64,000 bases of DNA, from positions 1,116,001-1,180,000 of the forward strand of contig NZ_OY762512.1 in assembly GCF_963665995.1 (NCBI RefSeq), given 5' to 3'. The notes under the pieces were generated by a model. It was given only the letters and a program-made list of their open reading frames with translations. It had not been told where the DNA came from and did not search any database. This stretch comes from Pleurocapsa sp. FMAR1. GTDB taxonomy: Bacteria > Cyanobacteriota > Cyanobacteriia > Cyanobacteriales > Xenococcaceae. Positions 1 through 64,000 of the stretch are shown piece after piece. Both the position numbers and the translations under genes were made by a program. The stretch's first letter is position 1; every line of letters starts with the position of its first letter.

Positions 1-1
1 C

Positions 2-748
2 GTCAGAAAATACTCAGGCAAACCTTTATTTGCTGTCGGGGAATACTGGTCAGATAATATTGAAGCCTTGCAACACTTTATTGATACTACAGGTGGAGAC
101 GTGGCTTTGTTTGATGCACCTTTGCACTATAACTTTACTGAAGCTGGTAAAGCAGGCAACAATTTCGATATGCGTCAAATATTTGATGGCACATTAGTTG
201 AATATCAGCCTACTTTGGCAGTAACTTTAGTCGAAAATCATGATTCTCAACCTTTGCAGTCTTTAGAATCTGTAGTGGAATCTTGGTTTAAACCCTTGGC
301 TTATGCCTTAATTCTGTTAAGGAGAGATGGCTATCCCTGTGTTTTTTATGCTGACTACTATGGCGCACATTACAAAGACACTGGCAGAGATGGACAAGAG
401 TATGAAATCTTTATGGAATCCCATCAATGGCTGATTGATAAATTTCTTCAGACACGCCAAGAGTATGCTTACGGTGAGCAGTACGATTACTTCGATCATG
501 CCAACTGTATTGGCTGGACAAGACTGGGTGATGAAGAACATCCAGGAGGAATAGCAGTGGTTTTGAGCAATGGTGGAGACGGTACTAAATGGATGGAAGT
601 TGGTGAACCTAATCACACCTACGTTGACCTAACCGAACACATAGAAGAACCAGTTACTACCAATGAAGAAGGCTGGGCTGATTTTCATTGTCTAGCGGGT
701 TCGGTTTCTGTTTGGATTCCCAAATCATCCGATTTACTAGATTCTTAG
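2..748 (+). CDS. alpha-amylase, liquefying/cytoplasmic type (GH13), C-terminal part
   Basis: The reading frame is already open at the window edge, so only about the last 248 residues are visible. The GH13 acid/base glutamate lies in the GEYW motif about 13 residues in, and the transition-state aspartate in VENHDSQPLQS about 70 residues later. The following WFKPLAYALILLR segment and the small domain C are typical of the B. licheniformis/AmyS type enzyme that hydrolyses internal alpha-1,4 bonds of starch or glycogen. The barrel part with the nucleophile Asp lies outside the window. The C-terminus ends normally in a beta domain with no anchor. It probably acts on storage glycogen in the cytosol; no signal peptide can be judged. 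Confidence 0.9.
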   Translation, partial: VRKYSGKPLFAVGEYWSDNIEALQHFIDTTGGDVALFDAPLHYNFTEAGKAGNNFDMRQIFDGTLVEYQPTLAVTLVENHDSQPLQSLESVVESWFKPLAYALILLRRDGYPCVFYADYYGAHYKDTGRDGQEYEIFMESHQWLIDKFLQTRQEYAYGEQYDYFDHANCIGWTRLGDEEHPGGIAVVLSNGGDGTKWMEVGEPNHTYVDLTEHIEEPVTTNEEGWADFHCLAGSVSVWIPKSSDLLDS

Positions 749-921
749 ATCTCTAAAATTGCGATCGCCCATCTTCTTTACTAAAGTATTCAAGAAGTGG
801 GCATTTTGCTTTGTTTGATTACAGCGAATTTCAGTTGAGTAGAATTTATAATCTATAATTTATAACCTATAACCCATTGGTAACTGCTGTAAACAAAGCA
901 AAGATAATTTAAGGTTTGTGA

Positions 922-1251
922 TTAATTATCTACACCATCAATCGATGGAGTCTTAATTTCATTTAAATTAAGTTTTTCGGCGACGCTTTCTGAGTTAGTT
1001 TTGGCTTCGGCTTCAGCTTCAGCCTGTTGTGATAATTCTGCCTGTAATCGATTGCGGTTTGCTTTTGCTGATTCATACTCAGTACCGCTTAGAGGTTTCT
1101 CTTCTGGTATGCCTACCGTATCCCTTTCTAAAACTTCGGCAAAAGCGGTATTTTGGCGCTCAACTGCGCTCGCTGAACCAAGAAATAAAACAAGCGAAAT
1201 TAAGCATACAGCCAAAAGACGGCGAAAATCAACTTTCGATAAGATAAACAT
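922..1251 (-). CDS. small secreted or lumenal protein of unknown function
   Basis: A 109-residue protein. Residues 1-30 form a basic start (LSKVDFRR) and a hydrophobic core (LLAVCLISLVLFLGSASA), a convincing Sec signal peptide with a likely AxA cleavage near position 30. The mature part is short, charged and helix-prone: a conserved-looking ERDTVGIPEEKPLSGTEYE stretch, then an Ala/Glu-rich run. It has no cysteines or enzymatic motif. It stands alone between the amylase and the antiporter, both on the other strand. I do not recognise the family; the composition suggests a small helical periplasmic or thylakoid-lumen protein. Confidence 0.65.
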   Translation of the reverse strand: MFILSKVDFRRLLAVCLISLVLFLGSASAVERQNTAFAEVLERDTVGIPEEKPLSGTEYESAKANRNRLQAELSQQAEAEAEAKTNSESVAEKLNLNEIKTPSIDGVDN

Positions 1252-1451
1252 TTTTTGTTTAAGGCGATTTAATTATATTTCAAGTATCTATTAACTCAGT
1301 ATCTTGTGCTAATTAGTATCCTTCGCAAGATTGACTTTTACAAAATTATACTTTCAAATCACCAACACCTAATTTGGATATCTAGCCATCGATTGATTTA
1401 ATCGTTTTTAAGATTAAGTTAGGTTGAGGCTGCTTTAACAAAACGATAATA

Positions 1452-2708
1452 ATGGACACTTATATTCTCAGCCTATTAGTAATAGGATTGCTGTTATTGG
1501 CAGTAACCCTTGGTTCTGGCTGGATCAAAAGACTACCTCTTTCTTATGCCTTAATTTATTTAGTAGTCGGTATTTCACTTGGTTCTTATGGGTTTGGATT
1601 AATCAAAGTTAAACCAGATACGCAATTTTTAGAAAGATTAACCGAATTTGTTGTTATTGTCTCTGTATTTGGCTGTGGACTTAAAATTAATCGTCCCCTT
1701 AAATTTTGGGCATGGCAATCGACGATTAGATTAATTGGGTTATTAATGCCGATCTCTATTTTAGCCCTAACGCTGGCTGCTCATTATATTTTAGGCATGA
1801 ATTGGGGGGCTGCGGTACTGTTGGGGGCAATACTAGCACCTACCGACCCTGTATTAGCTTCAGAGGTACAGCTTGCCCACGTAGAAGATAAGGACGAGTT
1901 GCGCTTTGCCTTGACTTCTGAAGGAGGTTTAAATGATTCTTTGGCGTTTCCCTTTGTTTATTTTGGCATTTATGGGTTCAAAGATTCTAACTGGGACAAC
2001 TGGTTTAAAAGCTGGGTAGCAGTTGATTTACTTTGGGCGATCGCAGCAGGGATTATTATGGGTATAGTGGTGGCAAAAGCATTAGTCTGGATCGATCGCA
2101 CTCTTCAAAAACGTCGCCAAGCAGATGAACTATTAGAAGACTTTGTGGCTATAAGTATTATTTTGTTAACCTACTCTTTGACTGAATTAGTCAATGGCTA
2201 TGGCTTTTTAGCGGTATTTGTGGCAGGTTTAGTGGTGCAGCGCAGTTACTTTGTCGAACAGGAAAAACGCATGGCGCAGCTAGAATTTACCGAACAAATA
2301 GAAAAGTTATTAGAAGTAACGGCAATCGTCGTTTTAGGCACAATTTTATTGGTTGAACCGATGCTTAAATATGCAGGAGAATCTTTATTAATTGCAGGGT
2401 TGCTATTTCTAATCATTCGTCCTTTTGGAGTCTGGCTAAGTACGTTGGGAGGAGGTTTACCAAAAACAACTCGTAGTCTCATGGGTTGGTTTGGCATCAA
2501 AGGGTTAGGTTCACTTTATTATCTGACCTATGCTTTGGGCGAGGGAGTTACAGGAGAAGTAGCCGAAGAAATTGCTTGGATTACCTACACTGTGATCGTC
2601 TTGTCTGTTATCGCCCACGGTATTAGTGCTTATCCTTTGATGGCTTGGTATGAAAATCTCAAAAATAAAGATCAAAAACCGAATAAAGCTTCCAATCATT
2701 TAGTTTAA
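1452..2708 (+). CDS. cation:proton antiporter, CPA1/NhaP type
   Basis: A 418-residue polytopic protein with about 11-12 hydrophobic helices. The ion-binding region is intact: APTDPVLA around residues 129-136 and SEGGLNDSLAFP around 156-167, the Asn-Asp pair (161-162) being diagnostic of electroneutral CPA1 Na+(K+)/H+ exchangers. It exchanges monovalent cations for protons across the plasma or thylakoid membrane and so contributes to pH and salt balance. The C-terminus is short, with no TrkA or CBS tail. The ATG has no strong Shine-Dalgarno in front. It is monocistronic: the next gene starts 129 bases downstream. Substrate preference cannot be read from the sequence. Confidence 0.88.
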   Translation: MDTYILSLLVIGLLLLAVTLGSGWIKRLPLSYALIYLVVGISLGSYGFGLIKVKPDTQFLERLTEFVVIVSVFGCGLKINRPLKFWAWQSTIRLIGLLMPISILALTLAAHYILGMNWGAAVLLGAILAPTDPVLASEVQLAHVEDKDELRFALTSEGGLNDSLAFPFVYFGIYGFKDSNWDNWFKSWVAVDLLWAIAAGIIMGIVVAKALVWIDRTLQKRRQADELLEDFVAISIILLTYSLTELVNGYGFLAVFVAGLVVQRSYFVEQEKRMAQLEFTEQIEKLLEVTAIVVLGTILLVEPMLKYAGESLLIAGLLFLIIRPFGVWLSTLGGGLPKTTRSLMGWFGIKGLGSLYYLTYALGEGVTGEVAEEIAWITYTVIVLSVIAHGISAYPLMAWYENLKNKDQKPNKASNHLV

Positions 2709-2837
2709 AAGGAATAAAATTAACTTTAGTCATTTTGAAAATCAGGATGACTAAATTACTCTATCCCTCTTACGATAGAGCTAATTTTGGACAAAATTAT
2801 TTAGGGTAGAAAAAATCTGTATGTTTTATTTAATAAT

Positions 2838-3854
2838 ATGACTCGTTCAGCTTGTTTGATTTTCAATCCTGTTGCTGGACAAGGCAACTCAGAGCAGGAC
2901 TTAGCCACGATTAAACGCATTTTAGAGCCAGAATTTGAGCTTGATATACAATTTACCACTAAAGAAATAAGCGGTGGCGAATTAGCTCGTAAAGCAGTAG
3001 CAAACAATGCAGAGATAATAATTGCCTCTGGGGGAGACGGGACGGTTTCAATGGTAGCTGAAGCTTTGATCAATACAGATATTCCTTTAGGTGCGATCGC
3101 TAGAGGTACGGCAAATGCTTTTGCTAATGCCTTGGAGATACCCGACACCATCGAAGCAGCCTGTAAAGTAATTGTCGATGGTGCTACCAAAAAAGTAGAT
3201 GCAGCAATATGCAATGACAAACCAATGATTTTGCTGGCGGGAATTGGTTTTGAAGCTGAAACCGTAGAAGATGCCGATCGCGAGGCAAAAAATCGTTTGG
3301 GAATGTTAGCTTATGTACTATCAGGCTTAAAGCAGCTAAGAGAATTTGAAAAGTTTAAGGCTACCATTGAAACTGATGACAAAGTAATTAAGGTAGCTGT
3401 TAATGCTATCACTATTGCTAATGCTGCTCCCCCAAGCTCTGTATTGGCTCAGGGTACAGCAGGAGTAGTTTATGATGATGGGCTATTAGATGTCACTATT
3501 ATTGCTGCTGAGACAAGAGCAGGAGCGATCGCGATCTCCTATCATCTTTTGCAAAGTGCCAGTAATGGTGAAGCTGCCGAAAGAGATGATGTTGGCTATC
3601 TACGAACTAAATGGATAAAGGTTACTACAGATCCACCTCAAAAAGTTGTTTTAGATGGGGAAATTGTTGGTTCAACTCCTATCGAGATTAAATGTATACC
3701 AGAAGGCTTAACGGTATTTACTCCCGTAGAAGAAGTTATTCAAGCTGAAGAGAGATTGGAACATCTAGCAGGAATACAAATAGAAAATAAGGAAGCTACA
3801 TCTGAATCTGAGACTATTGTAGAAACAGACAACAGTAAAATTATTAGCGATTAA
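2838..3854 (+). CDS. YegS/BmrU-type lipid (diacylglycerol-like) kinase
   Basis: A 338-residue cytosolic protein of the diacylglycerol-kinase catalytic superfamily. The N-terminus carries the NPVAGQGN nucleotide loop (10-17) and the hallmark SGGDGT motif (64-69); residues 105-112 (ARGTANAF) form the next conserved block. The C-terminal beta-sandwich includes VVLDGE. The family phosphorylates lipid alcohols using ATP. The last 45 residues are an acidic, low-complexity tail rich in Glu, Thr and Ser that is longer than usual. The natural substrate (diacylglycerol, a sphingoid or another prenyl/glycerolipid) is not predictable from motifs. Confidence 0.88.
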   Translation: MTRSACLIFNPVAGQGNSEQDLATIKRILEPEFELDIQFTTKEISGGELARKAVANNAEIIIASGGDGTVSMVAEALINTDIPLGAIARGTANAFANALEIPDTIEAACKVIVDGATKKVDAAICNDKPMILLAGIGFEAETVEDADREAKNRLGMLAYVLSGLKQLREFEKFKATIETDDKVIKVAVNAITIANAAPPSSVLAQGTAGVVYDDGLLDVTIIAAETRAGAIAISYHLLQSASNGEAAERDDVGYLRTKWIKVTTDPPQKVVLDGEIVGSTPIEIKCIPEGLTVFTPVEEVIQAEERLEHLAGIQIENKEATSESETIVETDNSKIISD

Positions 3855-3923
3855 AAACAGGCTTATTCTATAATTTGTGTTAACTAGCTTGCCCAAATAT
3901 AAAAAGCTTCGGACTAAATAATT

Positions 3924-3983
3924 TTGGTGGGCATAAGTAGCGATTTTATTAAGAACATAATTGTTTTTCCTGCCCACCCTACA
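3924..3983. repeat. short MITE-like inverted repeat with TGGGCA ends, copy 1
   Basis: A 60-base AT-rich core is bounded by GGTGGGCA on the left and TGCCCACCCTACA on the right, so the ends are inverted repeats of each other. A second element with the same ends lies at 6624-6687, with an unrelated core. It is the only recognisable structure in the 302-base gap between the lipid kinase and hsp20. The size and ends fit a non-autonomous palindromic element of the kind common in cyanobacteria. Confidence 0.6.
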
Positions 3984-4156
3984 GCTGATAGTTGTTTATT
4001 GTTCATGGAAAAAATTGGGTTTTCTACAAATATTTGTTCTGGTATAACACGCTACTAATAAAGGCAATAAATCACACTTCCAGTCAATAAATATTTTTCT
4101 TAAGATGGTATCAAAGCTAGAAAAAAATAAAAACGAATTCATCGAAGAAATTAATT

Positions 4157-4615
4157 ATGGCAATTGTTCGCTATAACCATTGGACAGAAACAAACTCTTT
4201 TCAACGTCAATTAAATCGTATATTTGATGATACTTCAACCCCTGCTACTTTTGCCGAGTTGGCTAACTTTTCTAAAGCTCCTGCTGCTGAACTTACAGAA
4301 ACAGAATCAGCATTAATTCTCAAGTTAGAAGTTCCGCGAATGCAGCCTGGAGACATTGATATCAAAGCAACAGCCAAAAGCATTTCCATCCAAGGCGATC
4401 GCCAGCCTGAAGTTCAATCAGAATCAGCAGATAAAACTCGTTCTAAGTTCCACTATGATAGTTTTCCAAGAGTAATTTTTCTACCTGTGCCAATTCAAAA
4501 TACTGAAGTCAAAGCTGAATACAAAGATGGTATTCTTCACCTAACACTACCTAAAGCTGAGGATGAGAAAAACAGGGTTATTAAAGTTAATTTGTTAGAT
4601 TCAGCACATAGCTAA
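4157..4615 (+). CDS. hspA: small heat shock protein, Hsp20/alpha-crystallin family
   Basis: A 152-residue protein with a short N-terminal arm (NRIFDD helix near 23-28), an alpha-crystallin domain from about residue 47 to 140, and a C-terminal VIKVNL segment that can act as the I/V-x-I/V anchor for oligomers. The class A signature region (ILKLEVPRMQPGDIDIKA) is present. It is an ATP-independent holdase that keeps unfolding proteins soluble and can associate with thylakoid membranes. No CIRCE element is visible upstream, and the leader just before the ATG is AT-rich with weak pairing potential. Monocistronic, with a hairpin downstream. Confidence 0.92.
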   Translation: MAIVRYNHWTETNSFQRQLNRIFDDTSTPATFAELANFSKAPAAELTETESALILKLEVPRMQPGDIDIKATAKSISIQGDRQPEVQSESADKTRSKFHYDSFPRVIFLPVPIQNTEVKAEYKDGILHLTLPKAEDEKNRVIKVNLLDSAHS

Positions 4616-4659
4616 CTGAGTTACTAAGTAGAGTCTAATAAGTTCTACAATTCCATTTA

Positions 4660-4703
4660 GAAAACGCTAGCCAGTCTAGTTTTTACTAAGCTGGTTTTCT
4701 TTA
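4660..4703 (+). terminator. hairpin downstream of hsp20
   Basis: Arms GAAAAC and GTTTTC enclose a second pairing CCAG/CTGG around an AT-rich loop, followed by TTTAAC. It lies 45 bases after the hsp20 stop and no other gene is nearby, so it probably terminates the hsp20 transcript. Confidence 0.5.
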
Positions 4704-4844
4704 ACTTATTTTAAGCTGATGTATTGTTGTATTTAATTGGATGTATAAATTAAATACGTCATTAGATAGACGAAGAAGATCGAAATAACGGATATTCTAA
4801 TTCCAACAAGTAAAAACAATAAATAAATTTTTAGGAGCAAACAC

Positions 4845-5123
4845 ATGGGTATTATAGCTTGGTTAGTTTTAGGATTAATTGCAGGTGGATTAGCAAAATT
4901 AATCTATCCTGGACATCAGGGTGGCGGCATTTTTGCTACACTCGGCTTGGGAATTTTAGGTGCATTAGTTGGAGGCTACCTTGGATCAATGCTACTAGGT
5001 AGTGGCTCAGGAGCAGGAGCAGCCTCTGTAGGAGCTTTAACAATTCCTGGTGTTATCTTCGCTGTGTTGGGCGCAATGCTACTTATCTTTATTTGGGGTC
5101 TGATTACCCGTCGTGCTGCCTAG
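4845..5123 (+). CDS. GlsB/YeaQ/YmgE family stress-response membrane protein
   Basis: A 92-residue glycine-rich integral membrane protein with three hydrophobic helices (about 3-20, 28-52 and 63-88). The opening IIAWLVLGLIAGGLAKLI and the LGLGILGALVGGYLG motif match the transglycosylase-associated/GlsB family, whose members are induced by general or acid stress; no enzyme activity is established. A strong ribosome site (TTAGGAGC) lies 6 bases before the ATG. It is followed by a clear intrinsic terminator, so it is probably monocistronic. It follows hsp20, in keeping with a stress-linked neighbourhood. Confidence 0.9.
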   Translation: MGIIAWLVLGLIAGGLAKLIYPGHQGGGIFATLGLGILGALVGGYLGSMLLGSGSGAGAASVGALTIPGVIFAVLGAMLLIFIWGLITRRAA

Positions 5124-5194
5124 TATCAGCGCACCAACTGATTAAGTAGTTTGGTATATTCCTTCGTAGTCATCATTTATATAGTCATTATTTT

Positions 5195-5225
5195 GGGGAC
5201 GTTAATTTAACGTCTCCATTTTTTG
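5195..5225 (+). terminator. intrinsic terminator after the GlsB gene
   Basis: GGGGACGTTAA pairs with TTAACGTCTCC and is followed at once by ATTTTTTGG, a canonical stem plus U-run on the plus strand 70 bases after the stop codon. Confidence 0.85.
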
Positions 5226-5405
5226 GCGATAAATTTCTTATGCGATCTCCAAACTGGAGTTTGAGCAATGCTTATTGTTTGAGCCTTGTTATTGATTGGT
5301 TGAGTAATAGGTAGTGGGTAGTAGATAGCGGGTCATCATTACCCATTACCTAAATTAAGATCTACTGAGCGCAATTGTTGACCGAGAAGTATTGGGAGTT
5401 TAAAG

Positions 5406-5876
5406 ATGTCTTTCTCAATTTGGCAACAGCCAGAGATTATTCGCTGGAGTCAAATTTTGACCAGAAATTTCAAGCAATTGCTAAACAAAGACTTGGTTGC
5501 GTCTGCAAATACACCAGAGCAATTAGCTCAAACGTTGTTTGATGCACCTTTTGTTGTAGTTTCTCATGGAACTCAAGCAGATCCTATTTTAAATTACGGC
5601 AATCAGATGGCTTTGCAACTATGGTCAATAAGTTGGGATGAATTTGTTACAACCCCTTCTCGTCTTACAGCCGAACCTGTCAATCGATCTGTCAGGGCGC
5701 AAATGCTAGAGCAAGCAGCAAAGCAGGGATATATTGATAATTATCAGGGAATACGTATTTCTCGTACTGGTCAAAGATTTCTAATCGAACAGGCGATAAT
5801 CTGGAATTTAACTGACGAATTTGGCAAAAAGTGTGGGCAAGCAGCCACTTTTTCTGATTGGAAACTGCTAGGGTGA
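5406..5876 (+). CDS. MEKHLA domain protein
   Basis: A 156-residue soluble protein that is essentially one MEKHLA domain, a PAS-like fold also found at the C-terminus of plant HD-ZIP III factors and as stand-alone proteins in cyanobacteria. Recognisable stretches are the Trp-rich start, the DAPFVVVSHGTQADPILNYGN core (48-68) and the TSRLTAEPVNRSVRAQML-like helix near 92-110. A role in redox or light sensing has been suggested for the family, but no ligand-binding residue can be assigned here. No operon partner: the flanking gaps are 282 and 152 bases. Confidence 0.85.
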   Translation: MSFSIWQQPEIIRWSQILTRNFKQLLNKDLVASANTPEQLAQTLFDAPFVVVSHGTQADPILNYGNQMALQLWSISWDEFVTTPSRLTAEPVNRSVRAQMLEQAAKQGYIDNYQGIRISRTGQRFLIEQAIIWNLTDEFGKKCGQAATFSDWKLLG

Positions 5877-6028
5877 CTACTGATTACCAATCAAGAGTAG
5901 GGATTAGCAGGTAAATTAAAAACATCCAAAATTTTGTTAACTGTTGGGTATTTTAGGTAGATAGATGTGTGAAAATTACAGTAATCATAAATATTAAGTT
6001 AACAAAATAAACTATACTGCGATCGCTC

Positions 6029-6565
6029 ATGAATGAGAATCTACCTGTAATATATATTTCCGCTTTACTTGCCATACTTGTTCTCGCTGCTATTTATATT
6101 TTGCGCGAAGTAATTAGAACTCGTAAGCAAGAAACCACTTTCTCTCGTCTACAAAGCAAACTTAAAAACGAAAAAGGCACTGCTGAAGAATATTACGAAC
6201 TAGGTAGTCTTTATTTAGATAAAAAACTGTTTGTTCAATCTCTTAACCTGCTCAAAAAAGCGTTAAAAGTAGATAAAGAACTACCATCAGAAAATCAAGC
6301 TTTAATTCACAATGCCATGGGCTATGCTTACTTTGCTCAAGAACAATACGACATTGCTATCAGAGAATATAAAGAGGCACTAAAGCTATATCCAGAATAT
6401 GTGATTGCTCTAAACAATTTGGGCAATGTCTATGAGAAAAAGCAGATGATCGTTAAAGCGGTAGAAACTTATAGAGAAGCTACCAAATACAATCCTGAAA
6501 ACGATACTGCTAAGCAACGCCTCAAGTCTCTTGAAAAACGCCTAGTTCCTTCCAAATCAAAATAG
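6029..6565 (+). CDS. ycf37: photosystem I assembly protein Ycf37 (TPR protein)
   Basis: A 178-residue protein with one N-terminal membrane anchor (VIYISALLAILVLAAIYIL, 6-24) and then three tetratricopeptide units, the clearest being IHNAMGYAYFAQEQYDIAI and ALNNLGNVYEKKQMI. This layout and the RLQSKLKNEKGTAEEYYELG linker match cyanobacterial Ycf37, a homologue of plant PYG7, which supports assembly or stability of photosystem I at the thylakoid. The C-terminus is basic. The gene is single on the plus strand and convergent with the Tab2-like gene, itself linked to PSI and PSII protein synthesis, so the two form a photosystem biogenesis neighbourhood. Confidence 0.87.
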   Translation: MNENLPVIYISALLAILVLAAIYILREVIRTRKQETTFSRLQSKLKNEKGTAEEYYELGSLYLDKKLFVQSLNLLKKALKVDKELPSENQALIHNAMGYAYFAQEQYDIAIREYKEALKLYPEYVIALNNLGNVYEKKQMIVKAVETYREATKYNPENDTAKQRLKSLEKRLVPSKSK

Positions 6566-6623
6566 CTTTGTATTATTTAGCAGTCAACATTTAACATTTA
6601 TCCTCCTTCAAGGACATAGTAAA

Positions 6624-6687
6624 TGTAGGGTGGGCAAAACTTAAGTTTATAATTTGAACTTGTTTGGATAATACTTTTGCCCACCCA
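6624..6687. repeat. short MITE-like inverted repeat with TGGGCA ends, copy 2
   Basis: A 64-base element that begins TGTAGGGTGGGCA and ends TGCCCACCCA. Its ends match the element at 3924-3983 while the AT-rich core differs. It sits exactly in the gap between two convergent genes (ycf37 and the Tab2-like gene), a tolerated site, and may also act as a bidirectional hairpin. Confidence 0.6.
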
Positions 6688-6697
6688 AAGTTGAATA

Positions 6698-7567
6698 CTA
6701 CTCTTTAAGTAGCCAAAATCCTGCAAAGGATTCAGAATCAGGAGATGATTGAACAGCCAAAAAGTGAACCCCAGCAGCTTTTTGTTTGGCTTTTTCAAAA
6801 TCTTCTGCTTGTTTGACAGTTTCTTTGTTGGTTAGATTAACTAGCGTCCAACTATCGCTTAATCCAGTTTCTAAGCGTAACTGGGGGCGCATATCTTTTT
6901 CTAAGTTTAAATAACCCATTTCTAAACCAGACATCCAGGCAGCTAAGGGTGTAGCACGGAGAGAATAGATAATTAAGCCAGGAATAATAGTATCTGAGGC
7001 TATATTAAGCAGAGAAAGAGCAAAGGATTCTTGAAAAGCAATATCCCATTCTTTCATGTTATCAAAGTCCGTTGCGCTGAGGCTCACAAAAATCCATTTG
7101 TCTCCGCGATCTCCCTTTACAGCATCGGGTAAAGAAATAGCATTTAGGGGCGGGTACTGCACGGAAGGAGCATTGGCAGTATTGAGATCGAATCCTGATT
7201 CTTGGGGATAGACATTTTTGATGCGTTCTTCCAGCCATTTGTTAAGAGCATAGGTGCGACGGCTAGGGACGGGATTTATGCCCACATCGTTGCAGGCTTT
7301 AACAATCATATTATTCATCTGACGGCGAAAAAAGCGAATTTTTCTAGGGGTAGTTTCGGCAAGGGCGATCGCTTTTTCAATAGCTTCTTTCAACCACAAT
7401 GAGTTAACCGTTTTGCTCGAACAGTATTGAGCATATTTAAATAGAGTATCAGGCGATCGCGCAATATCGTCAGAACTTTCACAGATTAGCAATTCCCAAA
7501 GCTTTTTTCCCTCTTCGTCTAATATTGGACGTGAATAAAAATCTAATTCCCAAACTGTATTGCCCAT
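6698..7567 (-). CDS. Tab2/Atab2 family RNA-binding protein
   Basis: A protein of 289 residues when read from the ATG at 7567, which gives the family N-terminus MGNTVWELDFYSRPILDE; an upstream in-frame start adds five residues unlike the family. Conserved blocks are KKLWELLICES (about 20-30), RRQMNNMI and the C-terminal FAGFWLLKE. Tab2 in Chlamydomonas binds the psaB leader and Atab2 in Arabidopsis supports translation of PSI and PSII mRNAs, so a role in photosystem protein synthesis is inferred. It is soluble with no signal peptide. Convergent to ycf37, with a small MITE between them. Confidence 0.85.
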   Translation of the reverse strand: MGNTVWELDFYSRPILDEEGKKLWELLICESSDDIARSPDTLFKYAQYCSSKTVNSLWLKEAIEKAIALAETTPRKIRFFRRQMNNMIVKACNDVGINPVPSRRTYALNKWLEERIKNVYPQESGFDLNTANAPSVQYPPLNAISLPDAVKGDRGDKWIFVSLSATDFDNMKEWDIAFQESFALSLLNIASDTIIPGLIIYSLRATPLAAWMSGLEMGYLNLEKDMRPQLRLETGLSDSWTLVNLTNKETVKQAEDFEKAKQKAAGVHFLAVQSSPDSESFAGFWLLKE

Positions 7568-7803
7568 ACTCACCAATAACAATTAATTTTTAAATATATA
7601 ATTAAACTCAGTTATTAGTTTACAGATATATCTGTCATGACGGTAATTAAAAAACCTCAGAAACCAGAATTTCTAAGGCTGTAATCAAAAAACCAAATTT
7701 TAATAAATATCTCAGAGATAGTTTTACATTCGATATCCCTACACTACAGACAACTTCATGCTAATGTCGGTAAACAAAATGTACATACCATCGTCTAGAG
7801 AAT

Positions 7804-8109
7804 CTAGATTATACCCGTGCCTTTACCGCCAGGTGTATTGATATCTTTTAATTCTTCAGCACGTTCAGCTTTTTCAGCTTCTTGCTTTTCTCGTAAATCG
7901 CCTGGTTCTTCAATATACATTTCAGGCTCAACAGCATAATTATTAGCTAAACCTTCTCTGTCTACTGTTTGACCATCAGTTGCATCTAAATCCCCTTCAC
8001 CTTGAGAAGTATCTTTAAAGTCTTCTCCCTCTCTTTCCATTCTGGCTGCTGTTTCGGCGGAGGTAATACCACGGTCATAGTTAGCGTCGTTGGGCGTTTT
8101 GTTTTCCAT
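7804..8109 (-). CDS. acidic, probably disordered protein of unknown function
   Basis: A 101-residue, strongly acidic, hydrophilic protein with no hydrophobic segment and no cysteine. Distinct parts: an Asn/Asp-rich head with YDRGITSAETAARM, a Gly/Asp centre (GEGDLDATDGQT) and a charged Glu/Lys/Arg helix (about 75-90), then GGKGTGII at the end. It may be disordered or stress-associated. Upstream of its ATG lies TAAGAGAAACACGAC, a moderate ribosome site. The Psb35-like gene starts on the same strand about 60 bases upstream, so they may be co-transcribed. Family not recognised. Confidence 0.6.
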   Translation of the reverse strand: MENKTPNDANYDRGITSAETAARMEREGEDFKDTSQGEGDLDATDGQTVDREGLANNYAVEPEMYIEEPGDLREKQEAEKAERAEELKDINTPGGKGTGII

Positions 8110-8171
8110 GTCGTGTTTCTCTTAAATTTTGTTATTATAGTACATTGGAAGTACCAAAGATTTTGCGACGA

Positions 8172-8354
8172 TTACTTATCAACTTTAGGAACAATATCAG
8201 GACGCTCTTTATCTTCCCAGCCAGCAGGACGTTTGGAATTGTACCAAGCAATAGAACCAATGCTCACCGCAGCAATAAAGCCTACAACTAATGCTCCTGT
8301 TGCTAAATAAGGAAAGTGAGGTCCGGCGTCGGCAATCTGTAGTAAAAGATTCAT
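8172..8354 (-). CDS. psb35: Psb35-like small photosystem II assembly protein
   Basis: A 60-residue protein with a short lumen- or periplasm-facing N-terminus (IADAGPHFPYL), one transmembrane helix (about 17-39, ATGALVVGFIAAVSIGSIAW) and a basic, hydrophilic tail (YNSKRPAGWEDKERPDIVP). It resembles what I recall of Synechocystis Ssl2148 (Psb35), a single-span protein that stabilises the CP47 assembly module with high-light-inducible proteins. The naming rests on remembered family resemblance, not an alignment. If it is wrong, it is still a conserved-looking single-span thylakoid-type protein. A ribosome site is weak (AGGGAAAAC upstream). Confidence 0.6.
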   Translation of the reverse strand: MNLLLQIADAGPHFPYLATGALVVGFIAAVSIGSIAWYNSKRPAGWEDKERPDIVPKVDK

Positions 8355-8422
8355 AAACTAGTTTTCCCTGTTATTTTTTATTTTAATTAACTATTAACTT
8401 TATATCACCAATCTTATCTACT

Positions 8423-8458
8423 GCATCTTTCTTTTTATAGATATAAGAAGAAAGATGC
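8423..8458 (-). terminator. 11-base-pair hairpin after the NarL-type regulator
   Basis: GCATCTTTCTT pairs perfectly with AAGAAAGATGC across a 14-base AT loop. It sits 30 bases downstream of the response-regulator stop on the minus strand and before the psb35-like gene. The U-run is poor, so it may be a terminator or a processing/stability hairpin. Confidence 0.5.
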
Positions 8459-8487
8459 AAATCCTGCTGATGATAGATCTTTCTTTC

Positions 8488-9225
8488 TTACTTAACTAAT
8501 CCTGCCCGTAAAGCTCTAACCGCTGCTTGAGTGCGGTCATCGGCACACAGTTTATTAAGGATATGACATACATGAGTTTTAACTGTGCCTACGGTAATAT
8601 ATAGCTTGGCTGATATCTCTGCGTTGCTACAGCCAGCTACAATTAATTCTAATACTTCTAATTCTCTGTCCGTGAGAGGATAGGTTTCAATTAGCTGCTG
8701 ATATTCTTCGGCTATAGCAGTAATAGCCTGAGTATCCTCTTCAGCTTGAGGAATATTTTCAGCCACAGCTACACTAGTACTTTTAGTAGATTGAGCTTGC
8801 TTAAGCACAATACGAGCGATCGCTGGATCGATCCAGGCATTTCCTTCGTGGGTGGTGCGAATTGCCTCGACCAGATTGTCCATGCTGACATCTTTGAGGC
8901 TATAGGAATCAGCCCCAGCAGCGAAAGCAGCCATAACTGAATCTTCGCTATCGTGCATCGTCAGCATCAAGATTTTAGTATTAAAGTCAGAGTTTTCTGC
9001 TTGATGTTGCTTTAGTTTTTGAGCTACCTCAATGCCGTCAATGTCAGGTAAGCCTATATCTACTAGAGCAACATCAGGTTGATGAGTCGTCACCTTTTTA
9101 AAGCCGTCTTCGCCATTAGCAGCATTATTAATAATTTCTATATCTGAATATTGCTTAAGGGCTGCACATAAACCGATTCGGCTTAAGTCATGATCTTCAA
9201 TTAAGACGACACTAATCTTGCTCAT
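8488..9225 (-). CDS. response regulator, NarL/FixJ family (REC + LuxR-type HTH)
   Basis: A 245-residue protein. The receiver domain (about 4-125) has the acidic pair ED (10-11), phospho-acceptor D56 in VALVDIGLPDIDG, and the LTMHDS and SLKD switch residues. The linker (about 130-175) is unusually long, rich in Ala, Glu and Gln. The C-terminal LuxR/GerE helix-turn-helix (about 178-243) includes LTDRELEVLELIVAGCSNAEIS and TVGTVKTHVCHILNKL. It should be a phosphorylation-controlled DNA-binding activator. No cognate kinase is adjacent on the same strand, but two kinases and another regulator begin 410 bases upstream on the opposite strand. Its targets are unknown. Confidence 0.9.
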   Translation of the reverse strand: MSKISVVLIEDHDLSRIGLCAALKQYSDIEIINNAANGEDGFKKVTTHQPDVALVDIGLPDIDGIEVAQKLKQHQAENSDFNTKILMLTMHDSEDSVMAAFAAGADSYSLKDVSMDNLVEAIRTTHEGNAWIDPAIARIVLKQAQSTKSTSVAVAENIPQAEEDTQAITAIAEEYQQLIETYPLTDRELEVLELIVAGCSNAEISAKLYITVGTVKTHVCHILNKLCADDRTQAAVRALRAGLVK

Positions 9226-9635
9226 TCTTGTTTAATAAAAAATATTTTTTTACCTATACCTTTTAGACTATGCAATATTTCAATATTGATAACATCTTTC
9301 TTTAGAAGTATATCTTTTGAGGGCAGTTGTAGCTTATACATCATCCATGATTTTGTCCGAACTATTAATTAAAAACCCTAAACATTAAAAACTTTTGACC
9401 TCTGTACGGCGGCGAACAACTGTTCGCCCCTAACGGACTTCATTCGTTAATCTATAACCTTTAATAGACACTAGCTATGAGCAGGAGCAGTATTATAAAT
9501 GATTATAAAGAATATTAATATAAGAAGTTTTTATAGTTTAGTAAGTTTGACTTTTGAAAAAGTATAAATCTGATCTTAATCAAGTCAGCTTCAAGTGACT
9601 GTAAGTTTAATAATTGATCCAAAGCAAAAATAGGT
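9226..9635. other. 410-base divergent intergenic region with an 18-base palindrome
   Basis: This AT-rich region separates two divergent signalling genes and should hold both promoters; no convincing sigma-70 box can be assigned. Positions 9411-9428 form a perfect hairpin, GGCGAACA-AC-TGTTCGCC, inside a more GC-rich patch (GTACGGCGGCG...CCCCTAACGG) that looks like an inserted interspersed repeat rather than an operator. No ORF with a plausible start was found. Confidence 0.45.
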
Positions 9636-10064
9636 ATGGAAAGCAAAATGATCAACATCTTATTGGTGGAGGACGACGAGGTTGATGTGATGAATGTCAA
9701 ACGCGCATTCAAAAAATATAAGATAACTAACCCCTTGTACGTTGCAGGAAATGGCTTAGAGGGTTTAAAAATGTTGCGATCGCCAGATGGTCAGCCGACC
9801 GTACCAGATAATCGAAGATTGATTTTACTAGACCTAAATATGCCGAAGATGAACGGTCTAGAATTTTTACAAGAACTTAGAAATGACGAAGAGTTAAAAC
9901 GCACTCCTGTAATCGTTTTAACTACCTCTGACGAAGACAGAGATAGAATTGAGGCTTACAACTTAAATGTTGCTGGTTATATTCTCAAGCCAGTTACTTT
10001 TATAATTTTTGCTGAGGTGATGGTTGCCCTCAATAAATACTGGACTTTATGCGAGATGCCATAG
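9636..10064 (+). CDS. single-domain response regulator, Rcp1 type
   Basis: A 142-residue CheY-like protein that is only a receiver domain. It has the acidic VEDDEVD cluster (11-17), phospho-acceptor D66 in LLDLNMPKMNG, Thr in VLTTSD and Lys in ILKPV. The extended loop between beta2 and beta3 and the DVMNVKRAFKKYKI helix are typical of the Rcp1 group that takes phosphate from phytochrome-type kinases. A second ATG at 9648 is preceded by GGAAAG at good spacing and may be the true start, giving MINILLVEDDE. It starts the three-gene signalling run that ends at 12489, 27 bases before the next gene. Confidence 0.9.
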   Translation: MESKMINILLVEDDEVDVMNVKRAFKKYKITNPLYVAGNGLEGLKMLRSPDGQPTVPDNRRLILLDLNMPKMNGLEFLQELRNDEELKRTPVIVLTTSDEDRDRIEAYNLNVAGYILKPVTFIIFAEVMVALNKYWTLCEMP

Positions 10065-10091
10065 CTGCACAAGAATAGTGAATGATAAGTG

Positions 10092-11363
10092 ATGAGTGAA
10101 GAACAATTTTCTATACTGTTGGTTGACGATGACAAAGTCGATCGCCTAGCAGTCAGACGAGCTTTAAGCAAAGCTGGTTTGATGGCGAATTTAACCGAAG
10201 CTAAGAATGGCGCAGATGCAATGTCTGAGCTAAAGGTTAGGCAAAATTTTGGCGGTGTTGACCAAGTTAATTGCTCTGACTCAGCTTCCAATTATCTTGG
10301 ACATATTTTTGATTTGGTACTGCTCGATTATCGTTTGCCAGATATTGATGGTTTACATTTACTTTCTCAGATCAAAGCTTTTAATCTATATTTGCCTGTC
10401 ATAGTTTTAACGGGACAAGGAGATGAAGAAATTGCCGTCGAGATCATGAAGGCAGGAGCAGCAGATTACTTATCAAAAGCCAAAATTGAACCAAAAGGTT
10501 TAGCTAAGGCAATAAACAGTGCTGTTCGGATTCATAAAGCAGAACTGGCAGTGGAATTGATAAATAAACGTCTGCGTATTAGCAATGAATTATTGATATT
10601 CAAAAATCAAGAATTAGAAAGACAGCAAGAACAAATTAAGCTCCAGAATGTCCAGCTACAAGAATCCTACAAACTCAAGTCCGAGTTTTTGGCAACCATG
10701 TCCCACGAATTGCGGACTCCCATGAACGCTATTATGGGCTTTTCTCAGCTTTTATTGCGCCAATACGGCGATCCTCTATCTGAGCAACAACAAAACCTTA
10801 TTCAGCGCATTTTCAGCAACAGTAAAAATTTGTTAGATATGATCAATGAAATGCTCGACTTTTCTAAGATAGAGGCAGGCAGATTAGAAATTAGACCCCA
10901 AAGATTCAATCTAGGCAATTTAATTAATTTAACTATTGAAGAGCTACGTTCTTTAGCTGTCCAAAAACAGCTTGATTTAACAGCAGAGGTAAAGTTAAAA
11001 GATTCCTATATTGTTCAGGATGCTAATTTCATTAAAAGAATCATCGTTAATCTGGTTTCTAATGCCATAAAATTTACTGATATAGGAACAGTAAAAATTA
11101 AGGTTTGGGAAATAGATCCAGACAAAATTGCGATCGCCATTACGGATACGGGAATCGGCATCGCTCCAGTAGATAGAGATAAGATATTTCAGGCCTTTCG
11201 CCAGTTAGATCAAGGCTTCACCCGCCAACATTCTGGAACAGGCTTGGGTTTGGCTATTACCAAGTCTTTAGTAACTATGATGGGGGGCAAAATTAACCTA
11301 GAGAGCCAACTTGATGAGGGTTCGACTTTTACTATAGAAATACCTCGCAAGTATGATGCCTAA
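10092..11363 (+). CDS. sensorless hybrid histidine kinase (REC-HisKA-HATPase)
   Basis: A 423-residue soluble protein counted from the ATG at 10092 (a GTG lies one codon upstream). Domain order: receiver (about 8-145, phospho-acceptor near D79 in LVLLDYRLPDIDG, with a roughly 20-residue insertion before it), coiled coil (about 155-195), HisKA with phospho-accepting His near 205 in MSHELRTPMNA, and HATPase_c with NLVSNAIKF, DTGIGI and GTGLGLAI. There is no PAS, GAF or membrane domain, so input probably comes through the receiver. It lies between an Rcp1-type regulator and a second kinase of the same design, which suggests a local phosphorelay. Confidence 0.9.
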   Translation: MSEEQFSILLVDDDKVDRLAVRRALSKAGLMANLTEAKNGADAMSELKVRQNFGGVDQVNCSDSASNYLGHIFDLVLLDYRLPDIDGLHLLSQIKAFNLYLPVIVLTGQGDEEIAVEIMKAGAADYLSKAKIEPKGLAKAINSAVRIHKAELAVELINKRLRISNELLIFKNQELERQQEQIKLQNVQLQESYKLKSEFLATMSHELRTPMNAIMGFSQLLLRQYGDPLSEQQQNLIQRIFSNSKNLLDMINEMLDFSKIEAGRLEIRPQRFNLGNLINLTIEELRSLAVQKQLDLTAEVKLKDSYIVQDANFIKRIIVNLVSNAIKFTDIGTVKIKVWEIDPDKIAIAITDTGIGIAPVDRDKIFQAFRQLDQGFTRQHSGTGLGLAITKSLVTMMGGKINLESQLDEGSTFTIEIPRKYDA

Positions 11364-11418
11364 ATCTCAGAGTGTTAGTTAGATTAAGTGGTATTTATGT
11401 ATAATATTTTACTAAGCA

Positions 11419-12489
11419 ATGTCTGTTACACAGCCCACAAAAAGCAACTATATTTTAGCCGTAGATGATATTCCTGATAATCTTTTATTGATTCAGCTTT
11501 CCCTAGAACAAGAAGGTCATCGAGTTGTTGTGGCTAATAACGGCAAAACAGCTTTAAAACAGATTAAAAAAGCTCCTCCCAGTTTAATTTTATTAGACGT
11601 GATGATGCCTGGGATGGACGGTTATGAAGTCACACGACGCATTCGCGAAGACCGCAATATTCCCTTTATTCCCATACTGTTGGTTACAGCTAGAGAGGAA
11701 TCTAGCCTAGTTGAAGGATTGGATGCAGGTGCAGATGAATTCGTGCGCAAACCTTTTCAACTAGATGAGTTACAGGCTAGGGTGCGCTCTATGCTCAGGC
11801 TGAAAGAAACAATAGACCAAAGAGAAAACTTTGTATCTTGTCTGACTCACGATCTTAGAACACCACTGGTAGCTGCTAACCGAATGCTAGATTTAATTCA
11901 GCAGCAGGCATTTGGTGAGGTTAACAATGAGCAGAAAGAAGCGATCGCCAGTATCCTCAGCAGCAATCAAAATATGCTACAAATGCTCAATACCCTATTA
12001 GAGACTCATCAATATGAATTGGGGCAAAAAACTCTAAGCTTTATCCCTGTAAATCTTCAGCAGCTAATAGTCGAAGTAGTAACTGAACTTCAGCCATTAG
12101 CAATTGAAAAAGGAATAGAGTTAAAGCAAAATATAGCTTCAGAAGTGCCAGAAATTAAGGGCGATCGTCTTGAACTGCGCCGAGTTTTTACCAATTTGAT
12201 TGGCAACGCCATTAAGTTTACCGACAAGGGTGCAGTAAAAGTATCTTTAGATCACAATAAGTCTCAGGTATTAGTTACGGTTAAAGATACGGGAATTGGT
12301 ATATCCCCACAGGATCAAAAGGCTGTTTTCCAACGCTACCATCAAGGCAACCATAGACGATCTGGCAAAGGCTTAGGACTCTATCTGTGTCAGCAAATTA
12401 TTAATGCCCATCAAGGACAAATTACGGTGACATCCGAAGTCGGTAAAGGTGCTACTTTTTCTTTTTGGTTTCCCAAACAATTATCCTGA
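11419..12489 (+). CDS. sensorless hybrid histidine kinase (REC-HisKA-HATPase)
   Basis: A 356-residue protein with an N-terminal receiver (12-128, phospho-acceptor D60 in LILLDVMMPGMDGYE, Lys in VRKPF), a HisKA helix pair with H144 in LTHDLRTPL, and a C-terminal HATPase domain (NLIGNAIKF, DTGIGI, GKGLGLYLCQQI). The THDLRTPL H-box differs from the SHELRTP of the upstream kinase. No sensor or membrane segment is visible. It starts 55 bases after the previous kinase gene and probably shares its transcript, giving a cassette of three receivers and two kinases without an obvious input domain. The downstream gene is convergent. Confidence 0.9.
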   Translation: MSVTQPTKSNYILAVDDIPDNLLLIQLSLEQEGHRVVVANNGKTALKQIKKAPPSLILLDVMMPGMDGYEVTRRIREDRNIPFIPILLVTAREESSLVEGLDAGADEFVRKPFQLDELQARVRSMLRLKETIDQRENFVSCLTHDLRTPLVAANRMLDLIQQQAFGEVNNEQKEAIASILSSNQNMLQMLNTLLETHQYELGQKTLSFIPVNLQQLIVEVVTELQPLAIEKGIELKQNIASEVPEIKGDRLELRRVFTNLIGNAIKFTDKGAVKVSLDHNKSQVLVTVKDTGIGISPQDQKAVFQRYHQGNHRRSGKGLGLYLCQQIINAHQGQITVTSEVGKGATFSFWFPKQLS

Positions 12490-12503
12490 TGATTGATAAT
12501 TGA

Positions 12504-14114
12504 TCATTGTTTATTGATAATTGATAACATTTCTCGATCTTGTTTTAGCCGCTCAATCTGTTGGCGATCGCCTTCAATTGTTTTTTTGACCTCGGCTAGT
12601 TTTTCGTTAGCAGTTTTGGCGATCGCCTCAATTTGCTGTTGATAATATCTATTTTCTTCATCCACCGAAGCAATGAGATCCCGCGTAATTTTGTCTGCTG
12701 ATAAGCGGATTAATATCTGGTATTTGTTATCTAATGTCCGCTTTAATTCTTTACTTTGCTGTTTTAGTTTATTTGTTTTGGCATCTTGTCCTGTAAACAG
12801 ATTTATAAACTGGAAAATTATAATTATAAAGCCAATAAATAGACCTTCACCTGATAGAAACTTAGTAACTAGATAAATCATTAAGCCTATGCTAGCAACC
12901 ATCAAAAATCTGAACCATTTACCTTGACTAAAGTGATAGTCAAAAGTTAACTTGCTTCCTGCTTCTAAGATTGGTAAGTAAGCCAAGTTGGCTAACTCAA
13001 ATTTAGGTGCGGTAACTACTTTGGGTTTGATCGTCACATCGGCTAAGTGAACTATAGATTCAAGCTCTACTGCTATTTGCGATCGCAATTGTTTTAAGCC
13101 TCCATTAGCATAAGTGTTATTGCAGCTATACCATTCTTGCTCTAAATAATTTTGAAATTCGCACTGATATAAATCGGCTATATACAAGCAAAGCTGTGAC
13201 TCAATATTATTGTTTTTAACTATCGGTAATAAATAGGTGTTTTTTTCTTCTTTGATTATTTTAATTTCTGATTTATAAATAATTTCTTGGGTTGACCAAA
13301 TCAAATTGTCTTGGACAAAAGGATTGATTAAAATAGCTTTTTTGTGATTTATTTCTTGCTTGATTATTTGTAAACTGTGCTGTTGCTTTTTATTTATCTT
13401 AGGAATTAGCTGATTAATTTGTTGCTGAGATTCAACTCCTTCTGCTTGGCAATATAGTTCTTGTAGTGTTTTTATTTTCTGCCATTTCTGTTGATTAGCA
13501 ACTTTAATACTTCTATTAATAGTTGTGATTAGCTTTTGAGATAATCTTGTTTCTAATTTAACTAAAGCTAAAGTTAATAACTGCCCCAAATTATGCTGAT
13601 ATTGCTCAATACAAGCAGAATCTGTAACTACCAAAAAATTGTCTAAAAGAAAAATGATTTCTGAAGGAAATGTATATGCCTGCTGTTTAAGCCAATTGTT
13701 TATATCTGCTTGACTATCATCAATTATAACTATCACCATGCCAATGTTTTTGGCAAGTGATTTCTGGATTAACCTTTGTTTTTTAGCTGAGATTTTTTCA
13801 TGGCGATCGCATACCAGGAAAATAAATTCGCAACCATGTACGATATGCTGAATTTTTACATCTGGGGGAATTATTTGTAGCTGATATTGCTGCTTGAGAT
13901 TTGGATCTTGTTCGCTAATGTCTTTTAGCTGCTTCGATAAAGACGTGTTGCAACTAACTAATTTTATTTTTGGCTTGCTGTGAGCTAATCGATCGATAAG
14001 AGCATCTATTTCGGTAATTAAATCTAGGTAAACCGCTTTTTGCTCGACTTTTGTAGCTAAATATTCCTTTACCTTAATTAATTTTGGTAATAAGCTGGGT
14101 TCAATAGACTGCAT
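12504..14114 (-). CDS. large coiled-coil membrane protein, possible dynamin-like protein without a functional GTPase site
   Basis: A 536-residue protein with no assigned family. Residues 1-45 are helical. Residues 49-190 alternate strands and helices like a small-GTPase fold (KIKLVSCNTS, CEFIFLVCDRH, IGMVIVIIDDS, EIIFLLDNFLVVTDS), but the P-loop position reads SCNTSLSK and no DxxG or NKxD motif is present. Residues 190-290 are helical. Two close hydrophobic helices (403-420 and 424-441) form a hairpin like the paddle of bacterial dynamin-like proteins, and residues 445-530 are a long charged coiled coil. This order (G-like domain, helical trunk, membrane hairpin, helical end) suggests a nucleotide-free dynamin relative. 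It is convergent with the kinase gene. Confidence 0.6.
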   Translation of the reverse strand: MQSIEPSLLPKLIKVKEYLATKVEQKAVYLDLITEIDALIDRLAHSKPKIKLVSCNTSLSKQLKDISEQDPNLKQQYQLQIIPPDVKIQHIVHGCEFIFLVCDRHEKISAKKQRLIQKSLAKNIGMVIVIIDDSQADINNWLKQQAYTFPSEIIFLLDNFLVVTDSACIEQYQHNLGQLLTLALVKLETRLSQKLITTINRSIKVANQQKWQKIKTLQELYCQAEGVESQQQINQLIPKINKKQQHSLQIIKQEINHKKAILINPFVQDNLIWSTQEIIYKSEIKIIKEEKNTYLLPIVKNNNIESQLCLYIADLYQCEFQNYLEQEWYSCNNTYANGGLKQLRSQIAVELESIVHLADVTIKPKVVTAPKFELANLAYLPILEAGSKLTFDYHFSQGKWFRFLMVASIGLMIYLVTKFLSGEGLFIGFIIIIFQFINLFTGQDAKTNKLKQQSKELKRTLDNKYQILIRLSADKITRDLIASVDEENRYYQQQIEAIAKTANEKLAEVKKTIEGDRQQIERLKQDREMLSIINKQ

Positions 14115-14212
14115 AAAATTGCCACAGGCGCCATCGCCTGAATACTTCTAATCATTTCCTGCCTATACTAGCTAAAATAATTGTTTTCTACTGGAATTAT
14201 CGAGCAAAATGT

Positions 14213-14857
14213 TTAAATAGAAAAAGATCTAACTGCTTCTTTGTCTAAATTTAAATAGATATAATCTTCATCCATACGAGCGATCGCCGACATGGGTAAG
14301 GTTAATTCTTTTTTGTGCCATAAATGCCCCTCTTCTAGTACCAAATGAGTAATGTGCTGATCCTGGGGATCGAGCAAAAATTCTTCTACCCGCCCAATAT
14401 GTCCGTCGGTGGCTTCTACTGATGCACCTCTGTGTATCGCTATCTCCCCAGCAGGAATTATTTCCTCTTCTACTGGCATAGAGAATATATCTGTACTCAT
14501 ATCTCCACTCATAGTTGGATCGGACCACATCAAATAAGAAGTGCGATCGGCGATCGCTTTGTCGCTAAAGTCTTCTAATGCTTCATACTTATACGTAACA
14601 GGATTGAGAAACCGCATTTCAGTAAAAGGAGGCATAGCAGCCAATTCCTCTTTAGTACAGCTTAAGGCAATAGATTCGGGGGTAGTTCTCACAACTCGGT
14701 CAATCGATACCAAATATTTATGAGACTCTAAGAAATTAGAAACTTTGACTACAAAGTGAGTTACTTTTTGACTATTGCGCTCGATAATTACATGAGTTGA
14801 TTTACCGCATTCACCATCAACACAGACAACTTTTGCATCTAAAGAAATTTCTTTCAT
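14213..14857 (-). CDS. PRC-barrel domain protein
   Basis: A 214-residue soluble protein with two PRC-barrel-like halves: 3-60 (SLDAKVVCVDGECGKSTHVI, then KVTHFVVKV) and 130-205 (GASVEATDGHIGRVEEFLLD and HITHLVLEEGHLWHKKELTLP). The repeated pattern of a GxxG turn followed by VTHxVV is characteristic. PRC barrels occur in the RNA-processing factor RimM and the photosynthetic reaction centre H subunit; stand-alone duplicated forms are common in cyanobacteria and have no settled role. The ATG follows GGGTAAGGAAA, a reasonable ribosome site. Monocistronic in appearance. Confidence 0.8.
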   Translation of the reverse strand: MKEISLDAKVVCVDGECGKSTHVIIERNSQKVTHFVVKVSNFLESHKYLVSIDRVVRTTPESIALSCTKEELAAMPPFTEMRFLNPVTYKYEALEDFSDKAIADRTSYLMWSDPTMSGDMSTDIFSMPVEEEIIPAGEIAIHRGASVEATDGHIGRVEEFLLDPQDQHITHLVLEEGHLWHKKELTLPMSAIARMDEDYIYLNLDKEAVRSFSI

Positions 14858-15075
14858 TTTCCTTACCCAACTTTTAATGCCTGAATGTATTGTGGCACAA
14901 TTAATAACTGACTTACGCAGAATAACGAAAAGTCAGTAGTTTTAATGAAGCTCAAAAAATAGATGTGTCGTTTCTTTGGCAATTTTGTCATTTAATAATT
15001 TCTTCCTATTTTGATAACAAAATTATTGGCTTCCATACTGATCAACAAGACTGGTTGATTTAGATTGTCCGTTGC

Positions 15076-15666
15076 TTACCAAAAAGTTAAATCAGGAAAC
15101 AATATGGCATCTATAGAATATAGCCCTGGTCCAAATACCGCAATTAGCATCATGATTAAAACGTAAATAAAGGCTTTTTCCCAGCTTGGTCCTTCAGCTT
15201 TGCCATGTGGTCCTTTATAATCGTCGGCAGGAGTTAAATAAGGATCTTGAGCAATAAAAGGTTCACCCCCCATAATTTCTAGTATCATAGCAAATGCCAT
15301 CGAGCCTAAAATACCGATGCTAGCTAATAGAGTTAGAAAACCAGCAATTAAGCAAAATCCGCCAAAAAACATGGTCGCTGCACCAATAACACAGAGCCAA
15401 ATCGGCATATTATTAAGTGACTTAGACCACTGCTTTAGGTGAGTCAGCTTGGGATATGCGTGACGCACGAAGATAATGCCCATGCAAACCCGAAAAATTA
15501 ATAAAATTATGCTTTTAAATACTCCTGGGAAACTATCACTAGGATAGATTAAAGCAAATGAACTTGTAGCCGATAGGGCAGGAATTTTTAGTAAGATGCC
15601 GCTAGTTATCAAAAAAGCAACTACAGCAACTGCAATATAAATAAATTTGCTTATAAATTTGCTCAT
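15076..15666 (-). CDS. DoxX-family membrane protein
   Basis: Read from the ATG at 15666 this is a 196-residue protein with about five hydrophobic helices. It begins MSKFISKFIYIAVAVVAF and contains the DoxX block (FRVCMGIIFVRHAYPKL, then FGGFCLIAGFLTLLASIGILG). A hydrophilic loop (DPYLTPADDYKGPHGKAEG) separates the last helix. DoxX-like proteins are small inner-membrane proteins often encoded with oxidoreductases and quinone- or thiosulfate-related redox functions; the activity here is unknown. It is the last gene of a seven-gene run. Because of a single-base shift near the end of the SMP-30 gene, the literal reading frame runs from SMP-30 straight into this gene. Confidence 0.78.
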   Translation of the reverse strand: MSKFISKFIYIAVAVVAFLITSGILLKIPALSATSSFALIYPSDSFPGVFKSIILLIFRVCMGIIFVRHAYPKLTHLKQWSKSLNNMPIWLCVIGAATMFFGGFCLIAGFLTLLASIGILGSMAFAMILEIMGGEPFIAQDPYLTPADDYKGPHGKAEGPSWEKAFIYVLIMMLIAVFGPGLYSIDAILFPDLTFW

Positions 15667-15686
15667 TATTTTCCAATTTTTAATAT

Positions 15687-16596
15687 TCAATGTATTTGTA
15701 AGCCTCTTGTATTGGTGTCGATCGCATATAAGAGAAGTTTTAGCCGTAATAAACAGGCGATTTTTCTCTTTACCGCCGAAAGTAAGATTAGTGCATACTT
15801 CTGGCACGAAGATTTTACCCAAGCGAGTACCATCGGGGGCATATACCTGTACGCTATCGGCAGAACTGGTAAAAATATTGCCATGCACATCTACGCGAAA
15901 TCCATCAGGTTCGCCTGGTTCTATAGTTGCAAACACGCGACCCTCTTCTACATAGCGATTTTCCCTCACTTCATAAACGCGGATATTGTGAAGCTGCTGG
16001 GGATGTTCGGCAGCAGAAGTATCGGAAACATATAGCAGACTTTCATCGGGGCTAAAAGCAATTCCGTTGGGTTTTTCCATTTCTTTAATTACTGCATCTA
16101 TTTCCCCCGTCGCAGGATCGAAACGATAGACAAAATCTCCAGCTTGTTCTTGTTCGCCCCCGTACCCTTGGTCTTCGTGAGTGATCCCGAAAGTTGGGTC
16201 GGTAAACCAGATCGTCCCATCGCTTTTTACTACTAAGTCATTGGGACTATTAAAACGTAGACCCCAAGCGCGATCTATTAAAACTCGCCACTCACCATCT
16301 GCTTCGCGTCGGATAATTGCCCGTTGACCCTGAGAACAGGCGACAAGACGACCTTCGAGGTCGCGATAATTGCCACTTTGATAGTGGGATGGCTGACGAA
16401 TCACTTGATCGCCATCAGTCGGACTCCAACGCAACAGGCGGTTATCGTGGGCATCACTCCAAATTACGCTGTCATCCTCAGAAAAATAAACAGGTCCTTC
16501 TCCATGAACCGTTCCACCTGTAAGCTTTTGCAGAGTAGCATCTTGACGCAACAGAGGTTTTAAGCGATCGTCATAAATTTCAATACCTTCAGGCAT
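15687..16596 (-). CDS. SMP-30/gluconolactonase-like beta-propeller, frameshifted at its end
   Basis: A six-bladed propeller of about 300 residues. Metal-ligand positions of the family are recognisable: E33 in HGEGPVYF, N119 in FNSPNDL, N177 in KPNGIAFSPDE and D192 in LYVSDTS. Such enzymes hydrolyse aldonolactones or related esters with a divalent metal. In the literal frame the last residues run SLICDRHQYKR and continue into the DoxX gene. Removing one base near 15729 restores SLYAIDTNTRG and a stop at 15687, the normal family ending. So the gene either carries a real 1-base insertion or a sequence error; the catalytic part is complete either way. It starts 35 bases after the cupin gene. Confidence 0.82.
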
Positions 16597-16631
16597 AATA
16601 AGTCAACCTTATTAGCAATAGTTTTCTAGAT

Positions 16632-17078
16632 TCAAGCAAAGTCACCAGGTTGTGCAGCTAGCCATTTCTCATCTTTTAGCTGCACTACCATTAGTACTGC
16701 TGGCTCATCACCTACAGTACCCGATAAATGACCTTTATGTCCTTTTTCATTGGGTTTGGTTTTTTGGTCGCCACCAAAAGAAACCTCCCCAGCACCCATT
16801 TCTACACGAGTGCCATCTGTTGTCTCGACAAACCATTTACCAGACAAAGGCACGATCCACTGGGGCTTAGGGTTTTCATGCCACTGACCCACCCAGCCAA
16901 CTGGCTGGACGGTAAATAAAATCTCTGCATCACTAGAAAGCAGATGATCATTCCACTGGGGATCGGCACCGCCACCCATACTTTCTTTGGCAAAGTTGGT
17001 CAATTCACATTGAGTTTGGTGACTTATACCATCTTCGTCTGTCCATACGTGCCAGTATTTTACTTTTGGCTTGCTCAT
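16632..17078 (-). CDS. cupin-domain protein
   Basis: A 148-residue protein built around one cupin barrel (about 48-140). The centre contains GQWHENPKPQWIVPLSGKWFVETTDGTRVEMGAGEVSFGGDQ, whose His, Glu and Gln residues resemble cupin motif 1 metal ligands, and later HKGHLSGTVGDEP corresponds to motif 2. It is likely a metal-binding isomerase, dioxygenase or binding protein; the substrate is not predictable. It lies 57 bases after the aldo/keto reductase stop and 35 before the SMP-30 gene, so it is within the same transcriptional run. No signal peptide. Confidence 0.83.
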   Translation of the reverse strand: MSKPKVKYWHVWTDEDGISHQTQCELTNFAKESMGGGADPQWNDHLLSSDAEILFTVQPVGWVGQWHENPKPQWIVPLSGKWFVETTDGTRVEMGAGEVSFGGDQKTKPNEKGHKGHLSGTVGDEPAVLMVVQLKDEKWLAAQPGDFA

Positions 17079-17135
17079 GTTTTTTTAGCTTTTTTATGAT
17101 AAATCAAATAAGAACGCGAGGTTATAGTGCTTGAC

Positions 17136-18095
17136 TTATGAAGGCATTAATTGCTGAAGTTTCTCTGGTTCTTCTCCCAGCCAATCAGGATTTTGGGCAG
17201 TGCTGTCAAAAATTGAAGAGGTTTTAAATGGCTCAAATTCTCCTTTCGCTCCTGCCTGTGCTGTTTTATCTAATAACGATTGTACCTGTTGTTCGTCCAT
17301 TGGCTCAAAGCTACTTACGGCTTCAAATGCTTGGTCGAGAATTTCGAGACTATCAATTCCAGTGATTACGACCGAGGTGGGTAAATTGAGAGCATAATGC
17401 AGACATTCGATGGGAGTAGCAGTATTGGAGCGTAAAAGTATACCGTTTGCCATAGTTTTCATCGCCAAAATGCCGATATTTTGTTTAACTAATTCTGGAA
17501 CAACTAACTTAGCAAAGCTACGGTAATGAGCATCCATTACATTTAAAGGCATTTGAACTGTATCAAACTGAAAGTCGTTTTCGGCTGCCACTTCGAGCAT
17601 ATGTAGATGAATTTGGGGATCTTTATGTCCCGTAAAGCCGATATATCGCAGCTTGCCAGCTTCTTTTGCTTCGATAAAAGCTGCATGAGCGCCCTGTTCG
17701 TCAAATACTCGATGTGGGTCTTCGTAGCGGATAATCTCGTGATACTGGATGAGATCGATGCAATCTACTTGATGACGCTGTAAAGATTCGTCTATCTGTT
17801 TTGCCGCTTCTTTTTTCGAGCGACCATCAATTTTGGTCATCAAAAACGCTTTTTCTCGATAGCCATCGCGAAGAGCTTTGCCCATGCGTTTCTCACTGAC
17901 TCCATCATTGTAATCCCAACTATTATCCATAAAAGTGATACCGCGATCAATCGCTGTACGAACAATTCGGATACCTAGCTGCTCATCGACGTTTGGCAAG
18001 CCGATATGCCAACCGCCCAGTCCTATGGCTGAAACCTTTTCTCCTGTATTACCAAGCTCTCGATATAGCATTTGTGATTGACTATTAGCTGACAT
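17136..18095 (-). CDS. aldo/keto reductase
   Basis: A 319-residue TIM-barrel NADP(H)-dependent oxidoreductase. The catalytic tetrad is present: Asp and Tyr in FMDNSWDYNDG (about 55-65), Lys in FLMTKIDG (about 85-92) and His in DLIQYHEI (about 114-121). The N-terminus YRELGNTGEKVSAIGLGGWHIG is typical. The C-terminal segment, with VVITGIDSLE and a long acidic tail, belongs to the branch often described as a 4Fe-4S-free YdjG/YhdN-like reductase. It probably reduces or oxidises a sugar or small carbonyl. It is fourth in the minus-strand run, 68 bases after the VOC gene. Confidence 0.88.
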   Translation of the reverse strand: MSANSQSQMLYRELGNTGEKVSAIGLGGWHIGLPNVDEQLGIRIVRTAIDRGITFMDNSWDYNDGVSEKRMGKALRDGYREKAFLMTKIDGRSKKEAAKQIDESLQRHQVDCIDLIQYHEIIRYEDPHRVFDEQGAHAAFIEAKEAGKLRYIGFTGHKDPQIHLHMLEVAAENDFQFDTVQMPLNVMDAHYRSFAKLVVPELVKQNIGILAMKTMANGILLRSNTATPIECLHYALNLPTSVVITGIDSLEILDQAFEAVSSFEPMDEQQVQSLLDKTAQAGAKGEFEPFKTSSIFDSTAQNPDWLGEEPEKLQQLMPS

Positions 18096-18163
18096 TTTTT
18101 TCCTTTCAATTTATTTTTGTACTTGAACTTTATTAATCTGAGTTGGATATGTTTAAGAGTAAT

Positions 18164-19111
18164 TTAGACAGTGATTAACATCATTGCGTGTCCATTAGGA
18201 TCTTTGACGATGCAAGCTTGAGAATAAGGATAGGAGTTGGGAAACTGGATGATTTTAGGCGAGATAATTTCGACTCCGTTTTCTCGCAGGGTATTTACTG
18301 CTAAATCGATATCCTTAACTACAAGCTGTACTTGCATAGATGCAATATCGTAACTTTGCCAATCATCGGCAAACGGACGACCAGTTCCAGGGACGATATA
18401 GTCGAGTAATTCTATTCCCAAACCTTTTTTTTTTGGTCGCGTTCCTGTCACTCGCACTTTGGCTTCTGCTAAGCCATCAAGATGAGCCTGAATTTCGCCA
18501 GAGTTGATATTGCTTTCTTCTACCTCCATCCCTAAAAGATCTCGATAAAATTTGAGACTCTGTTCGGTATCGGCTACAGCGATCGCACTATGATCAATGC
18601 CTAAAAATAATTCTTCCGTGTTTTGCTGCCACTTATCTTTACTAAGCTCAGGTGGAAACCAAATTATTTCTAAATCGTGACCGTCTGGGTCTTTAAACTT
18701 AAAGGCACGTATGCCATTCGGAAGAGTTTGTAGTCCGCTAGAAATTGGCTCGATCTCAAAAGATTTTACATGGTCGTAAGCGCGATCTATATCGCTAACA
18801 ACGATCGCCAGATGTTGAAACCACAGATCATTACTCTGGGAATCAGTTGGAATGGGTTTTCCCTCGATGTCAAGATACTCGATAAGCTCGATCACTTCAT
18901 CCCCAAGCTGCAATGTAACAAGCCGAATTTTAGTCGCTTTTATTCCTTCCAATTCGCTGTAGTAACTTTCTTCGAGCGTAATATCTGAAACTAATTTAAA
19001 TGAAAACGCTTCAGTATAAAACTTGAGCGATCGCTCTGCATCGCTTACTGTTGAACCAATAGCTCGAACTTTTTGTACTTGAACGTCATCAGTCTGTGTT
19101 GAAATAGTCAT
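18164..19111 (-). CDS. double-VOC (glyoxalase/dioxygenase superfamily) protein
   Basis: A 315-residue protein made of two vicinal-oxygen-chelate modules (about 10-155 and 170-315). Each has the pattern of an early His or Ser (GSTVSDAERSLKFYTEAF; HSAIAVADTEQSLKFYRDLLG) and a late Glu in a DPDGHDLEIIWF or DPNGHAMMLI block. Candidate metal residues in module 2 are His in GIDHSAIAV and Glu/His nearby; module 1 has lost the first His, so only one site may be active. It may be an extradiol-dioxygenase, epimerase or glyoxalase relative. Its ATG overlaps the stop of the upstream gene (ATGA), a sign of translational coupling. Confidence 0.82.
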   Translation of the reverse strand: MTISTQTDDVQVQKVRAIGSTVSDAERSLKFYTEAFSFKLVSDITLEESYYSELEGIKATKIRLVTLQLGDEVIELIEYLDIEGKPIPTDSQSNDLWFQHLAIVVSDIDRAYDHVKSFEIEPISSGLQTLPNGIRAFKFKDPDGHDLEIIWFPPELSKDKWQQNTEELFLGIDHSAIAVADTEQSLKFYRDLLGMEVEESNINSGEIQAHLDGLAEAKVRVTGTRPKKKGLGIELLDYIVPGTGRPFADDWQSYDIASMQVQLVVKDIDLAVNTLRENGVEIISPKIIQFPNSYPYSQACIVKDPNGHAMMLITV

Positions 19112-19374
19112 CTTCGTAAACCTTTAAACCAAAGCCAAATCCCTGCTCCTGCCATAATTAATAAGGCAAGAGCATTATAAAATGGATAAAAAGAACTCAA
19201 GTCAATTATCCCAAACTTACCAGTATGGATATCCATTAACCATCCATACTGGTCGTCTTTTCCTGCTAAATCCGCTATGTGGAAAAGCCCACCTGTTATT
19301 GGAGTCAGGATTAGAGGAATAATTACAAAGGGAGCAAGGCTATATTTGATCTTTTTTAGACGACTGGCACGCAT
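19108..19374 (-). CDS. small PepSY-associated-type membrane protein
   Basis: An 88-residue protein with a basic head (RASRLKKIKY) and two hydrophobic helices (about 13-35, LAPFVIIPLILTPITGGLF, and 64-84, ALALLIMAGAGIWLWFKG) around a loop containing LAGKDDQYGWLMDIHTGKFG. The WLMDIHTGKFG motif and the SLFHIAD-like segment match short cyanobacterial PepSY-TM proteins related to iron/flavin reductases. There is no heme His pair beyond the single His in the loop. Stop and next start overlap by 4 bases, so it is translationally coupled to the VOC gene. A membrane redox or anchoring role is inferred. Confidence 0.7.
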   Translation of the reverse strand: MRASRLKKIKYSLAPFVIIPLILTPITGGLFHIADLAGKDDQYGWLMDIHTGKFGIIDLSSFYPFYNALALLIMAGAGIWLWFKGLRR

Positions 19375-19414
19375 TTTTTTAGTGACGATAATTTGCTTTA
19401 AACTATTATCACTC

Positions 19415-20287
19415 TTAAGCTGATAACTGTCCGCCAGTTACGTCGTAAAGTGCGCCTGTCACAAAGCTACTGTCAGAACTACCTAAGAAAACATAAGCAG
19501 GAGCTAGTTCTTCTGGTTGAGCAGTACGCTTGATAATACCGTCACTATCGTAGTTATCTACTTGCTTTGCCGTCATCGTCGCGGGAATATTAGGAGTCCA
19601 AACGGGCCCTGGTACGACGGAATTAACTCGAATACCGCGATCGCCTAAATTCAATGCCAAAGATTTGGTGAAAGTATGGACTGCACCTTTGGAAGTGGCA
19701 TAATCAACTAGAAAGTTTTTACCCATTTTGCCGACAATGCTACCAGTATTGATAATCACATCACCTTCTTCTAAATGAGGCAATGCAGCCTTGACCATAT
19801 AAAAATAGCCAAATACATTGGTTTCCATCGTGCGACGAAACTGTTCTAAGGTAATATCTTCAAACTTCTTCTGCACCATTTGGTAAGCAGCGTTGTTAAT
19901 TAAGATATTTAACTTACCAAAACGCTCTACTACCTGGGCGATCGCCGACTCACAATCTTCATAGTTGCGAACGTCGCCTTTGATTATCAGGCAGTCTTTA
20001 TTACCAATATCTTTGACCATTTTTTTAGTCTCTTCCGCATCGCCATCATTTACGTTGTAGAAGATAGCTACTTCCGCTCCTTCCATGGCATAGGCGATCG
20101 CCACAGCGCGACCAATACCAGAGTCTGCACCAGTAATAAATGCCACTTTTCCTTTGAGTTTTCCTGCTGGGGAGTAGTTAGACAGATCGCTATCTGGCTG
20201 TGGAGTCATATCCGCTTGAGAGGCTGGATAATCTAACTGCTGTGGTGGAATATCATCGGGAGTTGGACGACGTTCTTTGGTTACCAT
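19415..20287 (-). CDS. SDR-family oxidoreductase (YghA/glucose-dehydrogenase-like)
   Basis: A 290-residue classical short-chain dehydrogenase with a 45-residue N-terminal extension typical of the YghA/GsgR group (RRPTPDDIPPQQLDYPASQ). The cofactor motif TGADSGIG spans 52-59, NNAA 131-134, and the catalytic Ser-Tyr-Lys are S183, Y196 and K200 (YATSK). The oxidised substrate in this group is a sugar or small alcohol with NAD(P)+. It heads the minus-strand run, so its upstream region (20288-20664) should hold the promoter. ATG with an upstream GAGACAAAA ribosome site. Confidence 0.9.
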   Translation of the reverse strand: MVTKERRPTPDDIPPQQLDYPASQADMTPQPDSDLSNYSPAGKLKGKVAFITGADSGIGRAVAIAYAMEGAEVAIFYNVNDGDAEETKKMVKDIGNKDCLIIKGDVRNYEDCESAIAQVVERFGKLNILINNAAYQMVQKKFEDITLEQFRRTMETNVFGYFYMVKAALPHLEEGDVIINTGSIVGKMGKNFLVDYATSKGAVHTFTKSLALNLGDRGIRVNSVVPGPVWTPNIPATMTAKQVDNYDSDGIIKRTAQPEELAPAYVFLGSSDSSFVTGALYDVTGGQLSA

Positions 20288-20664
20288 TTTTGTCTCCGTT
20301 TATAACTAAATATTGGCGATTAAATTTTGGTCGCTTTTAGGCATTCTGGCAAATTATGTAGCTGATAACACCCGTTTTTGAGCAGCGCAACTTTTCTCTA
20401 CGCTATTAGTTACTATTTTTATTTCTTATTCAACTGATGATCGTCTGCCAAAAGTCAGAGAATTTATTTTTTATTTGTTATTTTTTATCAATATCAGGTT
20501 TTCATAACAATAATGAGCGGAATTTTGTTTTTTCTCTTAATTGCTAGTTAAAAGAAAAAACAAAATGAACCGCAAAATAATTATCGAATTTTTATTAAAC
20601 AAATAATCTTCAATTGCCTCTTGTGCCATGGCGAAAATTTTTAATTACACCGTTAACTCCAGCC
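20288..20664. other. 377-base intergenic region before the SDR operon
   Basis: It contains the long hairpin listed at 20517-20573, which ends the aldo/keto reductase gene, and AT-rich sequence presumed to carry the promoter of the seven-gene run. I see no confident sigma-70 boxes, no ORF with a start and no repeat other than the hairpin. Confidence 0.5.
20517..20573 (-). terminator. long hairpin downstream of the aldo/keto reductase gene
   Basis: GCGG plus ATTTTGTTTTTTCT on one side pairs with AGAAAAAACAAAAT and CCGC on the other, with a short loop around TTGCTAG. On the minus strand it lies 92 bases after the stop of the gene ending at 20665. The stem is long but AU-rich; it probably terminates or protects that transcript. 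Confidence 0.6.
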
Positions 20665-21705
20665 CTAAAGGATTGTGCCACTAAAGATACTTTGCTTTAC
20701 CTCACTCGTAAACATACCATAAGGAAAAACCAGATCGGGCGCACTGCTCTGTTTTAGTGTCTGGATTTGGTCTGGGGCAAAGCGGATTGACAACGAAGAT
20801 AAGTTATCATGCAGGTGTTCGAGCTTGCTAGCACCCAGGATAGGCGCGGTGATGCTAGGCTGTGCCGAGACCCAAGCCAGGGCGACTTGCGCCAGCGGGC
20901 GATCGATCTCAGTGGCAACCGTTCGCAGGGCATCGAGTATGCGCCAATTGCGATCGGTGAACTTAGTAAACTTTCCCTCGAAGGGATTACTATTGCTGAG
21001 TCGTCCCTGTCCGTTAGTGTTCTCAAGACTATACTTACCAGTGAGGAATCCACCTGCAAGCGGACTCCACGCGCAAATGCCAAGACCACATTCGCGGGCG
21101 GCGGGGATATGTTCGTTTTCAATATTGCGCTCGACAAGAGAATATTCAACCTGCAAGGCAATAGGTGCAGGAACATTAAAGGCAGTGGCAAGCCCAACAG
21201 CTTTAGCAGCATACCAGGCTGGTACATCTGAAAAACCGAAGTAGCGAATTTTGCCAGCGCGTACCAAATCGCCGAGTGACTGTAGTACTTCCTCAACAGG
21301 TGTCACCATATCCCAAGCGTGCATCCAGTAAAGATCAATATAGTCAGTTTTAAGACGACGTAGCGACCCTTCAATTGCCCGATACATATTCTTTCGTCCG
21401 TTGCCCCCCGCATTTGGATTGCCCGATTTGCCACCATGAAAGGTGAACTTTGTCGCAAGTACCAGATCGTCGCGTAGGCTGCTATGGTTGATATAGCTGC
21501 CGATTAATTCTTCACTGCGACCCTGTGCATATATATCAGCGGTGTCGATAAAATTCCCACCCGCCTCGACATAGGCGTGAAAAATAGACTGGGAAATTTC
21601 ATCAGACGCTCCCCATCGTTGCGTGCCGAAGGTCATAGTACCGAGAGCCATAGGACTGACGATCAGTCCAGAGTGACCAAGGGTGCGAAAATTAGTAAGG
21701 TTCAT
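20665..21705 (-). CDS. aldo/keto reductase, GC-rich, possibly transferred
   Basis: A 346-residue NADP-dependent aldo/keto reductase. Catalytic residues D54 and Y59 (NFIDTADIY), K86 (LATKF) and H129 (LYWMHAWD) are all present, and the AHGGKSGNPNAGG-like loop near 88-103 is a feature of the YajO/Tas-like group. Late motifs APILGASKLEHL bind the cofactor phosphate. The DNA is clearly richer in G and C than its neighbours and has long open frames on the other strand, unlike the local background. It is followed 3' by a hairpin and preceded by the MDR gene at 56 bases, so the two form a transcription unit. Confidence 0.9.
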   Translation of the reverse strand: MNLTNFRTLGHSGLIVSPMALGTMTFGTQRWGASDEISQSIFHAYVEAGGNFIDTADIYAQGRSEELIGSYINHSSLRDDLVLATKFTFHGGKSGNPNAGGNGRKNMYRAIEGSLRRLKTDYIDLYWMHAWDMVTPVEEVLQSLGDLVRAGKIRYFGFSDVPAWYAAKAVGLATAFNVPAPIALQVEYSLVERNIENEHIPAARECGLGICAWSPLAGGFLTGKYSLENTNGQGRLSNSNPFEGKFTKFTDRNWRILDALRTVATEIDRPLAQVALAWVSAQPSITAPILGASKLEHLHDNLSSLSIRFAPDQIQTLKQSSAPDLVFPYGMFTSEVKQSIFSGTIL

Positions 21706-21761
21706 AAGATTTTATTCTAAATAAAACAGCAAAGTTAATCGAGATATTTTGTTGACGTAAA

Positions 21762-22775
21762 CTACACTAGTTCGATGACGATTTTGCTAAAAAGATCTGA
21801 TGAGGACTGGGCTTGAAAAGCATTTTTAGCATCCTCAAAATCAAATTTGCGATCTATCGGTGGCTTAATTTTATGTGTTTCAATTTCTTGGGATAAAGCT
21901 TTATACATTTCGGCACTGCCAACAGAACTACCACGAATGGTAATGCCTTTACTCATTAGCGGGTTAACGTCTGGGGGACTATCGCCATTTGTCATCAGTC
22001 CAATGAGGGCGACTTCGCCACCGTAGCCAGCAGCAGCCAGAGACTGATTTAGTGTACCTGTTCCGCCAACATCAACTACTTTATCGACCCCCCCCGTCCG
22101 CTCGAACACCGCACTGCCCCAATTCAAATTGTCTTGATAGTTGATGGCATCACTAGCACCAAGCTCAATTAATCGCTGCATTTTAGTATTTTGACTCGAT
22201 GTGGCAATTACTTCAGCACCTGCGGCCTGGGCAAAAAGTAGAGCGAATAGTGAAACCCCGCCACTGCCTAAAACTAGAACTTTGCTGTTGGTTTGAATAG
22301 GATGGTCGCCGTAAAGAGCATTCCAGGCTGTAAGTGCAGCGCAGGGAAGCGTAGCTGCTTCAGCATAATCCAAACTTGCGGGTGCGGGTACGATACGGTC
22401 AGCGGGTAAGACGACATATTCAGCCAACATACCGTCTTCGTTGAGCGAACCTAAACCCATGCCGAATCCTGCTTTAACTGGCTCTTTTAGCCAGGGTAAT
22501 AGTAATCCAGTGACGCGATCGCCCACAACCCAATTATCGACCCCAGACCCAACCGCATCAATTTCACCTGACCCATCGGAAACTGGGACGAGATCGCGAT
22601 CGCTTAGCCGACCGAATGGCCCTTTAATCACTAGCTGGTCTCGGGAATTAAGCGAAACTGCGTGAATCCGAATCCGAACTTCGCCCACGCCTGGCTCTGG
22701 CATTGACACATCCTCAAGTACTAACCCCTCAAGATCGGTAGCACCCGCTTTCAAAATCCAACGTTTCATAGTCAT
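21762..22775 (-). CDS. zinc-independent MDR-family alcohol dehydrogenase/quinone oxidoreductase
   Basis: A 337-residue medium-chain dehydrogenase. The N-terminal GroES-like half has LNSRDQLVIKGPFG where zinc enzymes carry Cys and His, so the catalytic zinc is missing, and the Cys tetrad for structural zinc is also absent. The Rossmann half has VLVLGSGGVSLFALLFAQAAGAEV (about 165-188) for NADP(H) binding. Such proteins reduce quinones, enals or similar conjugated carbonyls. It is divergent from the LysR gene with a 96-base shared promoter region, and upstream of an aldo/keto reductase. Base composition again is higher in GC than the neighbours. Confidence 0.88.
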   Translation of the reverse strand: MTMKRWILKAGATDLEGLVLEDVSMPEPGVGEVRIRIHAVSLNSRDQLVIKGPFGRLSDRDLVPVSDGSGEIDAVGSGVDNWVVGDRVTGLLLPWLKEPVKAGFGMGLGSLNEDGMLAEYVVLPADRIVPAPASLDYAEAATLPCAALTAWNALYGDHPIQTNSKVLVLGSGGVSLFALLFAQAAGAEVIATSSQNTKMQRLIELGASDAINYQDNLNWGSAVFERTGGVDKVVDVGGTGTLNQSLAAAGYGGEVALIGLMTNGDSPPDVNPLMSKGITIRGSSVGSAEMYKALSQEIETHKIKPPIDRKFDFEDAKNAFQAQSSSDLFSKIVIELV

Positions 22776-22818
22776 TTTCCTGCTTTATATCCGAATAGCC
22801 TAACTATAGAGCGAATGT

Positions 22819-22840
22819 TATTCTATGACTAGATAGTATA
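22819..22840. promoter_or_regulatory. possible LysR operator between the MDR and LysR genes
   Basis: The 96-base divergent gap contains an imperfect dyad centred near 22829 with arms CTAT and ATAG (823-826 and 833-836) in a TA-rich context. LysR regulators usually bind a T-N11-A dyad next to their own start and control the divergent gene. The pairing is short, so the assignment rests mainly on position. Confidence 0.3.
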
Positions 22841-22871
22841 ATCAATATAGACTTGTGAGAAATATGCAACA

Positions 22872-23768
22872 ATGAGGCGTGACGAACTAACCGATTTATC
22901 TGCATTCGTGATGGTTGCCGACGAGATGAGTTTTACAAAAGCTGCGTCAAAACTGGGAATGTCTCCATCCGCCTTAAGCCATGCTATGAGGTCGCTTGAA
23001 GACAGACTGGGAGTACGATTGTTGGCGCGAACGACCCGAAAAGTATCTACAACAGAGGCAGGTGAAAGACTATTGACAACCTTACGACCTGCACTTAGGG
23101 ATATCAATGCTGGACTAACCGACCTGGGCAAGTTACGGGACAAACCTGCTGGAAACTTACGTATTACCACATCTAAACACGCAGCAATTTCTGTTATCTG
23201 TCCAGTATTGCCTGATTTTATCGATGCTTATCCAGATATTCGAGTCGAGATTACAATTGACGAAAGCCTGAGCGACATTGTTGCCAGCCGTTACGATGCT
23301 GGAATTCGGTTAAGAGAAAAGGTTGCCAAAGACATGATTGCAGTGCGAGTCGGCTCAGATGTGCGAACGGCAGTTGTTGGATCTCCAGCCTATTTTGCGA
23401 CCCACCCCAAACCAAAAACACCCCAAGACCTGGTTGAGCATTGCTGCATCAACTATCGATTTATGACCTCTGGAGGGCTTTATCACTGGGATTTTGAGAA
23501 AGATGGCAGAGCTTTTCAAGTTAGAGTTGATGGATCTCTTGTTTTCAACGACAGCGATCTAATTCTAACGGCTACCTTGGCGGGGCAAGGCATTGGATAT
23601 CTTTACGAGGATCAGATTGCCGAACTGGTCGTCGAGGGTCGGCTAATCCAGATTTTGACAGACTGGTATCCGACCGCTTCTAGCTACTACCTTTATCATC
23701 CTAATCAACGTCAGACCCCAACCGCACTCGCCGCGCTAATTGATGCTTTGCAAGTTAAATCAACATAG
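22872..23768 (+). CDS. LysR-family transcriptional regulator
   Basis: A 298-residue protein. The N-terminal winged helix-turn-helix (about 5-64) includes LSAFVMVADEMSFTKAASKLGMSPSALSHAMRSLEDRLG, and a linker helix is followed by a substrate-binding domain (about 90-295) with IRVEITIDESLSDIVASRYDAGIR. This corresponds to the CrgA/PBP2 subgroup that often senses quinones or aromatic compounds. It is transcribed away from the MDR and aldo/keto reductase genes, the classic arrangement for a LysR and its target. Its GC-rich composition is shared with those two, suggesting that the three were acquired together. Confidence 0.92.
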   Translation: MRRDELTDLSAFVMVADEMSFTKAASKLGMSPSALSHAMRSLEDRLGVRLLARTTRKVSTTEAGERLLTTLRPALRDINAGLTDLGKLRDKPAGNLRITTSKHAAISVICPVLPDFIDAYPDIRVEITIDESLSDIVASRYDAGIRLREKVAKDMIAVRVGSDVRTAVVGSPAYFATHPKPKTPQDLVEHCCINYRFMTSGGLYHWDFEKDGRAFQVRVDGSLVFNDSDLILTATLAGQGIGYLYEDQIAELVVEGRLIQILTDWYPTASSYYLYHPNQRQTPTALAALIDALQVKST

Positions 23769-24121
23769 ACAATAAACAGAAGTCTATTGGTTCATGTCTC
23801 AATTAGGCAACGCCTGCAATTTTTAACAAATTTGAGCAAGAAAAAAGAAGAAACCCTTTGGCATTTTGTTTTCTTCTAGAGCGATTCTAATAGCTGGCAA
23901 GGACGTAACTATCAAGTTGTAGTAAAAAGCGATTGATTTTTCTGAACAGTTTTTTAGGAGCGACCCCCGCGCATGGTTCGACATCGAAAAGCCACGCGGA
24001 CTTGGGAATACGCAATTGGTATTTTTTCAAAACTCGGACAATCAAACTCTGCTTTTCATTGAGATAATAACATTAAGGTAATAACATTTCCAACTTCAAT
24101 ACCAGTGCCAGAGGTAAACCG
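23769..24121. other. 353-base intergenic region
   Basis: After the LysR stop there is a GAAGAAA / TTTTCTTC inverted repeat (about 23845-23880) that could terminate the transcript, and a short GC-rich patch (GACCCCCGCGCATGG) of unknown origin around 23960. The piece TTAGGCAACGCCTG near 23811 matches the end sequence of the MITE at 27493-27706. No gene is visible. Confidence 0.45.
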
Positions 24122-24604
24122 ATGACTCGAAAACAATCTCTTTCTTTTGCAGATAGACTGACTCAGGGTGCGCCACTTGCAGTTTTACTGTTATTATCTC
24201 TCCTCATCCTCTATCAACTTCGTTCAGTTTTAGAGCTTATTGCGATCGCCATTTTATTATCGCTAATTTTTCAAACGCTACTGCATCAGCTAGAAAAGTT
24301 GGTAAAAAAGCCTTGGTTAGCAGTTCTAATTCTATCCGTTGGCATCCTTGGTTTAACCGTAATGTTCCCCCTGGTTATTGTTCCTAGTCTTTTAGATCAA
24401 ATGGGAAAACTATCTTCACAATTACCACAATACATAAGTAATTTAACTTCAGAGTCTCGCAATCTCCACGAGCAATATCAACTTGTTCTTGATCTCTCTC
24501 AGGAAATTAGTAAATTAAATAATTTTATCGATGGTGTTATCGGGTCATTACCTCAGATGCTGGCACAAGCTTTTGGGATTACCATTGAGGTTTTTGCTAC
24601 ATAG
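24122..24604 (+). pseudogene. AI-2E family transporter, N-terminal fragment
   Basis: A 160-residue remnant. The opening RLTQGAPLAVLLLLSLLILYQLRSVLELIAIAILLSLIFQTLLHQLEKL and two further hydrophobic helices match the start of AI-2E/PerM-type transporters, which are normally about 350 residues with eight membrane spans. The frame ends after MLAQAFGITIEVFAT at TAG, so the C-terminal half, including the conserved last spans, is absent. Downstream sequence does not restore it in another frame; a different gene fragment begins within a few bases. It is a truncated and probably non-functional copy. Confidence 0.75.
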
Positions 24605-24770
24605 GTTAGCAATTCTCGAAACAGATGGCGCAATGACTGTAGAGCATTATCCCTCCTCTTCTGAAGATAATCGGCACAGAGAATTTAGCGATGCCTTCAG
24701 GCCGCGCTTCGCAATCGCCTAAATGAAATTGAAGAGCTATTATCTCAAGTCAACAAACAACTAAGCTGAT
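24605..24770 (+). pseudogene. C-terminal gene fragment interrupted by a palindromic repeat
   Basis: Immediately after the transporter fragment one frame reads LAILETDGAMTVEHYPSSSEDNR, and after a 35-base palindromic insertion (24681-24715) another frame reads RLNEIEELLSQVNKQLS and stops at 24768-24770. Joining both parts without the insertion gives a continuous protein end. The ILETDGxMTV pattern resembles the C-terminus of DUF421/YetF-type proteins, which is a guess. Because the insert is not a multiple of three, it causes a frameshift. The upstream part of this gene is missing. Confidence 0.6.
24681..24715. repeat. palindromic interspersed repeat inserted in a reading frame
   Basis: A GAATTTAGCGATGCC start and TTCGCAATCG end with a GC-rich centre (TTCAGGCCGCGC). 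Its reverse complement matches the repeat at 29571-29601 over about 31 bases with one mismatch. The insertion is delimited by comparing the interrupted protein frame on both sides, giving about 35 inserted bases. Confidence 0.65.
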
Positions 24771-25562
24771 CTAGCGATTCTCGGTTTAGTGAGGTAATAG
24801 GTGATCAGGATTTTAAGCTTTTTGAGTAAGTTAAAATTTGTACTTCATAAGTCTGAAAACTGCTATCTCAATCAATTCATTGCTTTTCAATATCACTGAC
24901 ACAATAATGCAATATCAGAGCTTTAGGATGAATAATTAGCGAGAAAAACCAAATAAATTGCCCGAAAAAATACGTAGCCTAAATGAGTTGTTTTTAAATA
25001 TAAAACTTTAGCTTTTCAAAGCGATCGCGCCAATAGCAGCATAATTCCACGGCTTTTTACAAGATTAAACAACTGAAAACACATATTAGTCAAAAAAACA
25101 TTGACATATTAAGAATTTGAGATTTGTAAGACAACAATGTAATTTTTTGGCATTTTATTAATAACCGAAACAAGGCAAAAATAACTTTATCTTAATAGCC
25201 ATTTTAACGATCATTAAAAATGATTTTATCGAAAATTCAAGTTGCTCAATTAGATGTATATGAGTTCACCTTTTTGATAATTAATAGCATTTAAATGCAG
25301 TTGATCTGCGCTTTGTAAATTAAAAAAACTAGAATAAATAAGCGTACTCAAATAATACATCAATAGTATACAGAGGTTTGATTTGACAGATTGCGAGATC
25401 TCTATCTTAAGATGGTGTAGTCAAAAAAATTAGCGAATTAGTATTAGTTTATGAGTTAATTTAAAGCAGCGAAATTTTAAAGTTAGGAAAGGGTATATAT
25501 ATAGTTTGTAAAACTTACCCTAAATACACATCAAATAATCGCTTTATAGGAGGCGTAAACCA
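24771..25562. other. 790-base AT-rich intergenic region upstream of the manganese catalase
   Basis: No ORF with a plausible start and product was found. A candidate -35 box TTGACA lies at 25383-25388 with TATCTT 15 bases further, just before a 10-base palindrome ATCTTAAGAT; this could be the catalase promoter with a leader of about 155 bases. Long AT runs and many stop codons in all frames suggest decayed sequence between 24.8 and 25.3 kb. One HIP1 site lies near 25021. Confidence 0.4.
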
Positions 25563-26285
25563 ATGTTTTTCCACAAAAAAGAAACCATTCACAATGTCGA
25601 GATCAAAGAAGCAAATCCCCGCTTTGCTCAACTATTACTAGAGCAATTTGGTGGTGCAACTGGAGAACTATCTGCTGCCTTGCAATATTGGGTGCAATCT
25701 TTCCATGTTGAAGATCCAGCAATTAAAGATATGCTCCAAGACATTGCTATTGAAGAGTTCGGTCATTTAGAAATGGTTGGTAAAATGATCGAAATGCACA
25801 CTAAAAATGTAGACCAAACCGATGCATATAAAAGTACGTTGTTTGCCGTGCGAGGAATGGGACCTCATTTCCTCGATAGTCAAGGTAGTGCTTGGACAGC
25901 AGCTTATTTAAATGAAGGCGGTGATGTCGTGCGCGATCTACGTGCCAATATTGGTGCAGAAGCTGGAGCGCGTCAAACTTATGAATCGTTGATTAAAATA
26001 GCGCCAGATGAAGGTACAAAAAAAACTCTAGTACATTTGTTGACTCGCGAAATTTCTCATACGCAGATGTTCATGAATGCATTAAAAGATTTGGGCAAGC
26101 TTGATGATCCCTTCTTTGGTAACGTTCAGCCCGATGAAACAGTAGATTTGTATTATAATTTATCTACTTCTACTCCAGCAGAAGGCTCAAACATAGAAGT
26201 AGACCAACGCGGTCCCTGGAATCAAGAGCCAGATTTTAGATACGTCGCTCACCCCCAACCAAATCATTCTTCGGCAGCCAATTGA
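25563..26285 (+). CDS. manganese catalase (KatB-type)
   Basis: A 240-residue non-heme catalase of the ferritin-like fold. Predicted dimanganese ligands are E35 (GATGELSAAL), E65 and H68 (AIEEFGHLEM), E133 (NIGAEAGARQ) and H166 (REISHTQMF), the complete set for the family. It disproportionates hydrogen peroxide in the cytosol without heme. The C-terminal tail after residue 190 (DQRGPWNQEPDFRYVAHPQP) is typical of the compact cyanobacterial form. A strong AGGAGG lies 8 bases before the ATG. The leader is long, and a perfect 36-base palindrome with U-run follows, so it is monocistronic and probably stress-controlled. Confidence 0.93.
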   Translation: MFFHKKETIHNVEIKEANPRFAQLLLEQFGGATGELSAALQYWVQSFHVEDPAIKDMLQDIAIEEFGHLEMVGKMIEMHTKNVDQTDAYKSTLFAVRGMGPHFLDSQGSAWTAAYLNEGGDVVRDLRANIGAEAGARQTYESLIKIAPDEGTKKTLVHLLTREISHTQMFMNALKDLGKLDDPFFGNVQPDETVDLYYNLSTSTPAEGSNIEVDQRGPWNQEPDFRYVAHPQPNHSSAAN

Positions 26286-26708
26286 GGATATATGCTCAAT
26301 TAAAAATCGCTCGAAACTGATTTAGCCATAGCCAAGAAATTAATTTCTTGGCTATGGCTTTTAAATTACAGCAGTTTTCATGCTTGATAGACTTAGTTTA
26401 AATTACTACTGTCCACTCACGAGCCAACACTCGCGCGTTCCTTTGCTGCTTGCAAAGCAGCAGGGTCGCTCGCCTTTTTGTGTACTGGCTTTTCTGAATT
26501 GTAGTGCTGTAGAGCATTTTTGAATCTCTTTTAAGATCAAATTTTTATTTAAAAAGCTAATAGCGGTGCAACGCGGTTTTGGTGTCCTAATCTAAATAAT
26601 GGCAACGGCTATAGTCCCGAAGAGGATACAGACTGGGCAGGCCTCTGTATCCTCTAACAATTTAGAACGTTGTGTTAGTACTTCCTTGACAAGTTGATGT
26701 AGGCGTTA
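26286..26708. other. 423-base intergenic region with two hairpins
   Basis: Besides the terminator at 26324-26363, positions 26621-26631 (AGAGGATACAG) pair perfectly with 26645-26655 (CTGTATCCTCT) across a 13-base loop. A third potential stem, around 26450-26466, is TGCTGCTT-GC-AAAGCAGCA. Between them are GC-rich patches (ACTCGCGCG, GGGTCGCTCGCC) unlike the background, so this gap probably holds one or more interspersed repeats. No gene is visible. Confidence 0.5.
26324..26363 (+). terminator. perfect 36-base palindrome ending the manganese catalase gene
   Basis: AGCCATAGCCAAGAAATT is followed at once by its exact reverse complement, giving an 18-base-pair perfect stem, then TTTT. It lies 39 bases after the stop codon. 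It should act as a strong intrinsic terminator and mRNA 3' stabiliser. Confidence 0.85.
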
Positions 26709-27362
26709 TCAAGAATTGTCGGCATTCATATTGTTCATCAGGTATTTGCTGTAGCTAGTGCCATTTTCAAGTGCCTTAGATAATTGCGTATGCATCTCCT
26801 GCACGGGTAAAGACTGCTCGATGAAAGCTTGCATATCTGGATCTTGAGCAGATGTAGCTTGACTTTGCAAATCCTTTACGTCACTAGCGTTAGCTTGCAT
26901 TGACTCGCTGATATACTGTCGATCAAATTCGCTTCCTTGAAGCTGCATAAGCTGCTCTAACTTAGATTGGTTTTGACTATCTAACTGGACGGGTACGATT
27001 ATGCCTTTGCGACGAGCGAGTTCCATTAGCTGCGTATTATACTCTGCGTGGTCATTCATTAATCGTAAACCGTACTGTGCAATCTTAGGATCTTGAGCTT
27101 TCTGGACAGCTAATTGAGCGGAAGAAAACTCATAAAGACTATCTTGAGCAGATTTGGTCAAAAAATCTTTTTCGCTGTTGCTTAAAGAAGATGTGCTAGT
27201 GTTGCCAAGCTGCTCGCTCGAAGGCATTTGCGCTATCTGTTCGGAGATGGTCTGCTGCATTGGCTGCGTTTTGACAGGGGCTTGCTGTGCTAAAACTGTT
27301 CCAGCTAAAGTTACTGAAAGTATCGCTACTGCTGCTATTGCAGTAAATTTAAGTCTAATCAT
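26709..27362 (-). CDS. DUF4142 (ferritin-like) exported protein
   Basis: A 217-residue protein. Residues 1-25 form a signal peptide (FTAIAAVAILSVTLAGTVLAQQ). The mature region is a four-helix DUF4142 domain (about 60-200) with SNSEKDFLTKSAQDSLYEFSSAQLAVQKAQDPKIAQYGLRLMNDHAEY and a second block, HTQLSKALE. The family folds like ferritin but lacks a complete di-iron site; roles in envelope or stress are suggested, with no reaction known. It sits between manganese catalase and the HtrA protease, a plausible oxidative-stress neighbourhood, on the opposite strand to the catalase. Confidence 0.85.
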   Translation of the reverse strand: MIRLKFTAIAAVAILSVTLAGTVLAQQAPVKTQPMQQTISEQIAQMPSSEQLGNTSTSSLSNSEKDFLTKSAQDSLYEFSSAQLAVQKAQDPKIAQYGLRLMNDHAEYNTQLMELARRKGIIVPVQLDSQNQSKLEQLMQLQGSEFDRQYISESMQANASDVKDLQSQATSAQDPDMQAFIEQSLPVQEMHTQLSKALENGTSYSKYLMNNMNADNS

Positions 27363-27492
27363 GGGAAATTCTCCTTTTTTTTATTGTTTCAAAAGCTGCT
27401 TGGCTTTTGACTTGTCCCTGTCTGCTATCGAGTTATCTAAATATTGGTATACTGATTTCGATAATATTCAGGCTAGAAGCTGTGGATATTTT

Positions 27493-27706
27493 TAGGCGTT
27501 GCTGATTCAACAGAGCAGACAGCGCCTTGTGAAGGGCGTGTTGCCCGAACCTGGATCGGGCATTTATACCGCTGGGTCTTCGTCTTGTAAGAGTATTCTT
27601 GCAAAAAACGCGACGTGCTTTGTATCGCTATTGGCTTTTAAGCAATCTGTATTTATGAATAGATAAGTAAGATCGGATTTAAGCATTACACATTGAGCAA
27701 CGCCTA
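27493..27706. mobile_element. MITE-like element with 11-base terminal inverted repeats
   Basis: TAGGCGTTGCT at the left end (27493-27503) is the exact inverse of AGCAACGCCTA at the right end (27696-27706), 214 bases in all, inside the gap between the DUF4142 gene and the HtrA gene. No transposase ORF is inside. The right-end sequence TTGCT.AATGTGTAATGCT recurs at 44668-44686, and TTAGGCAACGCCT at about 23811, so the ends are dispersed. The interior holds a small hairpin (TGCCCGA/TCGGGCA). It is probably a non-autonomous derivative of an IS with GGCGTTGCTGA ends. Confidence 0.6.
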
Positions 27707-27785
27707 TTTTTATTATGGCTAAAGTGTTTCAAAATTGCGTCGGTTTGCCAAAGTAAATTTGAAGTTAGTTTTGGCGATCGCAATC

Positions 27786-29075
27786 TTAAGGCGTTTGATC
27801 TTCTGTATCAGCTTGAGCGGTGGGATATGCTCCTGCTTTAACTGCTACATTCATCTGTTGTCCATTGCGTTTTAAATCAAGCTGGAGATTTTTACCCACT
27901 TTGCTGCTTTCCACTGCTTGCTGTAAGGCATCAGCATCTTTAACTGCTTGTCCGTTGACTTTTCCGATGACATCCCCAGCCCTCAAGCCAGCTTTAGCCG
28001 CAGGAGAGTCTGGTACTACTTTCATAACCAAAACCCCGCTATTATCATAAACACTCAAACCACTATTGGGATTAGAGTTTATTTCTTGTTTAACTTCTGG
28101 GGTTAGAGTAACCATTTGGATACCCAAGAAAGGATGTTCTACCTTTCCAGAAGCAATCAACTGGTCGGAAATTCCTTTAGCAGTATCGATGGGAATGGCA
28201 AAACCAAGTCCTTGGGCTCCTTGAATAATAGCGGTATTAATGCCAACCACTTCGCCATTTTGGTTTAGCAAAGGACCACCAGAATTGCCAGGATTGATCG
28301 CAGCATCAGTTTGAATAAAATTGACTCGTTTATCGGGAATACCTACTTGTCCTGAAGAGCGACCTGTGGCACTGATAATACCTTCGGTGACGGTGTTATC
28401 TAATCCTAAAGGATTACCAATGGCGATCGCCGTTTCTCCTGGCTGTAGAGTCTTACTGTCACCAATTTTTACTACAGGTAGATTTTTGGCATCAACTTTT
28501 ACTACTGCTACATCGGTAACGGGATCTTTGCCCATTACCTTCCCAGGAAAAGTACGACCATCTTTTAAAGTGACGCTGACTTTTTCTGACCCATCGACAA
28601 CATGAGCATTAGTCAAAATCGTGCCGTCTTTATTGATGATAAAACCAGACCCTAATCCCCTCTCAACTTCTTTATTGGGCATTTGGGGCATTTGCGAACC
28701 AAAAAAGTTACGGAAAAAGGGGTCGTTAAACATTTGGGCATTAGGATTGTTGACCGTACGAGTAGAATCAATTCGCACTACAGCCGGTCCTACTTGTTGG
28801 GCGATCCTCGCAACCGGATTGTATACTGAACCTTCTGCTGGCGAGGGAGTAGTAACCTGGCTATTAGCTTGGGTAGCTGGATTAGATTCCGCAGCTGCGG
28901 TAGTCCCTAAAACTGGACTATTGTGAGCAAATAAATAGTCTCCCCCCACACCGAGTCCTGCACCCAACAAAACTAAAGCCAAAGCAGCAACAGATTTTTG
29001 AGGTATACGGCGACGATGAGATGAAGAACCAATAACTACATTACTATTAGAATCATATTTAGGATAGGTTGGCAT
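27786..29075 (-). CDS. HtrA/Deg-type serine protease (HhoA-like)
   Basis: A 429-residue protease. A short cytosolic head and one hydrophobic segment (about 28-48) act as a signal anchor; a Ser/Pro/Gln linker follows. The trypsin-like domain (about 90-310) has the full triad: H158 (TNAHVVDG), D188 (DVAVVKV) and S264 (GNSGGP). A single PDZ domain (about 318-415) ends the protein. Three such proteases (HtrA, HhoA, HhoB) occur in Synechocystis; the single PDZ and length fit all three, so I do not choose. It degrades or refolds damaged periplasmic or lumen proteins. Confidence 0.9.
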   Translation of the reverse strand: MPTYPKYDSNSNVVIGSSSHRRRIPQKSVAALALVLLGAGLGVGGDYLFAHNSPVLGTTAAAESNPATQANSQVTTPSPAEGSVYNPVARIAQQVGPAVVRIDSTRTVNNPNAQMFNDPFFRNFFGSQMPQMPNKEVERGLGSGFIINKDGTILTNAHVVDGSEKVSVTLKDGRTFPGKVMGKDPVTDVAVVKVDAKNLPVVKIGDSKTLQPGETAIAIGNPLGLDNTVTEGIISATGRSSGQVGIPDKRVNFIQTDAAINPGNSGGPLLNQNGEVVGINTAIIQGAQGLGFAIPIDTAKGISDQLIASGKVEHPFLGIQMVTLTPEVKQEINSNPNSGLSVYDNSGVLVMKVVPDSPAAKAGLRAGDVIGKVNGQAVKDADALQQAVESSKVGKNLQLDLKRNGQQMNVAVKAGAYPTAQADTEDQTP

Positions 29076-29316
29076 AATTTTAAGCTTGAATTTATTTGTA
29101 TATTAATATTTTTAAAATTTCCGTTTGTCTTTTGTGTGTCAAAAAGATAACAGTTTGACGACGCTCAAATAATACTTTTGTTGATTGATGTCCAAAATAC
29201 CTTCACGACAATGACAAGGCTTTGACACATTTTGGTCATAAACTCTTCCTACATTGAAGTTGTGACAATTTATAGATAAATTTAATTGCCCTTAAAGCAG
29301 TTGAACAATAACTAAG

Positions 29317-29607
29317 ATGGATACTTCAACTTATCAACACACACCCATTTTTGTTAATCATCAAATTCCTCAACCTGCTGTAAATGAACGCGCAAGACGC
29401 TCAAGCGCAAGGCAGAGAATTGACCTTCAGACCTTGAATGGTAATTATCAACAAGGTTCTCAGTTAGATCGGCATTTAGAATTAGCCACAAAAAACGTGC
29501 AGTTGAGCGATCGCGAAATAGTTATAGCCACTGAGCCAGAGGTTATAGTAATTATGGGTTATGCAGAATTTAGCGATTGCGAAGCGAGGCCTGAAGGCAT
29601 CGCTTAA
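29317..29607 (+). CDS. small protein of unknown function, C-terminus encoded by an interspersed repeat
   Basis: A 96-residue, mostly polar protein (NHQIPQPAVNERARRSSARQR; QLDRHLELATKNVQLSDRE). It has no signal peptide or transmembrane helix. The last 12 codons (EFSDCEARPEGIA then stop) lie inside the palindromic repeat at 29564-29605, so the original C-terminus has probably been replaced by the repeat. The basic N-terminal half could bind nucleic acid, which is not supported by a motif. Family unknown. Confidence 0.45.
   Translation: MDTSTYQHTPIFVNHQIPQPAVNERARRSSARQRIDLQTLNGNYQQGSQLDRHLELATKNVQLSDREIVIATEPEVIVIMGYAEFSDCEARPEGIA
29564..29605. repeat. palindromic interspersed repeat, second copy
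   Basis: GAATTTAGCGATTGCGAAGC followed by GAGGCCTGAAGGCATCGCTTAAA. The core GCGATTGCGAAGCG..GGCCTGAAGGCATCGC matches the inverse of the copy at 24681-24715. A shorter relative is at 29676-29699 (GCGATCGCCTGAAGGCATCG). It supplies the stop codon of the small ORF it overlaps. Confidence 0.7.
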
Positions 29608-29754
29608 AAACCTATGATAATAGCTAAAATACAACTAGACTAATTTTAATTTACTTGTGTCTATCAGCCAGAGTGCGATCGCCTGAAGGCATCGTTTAAA
29701 CAAAAAGATTCTGACAATAGAATTAAAGCCTGAAAAATAGTTACTTTCGCCTAC

Positions 29755-30072
29755 TTACTTAGCGACTACTGACTTGGCAATTGAAACATCAATATTGCCA
29801 AAATAAATGCTAAAAGCAATGAGAAGATGTTCTAAAGTTTTAAATAACCAAGGTATTTCTTGAATAGCATTTAACTGGTAATAGCTAGCAATCAAGGCAA
29901 TTCTTTTCTCTAAATCAGATTTTGATTCGGGACAGATTAAGACTATTTTAATTAAAATCATCATCATCTGAGCAGTGCCTAAATTAATAATATCGACGTT
30001 TCTTCCTTGAATCAATAAGTTTTTAAATTCCTGAATTACTTCAGGGGAAGATTTTGCGATCGCACACTGCAA
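29755..30072 (-). CDS. small protein, paralogue of the gene at 30183-30473
   Basis: The reading frame is open further upstream to about 30182 without any ATG; the nearest standard start is a TTG at 30072, giving 105 residues. The segment MILIKIVLICPESKSDLEKRI and LFKTLEHLLIAFSIYFGNIDVS aligns with LLLKLVLLCSKVKPYLEQRF and LVKSLENLQVAFSVYFGQADFS of the upstream gene. Helical, no cysteine pair, no signal peptide. The pattern suggests a small helical domain of unknown role. The lack of a clear start makes decay possible. Confidence 0.5.
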   Translation of the reverse strand: MQCAIAKSSPEVIQEFKNLLIQGRNVDIINLGTAQMMMILIKIVLICPESKSDLEKRIALIASYYQLNAIQEIPWLFKTLEHLLIAFSIYFGNIDVSIAKSVVAK

Positions 30073-30182
30073 TAAGTATTCATAGACAATATTACTTGTT
30101 TGATTAACTGGTTGAGCCGAATTATTTATATTTTTAATTACAGATAGAAAAGAAATATATAAACTCTTGCCACATCTTAACC

Positions 30183-30473
30183 TTAGATAATCTGAATTAG
30201 AGAAAAGTCTGCTTGACCAAAATAAACGCTAAAGGCTACCTGTAAGTTTTCTAGGGATTTAACCAGCCATGAAGCCCGATCTTCGGCTACTGTTTCGTAA
30301 TGGGAAAAGAGAATTGAAAATCTTTGCTCTAAATAAGGTTTGACTTTGCTGCATAGCAAGACTAACTTTAATAACAAACCAATGGTTTTAACTTCTCCTA
30401 AATAGGCAACTAACTCTAGATAACGTTGATGATCCAAATTGCCTTTGCTATCAACTACCAAGCATTTGAACAA
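30183..30473 (-). CDS. small protein, paralogue of the gene at 29755-30072
   Basis: A 96-residue frame that can only begin at TTG (30473), because a TAA precedes it immediately; no ribosome site is visible. It is paralogous to the next gene downstream (see KLVLLCSKVKPYLEQRFSIL and LENLQVAFSVYFGQ). Amphipathic helices, no signal or membrane segment. Two adjacent paralogues of this size look like a local duplication. Absence of an ATG in both suggests that they are either translated from TTG or are 5'-truncated remnants. Confidence 0.5.
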   Translation of the reverse strand: MFKCLVVDSKGNLDHQRYLELVAYLGEVKTIGLLLKLVLLCSKVKPYLEQRFSILFSHYETVAEDRASWLVKSLENLQVAFSVYFGQADFSLIQII

Positions 30474-30920
30474 TTAGTAGTAAGTCCGCATGGTTATAAA
30501 TTCATTTAACTCACGATTATTAAAATCCGTCAAAGTATTTTGTAAATAATCACTTAGTCTGTCAATAGAAGTTTGAAGACAGAAGTATGAAGGCGCGAAG
30601 TTTCAAGTTTGGAAGAGGCTTGTACCTCTACCAAACCTCTTCCGTCGTGAACGACGGGGCTTGCAACTATAGTGGAACAAAGGACTTGTCCGCATGTAGG
30701 AGGAAGTAGCTGTTTTACTTCATACTTCATACCTCACACTTCATACACAGGGCTATCGCCCAGATCGTCCGTCCTTCGGACGACTTCGATGCTTCGCATC
30801 GTGTAGGGCGAAGCCCTGGTCAAGATTTTACTTGATAGCTGTTAGTATATACACTCAAAACACTGAGTTACTCTAGTAGCCCAAAAGTAAATTTAGGTAT
30901 TTTTCTCTGTAAACAACACC
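30474..30920. mobile_element. repeat-rich gap with hairpins resembling an IS200/IS605 end
   Basis: The 447-base gap between the duplicated pair and murF contains several stems: GGAAGAGG (30611-30618) with CCTCTTCC (30636-30643), CCGTCGT/ACGACGG (30642-30648, 30651-30657), GTCCGTCC-TTCGGACGAC and CGATGC-TTCGCATCG (about 30767-30800). A TTCAAG tract precedes the first stem. Subterminal hairpins of this kind occur at IS200/IS605 ends, but no tnpA or tnpB is present, so it would be a solo end or a PATE. The rest is direct repeats of CATACTTCATAC type. Confidence 0.4.
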
Positions 30921-32345
30921 ATGAGCATCTATTTCTCTTTGTCGCAACTCTGCACAATTCTTAAGACAAATTTAATCGCTCTTAGTTCTAATGTTGCGGA
31001 TGACTCTGTAGTCGGTATTACTACAGACAGTAGAAATGTCAAACCTGGAGAAATATTTATTGCCTTGGTAGGAGAAAACTTCGATGGTCATAATTTTGTC
31101 GAGTCAGCAGTATCTCAAGGCGCGATCGCCGTAGTTGTTTCTCAATCTCAAATCTCCTCAGACATCCCGCAATTTGTTGTTCAAGATACCCTTAAAGCCT
31201 ACCAGCAAATAGCTCAGTGGTGGCGCGATCGCTTTGAGATTCCTGTAATTGGCATCACGGGTTCAGTGGGAAAAACTAGTACTAAAGAATTAGTCAGTGC
31301 CGTTTTAAGTACCCAGGGAAAAGTATTAAAAACTGAAGCAAACTTTAATAACGAAATTGGTGTACCTAAAACCCTTTTGCAAATTACCCCAGAACATAAC
31401 TATGCCGTAATTGAAATGGCAATGCGAGGCGAAGGAGAAATCGCTTTATTAACAGATATTGCCCGTCCGACTATTGGCATCATAACTAACGTGGGAACGG
31501 CTCATATTGGTCGCTTAGGCTCAAGAGAGGCGATCGCCAGAGCTAAATGTGAACTCTTGGCACAAATGCCTGATTCTAGTGTCGCTATTTTAAATTACGA
31601 TAATTCTTTATTAATCGAAACTGCTGGGATTTGGCAAGGAAAAACTATCACCTATGGTTTTACGGGGGGAGATATTTCAGGGGAAATAATTAATTTGGCT
31701 ACTCTAAGGGTATTTGACAAAGATTTACCTTTACCCTTACCAGGAAAACATAACGCCAGTAACTATCTTGCTGCGATCGCTGTTGCTCAAGTTTTAAATA
31801 TCGATCTGACACCTTTAATAGCAGAGTTAAAAGTAGAATTACCTCAAGGGCGATCGCGTCGCTATGATTTACCCAATGATCTAGTTGTTCTCGATGAAAC
31901 CTACAACGCGGGTTTAGAGTCGATGCTGGCTGCGCTACAGATGCTCAAACAAACCCCAGGCAAACGCCACATTGCTGTCTTAGGCACAATGAAAGAATTA
32001 GGAGAACATTCCCCTCAGCTACACCGTCAGGTAGGGAAAAAGGCACAGGAATTAAACTTAGATCTGCTGCTGATATTAGCTGATGAAGCTGCAACTCAAG
32101 AAATTGCTAGGGGTGCAGAGAAAATAACTACAGAATGCTTTAGCGATCGCGCTAGCTTGACTCGTAAATTAAAAGAAATGATGCGTTCAGGCGATCGTAT
32201 TTTATGTAAAGCTTCTAATTCAGTCGGTTTAAACAAAGTTGTAGATGAGTTAATTTCTGACAATGAAAGAGTAGCTAAACAATTAGAAATTACAGAATCG
32301 ATTATAAGTGAAGATCGTAACGTATTGAAAAAGCTGGCAGAATAG
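30921..32345 (+). CDS. murF: UDP-N-acetylmuramoyl-tripeptide--D-alanyl-D-alanine ligase
   Basis: A 474-residue Mur ligase. N-terminal UDP-binding domain contains GITTDSRNVKPGEIFIALVGENFDGHNF; the ATP-binding central domain has the P-loop TGSVGKTS (113-120) and the conserved NEIGVPKTLL and AMRGEGEI blocks; the C-terminal domain has DETYNAGLESM and GTMKELGEHSPQLH. It joins D-Ala-D-Ala to the UDP-MurNAc-tripeptide, the last cytoplasmic step in peptide stem synthesis. The extra tail of about 25 residues (ESIISEDRNVLKKLAE) is unusual but harmless. Start ATG at 30921. Single gene, convergent with nfu. Confidence 0.95.
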   Translation: MSIYFSLSQLCTILKTNLIALSSNVADDSVVGITTDSRNVKPGEIFIALVGENFDGHNFVESAVSQGAIAVVVSQSQISSDIPQFVVQDTLKAYQQIAQWWRDRFEIPVIGITGSVGKTSTKELVSAVLSTQGKVLKTEANFNNEIGVPKTLLQITPEHNYAVIEMAMRGEGEIALLTDIARPTIGIITNVGTAHIGRLGSREAIARAKCELLAQMPDSSVAILNYDNSLLIETAGIWQGKTITYGFTGGDISGEIINLATLRVFDKDLPLPLPGKHNASNYLAAIAVAQVLNIDLTPLIAELKVELPQGRSRRYDLPNDLVVLDETYNAGLESMLAALQMLKQTPGKRHIAVLGTMKELGEHSPQLHRQVGKKAQELNLDLLLILADEAATQEIARGAEKITTECFSDRASLTRKLKEMMRSGDRILCKASNSVGLNKVVDELISDNERVAKQLEITESIISEDRNVLKKLAE

Positions 32346-32437
32346 ACGATCGCAATCTTATTTTGTGGTTGAGCTTTAACAGGCGATCGCGCTTTTATTT
32401 TGTTCGACATTTTGAGAATAAAATAGACAAAAAAAAA

Positions 32438-32458
32438 GGGATGAAGTTTAATCATCCC
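32438..32458 (-). terminator. intrinsic terminator of the nfu gene
   Basis: GGGATGA/TCATCCC form a seven-base-pair stem with an AGTTTAA-type loop; read on the minus strand it is followed by nine T residues. It lies 40 bases beyond the nfu stop. The same stem would serve poorly on the plus strand for murF. Confidence 0.85.
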
Positions 32459-32497
32459 TCCTCATTAAATTTGTAAAAGCTGAAGGCTGATAGCCAA

Positions 32498-32734
32498 TTA
32501 CATTACTTGTTCTACTTCAACAATTTCAGGAATTTTCTCTCTTAGACGGCGTTCGATACCCATTTTGAGGGTCATTGCCGAACTAGGACAAGAACCGCAA
32601 GCACCCTGTAGTCTTAATTTCACAATAGGTCCTTCGATTTCGGCTAATTCGACGTTACCGCCGTCAGCCATAAGATAAGGACGTAGTTCGTCTAAGACGG
32701 TTTCTACGTTATCTTGAGTTAATGCTAATGACAT
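32498..32734 (-). CDS. NifU-like iron-sulfur scaffold (Nfu)
   Basis: A 78-residue protein equivalent to the C-terminal Nfu domain. The key motif is C46-x-x-C49 in [23 protein letters not shown], which binds a [4Fe-4S] cluster for transfer to apoproteins. This short cyanobacterial form (about 75-80 residues) is the main scaffold that loads the photosystem I Fe-S proteins. DGGNVEL and the helical start are typical. Monocistronic, with its own terminator. Together with ycf37, tab2 and psb35 it contributes to photosystem assembly. Confidence 0.94.
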
Positions 32735-32821
32735 AGTTTACTCAGTTGATTTATTTGTATTATTATTATTCGATCCTAGCGCGATCTTACACCCCTTGGG
32801 GCGATTCGCTAATTGCCTTTG

Positions 32822-33475
32822 CTACCTAACTGTTGCGGGTTCTAATAATTTGGTTTGCGAGAAGGTAAACTCAGTAATAATTTTATCGTTGTCTGGATCA
32901 ATAGATTCAATGACCTGATGTTTAGGAACATAGTAGTTACCTAGCTTTTCGTAGCTTTCGTTAAATTCTCGTTTAGCCTTTAAATTATCAGTTTTGGAGT
33001 CGCGGAAAATTGCATTATAACCAGTAGAAATATAGCCTTCTCCAGTGTCCAAACTTTCGTTAGTGTTAATCACAAAAGCCATTGGTCCCATGACACGGCT
33101 AACCTGAGAAATTTCTGTACCGCGAATTTTGTAGTTAGACCCCATAGAGTCGCCCTTAACCAAAATTTCTACTGCACCAGAAGCATCTTCTTCTCCTAGA
33201 GTGAAAGTACTTTTACCGTGAGCATTTTCAAAGGTATTGCGCTTACGGTGGGTAACCACATCTCTCATGTGGTTGTAAACGCTTTCAGATACCTTCTCGT
33301 CTTCGATACCAGTAACTTCTACAGACAAATCGCTATTGACTTTAATATCGGCTGTATATACTTCATCACCTTGTTTTAGTTCTAGCTTGGTACTATAGCC
33401 AGGAAAATTACTATCCCAGGTGTAACGGTTTTCGTAAGCTGCGCGAAAGCGATCGCGTGCGGTATTATCTGACAT
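32822..33475 (-). CDS. DUF3386 protein
   Basis: A 217-residue soluble protein typical of cyanobacteria and plastid-bearing relatives. It begins TARDRFRAAYENRYTWDSNFPGYSTKLEL and has a long beta-rich body ending in a DKIITEFTFSQTKLLEP segment. No catalytic motif, signal peptide or membrane helix is visible. The DUF3386 family has no known function. It is single and follows nfu on the same strand with a gap of 87 bases. Its ATG has no strong ribosome site. Confidence 0.85.
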   Translation of the reverse strand: MSDNTARDRFRAAYENRYTWDSNFPGYSTKLELKQGDEVYTADIKVNSDLSVEVTGIEDEKVSESVYNHMRDVVTHRKRNTFENAHGKSTFTLGEEDASGAVEILVKGDSMGSNYKIRGTEISQVSRVMGPMAFVINTNESLDTGEGYISTGYNAIFRDSKTDNLKAKREFNESYEKLGNYYVPKHQVIESIDPDNDKIITEFTFSQTKLLEPATVR

Positions 33476-33657
33476 AATTTACTATTTTAACTTTTATTAC
33501 TCTTCGTGATCTAGTTTAAGAAAATTTGCCCCCAATTCACAGTAAGCACCCGAAGAAATTTCAATTAACTAAAAATTGCTGAATTAGTATTGCTCAAAAC
33601 ATAGATTTGGCTGGCGATCGGCTAACTTAAAAGAGAAGGCATTTTAGGGGAAGCCAA

Positions 33658-33828
33658 ATGCAGTTTAATACATCCAGCTTTAATTTAAATAGTCCTGAAT
33701 CCTGGTTTATTTTACTGATATATATTGGATTTTGGGTATACAGTTGTTATTCTCTAGTAATTTTTCTAATTCATACGCATAAACAAAATAGTCTAATAGA
33801 AGATCTCGAAGCGGAAGAAAATCCTTGA
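33658..33828 (+). CDS. small single-span membrane protein (56 residues), not previously delimited
   Basis: An open frame of 57 codons from ATG at 33658, preceded by TTTTAGGGGAAGCCAA, a good Shine-Dalgarno (AGGGGA) at a spacing of seven. The product has a polar head (QFNTSSFNLNSPESW), a hydrophobic span of about 22 residues rich in Ile, Leu, Phe, Tyr (WFILLIYIGFWVYSCYSLVI) and an acidic tail (IEDLEAEENP). It is divergent from the DUF3386 gene. Sizing and composition fit small thylakoid or plasma-membrane subunits. No family recognised. Confidence 0.6.
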   Translation: MQFNTSSFNLNSPESWFILLIYIGFWVYSCYSLVIFLIHTHKQNSLIEDLEAEENP

Positions 33829-33891
33829 AAGATTTTTTGTAAACATCTTAGTTAGTCCCAAAGTATTAACATCTCTCCGTAGTGCCTTTAA

Positions 33892-34216
33892 CCTGATTGG
33901 GCTTTAGCGTCACCCAACAAAATAATTTATTTTCGCTATAGTCGAGATAAATTCCCTGAAGATCTTAAATTTCAGGCAACGAGCGATCGCAATTTGTTTC
34001 AAGGCAAATATGTAATATGTAATTCGTCATCCCTATGAAGGAGAGCTTACCTGTGATGTTGGCAAGGAATACCGACAGTCAGTCAAAAAAAGGCAAGAGC
34101 GTGAAGCTAAGTCTCTTGCTAGCTTAACAGGCTGGAAAATTAAAGAAATCCGCGATCGCATTAAGTTTGTCGAAGCTAAACCCTTTACATGGTGGGAAGA
34201 TCTTTGGAATCGTTAA
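33892..34216 (+). pseudogene. remnant of an unrecognised gene broken by a 7-base tandem duplication
   Basis: A frame without start runs from 33892 (after a TAA) reading LASPNKIIYFRYSRDKFPED and on to LFQGKY. At 34009-34022 the heptamer TATGTAA occurs twice in tandem; deleting one copy continues smoothly into IRHPYEGELTCDVGKEYRQS and ends with KPFTWWEDLWNR and TAA at 34214-34216. The resulting protein end has about 105 residues, basic and Trp-rich near the end. No start can be identified upstream. It directly precedes recJ. Family not recognised. Confidence 0.6.
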
Positions 34217-34370
34217 AGGTATTTGTAATTGAAAGTTTGGAATCGTTAATGTTATTGTTTTTAGCTATCAGCTTTTAGCTCTTAGCTCTTAGCTTTTAAG
34301 AAATATACTCTGTGGGAATTAGAATGTGTCTGAGGCGATTTAAATTAGGGAGTCTTGCAACTACTGATAA

Positions 34371-36701
34371 ATGTTAAATGCAAAGTGGAAGATTTTATCG
34401 GCATCAGATATACCCCAGGAATTTATTGAAGGGGTGGCAAAGATTACGGGCAGAAATTCTCAGTATGTCGCGCAATTGCTGTGGCAAAGAGGAATCCAAG
34501 ACTTAGATCACTTAGCAGGATTTCTCGATCCTGCTCAATATCAGCCTAGTAGTCCTAGTGCTTTTGGCTTAGAAATGGATTGGGCTACAGAACGTTTACA
34601 GCAGGCTGGCGATCGCTCCCAAAAGGTGACAATCTGGGGGGATTTTGATGCGGATGGTATTACTTCTACTAGCGTTTTATGGGATGGACTAGGACAGTTT
34701 TTTCCGCAACATTTGCAGCTTGATTACTATATTCCCAATCGTATTACCGAGTCCCACGGTTTAAATAATTCTGGCATAGCTAGACTAGCAGAGGCGGGGA
34801 CAAAGTTAATTGTTACCTGCGACACGGGGAGTACAAATTTAGCAGAGATTGAATATGCGACGGATTTAGGTATTGATATCATCGTCACCGATCATCATAC
34901 TTTGCCTGAAGCTCGTCCCGAAGTAACAGCAATTATCAATCCTCGTTATTTAGAAACCGATCACCCTTTATATAATCTTTCTGGGGTAGCAGTGGCATAC
35001 AAACTGGTTGAAGCTTTATATACAGCTTTGCCCGATGTCCCCCAGCAGCCGTTAGAGAATTTATTAGATCTAGTTGCCATTGGTTTAATTGCCGACTTAG
35101 TGGAGTTGAAGGGAGACTGTCGCTATTTGGCACAGGTGGGAATCCAACAGCTACAAAAACAGGTCAAAGCCGAGACTATGACTCGTCCAGGAGTGGCTAA
35201 ATTACTTGATTTATGCCGTCGAAATGGCGATCGCCCTACGGATATTTCTTTTGGCTTAGGGCCAAGAATTAATGCTGTTAGCCGTATTCATGGTGATGCT
35301 AGTTTTTGTGTGGAACTACTTACCAGTCGTGATGCTCAAAAATGCAGCCAGCTAGCCGAAGAAGCAGAGTTGGCTAATACTCGGCGTAAATCTTTGCAGA
35401 AAGACACCATTAAACAGGTTATTAAAAAGTTAGAGCAGCTAGATTTATCTACCACGTCAGTTATTGTCCTCGAAGATCCTCAGTGGCAGGGTGGAGTCTT
35501 AGGTTTGGCTGCGGGACAAATTGCCCAAGAATATGGTCGTCCCACGGTTTTGCTAAGTAGCGATAGCAACATGGTAGGGGCGAATGATAAAGAAATAATG
35601 GCAAGAGGATCGGCAAGATCTGTCAACGGTATCGATCTATATAAATTAGTTAAGTCCCAGTCCGATTTACTCCATCGTTTTGGGGGACATCCTTTTGCCG
35701 CAGGATTAAGTCTGCCCTTAGCTAATCTAAATTTGTTTAAGCAAGGAATCAACCAGCAACTACGACAACAAGTTGACGTTACAGTCATGATGCCCCAAAT
35801 TGAGGCTGATTTGGTAGTTACGGTGGCGGATTTGGGAGAAGATTTATTTAATGAATTAAGACAGCTTGAACCCTATGGAATGGGTAATCCTATTCCCAAG
35901 TTATTAATTAAAAACTGCTGGTTTAAAAATGCCTGGAATAAAAATATCAAAGACAGACGCGGGCAACAGGTTCAATATATTAGGACTACTTTTAATATTT
36001 GGGATGATTCAACTGATCGGGGGTTTCCTGGTCTTTGGTGGGGACATTATAAGGATGAAATACCCGTTACGGGAAAGTGTGAAGCGATCGCCGAATTAGA
36101 TTTCAATACCTACAGCAAACAGTATGAAATTAGACTAGTTGCAGTCCGTTTGATGTCAGAAAGTTCTTTAGGCAATTCTACTTTTGAACCAGCATTTTCG
36201 GTAATAGATTGTCGTTTTGCGCCTCAAGAATTAGACAGTTTGGAAATACCCTTATCTCAGGTAAGCATCTTGCAGCAATGTCCTAATAACTGGGGTGATA
36301 TTCGCTCCTCATACCATCAGGCACTAAATTGCGATCGCTCTCTTGTCCTGGCATATACATCCGAGCGATCGCCAGATGCTATAGAAGTTTGGCAGCAGTT
36401 AGTGGGAGTTGCTAAATATTTAAGCCGTACTCAAAAACAGGTGACTAAAGCTCAAATACAAGCAAAATTAAACTTAAGCAATTATAGTTTTAATCTAGGA
36501 TTGCAGGCTCTTAAGACGTTAGGTTTTCAATGCCAAATAAAAGATAATTTATATCAGTTTGCCTTTGAAGAAAATCTTGATGCCAACCTGAATAATCAAA
36601 TAGACACTTTTTTGTCAACCATCAAAGAAGAAAATTTTCAACGTCAATACTTTTACAAAGTCCCCTTGCCGACAATTAATAGACAACTGTCACTAATGTA
36701 A
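34371..36701 (+). CDS. recJ: single-stranded-DNA-specific exonuclease RecJ
   Basis: A 776-residue DHH-family nuclease. Motif I is D91, D93 and D95 in WGDFDADGITS, CDTGS follows at 150-154, and DHH at 174-176. The DHHA1 domain carries RFGGHPFAAGLSL (about 440-452), and the OB-fold region has PYGMGNPIPKLL. The enzyme digests 5'-ended single strands in recombination and mismatch/base-excision repair. The C-terminal extension (about 600-776) is longer than the E. coli protein and contains a helix-turn-helix-like region, which is usual in cyanobacterial RecJ. Plain ATG with no strong ribosome site; the following gene is convergent. Confidence 0.95.
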   Translation: MLNAKWKILSASDIPQEFIEGVAKITGRNSQYVAQLLWQRGIQDLDHLAGFLDPAQYQPSSPSAFGLEMDWATERLQQAGDRSQKVTIWGDFDADGITSTSVLWDGLGQFFPQHLQLDYYIPNRITESHGLNNSGIARLAEAGTKLIVTCDTGSTNLAEIEYATDLGIDIIVTDHHTLPEARPEVTAIINPRYLETDHPLYNLSGVAVAYKLVEALYTALPDVPQQPLENLLDLVAIGLIADLVELKGDCRYLAQVGIQQLQKQVKAETMTRPGVAKLLDLCRRNGDRPTDISFGLGPRINAVSRIHGDASFCVELLTSRDAQKCSQLAEEAELANTRRKSLQKDTIKQVIKKLEQLDLSTTSVIVLEDPQWQGGVLGLAAGQIAQEYGRPTVLLSSDSNMVGANDKEIMARGSARSVNGIDLYKLVKSQSDLLHRFGGHPFAAGLSLPLANLNLFKQGINQQLRQQVDVTVMMPQIEADLVVTVADLGEDLFNELRQLEPYGMGNPIPKLLIKNCWFKNAWNKNIKDRRGQQVQYIRTTFNIWDDSTDRGFPGLWWGHYKDEIPVTGKCEAIAELDFNTYSKQYEIRLVAVRLMSESSLGNSTFEPAFSVIDCRFAPQELDSLEIPLSQVSILQQCPNNWGDIRSSYHQALNCDRSLVLAYTSERSPDAIEVWQQLVGVAKYLSRTQKQVTKAQIQAKLNLSNYSFNLGLQALKTLGFQCQIKDNLYQFAFEENLDANLNNQIDTFLSTIKEENFQRQYFYKVPLPTINRQLSLM

Positions 36702-36747
36702 GGGCGATATTCGAGAAGGCTTCGCCAACGCTAATCGCCCCTACATT
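36695..36747. terminator. bidirectional hairpin overlapping the recJ stop codon
   Basis: Arms of 14 bases, AATGTAAGGGCGAT (36695-36708) and ATCGCCCCTACATT (36734-36747), pair with one mismatch, and the loop includes GAAGGCTTCGCC. The left arm contains the recJ stop TAA and the right arm contains the stop of the convergent SRPBCC gene. The GGCGAT/ATCGCC ends resemble a cyanobacterial interspersed palindrome that has been recruited between the convergent genes. Confidence 0.65.
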
Positions 36748-37207
36748 AATTGTCACTATGGCGATAGACTTCTTCAGCAACTCTTTTTAGCCTTCTTAAC
36801 TGTGCCTGCATATCTTTTTTGGTTAGGTTGACTGCAAAATTGTTAAATCCCCAGCTAACCATCGGGTTAGGAATAGCAAATTCAAAACGATTTAAGAGAA
36901 ATGTACCATCTTTAGTGGGTTGACATTCCCAGCGATCGCGTCCTTTAAAAAAGCCGTCAAATTCCCAGACAATTAGACCTGGTTCTCTTTGAATCACAAC
37001 GCTTCTAAGACTTGGCTGGAGTAGAGGAATTTTGAGCGTAAAACGACTCAGGCTGCCTACAGTCGTACTCCAAATGCCAATTGGTTCACACTTTAGCATT
37101 GGATTTAGCCAACGATGCATTAATTTTAAGTCCGTTATGCATTCTTCAGTGATTACCGAACTGGCTTTGATTTTAATAGATTGTTCAAAAATTTGAGCAG
37201 ATGGCAT
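36746..37207 (-). CDS. SRPBCC (START/polyketide-cyclase-like) protein
   Basis: A 153-residue protein when started at ATG 37207 (MPSAQIFEQSIKIKASS); a TTG four codons earlier is less likely. It begins with the FEQSIKIKASSVITEECITDLKLMHRWLNP block that typifies SRPBCC cyclase/dehydrase-type domains and ends with a long C-terminal helix (KDMQAQLRRLKRVAEEVYRH). The fold is a hydrophobic-ligand-binding helix-grip; no catalytic residue can be assigned. In cyanobacteria such single-domain proteins are widespread and uncharacterised. Convergent with recJ. Confidence 0.8.
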   Translation of the reverse strand: MPSAQIFEQSIKIKASSVITEECITDLKLMHRWLNPMLKCEPIGIWSTTVGSLSRFTLKIPLLQPSLRSVVIQREPGLIVWEFDGFFKGRDRWECQPTKDGTFLLNRFEFAIPNPMVSWGFNNFAVNLTKKDMQAQLRRLKRVAEEVYRHSDN

Positions 37208-37597
37208 AGATTTGAGCAAAAATACGAATATGAATCAGATAAAAAATGTGGGTGCTGTATATTTAACCTTCTCTTTATTTTTAAATAATCAGCCAGTTTT
37301 TTGGAAAATGCGACACTATGAAATATTTTGATTTTGGGAAAAGTATAAAAATATTAAGTTTAAACTCAGTAATTTGGCTTAAAAAGAGCTAAGAACATTA
37401 ATTTTTTAAACATCTGGGATTTAATTTGGGATAATTATTGCAGAAAAATATACTTACTTGTGAAAATAACAAGACATCTGTATTGATTCCCGCTACTATT
37501 TATGGCGAGAATAACCAACGCTCACAGTAGGCTCAGTCCGTTTATGTCGGACGCGGCAGAGTAATCTGTGACTAGATAGAATTAAAACTAAACAAAC
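37208..37597. other. 390-base intergenic region
   Basis: Divergent gap between the SRPBCC gene and the mechanosensitive channel gene. AT-rich from 37208 to 37450, then a GC-richer patch CGCTCACAGTAGGCTCAGTCC...GTCGGACGCGGCAG about 60-100 bases before the channel ATG, possibly a repeat remnant or leader structure (GTCCG/CGGAC pair). No convincing promoter boxes or ORF. Confidence 0.4.
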
Positions 37598-39250
37598 ATG
37601 ACACAAATACTTAGTAATATTTCGTCACTAGATCCTTTGCTTTTGGCTCAGGCTCAGGCTCAGGCAAATCCTATACAGCAACTTCAAGGTCAACTAGGAG
37701 TTGATATCTGGAGCTTTGTTAAAGCTCTTCTCATCTTAATTATTGGCTGGATTATAGCCATCATTGTCAAAGGAGTTGTTAAAAAGATACTTAACAGCAC
37801 CGATATAGACAATCGAATTGCTGCTGCTGTTGTTGGACAAAGAGGCGCACAGTCTTTTCCGATTGAAAGCTGGATTGCCAACCTATGTTTCTGGCTAATA
37901 ATGCTATTTGTCATTATAGCTGCTTTAAATACGCTAAATTTGCAGGCGGTATCTGGGCCTTTAAATACGCTCTTAGACCAAATAACAGGCTTTATTCCCA
38001 AAATCATTGGGGCGGCCTTTTTACTGGGTATTGCCTGGGTAGTAGCAACTATTGTCAAAACAATAGTAACTAGAGGATTGGGCGCGTTAAATATAGAGCA
38101 GCGTTTAGGCTTAGATTCGTCCGACACTGGCGATTTTTCCTTAACCGATACTTTAGGTAATGCCCTATATTGGCTGATTTTTCTGCTGTTTCTTCCTGCA
38201 ATACTTAATGCTTTGCAGCTAAACGGAACTCTTCAGCCAGTCCAATCAATGCTCAATGAGATTTTGGCACTATTACCAAATATTTTGGGTGCAATTATTA
38301 TTGCAGCCGTATTTTGGTTTGTGGCAACTATTGTTAAACGCATTGTTTCCAACTTATTAGCTGCTACTGGCGTAGATAACATCGGTCGTAAAGTCGGGCT
38401 AGGGCGTACTACAGGAAGCCAGTCTCTATCTTCAATTATTGGCACAATAGTTTTTGTACTGATTTTAATTCCAGGTATTATTGCTGCATTACAACAGTTA
38501 CAGATTAGTGCTATTTCCGATCCAGCAACCGAGATGCTGAATCAAGTCTTGGACTTAGTTCCAAAACTATTTGCAGCAGCAATAGTTCTGGCTATCTTCT
38601 ACTTTGTAGGGAAGTTTGTATCTGAGTTTGTTAGCAATATTTTGACTAATGTTGGTTTTAACAATTTGTTCCAGTGGTTGGGAATATCATCTACTACTGC
38701 TGGTAGTGACTTTCCTCCTCCAGGGTCACAACCTTTAAATAGACCAGCAGAATTAGGTTTGGCTAGCGAGCAACCTACTAGAATTCAAACTGAATCTAGT
38801 GTAAGTTCCAAAACACCTTCGGAGTTAGTTGGCTTGATTTGTTTAGTGGCAATCATGCTAGTTGCTACCCTGACAGCCGTAAATATTTTGGGAATCCCTG
38901 CTTTAGAAGATGTCTTCCGCGTTATTTTAGCGATCGCAGGTCAAGTCTTGATTGGGGTAGTTGTCTTTGCTATTGGTCTGTACTTAGCAAATTTCGCTTA
39001 CAAACTGATTATAGCTTCAGGAACTACTCAATCACGTTTGCTAGCGCAATCTGCTCGTGTGGCGATTATCACTCTTGTAGGCGCGATGGCGTTAAACCGT
39101 ATGGGAATTGCTCCTAATATTGTTAATCTGGCATTTGGCTTGATTCTAGGGGGAATTGCTGTGGCGATCGCTCTAGCATTTGGTTTAGGTGGTCGAGAAG
39201 TGGCACGAGAAGAACTAAAATCTTGGGTTAGTTCTTTTAAGGGTCGATAA
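37598..39250 (+). CDS. multi-helix mechanosensitive ion channel family protein
   Basis: A 550-residue protein with a short hydrophilic start and about ten or more hydrophobic helices arranged as repeats of the conserved MS-channel TM helix: WSFVKALLILIIGWIIAIIVKGVVKKIL (about 39-66), IIGAAFLLGIAWVVATIVKTIVTRGL, NILGAIIIAAVFWFVATIVKRIVSNLL and LFAAAIVLAIFYFVGKFVSEFVSNIL. Each repeat is followed by a GL/IGxxKxGLG-like linker. The tail ends in a basic LGGREVAREELKSW segment typical of the MscS-like TM-repeat family. It may protect against osmotic downshock; gating properties cannot be predicted. Confidence 0.85.
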   Translation: MTQILSNISSLDPLLLAQAQAQANPIQQLQGQLGVDIWSFVKALLILIIGWIIAIIVKGVVKKILNSTDIDNRIAAAVVGQRGAQSFPIESWIANLCFWLIMLFVIIAALNTLNLQAVSGPLNTLLDQITGFIPKIIGAAFLLGIAWVVATIVKTIVTRGLGALNIEQRLGLDSSDTGDFSLTDTLGNALYWLIFLLFLPAILNALQLNGTLQPVQSMLNEILALLPNILGAIIIAAVFWFVATIVKRIVSNLLAATGVDNIGRKVGLGRTTGSQSLSSIIGTIVFVLILIPGIIAALQQLQISAISDPATEMLNQVLDLVPKLFAAAIVLAIFYFVGKFVSEFVSNILTNVGFNNLFQWLGISSTTAGSDFPPPGSQPLNRPAELGLASEQPTRIQTESSVSSKTPSELVGLICLVAIMLVATLTAVNILGIPALEDVFRVILAIAGQVLIGVVVFAIGLYLANFAYKLIIASGTTQSRLLAQSARVAIITLVGAMALNRMGIAPNIVNLAFGLILGGIAVAIALAFGLGGREVAREELKSWVSSFKGR

Positions 39251-39255
39251 CTTAG

Positions 39256-39275
39256 CGTTGAATTTATATTCAACG
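39256..39275 (+). terminator. hairpin after the channel gene
   Basis: CGTTGAAT pairs with ATTCAACG around TTAT, only 5 bases downstream of the stop. The following ACCTAATTTAAGTTTT gives a weak U-tract. Confidence 0.6.
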
Positions 39276-39365
39276 ACCTAATTTAAGTTTTATCATGGCT
39301 TTCAGTATTAAACTACTGGGAGCTTTTCAATTAATATGAATTCCAAAAAAGAATGACACGAATCA

Positions 39366-39410
39366 GGTGACGGGGTGACGGGGTGACGGGGTGACGGGGC
39401 GACGCGGTGA
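39366..39410. repeat. tandem octamer repeat (GGTGACGG)n
   Basis: Four perfect copies of GGTGACGG, then a degenerate GGCGACGC and the start of a sixth. The following sequence to about 39490 is another GC-rich segment (CTGCGGACGGG..CCCTCCACAGGG..GAACCCTTTAGAGGG) that resembles parts of the gap at 56290-56400. It fills the gap between the channel and DUF58 genes, which are convergent. Confidence 0.85.
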
Positions 39411-39524
39411 GTCCATTCCTGCGGACGGGTTTCCCTCCACAGGGAACTGGCGAACCCTTTAGAGGGTCGCACCGCAAGTCCCCAGGTCTATAAATTAATC
39501 ATACGTAGCAAACATTTGAGTGTT

Positions 39525-40856
39525 TCATATAAGATTCATAAGTGCTGTCTGTATTTTGCCCAATGGTAAGATATGTAAATTTTCTACATTGAGATGGTTA
39601 TACTGCTTTTCTTCCTTGGTAATTAACAATAGCAAAAGCGGAATTTTAAATCCTTGGAGATATTCTACTAACTTCTTTCTCTCTTCATCCCAATCAATAA
39701 AAATACAAATACAGCCACTCAGCATTGATATTCGCTCTATTAGGCCAGCAGTTAAATAAGCAAAAGTTTTATCCTGACAAGCCGTAACCCCCGCTAAAAT
39801 CTCCAGCATTTGTTCGCTATTGCCCAAACCCCTACCGCTCGTAAAGCAATAGGATTCTATGCCCACAAACATTAGATCCAACAATGATTCTTGGGTATGG
39901 AGATCCCAGGCAAAAGATGCTGCTACAGAAATGGCTTCTTCGAGGATTTCGCTTTGGCTTTGGGATTGGAAAGTATCTAGCACCAGGGCATGACGCACAA
40001 AATACTCGCTTTTTTCTTCCTTAACTACTGGTTTGCCTGTTTTTGCCCAGCTTTGCCAATGAATTTTGCGGAGAGGATCGCCTGGGCGATAATCTCGCAA
40101 AGAGACAAACTCTTCTGAATCGCCTACAGAAGAAGCCAAACTAACGCTACCAGATTGGGACATTCTTGCTCCTGGCAAATTAATTCTTGGTAGCTGATAT
40201 CTTTGGGGTAAAACTAACAGTGATTGGGGCAAGCTGATAGTTTTTATGGCATTAAACAAGTTAAACGGATCGGGGCGTAAAATTGTGATTCGGCTAAGTC
40301 GAACGACTCCTCGATGAGTTGGCGTAATTTCGCCCCGAATTTTGGTTTCGCTATCAGGCTTGAGGATAGGTAAATCGATCGCCTTGGCTTCGGCTTTTCT
40401 TTGGCGAGCGATCGCTTTTAAACAACGAATATAGATATAGGTCAAGGAATTAATTCTGCCTTTTTTGGTAGAAGATTTTACTATTTGCTTAAATTCGCCT
40501 AAACTTAATTTAGGATGGGCAATCTCTTCAATAAATTTTAATCCCGCCTGTATCTTCTTAGTTTTGTTAGTAATAACTAGAGGATAAGAAAGCTTAACGC
40601 CAACTGTGGCAAACCTGGGTAATGTGCGCGTTGCCCTAAATTGAAAACGGAAATAAAAGCTAAAGGCGATCGCAATTATTAAAACCGCCAACAAAAAAGC
40701 CAAAACCTGATATGCCATAGTCTGTTTGGTATCCAGACCAATAATTGCAGCAGCCAGCAAGCAAACTAGCATAGCTAACCCACCAGTAGTAAAACGTCTA
40801 ACTAACCACTGCTGTATCCCATAGCTAAAGCAAAACAGGCGATAGAGAAGTTTCAT
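39525..40856 (-). CDS. DUF58 domain protein
   Basis: A 443-residue protein with a basic N-terminus and two hydrophobic segments near 22-45 and 50-70 (GLAMLVCLLAAAIIGLD; VLAFLLAVLIIAIAF), then a long beta-rich extracellular-like region and the DUF58 core around 255-275 (SLRDYRPGDPLRKIHWQSWAK), followed by a VWA-like domain (ALVLDTFQSQSQSE, about 287-300). Such proteins are usually encoded beside a MoxR ATPase and transglutaminases; no such partner is present here, so it stands alone. Function in membrane protein or metal-centre maturation is suspected for the family only. Confidence 0.88.
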   Translation of the reverse strand: MKLLYRLFCFSYGIQQWLVRRFTTGGLAMLVCLLAAAIIGLDTKQTMAYQVLAFLLAVLIIAIAFSFYFRFQFRATRTLPRFATVGVKLSYPLVITNKTKKIQAGLKFIEEIAHPKLSLGEFKQIVKSSTKKGRINSLTYIYIRCLKAIARQRKAEAKAIDLPILKPDSETKIRGEITPTHRGVVRLSRITILRPDPFNLFNAIKTISLPQSLLVLPQRYQLPRINLPGARMSQSGSVSLASSVGDSEEFVSLRDYRPGDPLRKIHWQSWAKTGKPVVKEEKSEYFVRHALVLDTFQSQSQSEILEEAISVAASFAWDLHTQESLLDLMFVGIESYCFTSGRGLGNSEQMLEILAGVTACQDKTFAYLTAGLIERISMLSGCICIFIDWDEERKKLVEYLQGFKIPLLLLLITKEEKQYNHLNVENLHILPLGKIQTALMNLI

Positions 40857-40905
40857 TTACATTAGGGTATGGAAAACAAAGCACTATCTTGGCATAGTTC
40901 AGAAA

Positions 40906-40945
40906 TCACAGGTCACAGGTCACAGGTCACAGGTCACAGGTCAGG
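40906..40945. repeat. tandem heptamer repeat (TCACAGG)n
   Basis: Five exact copies of TCACAGG followed by a shortened TCAGG, located in the 108-base gap before the DUF58 start. Period seven is the classical short tandemly repeated repetitive (STRR) class of cyanobacteria. Confidence 0.9.
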
Positions 40946-40964
40946 TCAGATTGAGCTTTATTCC

Positions 40965-42350
40965 TTATCCCTTTAAAATTGATTTTTCTAATGCAGAGCG
41001 AAGATCTTGAGTTAGATCTTCAACTGCTTGGCGACGATTAGATTTATATTGTTCCCAGTATTGATCGATAAAAAGTGCGGGCATAGCCGTCATCTGGACA
41101 GTTTTTTTACCAAGATAGGGCGTTTTACCTTCAGATTCTCCCTTAAGTCGGGCTACCATTTTCCATAAAAGTAAAATAGTGTCGGCAAATCTTTCTACAG
41201 TTCGCTTTTCAGCTACATAGTGTCCCGTGACGCTGACAAAATTTTCGACTAAGCGCATATGCCACAAGCGCAACTCTGCTTCTGAGGCGATCAGATCCGC
41301 TAAACCTTTGACTGCGGGGGCAAGATTGTCTAATGCCGATAGATCGTCGCGATAAATACGATTCCATCCTGCCTGTTCTACCCGCCGACAGCGATCGCTT
41401 ATACTGCCATTTGGCTTAACTCCCAAAGACTGTTCGGCTACTTTCAAAGCAGCATCTAATAAAGCCTGAAGGCGACTGGGCAAATCTTGATTTTCAGCAA
41501 CTAGCTGCTGATGATAAAACTTACTATAAAATTCTTCCATCAAAGCTAAGAGATATTCTGCTAGAGTATAAAGTCTTTGATAAAGAATATCTTCTTGGCT
41601 AGCTGTAGGAGCAACACCGTTTACTAGTCCCATGCTGGCTGGAGTGATCTTCTGCAAGCCACTATCGACTTCGAGTTGAGCCAGCAACCGATCTAAATAT
41701 TGCCAGGGTGCAGTTTGATAAAAATATCTGATGCCTAAAGGAGCGATCGCCACATTTTCAGGACGATTAGCCTTGAGCAAATCTTCTTGACACCAAAAGC
41801 CAAACTGAGCAATACCAGGCTCTAAGGAACTGATCAATTCATTATGACCGTTAGTTGCGCCTTCTGGTGCAGCAGCCATAGGCAGCTTGCCATTCACAAA
41901 TAAATCTCGCACCGAACGTAAACCAACCCGATCCAATGCACCCCTGCGAATGGGAGTCCCGCCTAATTTAGAGATGCCCCAGCCTACTTTTTTACCTGCC
42001 CAAAGAGGAATACCGCGATCGTAAATGAAGTGAGCGTGTACGGGAGCTTTTAAATTTACTCCTTGTTGGCTAGCTATTTGGGGTAACTGATTCCATAACA
42101 ACTGAGCAATACAGGGAGGATCGGTAACAGCAGGATGACGAAATGCCAGCATAAACCGAGTTTTTCCCTGCTGAAACTGACTAAATAAATTAATCAATTC
42201 TGTGGCATTATCAATCTTGACGCTAACAATATCAAGGTTGTAGCGTAACCAAAATGGTGATATTATCTTTCCCGCTTTCCATACTAAAGGATTGTAGTCT
42301 GGGGGAACAAACTTTAGGGAGGGTTGAGCTTGAGTCATTTCATTAATCAT
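40965..42350 (-). CDS. PlsC-family 1-acyl-sn-glycerol-3-phosphate acyltransferase-like protein
   Basis: A 461-residue protein. The acyltransferase motif HX4D is seen as HPAVTD (about 68-73) and the APEGATNG block (about 166-173) corresponds to motif III. Residues after 250 are helical and unlike classic PlsC (about 240 residues), so this is one of the long cyanobacterial/plant-like acyltransferases. It could acylate lysophosphatidic acid or another membrane lipid precursor. A second ATG at codon five (MTQAQ) may be the real start. The gene is divergent from a beta-helix protein, 116 bases apart. Confidence 0.82.
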   Translation of the reverse strand: MINEMTQAQPSLKFVPPDYNPLVWKAGKIISPFWLRYNLDIVSVKIDNATELINLFSQFQQGKTRFMLAFRHPAVTDPPCIAQLLWNQLPQIASQQGVNLKAPVHAHFIYDRGIPLWAGKKVGWGISKLGGTPIRRGALDRVGLRSVRDLFVNGKLPMAAAPEGATNGHNELISSLEPGIAQFGFWCQEDLLKANRPENVAIAPLGIRYFYQTAPWQYLDRLLAQLEVDSGLQKITPASMGLVNGVAPTASQEDILYQRLYTLAEYLLALMEEFYSKFYHQQLVAENQDLPSRLQALLDAALKVAEQSLGVKPNGSISDRCRRVEQAGWNRIYRDDLSALDNLAPAVKGLADLIASEAELRLWHMRLVENFVSVTGHYVAEKRTVERFADTILLLWKMVARLKGESEGKTPYLGKKTVQMTAMPALFIDQYWEQYKSNRRQAVEDLTQDLRSALEKSILKG

Positions 42351-42466
42351 TTACAATTTATCATTGACTTGGAAATAGACTCAAATCCAAAACAATGTCT
42401 AATAAAAGGTCATTACTATTAAAGCTCAAATTTCTTTTACTGTTTTGTCCAGTACTGTAACTATCT

Positions 42467-44635
42467 ATGCTGCGTCGTATTTTTTTATTCCAGATCTTAT
42501 TAGGCTGGCTCATCGTCGTCATCAAAAAAGGTCTAGAAGCGATGCAGCCGCTCATGAAGGAAAGCCCCAAGACCGCGCTGCATAAAGAAGTAATCGCCAA
42601 GCCAGCTTTAACTGCTCCTTTATTTGCCCATGCAGAGCCAATTAATTTGTATGTTGCCCTCAACGGTAATGATTCTTGGACAGGAAGACTTGAAACAGCT
42701 AACCAATTTAATAACGATGGTCCATTAGCAACTATAAAAAAAGCAAAAACAGTAGTTAGAGAATTAAAATTACAGCATAGCGATCGCCCGATTAAAATCA
42801 GCTTGCGAGGCGGGACTTATTTTTTATCTGCTCCCATAGTATTTGAGCCAGAAGATTCAGGCAGTATTAATCAGCTAATTACCTATAGGTCTTACCCAAA
42901 AGAGCTAGCAACTATCAGTGGCGGGAAATTAATTACTGGTTGGCAAAAAGAAACTGTTAACAAGATTGAAATGTGGACTGTCAAGCTACCTCAAGACACT
43001 GAGACTAAATGGCAATTTCAGCATCTGTGGGTGAATGGCAAAAGGCGATCGCGATCGCGCTATCCTAATCAAGGGTACTTAAAGGTTAAAACAGTAGACC
43101 TTAAACCAGGACAAACTTGGTCACAAGGAAACTCCAGTTTTGAATATTACCAAGGAAATTTACCTGATACTAACGCTGCTGCTTTTAAAGGCGCGGAATT
43201 GATAGTCATGACTCGTTGGGTAGAGTCTCGTTTGCCTGTTGTTAAAATAGATCCCACTCAACGTCAGATTTATTTTAGTAAAAACAGCGTCTTTCAACTT
43301 GCCCCTGGAGATTTATATTACCTAGAAAATTCTCTAAAGTGGTTGAATACTCCTGGGGAATGGTATTTAGATCGCCTACAGGCTAAACTCTACTATTTGC
43401 CATTATCAGAAGAAGGGATCGATACCGTCGAAATTATTGCGCCTATTCTTGACTCTCTCTTAATTTTCCCAGGTAATGCAGCCGAAAATAGATATATTCA
43501 GCATTTAAAATTTGAACAATTAGCTTTTTCTCATACAGACTGGCAATTACCTGCTTACATATCTGGTTACAATCAAAATGCCTGGGAAGTGCCAGGTGCA
43601 GTTAAAGCGATCGCCATACGTAACTGTACCTGGAATAATTGTACTTTCTCTCATTTGGGCAATTATGCTTTGGAGTTAGGCAAAGACTGCCAATACAGCC
43701 GAATCTCCTGTTGCTCCTTGTTTGATTTGGGTGCTGGAGGAATCAAAATTGGAGATAAACACTCTAATAACTTTGATCTAAATACTGCCGAGGTAACACA
43801 TCACAATCAAATTATTAATAATCATCTATCTGCTGGCGGAAAATTTTTTCACAGTGCAGCAGCCATTGCAGTGTGGAAAAGCCATCATAACCTTATAGCT
43901 GGCAATCATATCCACGACTACTATTACACTGGCATTGCAGTTATGGGTGATTGGAGTTTTCAACCAACTCAAAGCTATCAAAACCTAGTTATAGACAATA
44001 ACATTCACCACATCGGCAAGTTGAGCAATGGTGATGGACCAATCATGAGCGATATGGGTGGTATCTATATATTAGGCTGCCAAGAAGGAACTAAAATTTG
44101 CCATAACCAAATTCACGATATCAATGCCTTACGCTATGGTGGCTGGGGAATTTATCTGGATGAAGGTAGTTCTTATATAGTGGCAGAATATAATCTAGTC
44201 TATAGCACTAGCCACAGCGGTTTTGCTCAACACTACGGCAAAGAAAATTTAATTCGTCATAATATCTTTGCCTTTGGAAAAGAATCTCAAATTCATCGCC
44301 ATCGACAAGATCTGCAAACTGCTCGTGAGCAAAACTTTATCAGCTTTAGGTTTGAAAATAATATTGTCTATTGGCAATCGGGTCAACTGTTTACTGGTTT
44401 AGACAAAGACTATCAATCTCATGCGATTTTTCAGCGTAATATCTATTGGCAAACAGATAAATCTTCTTTCTTATTTGGTAATTTAACTTGGCAACAATGG
44501 CAAAAAAGCGATCGCTATTCTTTAATTATAGATCCCTTATTTGTTGCACCCCAGGAAGATAACTTTAAACTACAACCCAACTCTCCTGCTTATAAAATTC
44601 TTCCTGCTGCATCACTTGCAGAATTAGAAAAATAA
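42467..44635 (+). CDS. right-handed parallel beta-helix protein, membrane-anchored or exported
   Basis: A 722-residue protein. The first 35 residues contain a hydrophobic segment (IFLFQILLGWLIVVI) that could be a signal anchor, then a linker and a DUF1565-like/beta-helix start, LYVALNGNDSWTGRL and DGPLATIKKAKTVVREL. From about 390 to 620 the sequence repeats beta-helix turns rich in Asn and His (NNHLSAGGKFF, GNHIHDYYYTGIAV, DNNIHHIGK, CHNQIHDINALRYGGWGIYLDEG). Families with this layout are polysaccharide lyases or glycoside hydrolases acting on cell-surface polymers; catalytic residues are not identifiable. It ends with an acidic helix. Confidence 0.85.
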   Translation: MLRRIFLFQILLGWLIVVIKKGLEAMQPLMKESPKTALHKEVIAKPALTAPLFAHAEPINLYVALNGNDSWTGRLETANQFNNDGPLATIKKAKTVVRELKLQHSDRPIKISLRGGTYFLSAPIVFEPEDSGSINQLITYRSYPKELATISGGKLITGWQKETVNKIEMWTVKLPQDTETKWQFQHLWVNGKRRSRSRYPNQGYLKVKTVDLKPGQTWSQGNSSFEYYQGNLPDTNAAAFKGAELIVMTRWVESRLPVVKIDPTQRQIYFSKNSVFQLAPGDLYYLENSLKWLNTPGEWYLDRLQAKLYYLPLSEEGIDTVEIIAPILDSLLIFPGNAAENRYIQHLKFEQLAFSHTDWQLPAYISGYNQNAWEVPGAVKAIAIRNCTWNNCTFSHLGNYALELGKDCQYSRISCCSLFDLGAGGIKIGDKHSNNFDLNTAEVTHHNQIINNHLSAGGKFFHSAAAIAVWKSHHNLIAGNHIHDYYYTGIAVMGDWSFQPTQSYQNLVIDNNIHHIGKLSNGDGPIMSDMGGIYILGCQEGTKICHNQIHDINALRYGGWGIYLDEGSSYIVAEYNLVYSTSHSGFAQHYGKENLIRHNIFAFGKESQIHRHRQDLQTAREQNFISFRFENNIVYWQSGQLFTGLDKDYQSHAIFQRNIYWQTDKSSFLFGNLTWQQWQKSDRYSLIIDPLFVAPQEDNFKLQPNSPAYKILPAASLAELEK

Positions 44636-44663
44636 TTGCATCTCTAACTCATTTCAAATCAAC

Positions 44664-44686
44664 GGCATTGCTGAATGTGTAATGCT
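44664..44686. repeat. solo end of the 27.5-kb MITE family
   Basis: GGCATTGCTGAATGTGTAAT followed by GCT matches the inverse of the right end of the element at 27493-27706 (GGCGTTGCTCAATGTGTAAT) at all but two of about 22 positions. It lies just after the beta-helix gene and has no partner end close by. Confidence 0.5.
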
Positions 44687-44734
44687 AAAGCACTATTTTA
44701 CTTACCTAAATAACTAATAACTAACAACTAATAA

Positions 44735-45235
44735 CTATTTTTGTCCTGTAATTTTAATCTGGTATTTATTGCTAGACTGAGCCTGATATGAACCCACCCA
44801 GACTTTATATATTCCTGGCTGCCATACTCCTTCGATCATTGGATTAGCACTACTTACATCATCATTACACCATGTTCCTCCAGAACCTTGAACCATGATA
44901 GTTGTATCGGCATCACTTTCAACTTCCAAGCGCAAAAATTGCCAATAAGAGTCGATTTCTAAAATATGATTAGGCTGAGAATTGGCAAAGCCATCACAAT
45001 AACCTGTGGCAGTATTTTCAGTTTGAGTAATTTCTAAAGCAGCAACTGAACCACCACTCATTCCTTCAATAATTAGAGGCTGGATCATAGTACTTTGATT
45101 AATTACAATCTGAGCAAAGGCTGAGGAAACGTTGACATTCAAGCTAGCTCCAGTTAATAATAACCAAGCAGCTTGTTTGAAGATAAATTGACTCTTTGTT
45201 TTAAAAAAAATTGGCTTAACGATAGCTTTAAACAC
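44735..45235 (-). CDS. secreted protein of unknown function
   Basis: A 166-residue protein starting at GTG (45235), with a long signal peptide (about 1-42: a basic start, then AAWLLLTGASLNVNVSSAFA). The mature part is beta-rich, with two cysteines (GYCDGF and TWCNDD) that could form a disulfide, and repeated features like WQFLRLEVESDADTTIMVQG and GVWQPGIYKVWVGSYQAQSSNKYQIKITG. The latter strands resemble the pre-peptidase/PPC-type C-terminal beta-sandwich found in secreted proteins. No enzymatic motif. Single gene. Confidence 0.72.
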   Translation of the reverse strand: MFKAIVKPIFFKTKSQFIFKQAAWLLLTGASLNVNVSSAFAQIVINQSTMIQPLIIEGMSGGSVAALEITQTENTATGYCDGFANSQPNHILEIDSYWQFLRLEVESDADTTIMVQGSGGTWCNDDVSSANPMIEGVWQPGIYKVWVGSYQAQSSNKYQIKITGQK

Positions 45236-45347
45236 TTATATTAATCTACTTTTTAAACATCAAAATACATATACTTTGATGACGCTACCATTATTTTTTT
45301 GTTCCACTCAAACTACTTTTTAGGAATAGTAAAAACCGCTTTTGCGA

Positions 45348-45572
45348 TCAGATTATTTCTATATATTGACTCTCTAACAAAAATGCTCCTTGAGTAAAAC
45401 GAATGCCCCAATAGCCTCCAGGACGACGATCCATAATTGTTCCTTGTTCTCCTACCGTCAATAGATTAGGAGGACGTAACATGGGCATAGGTTCTGCGGT
45501 TTTAATATAGGCAGGAAGAGATATAATTTTAATGCGATCGCCTACTTTGAATTTTTGCTGTTCACTACTCAT
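45348..45572 (-). CDS. sipA: SipA, NblS-interacting protein (DUF3148)
   Basis: A 74-residue protein matching the conserved DUF3148 pattern: KVGDRIKIISLPAYIKTAEPMPMLRPPNLL, then GEQGTIMDRRPGGYWGIRF and a hydrophobic end AFLLESQYIEII. SipA binds the histidine kinase NblS (Hik33) and adjusts its output in high-light and stress responses. It follows the serine/threonine kinase gene by 14 bases on the same strand, so they are almost certainly co-transcribed. That kinase-SipA linkage could connect Hanks-type phosphorylation with the NblS pathway, as an inference. Confidence 0.85.
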   Translation of the reverse strand: MSSEQQKFKVGDRIKIISLPAYIKTAEPMPMLRPPNLLTVGEQGTIMDRRPGGYWGIRFTQGAFLLESQYIEII

Positions 45573-45586
45573 TAATTATCAATTTA

Positions 45587-47158
45587 TTATTTTTCTACTG
45601 AATTTACATCAGTTGCTTTAGAAGCCTTTACTTTAGTCAAAATCTTGTCTTTTAACTTTTCTAATTCTTGTCTTAAAATTTCTTTTGCCGTTTTGGCATC
45701 GCCGACGCTTCTTGTTACCTGACTAAGATCTGCCCATTGCTTCAACATTTTACAATTACGAGCATTAATTATCGAACTGACAATATGCTGGCATTGCTGA
45801 GATTCATTTAGGGCATAGAATAAAATACGATATTTACCCTGTTCTGCTAGGGCGCGGCTAATCTGTTGTCCTTTATGAGATTTAAGGTCTAAATAACAGG
45901 AAAGCCATTTAGCCCCATGTTCTAGGTTATATAAAACAGTGATCCAAAGCAACATTGGATGGGGATGATTTAGGTAGAGGAATTGATTGTAGCGCGTGCT
46001 AGATATTCGCTTTTGAATACCTTCTGGATCTAGCATGACGCAAAGAACAGGAGCTTCTCCCAAAGGAGTAGAAATTAGTTGAGGAAAAACAATTTTCTGT
46101 AATGGCTTGTTTTTTGGCCAGGGAGTTTGCAAACAAGTCTCTGTCACCGAAAATTCGGCATTGACGGTTTGATCCTTAGCAAATGCTGTGTTTTTAGTCT
46201 TCTGGTCAGTATTGTGATCCTTAATTTCTAACTGATGTTCCTGAGCCATATTTCCCTGACTGGGGTTTGTCGATCTAGATTTAGTCTGTTGCTCAATTGT
46301 GTCTAAAACATTAATAATCTCGCCGACGTTTTGCGGTCTATCCTCTCTCTTCTTTGCCAAACAGCGAAATACTAAATTTTGTAATTCGGTCGGTAAGCCA
46401 AGGTTGCTACTAAATGGTTCTGGTTTAAAGTTGTGGTGAGCCTGATACCAGCCTCCAAAGGAAGAGTTTTGAGGCAATAGCGGCATATCCATAGTCAGCA
46501 TTTCGTACATCATGATGCCTAGACTATAAATATCAGAACGATGATCTAATTCTTTGCCTTCCATTTGTTCGGGAGAGCAATATGCCAAAGTCCCCATAAA
46601 TGATTGAGTTTGATTAGCATTGGCTTGAATTAGTTTAGCAATCCCAAAATCGAGGATTTTTGCTACTTCTCCTAGAGTGGGATCTTGCAGTACGATAATA
46701 TTGCTAGGCTTAATATCTCGATGAATAATGTGGCTTAGTTCACCATTCACATAAATACCTTTGTGAGCCGAATCTAGACCAAAACAGACGTGACGAGTTA
46801 GGGTGAGAAATCTGTTTAAAGACATTGGCTGATGGCAAATTAGCTCGTTGATGCTTTCTCCCGAAAGAAACTCCATCACATAGAAAGGAATATTGCTTTC
46901 GTCTACTCCGTAATCTCTGACTCGGACAACATGAATACTTTTTTCGCCTAACAAAGCCGAAATTGTTGCCTCACGCTCAAAACGCTCACGCATATTATCG
47001 TTAAGTAGAGCCTGTGCCAAGAATTTTATCGCTACCGTAACACCGCCCAATATAGTATCTTTGGCTCGATAAACCCTGCCCATAGCACCTTCGCCAACTA
47101 AATCATATAGTTGATAGCGGTTGGCAAGTAAACGACCAGTGTTAGAATCTTTATTCAT
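45587..47158 (-). CDS. Hanks-type serine/threonine protein kinase
   Basis: A 523-residue kinase. The N-lobe begins RYQLYDLVGEGAMGRVYRAKD with the Gly-rich loop at about 19-26 and Lys in VAIKFL (about 45). The catalytic loop is IIHRDIKPSNIIV (about 143-155), the DFG motif is ILDFGIAKL and the APE equivalent is AYCSPEQMEG. After the kinase domain (to about 290) come a polar linker (Gln/Lys/Thr-rich, about 300-345) and a helical C-terminal domain of about 150 residues with a basic end that is found in cyanobacterial kinases. No membrane span. It is between a small gene upstream (61 bases) and sipA (14 bases). Confidence 0.92.
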   Translation of the reverse strand: MNKDSNTGRLLANRYQLYDLVGEGAMGRVYRAKDTILGGVTVAIKFLAQALLNDNMRERFEREATISALLGEKSIHVVRVRDYGVDESNIPFYVMEFLSGESINELICHQPMSLNRFLTLTRHVCFGLDSAHKGIYVNGELSHIIHRDIKPSNIIVLQDPTLGEVAKILDFGIAKLIQANANQTQSFMGTLAYCSPEQMEGKELDHRSDIYSLGIMMYEMLTMDMPLLPQNSSFGGWYQAHHNFKPEPFSSNLGLPTELQNLVFRCLAKKREDRPQNVGEIINVLDTIEQQTKSRSTNPSQGNMAQEHQLEIKDHNTDQKTKNTAFAKDQTVNAEFSVTETCLQTPWPKNKPLQKIVFPQLISTPLGEAPVLCVMLDPEGIQKRISSTRYNQFLYLNHPHPMLLWITVLYNLEHGAKWLSCYLDLKSHKGQQISRALAEQGKYRILFYALNESQQCQHIVSSIINARNCKMLKQWADLSQVTRSVGDAKTAKEILRQELEKLKDKILTKVKASKATDVNSVEK

Positions 47159-47219
47159 ATCTTCATATATTGGAAGCTGTTGTGGCTTCTGTTATTTTGG
47201 TCTTAACTTATAAATATCT

Positions 47220-47657
47220 TTAACGTTTGAGGGTGACTTCGATTGTGCTTAAGAGACTGTGACCTTCTAGAATATTGCTAGTCAGGTAGTAGGTATTTTG
47301 GTCTATACAGTAAAAAGTATCCAATCCCTTTTTATTGGTAGTAGTTCCTAAAAACCAGTAATACTGAATAATAGACTGCAATCCAAGTCGCCCCTCTCCC
47401 TCAATGTTCCCTAAAAGGCTATGTTGAGCAACATAAGTATAATATTTCTCTTCGTAATTTAAATTACCCCTACACTGATAAATAATTTTGGTTTCAGCTT
47501 CATCATCACAAGCTAAACTGGTGGTCATTTTGAACCAGTTTGCTCGTTTCCAAGCAATTTGAATATCACCTTCTAAGGTAATTGGTGTTAAATTGGGCTT
47601 AAGCCAATGACCCTTTACATTCCAATAGCCTGCATCTACCAGAAAACTATGAGCCAC
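47220..47657 (-). CDS. protein of unknown function, first gene of the kinase-sipA run
   Basis: A 145-residue protein beginning at GTG (47657) with TGAGGA 6-10 bases upstream, a convincing ribosome site. It is beta-rich and has no signal peptide or membrane segment: HSFLVDAGYWNVKGHWLKPN, QIAWKRANWFKMTTSLACDDE, YYTYVAQHSLLGNIEGEGRLG and LEGHSLLSTIEVTLK. The repeating aromatic/Gly strand pattern suggests a lipocalin-like or beta-barrel fold. Family not recognised. Position before a Ser/Thr kinase suggests a cofactor or target protein. Confidence 0.65.
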   Translation of the reverse strand: MAHSFLVDAGYWNVKGHWLKPNLTPITLEGDIQIAWKRANWFKMTTSLACDDEAETKIIYQCRGNLNYEEKYYTYVAQHSLLGNIEGEGRLGLQSIIQYYWFLGTTTNKKGLDTFYCIDQNTYYLTSNILEGHSLLSTIEVTLKR

Positions 47658-47779
47658 AACTTTATCCTCATGATTTGCGTATTATTAAAAAATCTAGATT
47701 TAATTTTTGGGGTTGCATAGCTGCACAAAGGCGCCTGGTTTGCCGCATGTATGATTATGAACAAAGAAGATTAATGATT

Positions 47780-47819
47780 CCCCAAGTCCCCAAGTCCCCA
47801 AGTCCCCAAGTCCCCAAGT
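47780..47819. repeat. tandem octamer repeat (CCCCAAGT)n
   Basis: Five perfect copies of CCCCAAGT fill the gap between the 145-residue gene and anmK. Another short tandem repeat of the variable class; copy number may differ between strains. Confidence 0.9.
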
Positions 47820-47855
47820 CAGCTTCTACCATCCCATGAAGGTGCAACCAATTTT

Positions 47856-49004
47856 TTAGGGGCAATAGATATTTCCTAATAAAGTAGGTTTGTCTGCGCC
47901 TGTTACTTGAGGTAAATTACCAGGAATAGAATTAACTCTCCAGTATGCCAATACTGCAAAAGCGATCGCTTCTTTCAAATTGCCGTTAAGTTCTACCTCG
48001 TCTGTTGTGCCAATATGTGCCGATATTAACTCAGCTTGTAAGCGATGTCTCATATAGGAATTTCTACTGCCTCCGCCACAAAGCAAAACTTCGTCGGGTA
48101 TTTGGGGTAAAAACTGTCGATAGCTATGGACAATTGAGGCGACGGTAAGTTCTGTTAAGGTAGCAAGGCGATCGCCATTGTTTAGCTGCTTTTGCTCCAT
48201 ATCTTGCCAGCAGCGATCGAGATAATCTTTACCAAACAATTCTCTGCCAGTAGATTTTGGGGGAAACTGATGAAAAAAATCATGCTTTAACCATTGTTCT
48301 ACTAATTGATGATCCCGAGTTCCTTGTGCCGCCCATTGACCATCGCGATCGTAGGTTTTGCTACCATTAGTCAGGCGAGTAACAGCTAAATCTAAAAGAG
48401 CATTACCTGGTCCTGTATCCCAACCGCAAACTCGTTTCTCCCAGTCTTGTGTTTGGCTAGCAGGTAAATATGCCACATTGCCAATACCGCCTATATTTTG
48501 AATCGCTCTGGTTTTGGTGGGATGGGATAGCAAACAAGCATCTATTTTAGGCACTAAAGGCGCGCCTTCTCCCCCTAAGGCAATATCTGCTGCACGAAAG
48601 TTACTGATAGTTTTGATGCCCGTAATCCGAGCAATTAAATCTCCCCGTCCAAGCTGGAGACTGTAGCCTAAATTTTGATTTGTTTTTATTTTTGATGGTG
48701 GTCGATGATATACCGTTTGACCATGAGAGCCAATTAATTCAGCAATTGAATGCTGAGATTGAATTTTTTGTGCTGCTTCGGCAAATTGAATTGCCACTGC
48801 ATCATCTAAAGCAGCTAGTTCAGCGATCGAAACTGCTTGACCACCACATACTGCTAATATTTTTGCTCTTAATTGTTCGGGATAAACAAAAGTCGCTCCT
48901 GCCAACAGTCTTACTTCTAAATCTTTCTCTCTACCGCTAACTTCTACCAAAGCAGCATCAATACCATCGACAGAAGTGCCACTCATTAAGCCGATAACTT
49001 TCAT
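47856..49004 (-). CDS. anmK: anhydro-N-acetylmuramic acid kinase
   Basis: A 382-residue sugar kinase started at ATG 49004 ([21 protein letters not shown]), not at a TTG three codons earlier. The ASKHA nucleotide loop [10 protein letters not shown] (5-14), [11 protein letters not shown] (about 93-103), the [12 protein letters not shown] block (about 172-183) and LLCGGGSRN (about 309-317) are all typical. It phosphorylates 1,6-anhydroMurNAc recovered from peptidoglycan to MurNAc-6-phosphate, which is then used by MurQ. Stand-alone; MurQ is not in the window. Complements MurF as cell-wall metabolism. Confidence 0.94.
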
Positions 49005-49161
49005 GATTTTCAACTGTTAACTGTAAGGTGACACTTTAACAGTTTCTTTTAGTCTTGAAAAGACTATTTATATTGTGTGTACTATTATCACTTCAGTTAT
49101 TTAGCCAGTTGGAGCATAATTAAATCATCGATCATTTAAAAAGCCATTTAACTCAAAAACA

Positions 49162-49716
49162 ATGCTTTCATCTACTGGCAAGTTAACTGTCCAAGAGTTC
49201 TTTGAACTTCCCGAAGGCGATCGCCCCTACGAACTTATAGATGGTCAAGCTATTCTTAAAATTTCTCCTAAATTTTTTCATTCTCAACTACAAAAAACTT
49301 TGCTCCTTGTTTTAGATAGCTGGGCTAAAAATAGAGGCAGAGTTGAGCCTGAATGGGCAATTAAACTAAAACGAAATGGAACTGATTGGATTCCTGTTCC
49401 CGATCTAAGTTACACATCTTATAATCGTCTGAGTACAGATTGGATACTAGATGAAGCTTGTCCTGTGGCACCAGAATTGGTAATTGAAATCATTTCTCCA
49501 GGGCAGACATTTGGTAATTTAGCAGAAAAAGCCACAGACTATTTGCAAGCAGGAATAGACAGAGTGTGGATAATTGACACAAAAGCTCAAAGTATTACTA
49601 TCTTTTATCCTGACACTTTACCCAAAACAATCAAAGGAACTTCAGCGATCGCTGATGACTTGCCAGAATTAAACCTAACTCCTCAACAGATTTTTCAACA
49701 AGCAGGTTTAATTTAA
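49162..49716 (+). CDS. Uma2-family endonuclease (DUF820)
   Basis: A 184-residue member of the very common cyanobacterial Uma2 family. It has the LTVQEFFELPEGDRPYELIDGQ start (about 9-30) and the PD-(D/E)xK-like core: E and D in WAIKLK/PDLSYTS (about 72-90) and VIEIISPGQTFG (about 113-124, with E in VIEI). A helix LAEKATDYLQAGIDRVWIID closes the domain. Most copies are orphan proteins scattered in the genome, with a role in DNA processing suspected but not shown. No neighbour suggests a toxin-antitoxin or defence context. Confidence 0.9.
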   Translation: MLSSTGKLTVQEFFELPEGDRPYELIDGQAILKISPKFFHSQLQKTLLLVLDSWAKNRGRVEPEWAIKLKRNGTDWIPVPDLSYTSYNRLSTDWILDEACPVAPELVIEIISPGQTFGNLAEKATDYLQAGIDRVWIIDTKAQSITIFYPDTLPKTIKGTSAIADDLPELNLTPQQIFQQAGLI

Positions 49717-49815
49717 TTTCAATTACTGCTAAATAGAGTGGACATTTAGATAGCTTGCAGATACAAAATAGTTAGACCTCTGTAAAAATATCTGCAAAGC
49801 AAAGAGATTAAATTA

Positions 49816-50190
49816 ATGGCTATTGAGAAACAACGTCATGGTTGTCTAACTACCTGGTTAATTTTGATGATAGTAGCCAACTCAATAACGGCTTTGATGT
49901 ATCTCTTGAATAGTCAAACAATTAGACAAACTTCTCCAGGGCTTCCTAGTTGGCTATTTCCTGTCCTGATTATCGTCTGTATTTTTAACCTTATTTGTAC
50001 TATTGCGCTCTTTAAATGGCAAAAGTGGGGTTTTTGGGGTTTTCTCGGTTCTAGTATTACTGCACTGGTGATAAATTTATCTATTGGTTTAGGTGTAGGA
50101 AAGTCTTTACTTGGTTTAATTGGCATAGCTATACTTTATGCTGTGCTAAATATTGGAGAAAGTAATAAAGGCTGGTCACAACTTGAGTAA
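49816..50190 (+). CDS. four-helix membrane protein of unknown function
   Basis: A 124-residue integral membrane protein. It begins with CLTTWLILMIVANSITALMYLL (about 10-31), then helices at about 45-67 (LFPVLIIVCIFNLICTIALF), 72-88 (WGFWGFLGSSITALVI) and 95-112 (GKSLLGLIGIAILYAVL). Charged residues are sparse and concentrated at both ends. Similar small four-span proteins are frequent in cyanobacteria and have no function assigned. It is separate from Uma2 by 99 bases. Confidence 0.7.
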   Translation: MAIEKQRHGCLTTWLILMIVANSITALMYLLNSQTIRQTSPGLPSWLFPVLIIVCIFNLICTIALFKWQKWGFWGFLGSSITALVINLSIGLGVGKSLLGLIGIAILYAVLNIGESNKGWSQLE

Positions 50191-50310
50191 TCAAACCGTT
50201 CAAAATAGCATTTTTATTAAATTAAACAAATAAAAAAGCGATCGCCTTCTTTTTATTTAAGGAGATCGCTACATGCGGCTTAAGCCTTTGTTAATTAAAT
50301 ATTCCAATTC

Positions 50311-52017
50311 TCAACGAGACTGAGAAAACAACATTTTAGTTTCTGATACTCCTGCTTGCCTTAGTTTCCTTGTCATCTGTAAACCAATTAAAGAGATGAC
50401 AAACCACTGTACCGAAACAGCTACCATCACTGCCGAAAAGGTAGCATATTCAGCAGCAATAGTCGGAATAAAGCTAAATAACCAAGCTTGAGGCGAAGTC
50501 TCAGGAATAATTCCAACAACACCCAAACAAAGAAACGGTACAACAATCATTGAGAATACTGTAATCGCCGACCAAACCGAGCGTTTACGAGTTTTAGCAG
50601 TCAGGATTAACTGAGCCACTACGGCACAAAGAAGAATGCAGCCAGCATTAAGGATCAAACCCGAAAATATTTGCTGTTTATCTTCCCCTAACATCAAAAA
50701 TATGGAAGGAGTAATATAAGCGATCGCGATCGCTAGATTAATTGCCACCGCAATTGTTGAAGGACTATTTTCGCCAAAAATTAATTCTTTCCAGAGGACA
50801 TTGCCATTTTTACTCTTTTGATGACGATATCGCGCCCAATCATATAATGCTTGGCGATGCGGGCTTAATAGAGCAATTAATGTTAATCCCCAAATAAATA
50901 AACAGCATTGTAAAATTACAAAATTGCTGGTTAGTAAACGATTATTATCTTGTTGCAGAGTAAACCCAAGAGCGATCGCCATAAACCAGCCAGTTAACCA
51001 ATAACTTTGGGTTTTGCTAACCAAGGTATTTTCTGGATTATAAAAGCGGCGTTTTAAAACTGACCAACACCAATAAGTCCAAAGACTTAAGTTACATAAC
51101 ATTAAGCCAATGCCGATACTTGCTTTTGTCCATAATCCTTGTCCATAAAATAATAATTCACCCAAGTTTTCTGCTGATAGAAAAGCAATTTTGCTTTGAG
51201 ATATGCTGGTAGCATCAATCAAATACGATAAAACTATAGCTGGATTGAATAAAAACAACCAATCAAATATGGTTTGGGACAGATTACCACCCTCAACCAA
51301 AACCATAGTGGTAGTCGATATAAGAAAGCCAACTGTTCCACTAGCTAACCAAGGTTTAAAGCCTGATAAGCCAAAATTCATTAAACTCCAGAGTAAAGCT
51401 AAGCTGTAGCAAAAGGCACAACTAGCAACTATTACTGCATCAAAGCCAATAATAAGCGTAAGCGGAATACGCGCTCCCAAACCAGCTAGCAAATGCAGGG
51501 GAACAAATAATGAAATTACTGTGTAAAGCAATATTGGCACTCCCAAAATTTTCCCTAGCAAAATACTGCCAGAAGATTGAGGAGTTAGACGAATAAAGTT
51601 AAGCGTGCCTCTACTTTCTTCTTTGACCGTATCGGCAATCAGCATATAAGTACCGACTATTAGTAGGGCAAAGATGCTAATAATGCTCAAAATTATAAAC
51701 AAATCGAGCCATAATAGCTGCCAATTGACCATCCAATTGTCCAGCATATCTTTGGTATACAATAGTTCATTAGTGCCATAGCCGAAGGCATAACGTCCTG
51801 TTTGATATTCTAATAATCCTTTTGGATCTGGTTCTGGTAATTCACTTAAAAGAGAAATGACAATCACAAATTGAGTGATAATGGAGATGGCAGCAGCAAC
51901 AACTACATTTCTCGTTTTTAACTTGCCTTTAAGCTCTCGAAATAGTTGGGGATTCCAATCTAAGAATTTTTCCCATAACGAATTATGGTCGTGCCACACC
52001 TGCATATTTTGTTTCAT
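50311..52017 (-). CDS. ABC-2 type transporter permease
   Basis: A 568-residue membrane protein with about 12 hydrophobic segments, including IISIFALLIVGTYMLIADTV, LLYTVISLFVPLHLLAGLGARIPL and a last span at the C-terminus. The conserved ESRGTLNFIRLTPQSSGSILLGKILG segment (about 131-156) is typical of ABC-2 permeases and contacts the ATPase. It follows the ATPase gene by 55 bases in the same direction, so the two form an exporter of unknown substrate. The permease is about twice the length of single-domain permeases, with two halves fused. Confidence 0.88.
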   Translation of the reverse strand: MKQNMQVWHDHNSLWEKFLDWNPQLFRELKGKLKTRNVVVAAAISIITQFVIVISLLSELPEPDPKGLLEYQTGRYAFGYGTNELLYTKDMLDNWMVNWQLLWLDLFIILSIISIFALLIVGTYMLIADTVKEESRGTLNFIRLTPQSSGSILLGKILGVPILLYTVISLFVPLHLLAGLGARIPLTLIIGFDAVIVASCAFCYSLALLWSLMNFGLSGFKPWLASGTVGFLISTTTMVLVEGGNLSQTIFDWLFLFNPAIVLSYLIDATSISQSKIAFLSAENLGELLFYGQGLWTKASIGIGLMLCNLSLWTYWCWSVLKRRFYNPENTLVSKTQSYWLTGWFMAIALGFTLQQDNNRLLTSNFVILQCCLFIWGLTLIALLSPHRQALYDWARYRHQKSKNGNVLWKELIFGENSPSTIAVAINLAIAIAYITPSIFLMLGEDKQQIFSGLILNAGCILLCAVVAQLILTAKTRKRSVWSAITVFSMIVVPFLCLGVVGIIPETSPQAWLFSFIPTIAAEYATFSAVMVAVSVQWFVISLIGLQMTRKLRQAGVSETKMLFSQSR

Positions 52018-52072
52018 GATTATGACTAATAAAACTTAAATAGTAAATTGTTACCATCGCCGATTTTGTACT

Positions 52073-53023
52073 TTAAGAAGCCTGTTGATGTCCTAATTTT
52101 AAAAATATAGTTTCGAGATCTTCTTGGGTACAATAAAATTCTGTCAAGGGAATATCAGCGAGAATAAGCGATCGCAACAGTTGAGCGCAGTCAGACTCTT
52201 TTCCTGTAAAATTAACCCGAAGACGATTGCTTTGGGGTATCATCTCCCATGTTTCTACCAAAGAGTTTTGGCTGAGTTGTTGTTGCAATATCTCTATCTT
52301 ACCTAAAGTGCTAATAATTATTTGTTGACGAGATAACCTTTGGTATAGTTCTTTCAAAGAAGTGCTTTCTACCAAAAAGCCCAACTCCATTATGCCTACT
52401 GAAGTACAGAGTTCGGCAAGATCGCTCAAGACATGAGAAGAAATTAGAATTGTCATTCCCGCTTCTTGTAAAATTTTAACAATTTGCCTAAATTGTTGTC
52501 TGGCTAGAGGATCTAATCCTGATACGGGTTCATCTAACAGTAACAATATGGGTTCGTGAATAATAGTCCGAGCTAAACTAAGGCGTTGCTTCATGCCTCG
52601 CGAGAGGTTAGAGATAATACTTTTGCGTTTATTTTCTAGCTGAACTAGTTCTAATACTTCTACTAGACGACGACGACGAAAAGGTTGTTTAAGATTATAC
52701 AAACGAGCAAAGTAATCTAGATAATCCCAGACAGTTAGATCGTCATAAAGCGGAAAATCATCTGGGAGATAACCCAAGCGTTTTTTTAAGACAGAATTAG
52801 AATTATCCCGTAATAAGCGATCGCCATGGAGATAAATTTCTCCTTTTGTTGGTTCTTCTGCTGCTGCTAACATTCTGATTAAGGTCGTTTTGCCCGCACC
52901 ATTAGGACCAATCAAACCGTAAACTTCGCCACTTTTGATCCTTAAATCGATATCATTGACGGCGATATGTCCTTCAAATCTTTTAGTTAGGCCGTAGGTG
53001 GCGATCGCCAAATCTTCGCTCAT
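52073..53023 (-). CDS. ABC transporter ATP-binding protein
   Basis: A 316-residue ATPase started at ATG 53023 (MSEDLAIATYGLTKRFEG). Walker A is GPNGAGKTT (about 38-46), the signature motif is LSRGMKQRLSLAR (about 140-152), Walker B is LLLLDEP and the D/H-loops are LDPLAR and ISSHVL. A DrrA/CcmA-like C-terminal region follows (about 240-316). It pairs with the permease gene 55 bases downstream. Substrate unknown. Confidence 0.93.
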   Translation of the reverse strand: MSEDLAIATYGLTKRFEGHIAVNDIDLRIKSGEVYGLIGPNGAGKTTLIRMLAAAEEPTKGEIYLHGDRLLRDNSNSVLKKRLGYLPDDFPLYDDLTVWDYLDYFARLYNLKQPFRRRRLVEVLELVQLENKRKSIISNLSRGMKQRLSLARTIIHEPILLLLDEPVSGLDPLARQQFRQIVKILQEAGMTILISSHVLSDLAELCTSVGIMELGFLVESTSLKELYQRLSRQQIIISTLGKIEILQQQLSQNSLVETWEMIPQSNRLRVNFTGKESDCAQLLRSLILADIPLTEFYCTQEDLETIFLKLGHQQAS

Positions 53024-53215
53024 AAGCAATAATTATACCATCTCCAACTTTATACCCTTGCTTTCTTGATTATATGTAAAGCGATCAATCTTTTAGGTAG
53101 TAAGTAGTAGGTAATGGGTAGTGGGTAATAACTCAATCAAAAATTAGAGTTGGTTGCAGATCGAATCTCCAGATCGAGCTATCTTATGTAAGATATAGAT
53201 TTACCGCAAGTTGAG

Positions 53216-55908
53216 ATTAAAGTCAGTAGGCGAGTCACCCCACCTACTGCTCTACAAAACGGTACGTGAACCTTTCAATTCATACCGCTCCTCAATAAGA
53301 CGGCTGTTGTCATCAGTACGTCTCAGAACTTATGTGATTAACATTCCTTCTGACCAATGCCATCCTTCAGGAAGGTTGGCTGGTTTGAAGGGCGTTTCGT
53401 TTGAGCCGTCAATCGCTGTCTTTTTATCATGGCAATGTCGATGTAGCAATTGAAGATTGTTGTAATAATCCTTTCCACCTCTTGATTTTGGGATTATATG
53501 GTCTTTTTCAATCACATCATCGTTGAAGAATGTTAAACCGCACCAATTACATTTTCCTTTTTGGATTTTAAGTAATTTGGCTTTGCTTAGTGGCATGAGT
53601 GGATTTCTTCCCATGCGAGAACTCCAGTAGACTAAATCTCCGTCAAATGGGCTACTTTCACCTTTGACTATGACGTGACGAGTAATTTTCGTATCCTTGT
53701 GAAAACGAAGACTATCGTTAATAATTCCGTCTTTAGTCGTGGCGAATATCCAGTCTTTACTACTAAATGTGTTCTCTTTATTATTGTAAATTGACTTGCT
53801 TTGGAAATATTTGCTTTTAAGCCATTTCTTTCCTTTGTTTCTATGTCTTTTTACCGCCCACTTCCAGAGTTTAAATACAGTCAAAGCGTCTAATTTCTCA
53901 AACGTTATGCTACTTACTACTTTTGAATAATAGTTACACCATCCCCTAATTATGGGATTGAGCATTCCTATTAATCTTTCTTGCTTAAGTGATTTACCAG
54001 AGTTGATAATATCTGCAAGTTTTTCGTAATGAGTTTTAATACTCTTTTTACTAGGCTTAATAAGAGTTTTAAAACCTAACAATTTGCCCTGTGGATTTTT
54101 CCCACTTATGTACTTGCCGACTTTGTATTGTCGAACGTTAAATCCGAGAAAGTCAAAACCAGCTTTTTCCTTTCCTACATTATGTAGGGTGTGGGTTAAT
54201 CTAGTTTTGCTAGGTTTTAATTCTAGTCCTATGTCTTTTAACCATTCGGAGATAATTTCTCTGCAACTTTGAACCACAGAATAGTCTTCGTGAAGGATTA
54301 CGAAATCATCCGCATATCGAATTAAAGATAAAGAAAATCTTTTGTCTCTTTTACCTACTTGTTTACCTCGATAGTCTTTCATATCTAGAGTTTCGGCATA
54401 TCTCTTTATGCGTTCTTCCATTCCATGTAAGGCAATATTAGCCAAAAGTGGGCTAATAACTCCACCTTGCGGTGTACCTTTAGTTGTTTCAGAGAATTTG
54501 TAGTCCTGCCATATCCCAGCTTTTAACCAAGCTCGTATTTGTCTACGTAAGGATGGGTAGGTATTTAATTTTTGTAATAATTTTTGATGGTTGATTTTAT
54601 CAAAGCATTGGCTAATATCCGCATCCAAGACAAATTTTGATTTTTGCTTGATTGCGAGGAAGATTGCTCTGATAGCATCTTGACATGAACGTCCAGGTCT
54701 GAAGCCATGCGAGTTTGGTTCAAACTTTGCCTCCCATTCTGGCTCTAATGCCAATTTAGTGAGACACTGCACTGCTCGGTCGTACATTATAGGTATTCCC
54801 AAAGGTCTTTTCTCGTCCTTCCCTGGTTTGGGTATGAATACCCGCCTTACAGGAGACGCTTTGGCTTTCAAGGTGATTTTATCAACCAGTTTGAATCGGT
54901 CTTTTGGAGATAGGTTTTTAACCCCGTCCACACCTGCCGTTTTAGAACCCTGGTTATCTTGTGTTACCTTTCGTACCGAGATGAGTTTTGCACTTCTGGA
55001 TTTTAGTAATAATTTTTGGAGTCGTCTAACATTCTTGACATCACCACGTTTCGACGCTTGATAGATACGTTTTTGAAGCTTATACAGAACCTTCTCGAAT
55101 TTCTTCCAGGGCAGGTCTGACCATTCATACTCTTGTTGAATATATTCAACGTTGTCCATGACTTTTATACTTTTACTTGTGTCCCTATCTTCCGTTTCAC
55201 CGTGAGTCTGTCTGCATATACTCTTTTATTACAAAGAGTCATTGGCTTCTGACTCTATCTCTATCAATCATTCCCTAGCGAATGAAACTAGATGTTGCAT
55301 CTTGGTTGATTACTCAAGTTTTGCGACCTTGTACTTGAGAAGAACAATTGATTTATTTCGTTCCACATACCATTGGTTTGCTCTTTTAGGTGGGAATCTC
55401 TTTGCCCGTTATAGGTAACGCAAAGCTCTCATCATAAATAGGAGCTTACCTGTTAAAGAACGCATATAGCGGTTCTTTATGCCTTTTTAGGACTTCCAGC
55501 GCATTAAGCCTTTCCGCTGGTTTCCCCTTGGGACAATTCAGTCAATTCCTTAGACCTCGTTCACCTTGAGAGCTTGCTGACGTTAAACCACATTAGGCTA
55601 GTAGTTTAAATCCGTCGTCCCCCTGCTTTACGGATTGATGACCAGTCGCTACCGCAAGGGTTTTGCTTTCATTTTGCGTCTAAATGGTTGGGCTTGTATC
55701 ATTTAAGTTAGAAAAATAAGTTATTCTTCTTACCCCTACTGTCTTTGCTAAATTAGCTTGGCAGGGTTAACTCACCAACATGGTTATGTAGTTGTCATTT
55801 CTAAGAGGATTAAAGTGCTACCTCAACCCAGTATGGGTTACTCTTAGAATTGCTCTCAATCCTCCGTATTGATATTCACCAATATAGTTTCTGAGAAACG
55901 AATCGCAC
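53216..55908 (-). mobile_element. group II intron with RT/maturase ORF
   Basis: Read on the minus strand the element starts GTGCGATTCG at 55908, a standard group II 5' end. Domain V is recognisable near 53255-53290 as GAGCGGTATG-AATT-GAAA then CACGTACCGT, and domain VI is the CAGTAGG/CCTACTG stem that follows. The 3' end is placed at 53216 after ACTTTAAT, ending AT. The maturase ORF (53330-55159) lies in domain IV. About 750 bases of ribozyme domains I-III precede it. Total about 2.69 kb, a complete element by all visible signals. Exact ends are estimated. Confidence 0.85.
53330..55159 (-). CDS. ltrA: group II intron-encoded protein: reverse transcriptase, maturase and HNH endonuclease
   Basis: A 609-residue intron protein. 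Reverse-transcriptase blocks: GVDGVKNLS, FIPKPGKDEKRPLGIP, the catalytic YADD in LIRYADDFVI (about 271-280) and KTRLTHTL. The maturase (X) domain is about 365-450, with PIIRGWCNYYSKV. A D domain and an HNH endonuclease follow: KCNWCGLTFF, EKDHIIPKSRGGKDYYNNLQLLHRHCH (about 565-592). All activities for retrohoming appear intact. It splices the intron RNA and reverse-transcribes it into DNA at the target site. Confidence 0.93.
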   Translation of the reverse strand: MDNVEYIQQEYEWSDLPWKKFEKVLYKLQKRIYQASKRGDVKNVRRLQKLLLKSRSAKLISVRKVTQDNQGSKTAGVDGVKNLSPKDRFKLVDKITLKAKASPVRRVFIPKPGKDEKRPLGIPIMYDRAVQCLTKLALEPEWEAKFEPNSHGFRPGRSCQDAIRAIFLAIKQKSKFVLDADISQCFDKINHQKLLQKLNTYPSLRRQIRAWLKAGIWQDYKFSETTKGTPQGGVISPLLANIALHGMEERIKRYAETLDMKDYRGKQVGKRDKRFSLSLIRYADDFVILHEDYSVVQSCREIISEWLKDIGLELKPSKTRLTHTLHNVGKEKAGFDFLGFNVRQYKVGKYISGKNPQGKLLGFKTLIKPSKKSIKTHYEKLADIINSGKSLKQERLIGMLNPIIRGWCNYYSKVVSSITFEKLDALTVFKLWKWAVKRHRNKGKKWLKSKYFQSKSIYNNKENTFSSKDWIFATTKDGIINDSLRFHKDTKITRHVIVKGESSPFDGDLVYWSSRMGRNPLMPLSKAKLLKIQKGKCNWCGLTFFNDDVIEKDHIIPKSRGGKDYYNNLQLLHRHCHDKKTAIDGSNETPFKPANLPEGWHWSEGMLIT

Positions 55909-55910
55909 TT

Positions 55911-56258
55911 ATGTTTGGAAAGTCGCCCCGTGAACCACAAAAACCTACTATGTCTGATTTACAAGACATTAAACTTACTCCCCCTACTGTAGTTAATTCA
56001 ACCTTTCCCCAAGATACTTTGCTACAAACAGAAACCGAGATGCTAGAAAGCAGCGAGCTTGTATCTTCTGTGGAAAAAATTAGCCGTATTGTTTCTCCTT
56101 ACTTTATCGCTATAGTTGGTTTAGCTTTGTATAAAGAGAACTTTCTAATTGGCACAATTTTGATTGTAGTGGGTATACTTTCTTTGCTTAAAGTTTCTAC
56201 TAAAGATGTAGGCAATTTTTTAGACTGGCTCAAGAATTTTTTAGGTTTAGGTAGCTAA
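55911..56258 (+). CDS. small two-span membrane protein with a group II intron at its 5' boundary
   Basis: Read from the ATG at 55911 this is a 115-residue protein; an internal ATG at 55950 would give 102 residues. The N-terminal half is polar (MFGKSPREPQKP, DIKLTPPTVV), then one or two hydrophobic segments (RIVSPYFIAIVGLALY and NFLIGTILIVVGILSLL, about 65-100) and an amphipathic tail (DVGNFLDWLKNFLGLG). The group II intron ends 2 bases before this ATG and runs antisense to it, so it has displaced the native leader and ribosome site. Some resemblance to CURT1/CAAD-like thylakoid proteins is only general. Confidence 0.55.
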   Translation: MFGKSPREPQKPTMSDLQDIKLTPPTVVNSTFPQDTLLQTETEMLESSELVSSVEKISRIVSPYFIAIVGLALYKENFLIGTILIVVGILSLLKVSTKDVGNFLDWLKNFLGLGS

Positions 56259-56487
56259 TAGCAACAGTTAGGGCAGTTAAAGCAGTTAGACGAGCGAACC
56301 CCGTCTAGGGAGATGTCTTGAGAACAAGTCCTTTGTCTGCGGAGAGTTTCCCTCCTGCAAAACTGAGATGCGGACGAAGCGTCCTTTCTAGCTGTTCCAC
56401 ACCCGCGTTGACTTCACTTAACCAGAGTTTTGGAGACTTATGCAAGAAGTCTAGTACAGTTGGTCGTAATCAAGAATTGTAATTGGG
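56259..56487. repeat. 229-base gap filled by interspersed-repeat sequence
   Basis: GC-rich segments (GGACGAAGCGTCC, CTGCGGAGAG, GCGGAC) recur here; TCCTTTGTCTGCGG resembles the inverse of GACTTGTCCGCAT near 30687-30700 and TCCTGCGGACGGG near 39416. It lies between two convergent genes. No ORF. Confidence 0.5.
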
Positions 56488-56985
56488 CTAAACTTGCCAA
56501 GTCTTTTGTAGTTTTGTCCAGACTGTAGAAACTGTCTGTTTGACTTCATTTTGAAAACTCCATCTTTGGAAGGCTCGTTCGTGTTCTTCTCCCTGAGTTT
56601 GATAAGCTCTCCAACCATTGAGAGCAACGCCTAATCCCCAAAATAGCAGAATATATAAAGACCAGGTAAGAGAGCCAGCAGCAATTATGTTTAAAGAAAC
56701 CAGAAAAATATTAACGATCGCAAATTTAGTAAGTTTCTGCTTAAAGTTTTGACGGCGATATAAATTAAAGGTATGTCGCTGGCGATCGACTATTTTTTGT
56801 TCGAGCCAATCTTTTTCCGCAGCTTGAATAATAGCGTTGCTAATATCTAATTCTGAGGCTATTTCCCACAGTTGTTGTCTGCTTAATTCTTCGTGGGTAT
56901 GGTGACGGGCGATCGCGATATTAAGAATCTGCTGAATATCGTCTTGACTATAGGAGTCTGGATATTGGGGGGTTGTATCTGGCAT
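56488..56985 (-). CDS. 2TM-domain protein
   Basis: A 165-residue protein. The N-terminal part (about 12-65) is a soluble helical region, SQDDIQQILNIAIARHHTHEELSRQQLWEIASELDIS, then a 2TM domain (about 80-130) with FAIVNIFLVSLNIIAAGSLTW and SLYILLFWGLGVALNGWRAY separated by a short turn. The tail is amphipathic. The combination resembles the SHOCT-like plus 2TM proteins of cyanobacteria; no function is known. It is convergent with the 115-residue gene. Confidence 0.78.
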   Translation of the reverse strand: MPDTTPQYPDSYSQDDIQQILNIAIARHHTHEELSRQQLWEIASELDISNAIIQAAEKDWLEQKIVDRQRHTFNLYRRQNFKQKLTKFAIVNIFLVSLNIIAAGSLTWSLYILLFWGLGVALNGWRAYQTQGEEHERAFQRWSFQNEVKQTVSTVWTKLQKTWQV

Positions 56986-57188
56986 ATTACTATTGCTGCT
57001 CTCTAATATTTATTATGCCCAAAATGTGTCAAGTTGTTACCGTAAATTTGAGGACGGTTTTTACCCTACTACCAATCGTTACGCTTCGCTACCATTGTAA
57101 TAAATTAATAGCAAACAAAATATAAAACATTTTCCTTTAGCAAAAGTGGAAAAATATTAATATTGCTTCATCCACAAAGGAGTATTTA

Positions 57189-58349
57189 ATGAACGGCAAC
57201 ATTCGGATCGGTAATTTATTTGGGATTCCATTTTTTATTAACCCATCTTGGTTTCTTATCCTAGGTTTAGTGACTTGGAGCTATGGTTCTAATTTAACTA
57301 GCGATTTTACAGGGTCAACTCCCTGGATTTTGGGTTTTGTTACTGCCATACTATTATTTTCTTCAGTATTAGCTCACGAGCTTGGTCATAGCTTTGTGGC
57401 GATTTCTCAAGGAATTCCCGTTAAATCGATCACCCTATTCATTTTTGGCGGTTTAGCGACCTTAGAGAAAGAATCAGAAACACCATTTCAGGCGTTTTCT
57501 GTGGCGATCGCAGGGCCTTTAGTTAGTATTTTATTATTTGGAATTTTTTCACTAATTGCAGCTAGTTTCTCACCAAATCAACCTTTAGGGGCGATTATTT
57601 ATCCTGTAGCCATTATTAATTTAATTCTGGCACTATTTAATATGATTCCTGGCTTACCTCTTGACGGTGGGAATGTCCTCAAGGCTGTTGTCTGGAAAAT
57701 TACAGGTAATCCTAATAAAGGAGTAATTTTTGCAGGGAGAGTTGGTCAAGTCATAGGCTGGATTGCTATATCTCTGGGTATTTTATCTGTTTTGGGTATC
57801 AGCCAAGCGGGAAGCCTCTGGACTTTATTAATCGGCGTATTTCTCTTGCAAAATGCTGGTATGGCTGCTCAATCGGCTGTGGTACAGGATAAATTAAGTC
57901 AGTATACTGCTAGAGATGCTGTCATTGCAGATAGCCCGATAGTGGGAGAACATTTAAGCGTTAGAGAGTTTGTCAATGACTATGTGATTGGTAAAGAGCG
58001 TTGGAAAAAGTTTTTGGTAATAGATGAAAATCAAAAGTTAGTTGGTGATATTGCTGTAGAAGATTTGAAACAAATCCCTACTTCTGATTGGAATGAAATT
58101 TATCTTCATGAGCTAGTCAGATCTATACCAGAAGTTGATACTATTGCTGCTGATACTTCTTTATTAGAGGTAGCCAAAACTATTGAGATCAAGAAAGCTC
58201 AAGAACTTGTAGTTGTAGGAGAATCAGGTGAGGTAATTGGATTACTGGAAAAAGCCTCTATCGTCAATCTAATGACCCAAGAAGAGATAGCTAAAAACAA
58301 GGCTGTTGTTGAATCTGTTCAAGATGATGACAAAGTGATAGTTAATTAA
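57189..58349 (+). CDS. site-2 protease family zinc metalloprotease with CBS domains
   Basis: A 386-residue membrane protease. The zinc motif HELGH is at 63-67 in LAHELGHSFVA, and the third ligand region is NMIPGLPLDGGNVLKA with D159 (151-167). Six or so hydrophobic helices fill residues 1-225. A pair of CBS domains occupies about 235-375 (AVIADSPIVGEHLSVREFV; TIAADTSLLEVAKTIE). The RseP/M50 family cuts membrane-bound substrates; CBS domains often sense adenine nucleotides. AGGAG sits 6 bases before the ATG, a good ribosome site. It precedes ispE by 109 bases. Confidence 0.93.
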   Translation: MNGNIRIGNLFGIPFFINPSWFLILGLVTWSYGSNLTSDFTGSTPWILGFVTAILLFSSVLAHELGHSFVAISQGIPVKSITLFIFGGLATLEKESETPFQAFSVAIAGPLVSILLFGIFSLIAASFSPNQPLGAIIYPVAIINLILALFNMIPGLPLDGGNVLKAVVWKITGNPNKGVIFAGRVGQVIGWIAISLGILSVLGISQAGSLWTLLIGVFLLQNAGMAAQSAVVQDKLSQYTARDAVIADSPIVGEHLSVREFVNDYVIGKERWKKFLVIDENQKLVGDIAVEDLKQIPTSDWNEIYLHELVRSIPEVDTIAADTSLLEVAKTIEIKKAQELVVVGESGEVIGLLEKASIVNLMTQEEIAKNKAVVESVQDDDKVIVN

Positions 58350-58458
58350 ATTTAACGGTAATTTCCTGGACGCATTAAATCATTAAATATTATCGGTTCT
58401 GATTAGAGTAAACTCACTATATAGTGAGTGGTCAAATGGCTAAATTGTTTCCTAAGAT

Positions 58459-59409
58459 ATGCGTTCTTGTTCTCTGATTGCACCAGCAAAAATCAATCTT
58501 TATTTAGAAATTATTGGCGATCGCTCTGACGGATTTCATGAGCTAGTCATGATTTTACAGAGTATTAGCTTGGCAGATCGAGTAGATATTAAGCCAAGCG
58601 ATACTCAAAAGATTTGCATTTACTGCGATCATCCCCATGTACCAGAAGATGAAACTAATTTGGCTTATCGCGCTGCTCAACTAATGTGTAGAGTCTTTCC
58701 TGATGTACACGCTAACTATGGTGGTGTTAGCATCAGAATTGCGAAAAACATTCCTGTAGCTGCTGGCTTGGCGGGAGGATCTGGTAACGCAGCAGCAGTA
58801 TTAGTAGGAATTAATCTAATCTGGAATCTTGGCTTAACTCAACCCGAATTAGAGGAATTGGCTGCTGAATTAGGCTCTGACATTCCTTTTTGTGTTTCTG
58901 GAGGAACAGCGATCGCCACTGGTAGGGGAGAAAAACTAGACTCTCTTGCAAATCTTGACAATATTTGGCTGGTATTAGCTAAATACGACAACATTGGTGT
59001 TTCTACACCCTGGGCATATAAAACCTATCGTCAACAGTATAGTGATTCTTATATCGCCGATGCAGCAGGAATTAAGTCTCGTACTGCCAAAATTAATTCC
59101 AGTCCTTTGGTTAATGCCATAGTCAATAAAAATGCCAAGGAAATTGGCAAATTAATCGACAATGATTTAGAAAAGGTTGTTTTGCCTGAATATCCCCAGG
59201 TAGCAAAACTTAAGTCAGCTTTTGCTGCTCAAGATATACTAGGTACAATGATGTCTGGCTCAGGACCAACGGTGTTTGCACTGTGCGACTCTGAAGCACA
59301 GGCGATCGCCGTTAAAGAGCGGGTAAAAACTCAAATTAACGATTCTCAACTTCGTTTTTGGGTAACAAAACTTGTTAGTCATGGCATCCAAATTAAATCC
59401 CAAACATAA
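58459..59409 (+). CDS. ispE: 4-diphosphocytidyl-2-C-methyl-D-erythritol kinase
   Basis: A 316-residue GHMP kinase. It begins with the substrate loop PAKINLYLEIIGDRSDGFHEL (about 9-29), then the ATP-binding GLAGGSGNAAAVL (about 106-118) and the C-terminal MMSGSGPTVFAL (about 274-285). It phosphorylates CDP-methylerythritol in the plastid-type MEP isoprenoid pathway, essential for carotenoid and phytol precursors. Single gene; no other MEP gene is in the window. Confidence 0.95.
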   Translation: MRSCSLIAPAKINLYLEIIGDRSDGFHELVMILQSISLADRVDIKPSDTQKICIYCDHPHVPEDETNLAYRAAQLMCRVFPDVHANYGGVSIRIAKNIPVAAGLAGGSGNAAAVLVGINLIWNLGLTQPELEELAAELGSDIPFCVSGGTAIATGRGEKLDSLANLDNIWLVLAKYDNIGVSTPWAYKTYRQQYSDSYIADAAGIKSRTAKINSSPLVNAIVNKNAKEIGKLIDNDLEKVVLPEYPQVAKLKSAFAAQDILGTMMSGSGPTVFALCDSEAQAIAVKERVKTQINDSQLRFWVTKLVSHGIQIKSQT

Positions 59410-59427
59410 ACTTTTTAGGGTTCAATT

Positions 59428-59655
59428 CTAGGAATACATACAAAACTGGCTGTTGTTAATAATTGCTTCTCCATAATCGGGTATCCAAGCTACCCATTCT
59501 GATTCTGAGTACCTACACAAAATCAATGCTTGATCGTGGTTATCAGGGTTGGGTAATTCTAGCAGCTTGACCCATTTATCTGTCAAATATTGCTCAATTG
59601 TTTCAACAGACAAATTGGGCTGTAATGCACACCATTGAGGCGTAAGGGCTTGCCC
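59428..59655 (-). CDS. small protein of unknown function, start codon uncertain
   Basis: The C-terminal 66 residues (NLSVETIEQYLTDKW to IPDYGEAIINNSQF) are clearly coding-like and distinct, but the frame upstream (59640-59675) contains no ATG, GTG or TTG until it overlaps larB on the other strand. The sequence at 59638-59660 (AGGCGTAAGGGCTTGCCCGC) resembles a common cyanobacterial interspersed repeat, so the real start may have been destroyed by an insertion or use an unusual codon. A short acidic soluble protein rich in Trp, no known family. Confidence 0.45.
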   Translation of the reverse strand, partial: GQALTPQWCALQPNLSVETIEQYLTDKWVKLLELPNPDNHDQALILCRYSESEWVAWIPDYGEAIINNSQFCMYS

Positions 59656-59674
59656 GCATCTACTGATAATTGAT

Positions 59675-60454
59675 ATGACACAACCAGAAGCACTAAAAAA
59701 TTTGCTCCAAGCGATCGCCTCTGGTAATATAAGTCCAGAATCGGCTTTGGAGAAACTCAAAGATTTGCCTTTTGAATCTTTAGATGAATTTGCCAAAATC
59801 GATCATCATCGACAGCTTAGGACAGGTTTTCCTGAAGTTATTTGGGGTGCAGACAAAACCCCCGAACAAATAATTAAGATCATGACTGCCATGGCACAAG
59901 ACGCTACGGTAGTTATGGCAACTCGGATTGAAAAGGAAGTATATCAACAGCTAAAACAAACGATTCCCGATTTAATTTACTATCCTACTGCCCGCATTTG
60001 CGCTCTGTCTGCGCCTCAAACTCCCAACCAAGCGGGAACAATCTCAATTCTTACCGCTGGTACGGCAGATATTCCCGTTGCCGAAGAAGCTGCCATTACT
60101 GCTGAACTCTGTGGCTTTGCCGTGACTCGTCTTTGGGATGTGGGGGTAGCAGGAATCCATCGTCTGTTGAGCAATCGTGAAGTCGTTTATGATGCCGATA
60201 TTTTAATCGTGGTGGCGGGCATGGAAGGGGCATTACCCAGCGTTGTGGCAGGAATGGCAGACTGTCCAGTGGTGGCAGTACCTACTAGCGTTGGCTATGG
60301 AGCAAGTTTTGGTGGTGTTGCGCCTTTATTGACTATGTTAAATTCCTGTGCTGCGGGAATCGGAGTAGTAAATATAGATAATGGTTTTGGTGCAGCTATT
60401 TTGGCAGGACAAATATTGCGTACTGCTAAGAAAATTGCCAAGAATTTAAGCTGA
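59675..60454 (+). CDS. larB: nickel-pincer cofactor biosynthesis protein LarB
   Basis: A 259-residue protein with the PurE-like AIR-carboxylase-like C-terminal domain (about 115-250): ISILTAGTADIPVAEEAAITAELCGF and VAGMEGALPSVVAGMADCPVVAVPTSVGYGASFGGVAPLLTML. The short N-terminal helical domain is typical of LarB. It carboxylates and dephosphorylates/hydrolyses nicotinic acid adenine dinucleotide in the synthesis of the nickel-pincer cofactor. LarE and LarC are not in the window. Divergent to the small gene at 59428. Confidence 0.93.
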   Translation: MTQPEALKNLLQAIASGNISPESALEKLKDLPFESLDEFAKIDHHRQLRTGFPEVIWGADKTPEQIIKIMTAMAQDATVVMATRIEKEVYQQLKQTIPDLIYYPTARICALSAPQTPNQAGTISILTAGTADIPVAEEAAITAELCGFAVTRLWDVGVAGIHRLLSNREVVYDADILIVVAGMEGALPSVVAGMADCPVVAVPTSVGYGASFGGVAPLLTMLNSCAAGIGVVNIDNGFGAAILAGQILRTAKKIAKNLS

Positions 60455-60472
60455 TTTTTATTTACGGCTTAA

Positions 60473-60592
60473 TTACATAATTCCAGAAGCATTGATTACA
60501 GGTAAAACTGTTGCTAAAACCAAAAAAGTTAGAACTCCCAAAGCTAAGTTACGATAGATTCGCTTTTCGGGTCTGCATTTTTTATATCTCAT
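60473..60592 (-). CDS. 39-residue single-span membrane protein, unannotated small ORF
   Basis: ATG at 60592, TAA at 60473-60475. A basic head (MRYKKCRPEKRIYRN) precedes a hydrophobic helix (LALGVLTFLVLATVLPVI) and a short tail (NASGIM). The inside-positive topology and single span fit a small thylakoid or plasma-membrane subunit. AAGGAG lies about 30 bases upstream, too far for ideal use. It lies in the otherwise gene-free 299-base gap between larB and fetB; the rest of this gap holds no other feature. No family known. Confidence 0.55.
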   Translation of the reverse strand: MRYKKCRPEKRIYRNLALGVLTFLVLATVLPVINASGIM

Positions 60593-60753
60593 TTTAATTG
60601 ATATTATTTAAATATAATTTTCTCCTTTATAACAAACTTAGTTTTTGCTCATTTTTCAAACGAAAAGCTACAGGGAATCCTAATCCCCAGTCTCCAGTCA
60701 CAGTCATCATCGAAGTCTTTCGTTACTAGAGATAAATGGTAAATGGTATTAGT

Positions 60754-61530
60754 CTAGCCAATAAGCTGACTATCCTGATTAAATAAACGTTTGTATATCC
60801 CTTCGGTGACTAAAATTGTCGAAATCAAATTAGCTAAGACAATGGCAAATAAAATCATGATTTGATAAGAAGCTGCATCTAAAGGGTCACTACCTCCTAA
60901 AACCTGTCCTGTAAACATTCCAGGCAAGCTAACTAAACCTATCACCACCATATTATTAAGAGTAGGAATTAAGCCAGTGCGGATTGCTTCTTTTTGATAA
61001 GGGGATATAGCTTGCTTGGCAGTAGCACCCAAACATAGGTGAGTTTCAATTTCTAAGCGATTTTGATTGACGGCATTTAAAAAGCGATCGCCAGCCAGAG
61101 AAGCACCATTCATGGCATTGCCAAACAACATTCCCGCCAGAGGTATCAGGTAGCGAGGTTCGTACCATTTATCGGGTTGCAGGATCAACAGAATTACATA
61201 ACCTAAAGTAAAGGCACTACTGGAAATAATCGATAAAAATACCACAGGTAAAAGCCCCTGAAGCTTTTTATCGATGCGGTTGCGGGTAACAATGGAGGCA
61301 ATAGTAATCATCATGACTAAAATGCCCAATACCACTAGCCAATTATCGATCGCAAAAACTATATTTAAGATGTAGCCAACGGCAATTAGCTGCATCAAAG
61401 AGCGAACTGCACTATATGCCAACTGCTTTTCTAATTCTAGCTTTTGCCAAAGAGATAAAGCGATCGCCATGCCGATCATGCCTAGACATAAGACTAAATC
61501 GGTAGTATCTAGGGAAATTAAATTATCCAT
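60754..61530 (-). CDS. fetB: FetB-type iron export permease (UPF0014)
   Basis: A 258-residue membrane protein with about six or seven spans. Family marks include KLELEKQLAYSAVRSLMQLIAVGYIL (about 30-55), PLAGMLFGNAMNGASLAGDRFL (about 130-151) and GLIPTLNNMVVIGLVSLPGMFTGQVLGGSDPLDAASYQI (about 186-225). In E. coli FetA (ATPase) and FetB form an iron exporter that protects against oxidative damage. No fetA is adjacent here, so the ATPase is elsewhere or the protein works alone. It is followed by pdxH in the opposite arrangement: pdxH ends 28 bases upstream of this start on the same strand. Confidence 0.9.
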   Translation of the reverse strand: MDNLISLDTTDLVLCLGMIGMAIALSLWQKLELEKQLAYSAVRSLMQLIAVGYILNIVFAIDNWLVVLGILVMMITIASIVTRNRIDKKLQGLLPVVFLSIISSSAFTLGYVILLILQPDKWYEPRYLIPLAGMLFGNAMNGASLAGDRFLNAVNQNRLEIETHLCLGATAKQAISPYQKEAIRTGLIPTLNNMVVIGLVSLPGMFTGQVLGGSDPLDAASYQIMILFAIVLANLISTILVTEGIYKRLFNQDSQLIG

Positions 61531-61557
61531 TCTACATTTTTACTGCTCTTACTGTCC

Positions 61558-62205
61558 TCAAGGAGATAACCTGGCAATTTTCCAACTACCATCAGCCTTT
61601 AGATCGTATACTAGGCGATCGTGAAGACGACTGGGACGACCTTGCCAAAATTCAATACGGTTAGGTATAACGCGAAATCCTCCCCAGTGTTCGGGAAGAG
61701 GAATAGTAGCATCTCCTTTGTATTTAGTCTCTAGATCTGCTAATTGTTGTTCTAATACTTGGCGATTGGGAATTACGCGACTTTGAGCAGATGCCCATGC
61801 ACCCAACCGTGAGGCTTTGGGGCGACTATGGAAATATGCCTCGGATTCTTTAGTAGCCAATTTTTCTATTTTCCCCTCAATACGAATCTGTCTTTCTAAT
61901 TTGTCCCAGAAAAAAACCAGTGCAGCATAAGGATTGGCAATTAACTGTTGACCCTTTTGGCTTTCGTAGTTGGTATAAAAAACAAAACCGTTTTGGTTAA
62001 CGCCTTTGAGTAAGACAATTCTAGCGGTAGGTTTCCCGTCAGAAGTAGCAGTAGCCAGAGTCATAGCATTTGGTTCAATTAGTTCGGCATCCAAAGCTTG
62101 TTGAAACCAAACTTCAAATTGTTTAAGAGGATCGGCATCTAAATCGGCTTCAGATAATCCTGCCAGAGTATAATTTTGTCGTAAATCGGCGATTGAAGAG
62201 TCCAC
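61558..62205 (-). CDS. pdxH: pyridoxamine 5'-phosphate oxidase
   Basis: A 215-residue flavoenzyme beginning at GTG (62205). It has the FMN-binding TARIVLLKGVNQNGFVFYTNYESQKG block (about 60-85), the RIEGKIEKL segment, SRPKASRLGAWASAQSRVI (about 128-146), and the C-terminal RLHDRLVYDL and WKIARLSP typical of the family. It oxidises pyridoxine or pyridoxamine phosphate to pyridoxal phosphate. It is followed by fetB with a 27-base gap, so the two may be co-transcribed. Confidence 0.93.
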   Translation of the reverse strand: MDSSIADLRQNYTLAGLSEADLDADPLKQFEVWFQQALDAELIEPNAMTLATATSDGKPTARIVLLKGVNQNGFVFYTNYESQKGQQLIANPYAALVFFWDKLERQIRIEGKIEKLATKESEAYFHSRPKASRLGAWASAQSRVIPNRQVLEQQLADLETKYKGDATIPLPEHWGGFRVIPNRIEFWQGRPSRLHDRLVYDLKADGSWKIARLSP

Positions 62206-62206
62206 T

Positions 62207-62246
62207 TTATCAATTATCAGTTATCAGTTATCAATTATCAGTGATT
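62207..62246. repeat. short tandem ATTATCAGTT-type repeat
   Basis: Variants of a decamer (TATCAATTATCAGTTATCAG, then TTATCAATTATCAGTGATT) occur four times in about 40 bases between pdxH and the antiporter gene, and a similar ATTGATAATTGATCATTG series lies at 12489-12530. These are simple AT-rich tandem repeats typical of intergenic cyanobacterial DNA. Confidence 0.7.
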
Positions 62247-64000
62247 AAAGTTCCCCCAGCAAGACAATTGAACAATTTAAGTTTCCTAACAAGGGTTTGG
62301 TTGTAGGACTCAGAGCCAAACTATCTACACCGACACGCTGGCGTTGCGATCGCAATATTACTAGTTCATGGGTACGACTGGCGTTTAAAATTTCTCTAAC
62401 GAAATTGTTTTGAGCGGTAACGTGAATATCTACTGTTGCTTCTGCTAAAAAACGGTTTGCCACTGTCTCTAACTGATTATGAAGACTAGCTTTACGCTCT
62501 TTAGAAGTACCAGAAGCACAGACATGAAGCAAAGTTATTTCTGTCTCTTTGCTAGTAATTAGGCTTTTGACAAAGCGCACTGGACGCAAGCCAATGGGGT
62601 TAATACTTTCAACTGGTACGAGAATGCGTTTGATTGCCAGAGGTGAAGTGAGTAGGCGAGCGACAACCACAGAGCAGTGAGCCGACCATAGTATGCTATC
62701 GGTAACTGAACTAAATAAGCGCGAGCGAAAGCCAGTCAAACTACTAAATCCTAAGATAATTAAATCGGCACTGACTTCGCGACTAGCATGAGCGATCCCT
62801 TGAGCAATGTCATACTCAACCCTTAATTCTGGTTGAACTTGAATATTAAGTTCTGTGGCAATTGCTTCTGCTTGAGTAAGTAGCTTGGCACAACGCTGAA
62901 AATCAACTTCAAGTTGCGGAGAATCTAAACGAGCTTGAGCTTTGGCGATCGCTAAAGGGACAATTGCGCCCTGATTTTTTTCAGCTAGTAAAGATGCCAA
63001 CTCTAACAAATAACGTTCTGTCTGCGGGTTATAAACTGGAACAACAACTCGAAATATATCTTTTGATTTTGCATCGAGATCGGACTCTGCTTCAGATTCT
63101 GTCGAATTCCTAATAGGCAACTGAGCAGCAAAGCGAGATGTAATCAATGGACCTGCGATCGAAGTAACTAGCATCAGTAAGATAACGCTATTGAACACTC
63201 GCTCATTAATAATTTCTGCCTGAAAACCAACCAAAGCAGCAGCCAAGGTGGCAGCTACCTGAGGCAAGGACAGCGACCACATGGTAATGGTCTGTTGCCA
63301 ACTGTAGCGATAGGCCAATTTAGCCACGCAAGCTGCCAAAAACTTACACAGGAGCAAAGCCCCCACAATTGAAAGAGGAATGCCAATGGAGCGAAACACA
63401 TCTTCAAACGCCTTGAGATCGAGCAGTAAGCCCATATCGACAAAGAAAATCGGAATAAATAGAACCGTACCGATAAATTCCACCTTTTCTTTTACAGGAC
63501 CATCGCCAATAACATCGTTAATTGCCAAACCAGTTAAAAATGCGCCGACAATTTTTTCGATCCCTATTGCCTCTGCCGATACTGAAGCCACAAACAAAGC
63601 CAGCAAGACAAACAAAAACTGATTACCTTGGTCATTCTTAGAACGACGGAAAAAAGCTCTACCCAAACGGTCTAAGCCAAATAAAACCAGCAGAGTATAA
63701 ATGGCTAAAGAACCTAATAAGATCCCCAATTTTGCTGCGCTAAAGTTCCCTTCGTTTACCCCCAAACAAATTGCCAATACTAATAAAGCACTAATATCAG
63801 TAAAAATTGTCGCTCCAATGGTGACGGTAACAGCTTCATCATTAACTACCCCTAAACGTTTGACAATGGGAAATGCTAGCAGGGTATGGGAAGCTAAGAG
63901 TGAACCGATGAGGAAGGCAGTATTCCAGCCAAAACCAAATACTCGTCCCACTAAAATACCGCCAATTAAAGGAATGGCAAAAGTAGCAAAACCAAAGCCT
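62245..64000 (-). CDS. Kef-type cation:proton antiporter with universal-stress tail, 5' part missing
   Basis: The frame is open at the window end, so the start lies outside; 584 residues are visible. The N-terminal part is a CPA2-type transporter (Na+/H+ exchanger) with GRVFGFGWNTAFLIGSLLASHTLLAFPIVKRLG near the visible start, VNDEAVTVTIGATIFTDISAL and EAIGIEKIVGAFLTGLAIND, in all about eight spans. After residue 300 come two universal stress protein (USP) domains (about 310-430 and 445-570), with FRVVVPVYNPQTERYLLELASLL and DLIILGFSSLTGFRSRLF. The USPs may bind ATP or regulate transport. Confidence 0.9.
   Translation of the reverse strand, partial: GFGFATFAIPLIGGILVGRVFGFGWNTAFLIGSLLASHTLLAFPIVKRLGVVNDEAVTVTIGATIFTDISALLVLAICLGVNEGNFSAAKLGILLGSLAIYTLLVLFGLDRLGRAFFRRSKNDQGNQFLFVLLALFVASVSAEAIGIEKIVGAFLTGLAINDVIGDGPVKEKVEFIGTVLFIPIFFVDMGLLLDLKAFEDVFRSIGIPLSIVGALLLCKFLAACVAKLAYRYSWQQTITMWSLSLPQVAATLAAALVGFQAEIINERVFNSVILLMLVTSIAGPLITSRFAAQLPIRNSTESEAESDLDAKSKDIFRVVVPVYNPQTERYLLELASLLAEKNQGAIVPLAIAKAQARLDSPQLEVDFQRCAKLLTQAEAIATELNIQVQPELRVEYDIAQGIAHASREVSADLIILGFSSLTGFRSRLFSSVTDSILWSAHCSVVVARLLTSPLAIKRILVPVESINPIGLRPVRFVKSLITSKETEITLLHVCASGTSKERKASLHNQLETVANRFLAEATVDIHVTAQNNFVREILNASRTHELVILRSQRQRVGVDSLALSPTTKPLLGNLNCSIVLLGEL

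Follow-up and report, generated by a model that had tools for sequence, protein, structure and literature searches.

A probable accessory redox operon in Pleurocapsa sp. FMAR1 with a VOC/SMP-30/DoxX/cupin core conserved in other cyanobacteria

Gene arrangement and the SMP-30/DoxX frame

The analysed window, a 64-kb stretch of contig NZ_OY762512.1 of Pleurocapsa sp. FMAR1, contains between positions 15076 and 20287 a compact group of genes which are all located on the minus strand. These encode, in the order of reading, a PRK06701-like SDR oxidoreductase of 290 residues (19415..20287; Pfam adh_short_C2, E 5.5e-59), an 88-residue PepSY_TM-like membrane protein (19108..19374), a double-domain VOC protein (18164..19111; Pfam Glyoxalase), an aldo/keto reductase of 319 residues (AKR; 17136..18095; Pfam Aldo_ket_red, E 6.9e-32), a single-domain cupin (16632..17078) and a single 506-residue open frame composed of SMP-30 (SGL) and DoxX (15076..16596; Pfam SGL 32–285, DoxX 365–438). 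The Pfam curated cut-offs are exceeded for SGL (163.9 vs 26.3 bits), DoxX (35.9 vs 23.6), Aldo_ket_red, Glyoxalase and adh_short_C2. From SDR to SMP-30/DoxX the intergenic gaps amount to 40, −4, 68, 57 and 35 nt, the value of −4 reflecting an ATGA overlap between the 88-residue gene and the VOC gene; counted from the ORF ends, the flanking gaps measure 218 nt on the side of 14857 and 377 nt on that of 20665. A neighbouring AKR2-ADH-LysR block has a GC content of 0.47–0.50, compared to 0.394 for the window.

The original prediction of a seven-gene minus-strand operon agrees with the arrangement, the common strand and the ATGA overlap. The genes of 15076–20287 are probably transcribed as one unit and would belong to an accessory redox system of cyanobacteria. 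A promoter/terminator scan revealed no clear operon ends: promoter-like sites numbered 26 (shuffles 17.8, sd 4.1) and terminator-like sites 4 (shuffles 7.2, sd 2.8). The predicted seven separate ORFs, however, were not found, as SMP-30 and DoxX share the 506-residue frame because the frame shifts just before the usual SMP-30 end. According to three-frame translation, the usual end of the family (...LYAIDTNTRGLQIH, stop) is located at 15687..15689 on the minus strand, out of the upstream SMP-30 frame. The DoxX portion, which is an ORF of its own in relatives, extends on the same strand from its own likely ATG over 15076..15666. The SMP-30/DoxX gap of 20 nt given previously arises only if SMP-30 stops at the TGA at 15689–15687, which belongs to another frame, and is therefore not retained.

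In all 27 relatives with an SMP-30 ORF of more than 230 residues, SMP-30 is independent and stops shortly past an (S/A)LYxI stretch; locus L064, which carries SMP-30 in pieces only, is outside this set. The window protein lacks the complete C-terminal propeller end, since the frame change precedes the usual end, and may be damaged by this loss. The single frame results either from a real mutation or from faulty assembly. A SMP-30–DoxX fusion as a recurrent architecture was rejected on the basis of separate ORFs in the genomes G217 and G273; DoxX is shortened in G245.

Conservation of the core and its variable passengers

Among 195 genomes of the order, SMP-30 orthologues (at least 65% identity; 8 of 60 matching genomes) were found in 8 and VOC orthologues (identity of 54% or more; 10 of the 22 genomes with a match) in 10, while 12 genomes with VOC matches at 40–48% were set aside as containing paralogues. 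In one of the ten (G129), the VOC gene is interrupted by a stop. AKR was accepted at 79% identity or more (17 of 32 matching genomes) and the cupin in all 8 matching genomes; each of the four sets includes the window genome. All 8 genomes with an SMP-30 orthologue also carry that of VOC, no more than 16 kb away on the same contig (hypergeometric 1e-12, a p-value that, like the others of the 195-genome test, overstates independence because the genomes are related). The cupin is likewise enriched together with SMP-30/VOC. Within the genus, the SMP-30 orthologue is present in just 3 of 13 genomes.

The gene neighbourhood was analysed for the best 80 of 485 VOC relatives, which were divided by identity and neighbours into 46 orthologue and 34 paralogue loci. 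One locus with 49% identity (L081) was classed as an orthologue on account of its adjoining SMP-30 and DoxX, which slightly favours the counts. A gene was regarded as matching at an identity of at least 45% over half of the query or 100 residues. Near the 46 orthologue loci of this selection we found SMP-30 in 27 and DoxX in 26 cases (25 shared), SDRb in 29, coxB in 22, GMC in 20, coxA in 19, NDH2-like in 17 and the cupin in 14. Seven of eight non-operon window genes used as a control occur near none of the 46 loci and one, a 160-residue ORF, near a single locus. In the stretch fetched for the other 19 orthologue loci, no SMP-30 qualified; some of these loci lie on short contigs. The association of VOC, SMP-30, DoxX and cupin beyond chance is well supported, and the synteny originally to be looked for across cyanobacteria is preserved for this core but not for the complete set of seven genes, which is absent from the other compared loci.

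The SDR, the PepSY-like gene and the AKR of the window are variable passengers. The SDR matches best to NCBIfam PRK06701 (369 bits, cut-off 413) and also remains below the cut-off of the NCBIfam glucose 1-dehydrogenase model NF005559 (199.1 vs 215). It was found near none of the 46 VOC-orthologue loci from the best 80 of 485 relatives, and in G217 and G245, the two same-genus genomes with the core, it sits elsewhere. Its relatives occur in 5 other genomes of the genus; in one further genus, 4 genomes have a relative next to a VOC paralogue. The 88-residue protein of the window gave no Pfam match, and its likeness to PepSY_TM is deduced from a same-genus relative (L190:7304-7597) which itself scores below the cut-off (25.8 vs 28.8); relatives are common, occurring in 114 of the 195 genomes, and were seen near the core in G245 only. 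AKR relatives with 79–84% identity exist in 16 of 194 other genomes of the order, 15 of which lack the VOC and SMP-30 orthologues. AKR was rejected as a core member, its co-occurrence (p 0.15–0.21; 0.15 for the 2 of 8 SMP-30 genomes) not exceeding chance. An AKR–cupin pair recurs in two relatives.

Predicted active sites and respiratory neighbours

The SMP-30 domain matches gluconolactonases (PDB 3e5z and 3dr2, E 1.9e-58 and 8.2e-51) and retains E33, N119, N177 and D231, which we take to be the metal/catalytic residues and which are invariant in 28/28 sequences including that of the window. It differs from these enzymes by reading in frame into DoxX, in contrast to the normal end in the 27 relatives. 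The cupin contains a variant motif, H67-E68-N69-x3-Q73 ... H117, in a 22-sequence alignment, scores below the Pfam Cupin_2 cut-off (22.6 vs 27.2), and its AlphaFold model has a mean pLDDT of 64.3.

The VOC protein has a two-domain VOC fold, and H100, E148, H174 and E234 are present in 36/36 sequences. These four residues form one complete 2-His/2-Glu set, presumably the metal pattern of glyoxalase I, and the protein is regarded as glyoxalase-I-like. Its score against the glyoxalase I model TIGR00068 (56.6) is, however, far under the curated cut-off of 120, and the identity to the two-domain maize glyoxalase I (PDB 5d7z/6bnx) and human GLOD4 is only 16–21%. The iron site of VOC dioxygenases would be expected in modules 1 and 4, at positions which correspond to 17, 260 and 310. 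According to mapping by alignment only, position 17 is A, S, T or Y, at position 260 29 of the 36 sequences have Q and 6 have H, and position 310 is never acidic; an extradiol or MhqO-type dioxygenase was on this account rejected as the main reading. The two-domain fold is shared with the Bacillus/Paenibacillus mhq system (MhqO, PDB 3oaj), from which the locus appears to differ in its VOC metal-site pattern; the closest regulator within the window is of LysR-type. A DoxX gene near a VOC gene, as in the window and the 26 loci counted above, is presumably a feature of Mhq/Cat quinone detoxification. The excerpted text of the mhq paper calls MhqP an azoreductase and does not mention DoxX (PMC12673573).

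In other cyanobacteria the core often has as neighbours a CuA-less oxidase and dehydrogenases of two kinds, one a glucose-dehydrogenase-like SDR and the other a GMC enzyme, besides glycosidases and an NDH-2-like flavoprotein. Among the other SMP-30 genomes examined, GMC lies within the fetched stretch in 6/6 and coxA in 3/6. The SDRb of one relative passes the glucose 1-dehydrogenase model NF005559 (245.1 vs 215), which does not fix its substrate because a FabG model is passed too (228 vs 222). Subunit I of the neighbouring oxidase passes the NCBIfam cytochrome c oxidase model (673 vs 671), subunit II matches best to CoxB below the cut-off (124 vs 148), and quinol oxidase models score lower than those of cytochrome c oxidase-type. 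CxxxC is absent from 24/24 copies of the neighbouring CoxB, one of which (L041) ends at a contig edge. Quinol as donor is assumed from the missing CuA motif, and the oxidase may on this basis be regarded as ARTO-like.

Near the core of many relatives, two DUF2231 genes are followed by coxB-coxA-coxC; alr2729 and alr2730 of Anabaena PCC 7120 are presumably DUF2231 genes as well. This order, including a CoxB devoid of the CuA motif, resembles the type-1 ARTO operon of that strain, alr2729-alr2730-coxB3-coxA3-coxC3 (PMC6616624). In contrast to the ARTO operon, the window operon contains no oxidase, and NCBIfam scores the oxidase of the relatives as cytochrome c oxidase type. The 64-kb window yielded no match to coxA, coxB or coxC. 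GMC-like and coxA-like genes are present elsewhere in the window genome, a coxA-like gene being located ca. 1 Mb from the operon; GMC is found with GH15 and a different SDR at one locus (L211) and an oxidase with DUF2231 genes and GH15 at another (L215).

Possible function and alternative explanations

We tentatively consider a module for sugar/aldehyde oxidation and lactone opening tied to the quinone pool, a reading which appears quite possible while falling short of probable. In this scenario, dehydrogenases would convert an aldose or a related aldehyde by oxidation into a lactone, which SMP-30 would hydrolyse, the glyoxalase-I-like VOC protein together with AKR/SDR might clear reactive carbonyl by-products or intermediates, and DoxX, with the PepSY_TM-like protein, might form the membrane end coupling to the quinone pool. 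The original prediction of sugar lactone or reactive carbonyl oxidation with electrons passed to the membrane gains some support, as to a respiratory link, from the oxidase, NDH-2-like, GMC and glucose-dehydrogenase-like SDR genes near the core in many relatives; the SMP-30 and VOC sites are conserved. Its route via DoxX/PepSY is hypothetical, and PepSY, AKR and the window SDR are inconstant members. Within this scheme we infer the substrate, electron transfer through DoxX and the direction in which SDR and AKR would work.

Detoxification of reactive carbonyls or electrophiles would assign a glyoxalase-I-type reaction to VOC, aldehyde reduction to AKR and SDR, opening of toxic lactones to SMP-30 and a role as membrane stress protein to DoxX, sugar respiration being beside the point. 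This is rather unlikely, given the low TIGR00068 score, the inconstancy of AKR and the fact that the core of relatives has oxidase, GMC and glycosidase genes in its vicinity. A loose accretion of accessory oxidoreductase genes without a shared pathway, in a genomic island of stress genes, would accommodate the few SMP-30-bearing genomes of the genus, the variable passengers and the deviating GC content of the neighbouring block. It is nevertheless unlikely to a greater degree, as the core association recurs across cyanobacterial families, and in other phyla (Deltaproteobacteria, NC10, KSB1, Burkholderiales and others among the best 80 of 485 relatives) GMC and GH63 genes recur together with a VOC paralogue. 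Detoxification of quinones and hydroquinones as in the mhq/cat systems of Bacillus, in which DoxX would partner a VOC dioxygenase that cleaves the ring, would fit the proximity of DoxX and VOC but is highly improbable, since the iron site expected in modules 1 and 4 does not appear to be kept at the three aligned positions.

Returning to the sugar/aldehyde oxidation module, a more elaborate version is conceivable, if unlikely in its entirety: glucosides would be cleaved, SDR and GMC would form lactones which SMP-30 opens, VOC and the cupin would act on the products, and a quinone-reactive DoxX would feed an ARTO-type oxidase, constituting an undescribed respiratory module of cyanobacteria of which the window shows a compact version with the other dehydrogenase and oxidase parts elsewhere in the chromosome. 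A description of the cluster was not found in the titles and starts of abstracts of the open-access literature searched. The recurrence of the VOC paralogue near GMC and GH63 in other phyla implies that the theme may reach beyond cyanobacteria. Altogether, the gene context points to an unstudied feeding of sugar/aldehyde oxidation into respiration, and offers a genome-context lead on possible electron suppliers of cyanobacterial alternative oxidases as well as on the roles of DoxX and double VOC proteins.

Association of VOC, SMP-30 and DoxX with a cupin

The order scan comprised 195 genomes, including that of Pleurocapsa sp. FMAR1, and revealed orthologues of the double VOC protein (at least 54% identity) in 10, of SMP-30 (65–71% identity, own copy apart) in 8 and of the cupin in 8 genomes. 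A VOC orthologue was found in all eight SMP-30 genomes (hypergeometric p = 1e-12; the genomes being related, this and the following p-values overstate independence), invariably on the same contig, at a distance of up to 1.6 kb in six and of ca. 15 kb in two. VOC and cupin co-occur in six order genomes (8e-8), SMP-30 and cupin in five (1.4e-6). In contrast, the AKR, present in 17/195 genomes, shares only two with each of VOC, SMP-30 and cupin, which corresponds to chance level. The original prediction had named conserved synteny of the entire operon as a check; such synteny applies to the core but not to the AKR, nor to the window SDR and the 88-aa PepSY-like protein, which are each found near VOC in 0/46 orthologue loci. 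The association of VOC, SMP-30 and DoxX is firm, and that of the cupin with them good. Because an SMP-30 orthologue occurs in only 3/13 genomes of the genus, the gene set is considered accessory. In the same-genus genomes G217 and G245, cupin, VOC, SMP-30, DoxX and GMC lie in line on one strand; the DoxX of G245 is shortened (locus L190, ca. 11279–11475), the other four ORFs being full-length. In another order genome, G129, the VOC gene adjoining the cupin is shortened by a stop within the match (locus L025, 9715–10305), while other relatives have intact copies.

The 46 loci were classed as orthologous among the best 80 of 485 confirmed relatives from a VOC profile scan of named genomes. Their neighbours include SMP-30 (27), DoxX (26), a glucose-dehydrogenase-like SDR (29), coxB (22), coxA (19), two DUF2231 genes (20 and 21), GMC (20), an NDH-2-like flavoprotein (17), cupin (14) and AKR (3). 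Seven control genes from outside the operon (AKR2, ADH, LysR, PRC and the 536-, 356- and 240-aa ORFs) each gave 0/46, an eighth, the 160-aa ORF, 1/46. The remaining 34 of the best 80 form a paralogous clade (L075–L080 and L082–L109; 43–49% identity) from cyanobacteria, Deltaproteobacteria, NC10, KSB1, Burkholderiales and Gemmatimonadetes, with GMC nearby in 19/34 and GH63 in 13/34 loci, a neighbourhood that leans towards carbohydrate chemistry.

Architecture of the predicted operon in the window

The window represents bases 1116001–1180000 of a 5.43-Mb single-contig genome, whose relatives among the named genomes are predominantly cyanobacterial. The predicted operon genes (15076–20287, minus strand) are present according to ORFs, Pfam and sequence, except that SMP-30 and DoxX are not separate but share one 506-aa open frame. 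In all 27 relatives with an SMP-30 ORF above 230 aa, SMP-30 ends independently shortly past (S/A)LYxI. Three-frame translation of the window places this usual end outside the SMP-30 frame: its TGA (15689–15687) lies 20 nt ahead of the likely DoxX ATG, which accounts for the predicted 20-base gap.

The window SDR also occurs in five other same-genus genomes (85–88%), and in G217 and G245, which carry the core, it sits at another locus. Four genomes, all from a single other genus, carry a 66–68% identical SDR next to a VOC paralogue (42–45%), 17–20 nt away between matches on the same strand, so the SDR–VOC pairing extends beyond the window. G249 and L068 each have the AKR adjoining the cupin. 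Relatives of the 88-aa protein, which form a broad family, are present in 114/195 order genomes; in G245, one lies upstream of the cupin at a distance of ca. 1.3 kb.

A PRC-barrel gene (14213–14857) follows 218 nt downstream of DoxX on the same strand and was found near VOC in none of the orthologue loci. On the other side, 377 nt from the SDR, AKR2 and a zinc-type dehydrogenase (both minus strand) and a divergent LysR gene (plus strand) form a possibly acquired block (20665–23768) with a GC content of 0.47–0.50 versus 0.394 for the window.

The neighbouring oxidase and the possible function of the core

Nostoc-type genomes commonly show the order SDR, two DUF2231, coxB-A-C, NDH-2-like, VOC, DoxX, SMP-30 and GMC, and around SMP-30 in six of the seven other order genomes that carry it (G271 left out) GMC is found in 6/6 and coxA in 3/6. 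The CxxxC motif, which marks CuA, is missing from CoxB in 24/24 copies near the core (one cut by a contig end), as expected for a quinol oxidase of the alternative respiratory terminal oxidase (ARTO) kind. In one relative, however, oxidase subunit I passes the NCBIfam cytochrome c oxidase model (673 versus a cut-off of 671), subunit II scores best but below cut-off with CoxB (124 versus 148), and the quinol oxidase models score lower for these subunits. The type-1 ARTO operon of Anabaena PCC 7120 also begins with two extra genes (PMC6616624). "NDH-2-like" is our own label for a Pfam Pyr_redox_2 flavoprotein, which passes the cut-off of no NCBIfam model. In the window genome, the partner genes lie elsewhere: GMC is found at 4.25 Mb (L211) together with a glycine-zipper gene, GH15, an SDR and a CDF transporter, whereas 2.1 Mb (L215) is the site of a coxA-like gene accompanied by coxB, coxC, DUF2231 genes and GH15. 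The genome encodes one more double VOC (41%) and one more DoxX (55%), at 5.06 and 5.22 Mb (L028 and L198), 19.9-kb stretches without matches to further cluster genes.

The one relative SDR examined passes an NCBIfam glucose 1-dehydrogenase model, and a FabG model too; the window SDR fails both of its top two models checked. A serious rival is a detoxification cluster, which VOC, AKR and SDR would all fit. The enzyme families are all known; the open-access literature, two long result lists being covered in part, yielded no description of the cluster, a weak indication that the cluster itself is new. The core association points to a respiration-linked oxidation of sugars or aldehydes, of which we infer the detailed route.
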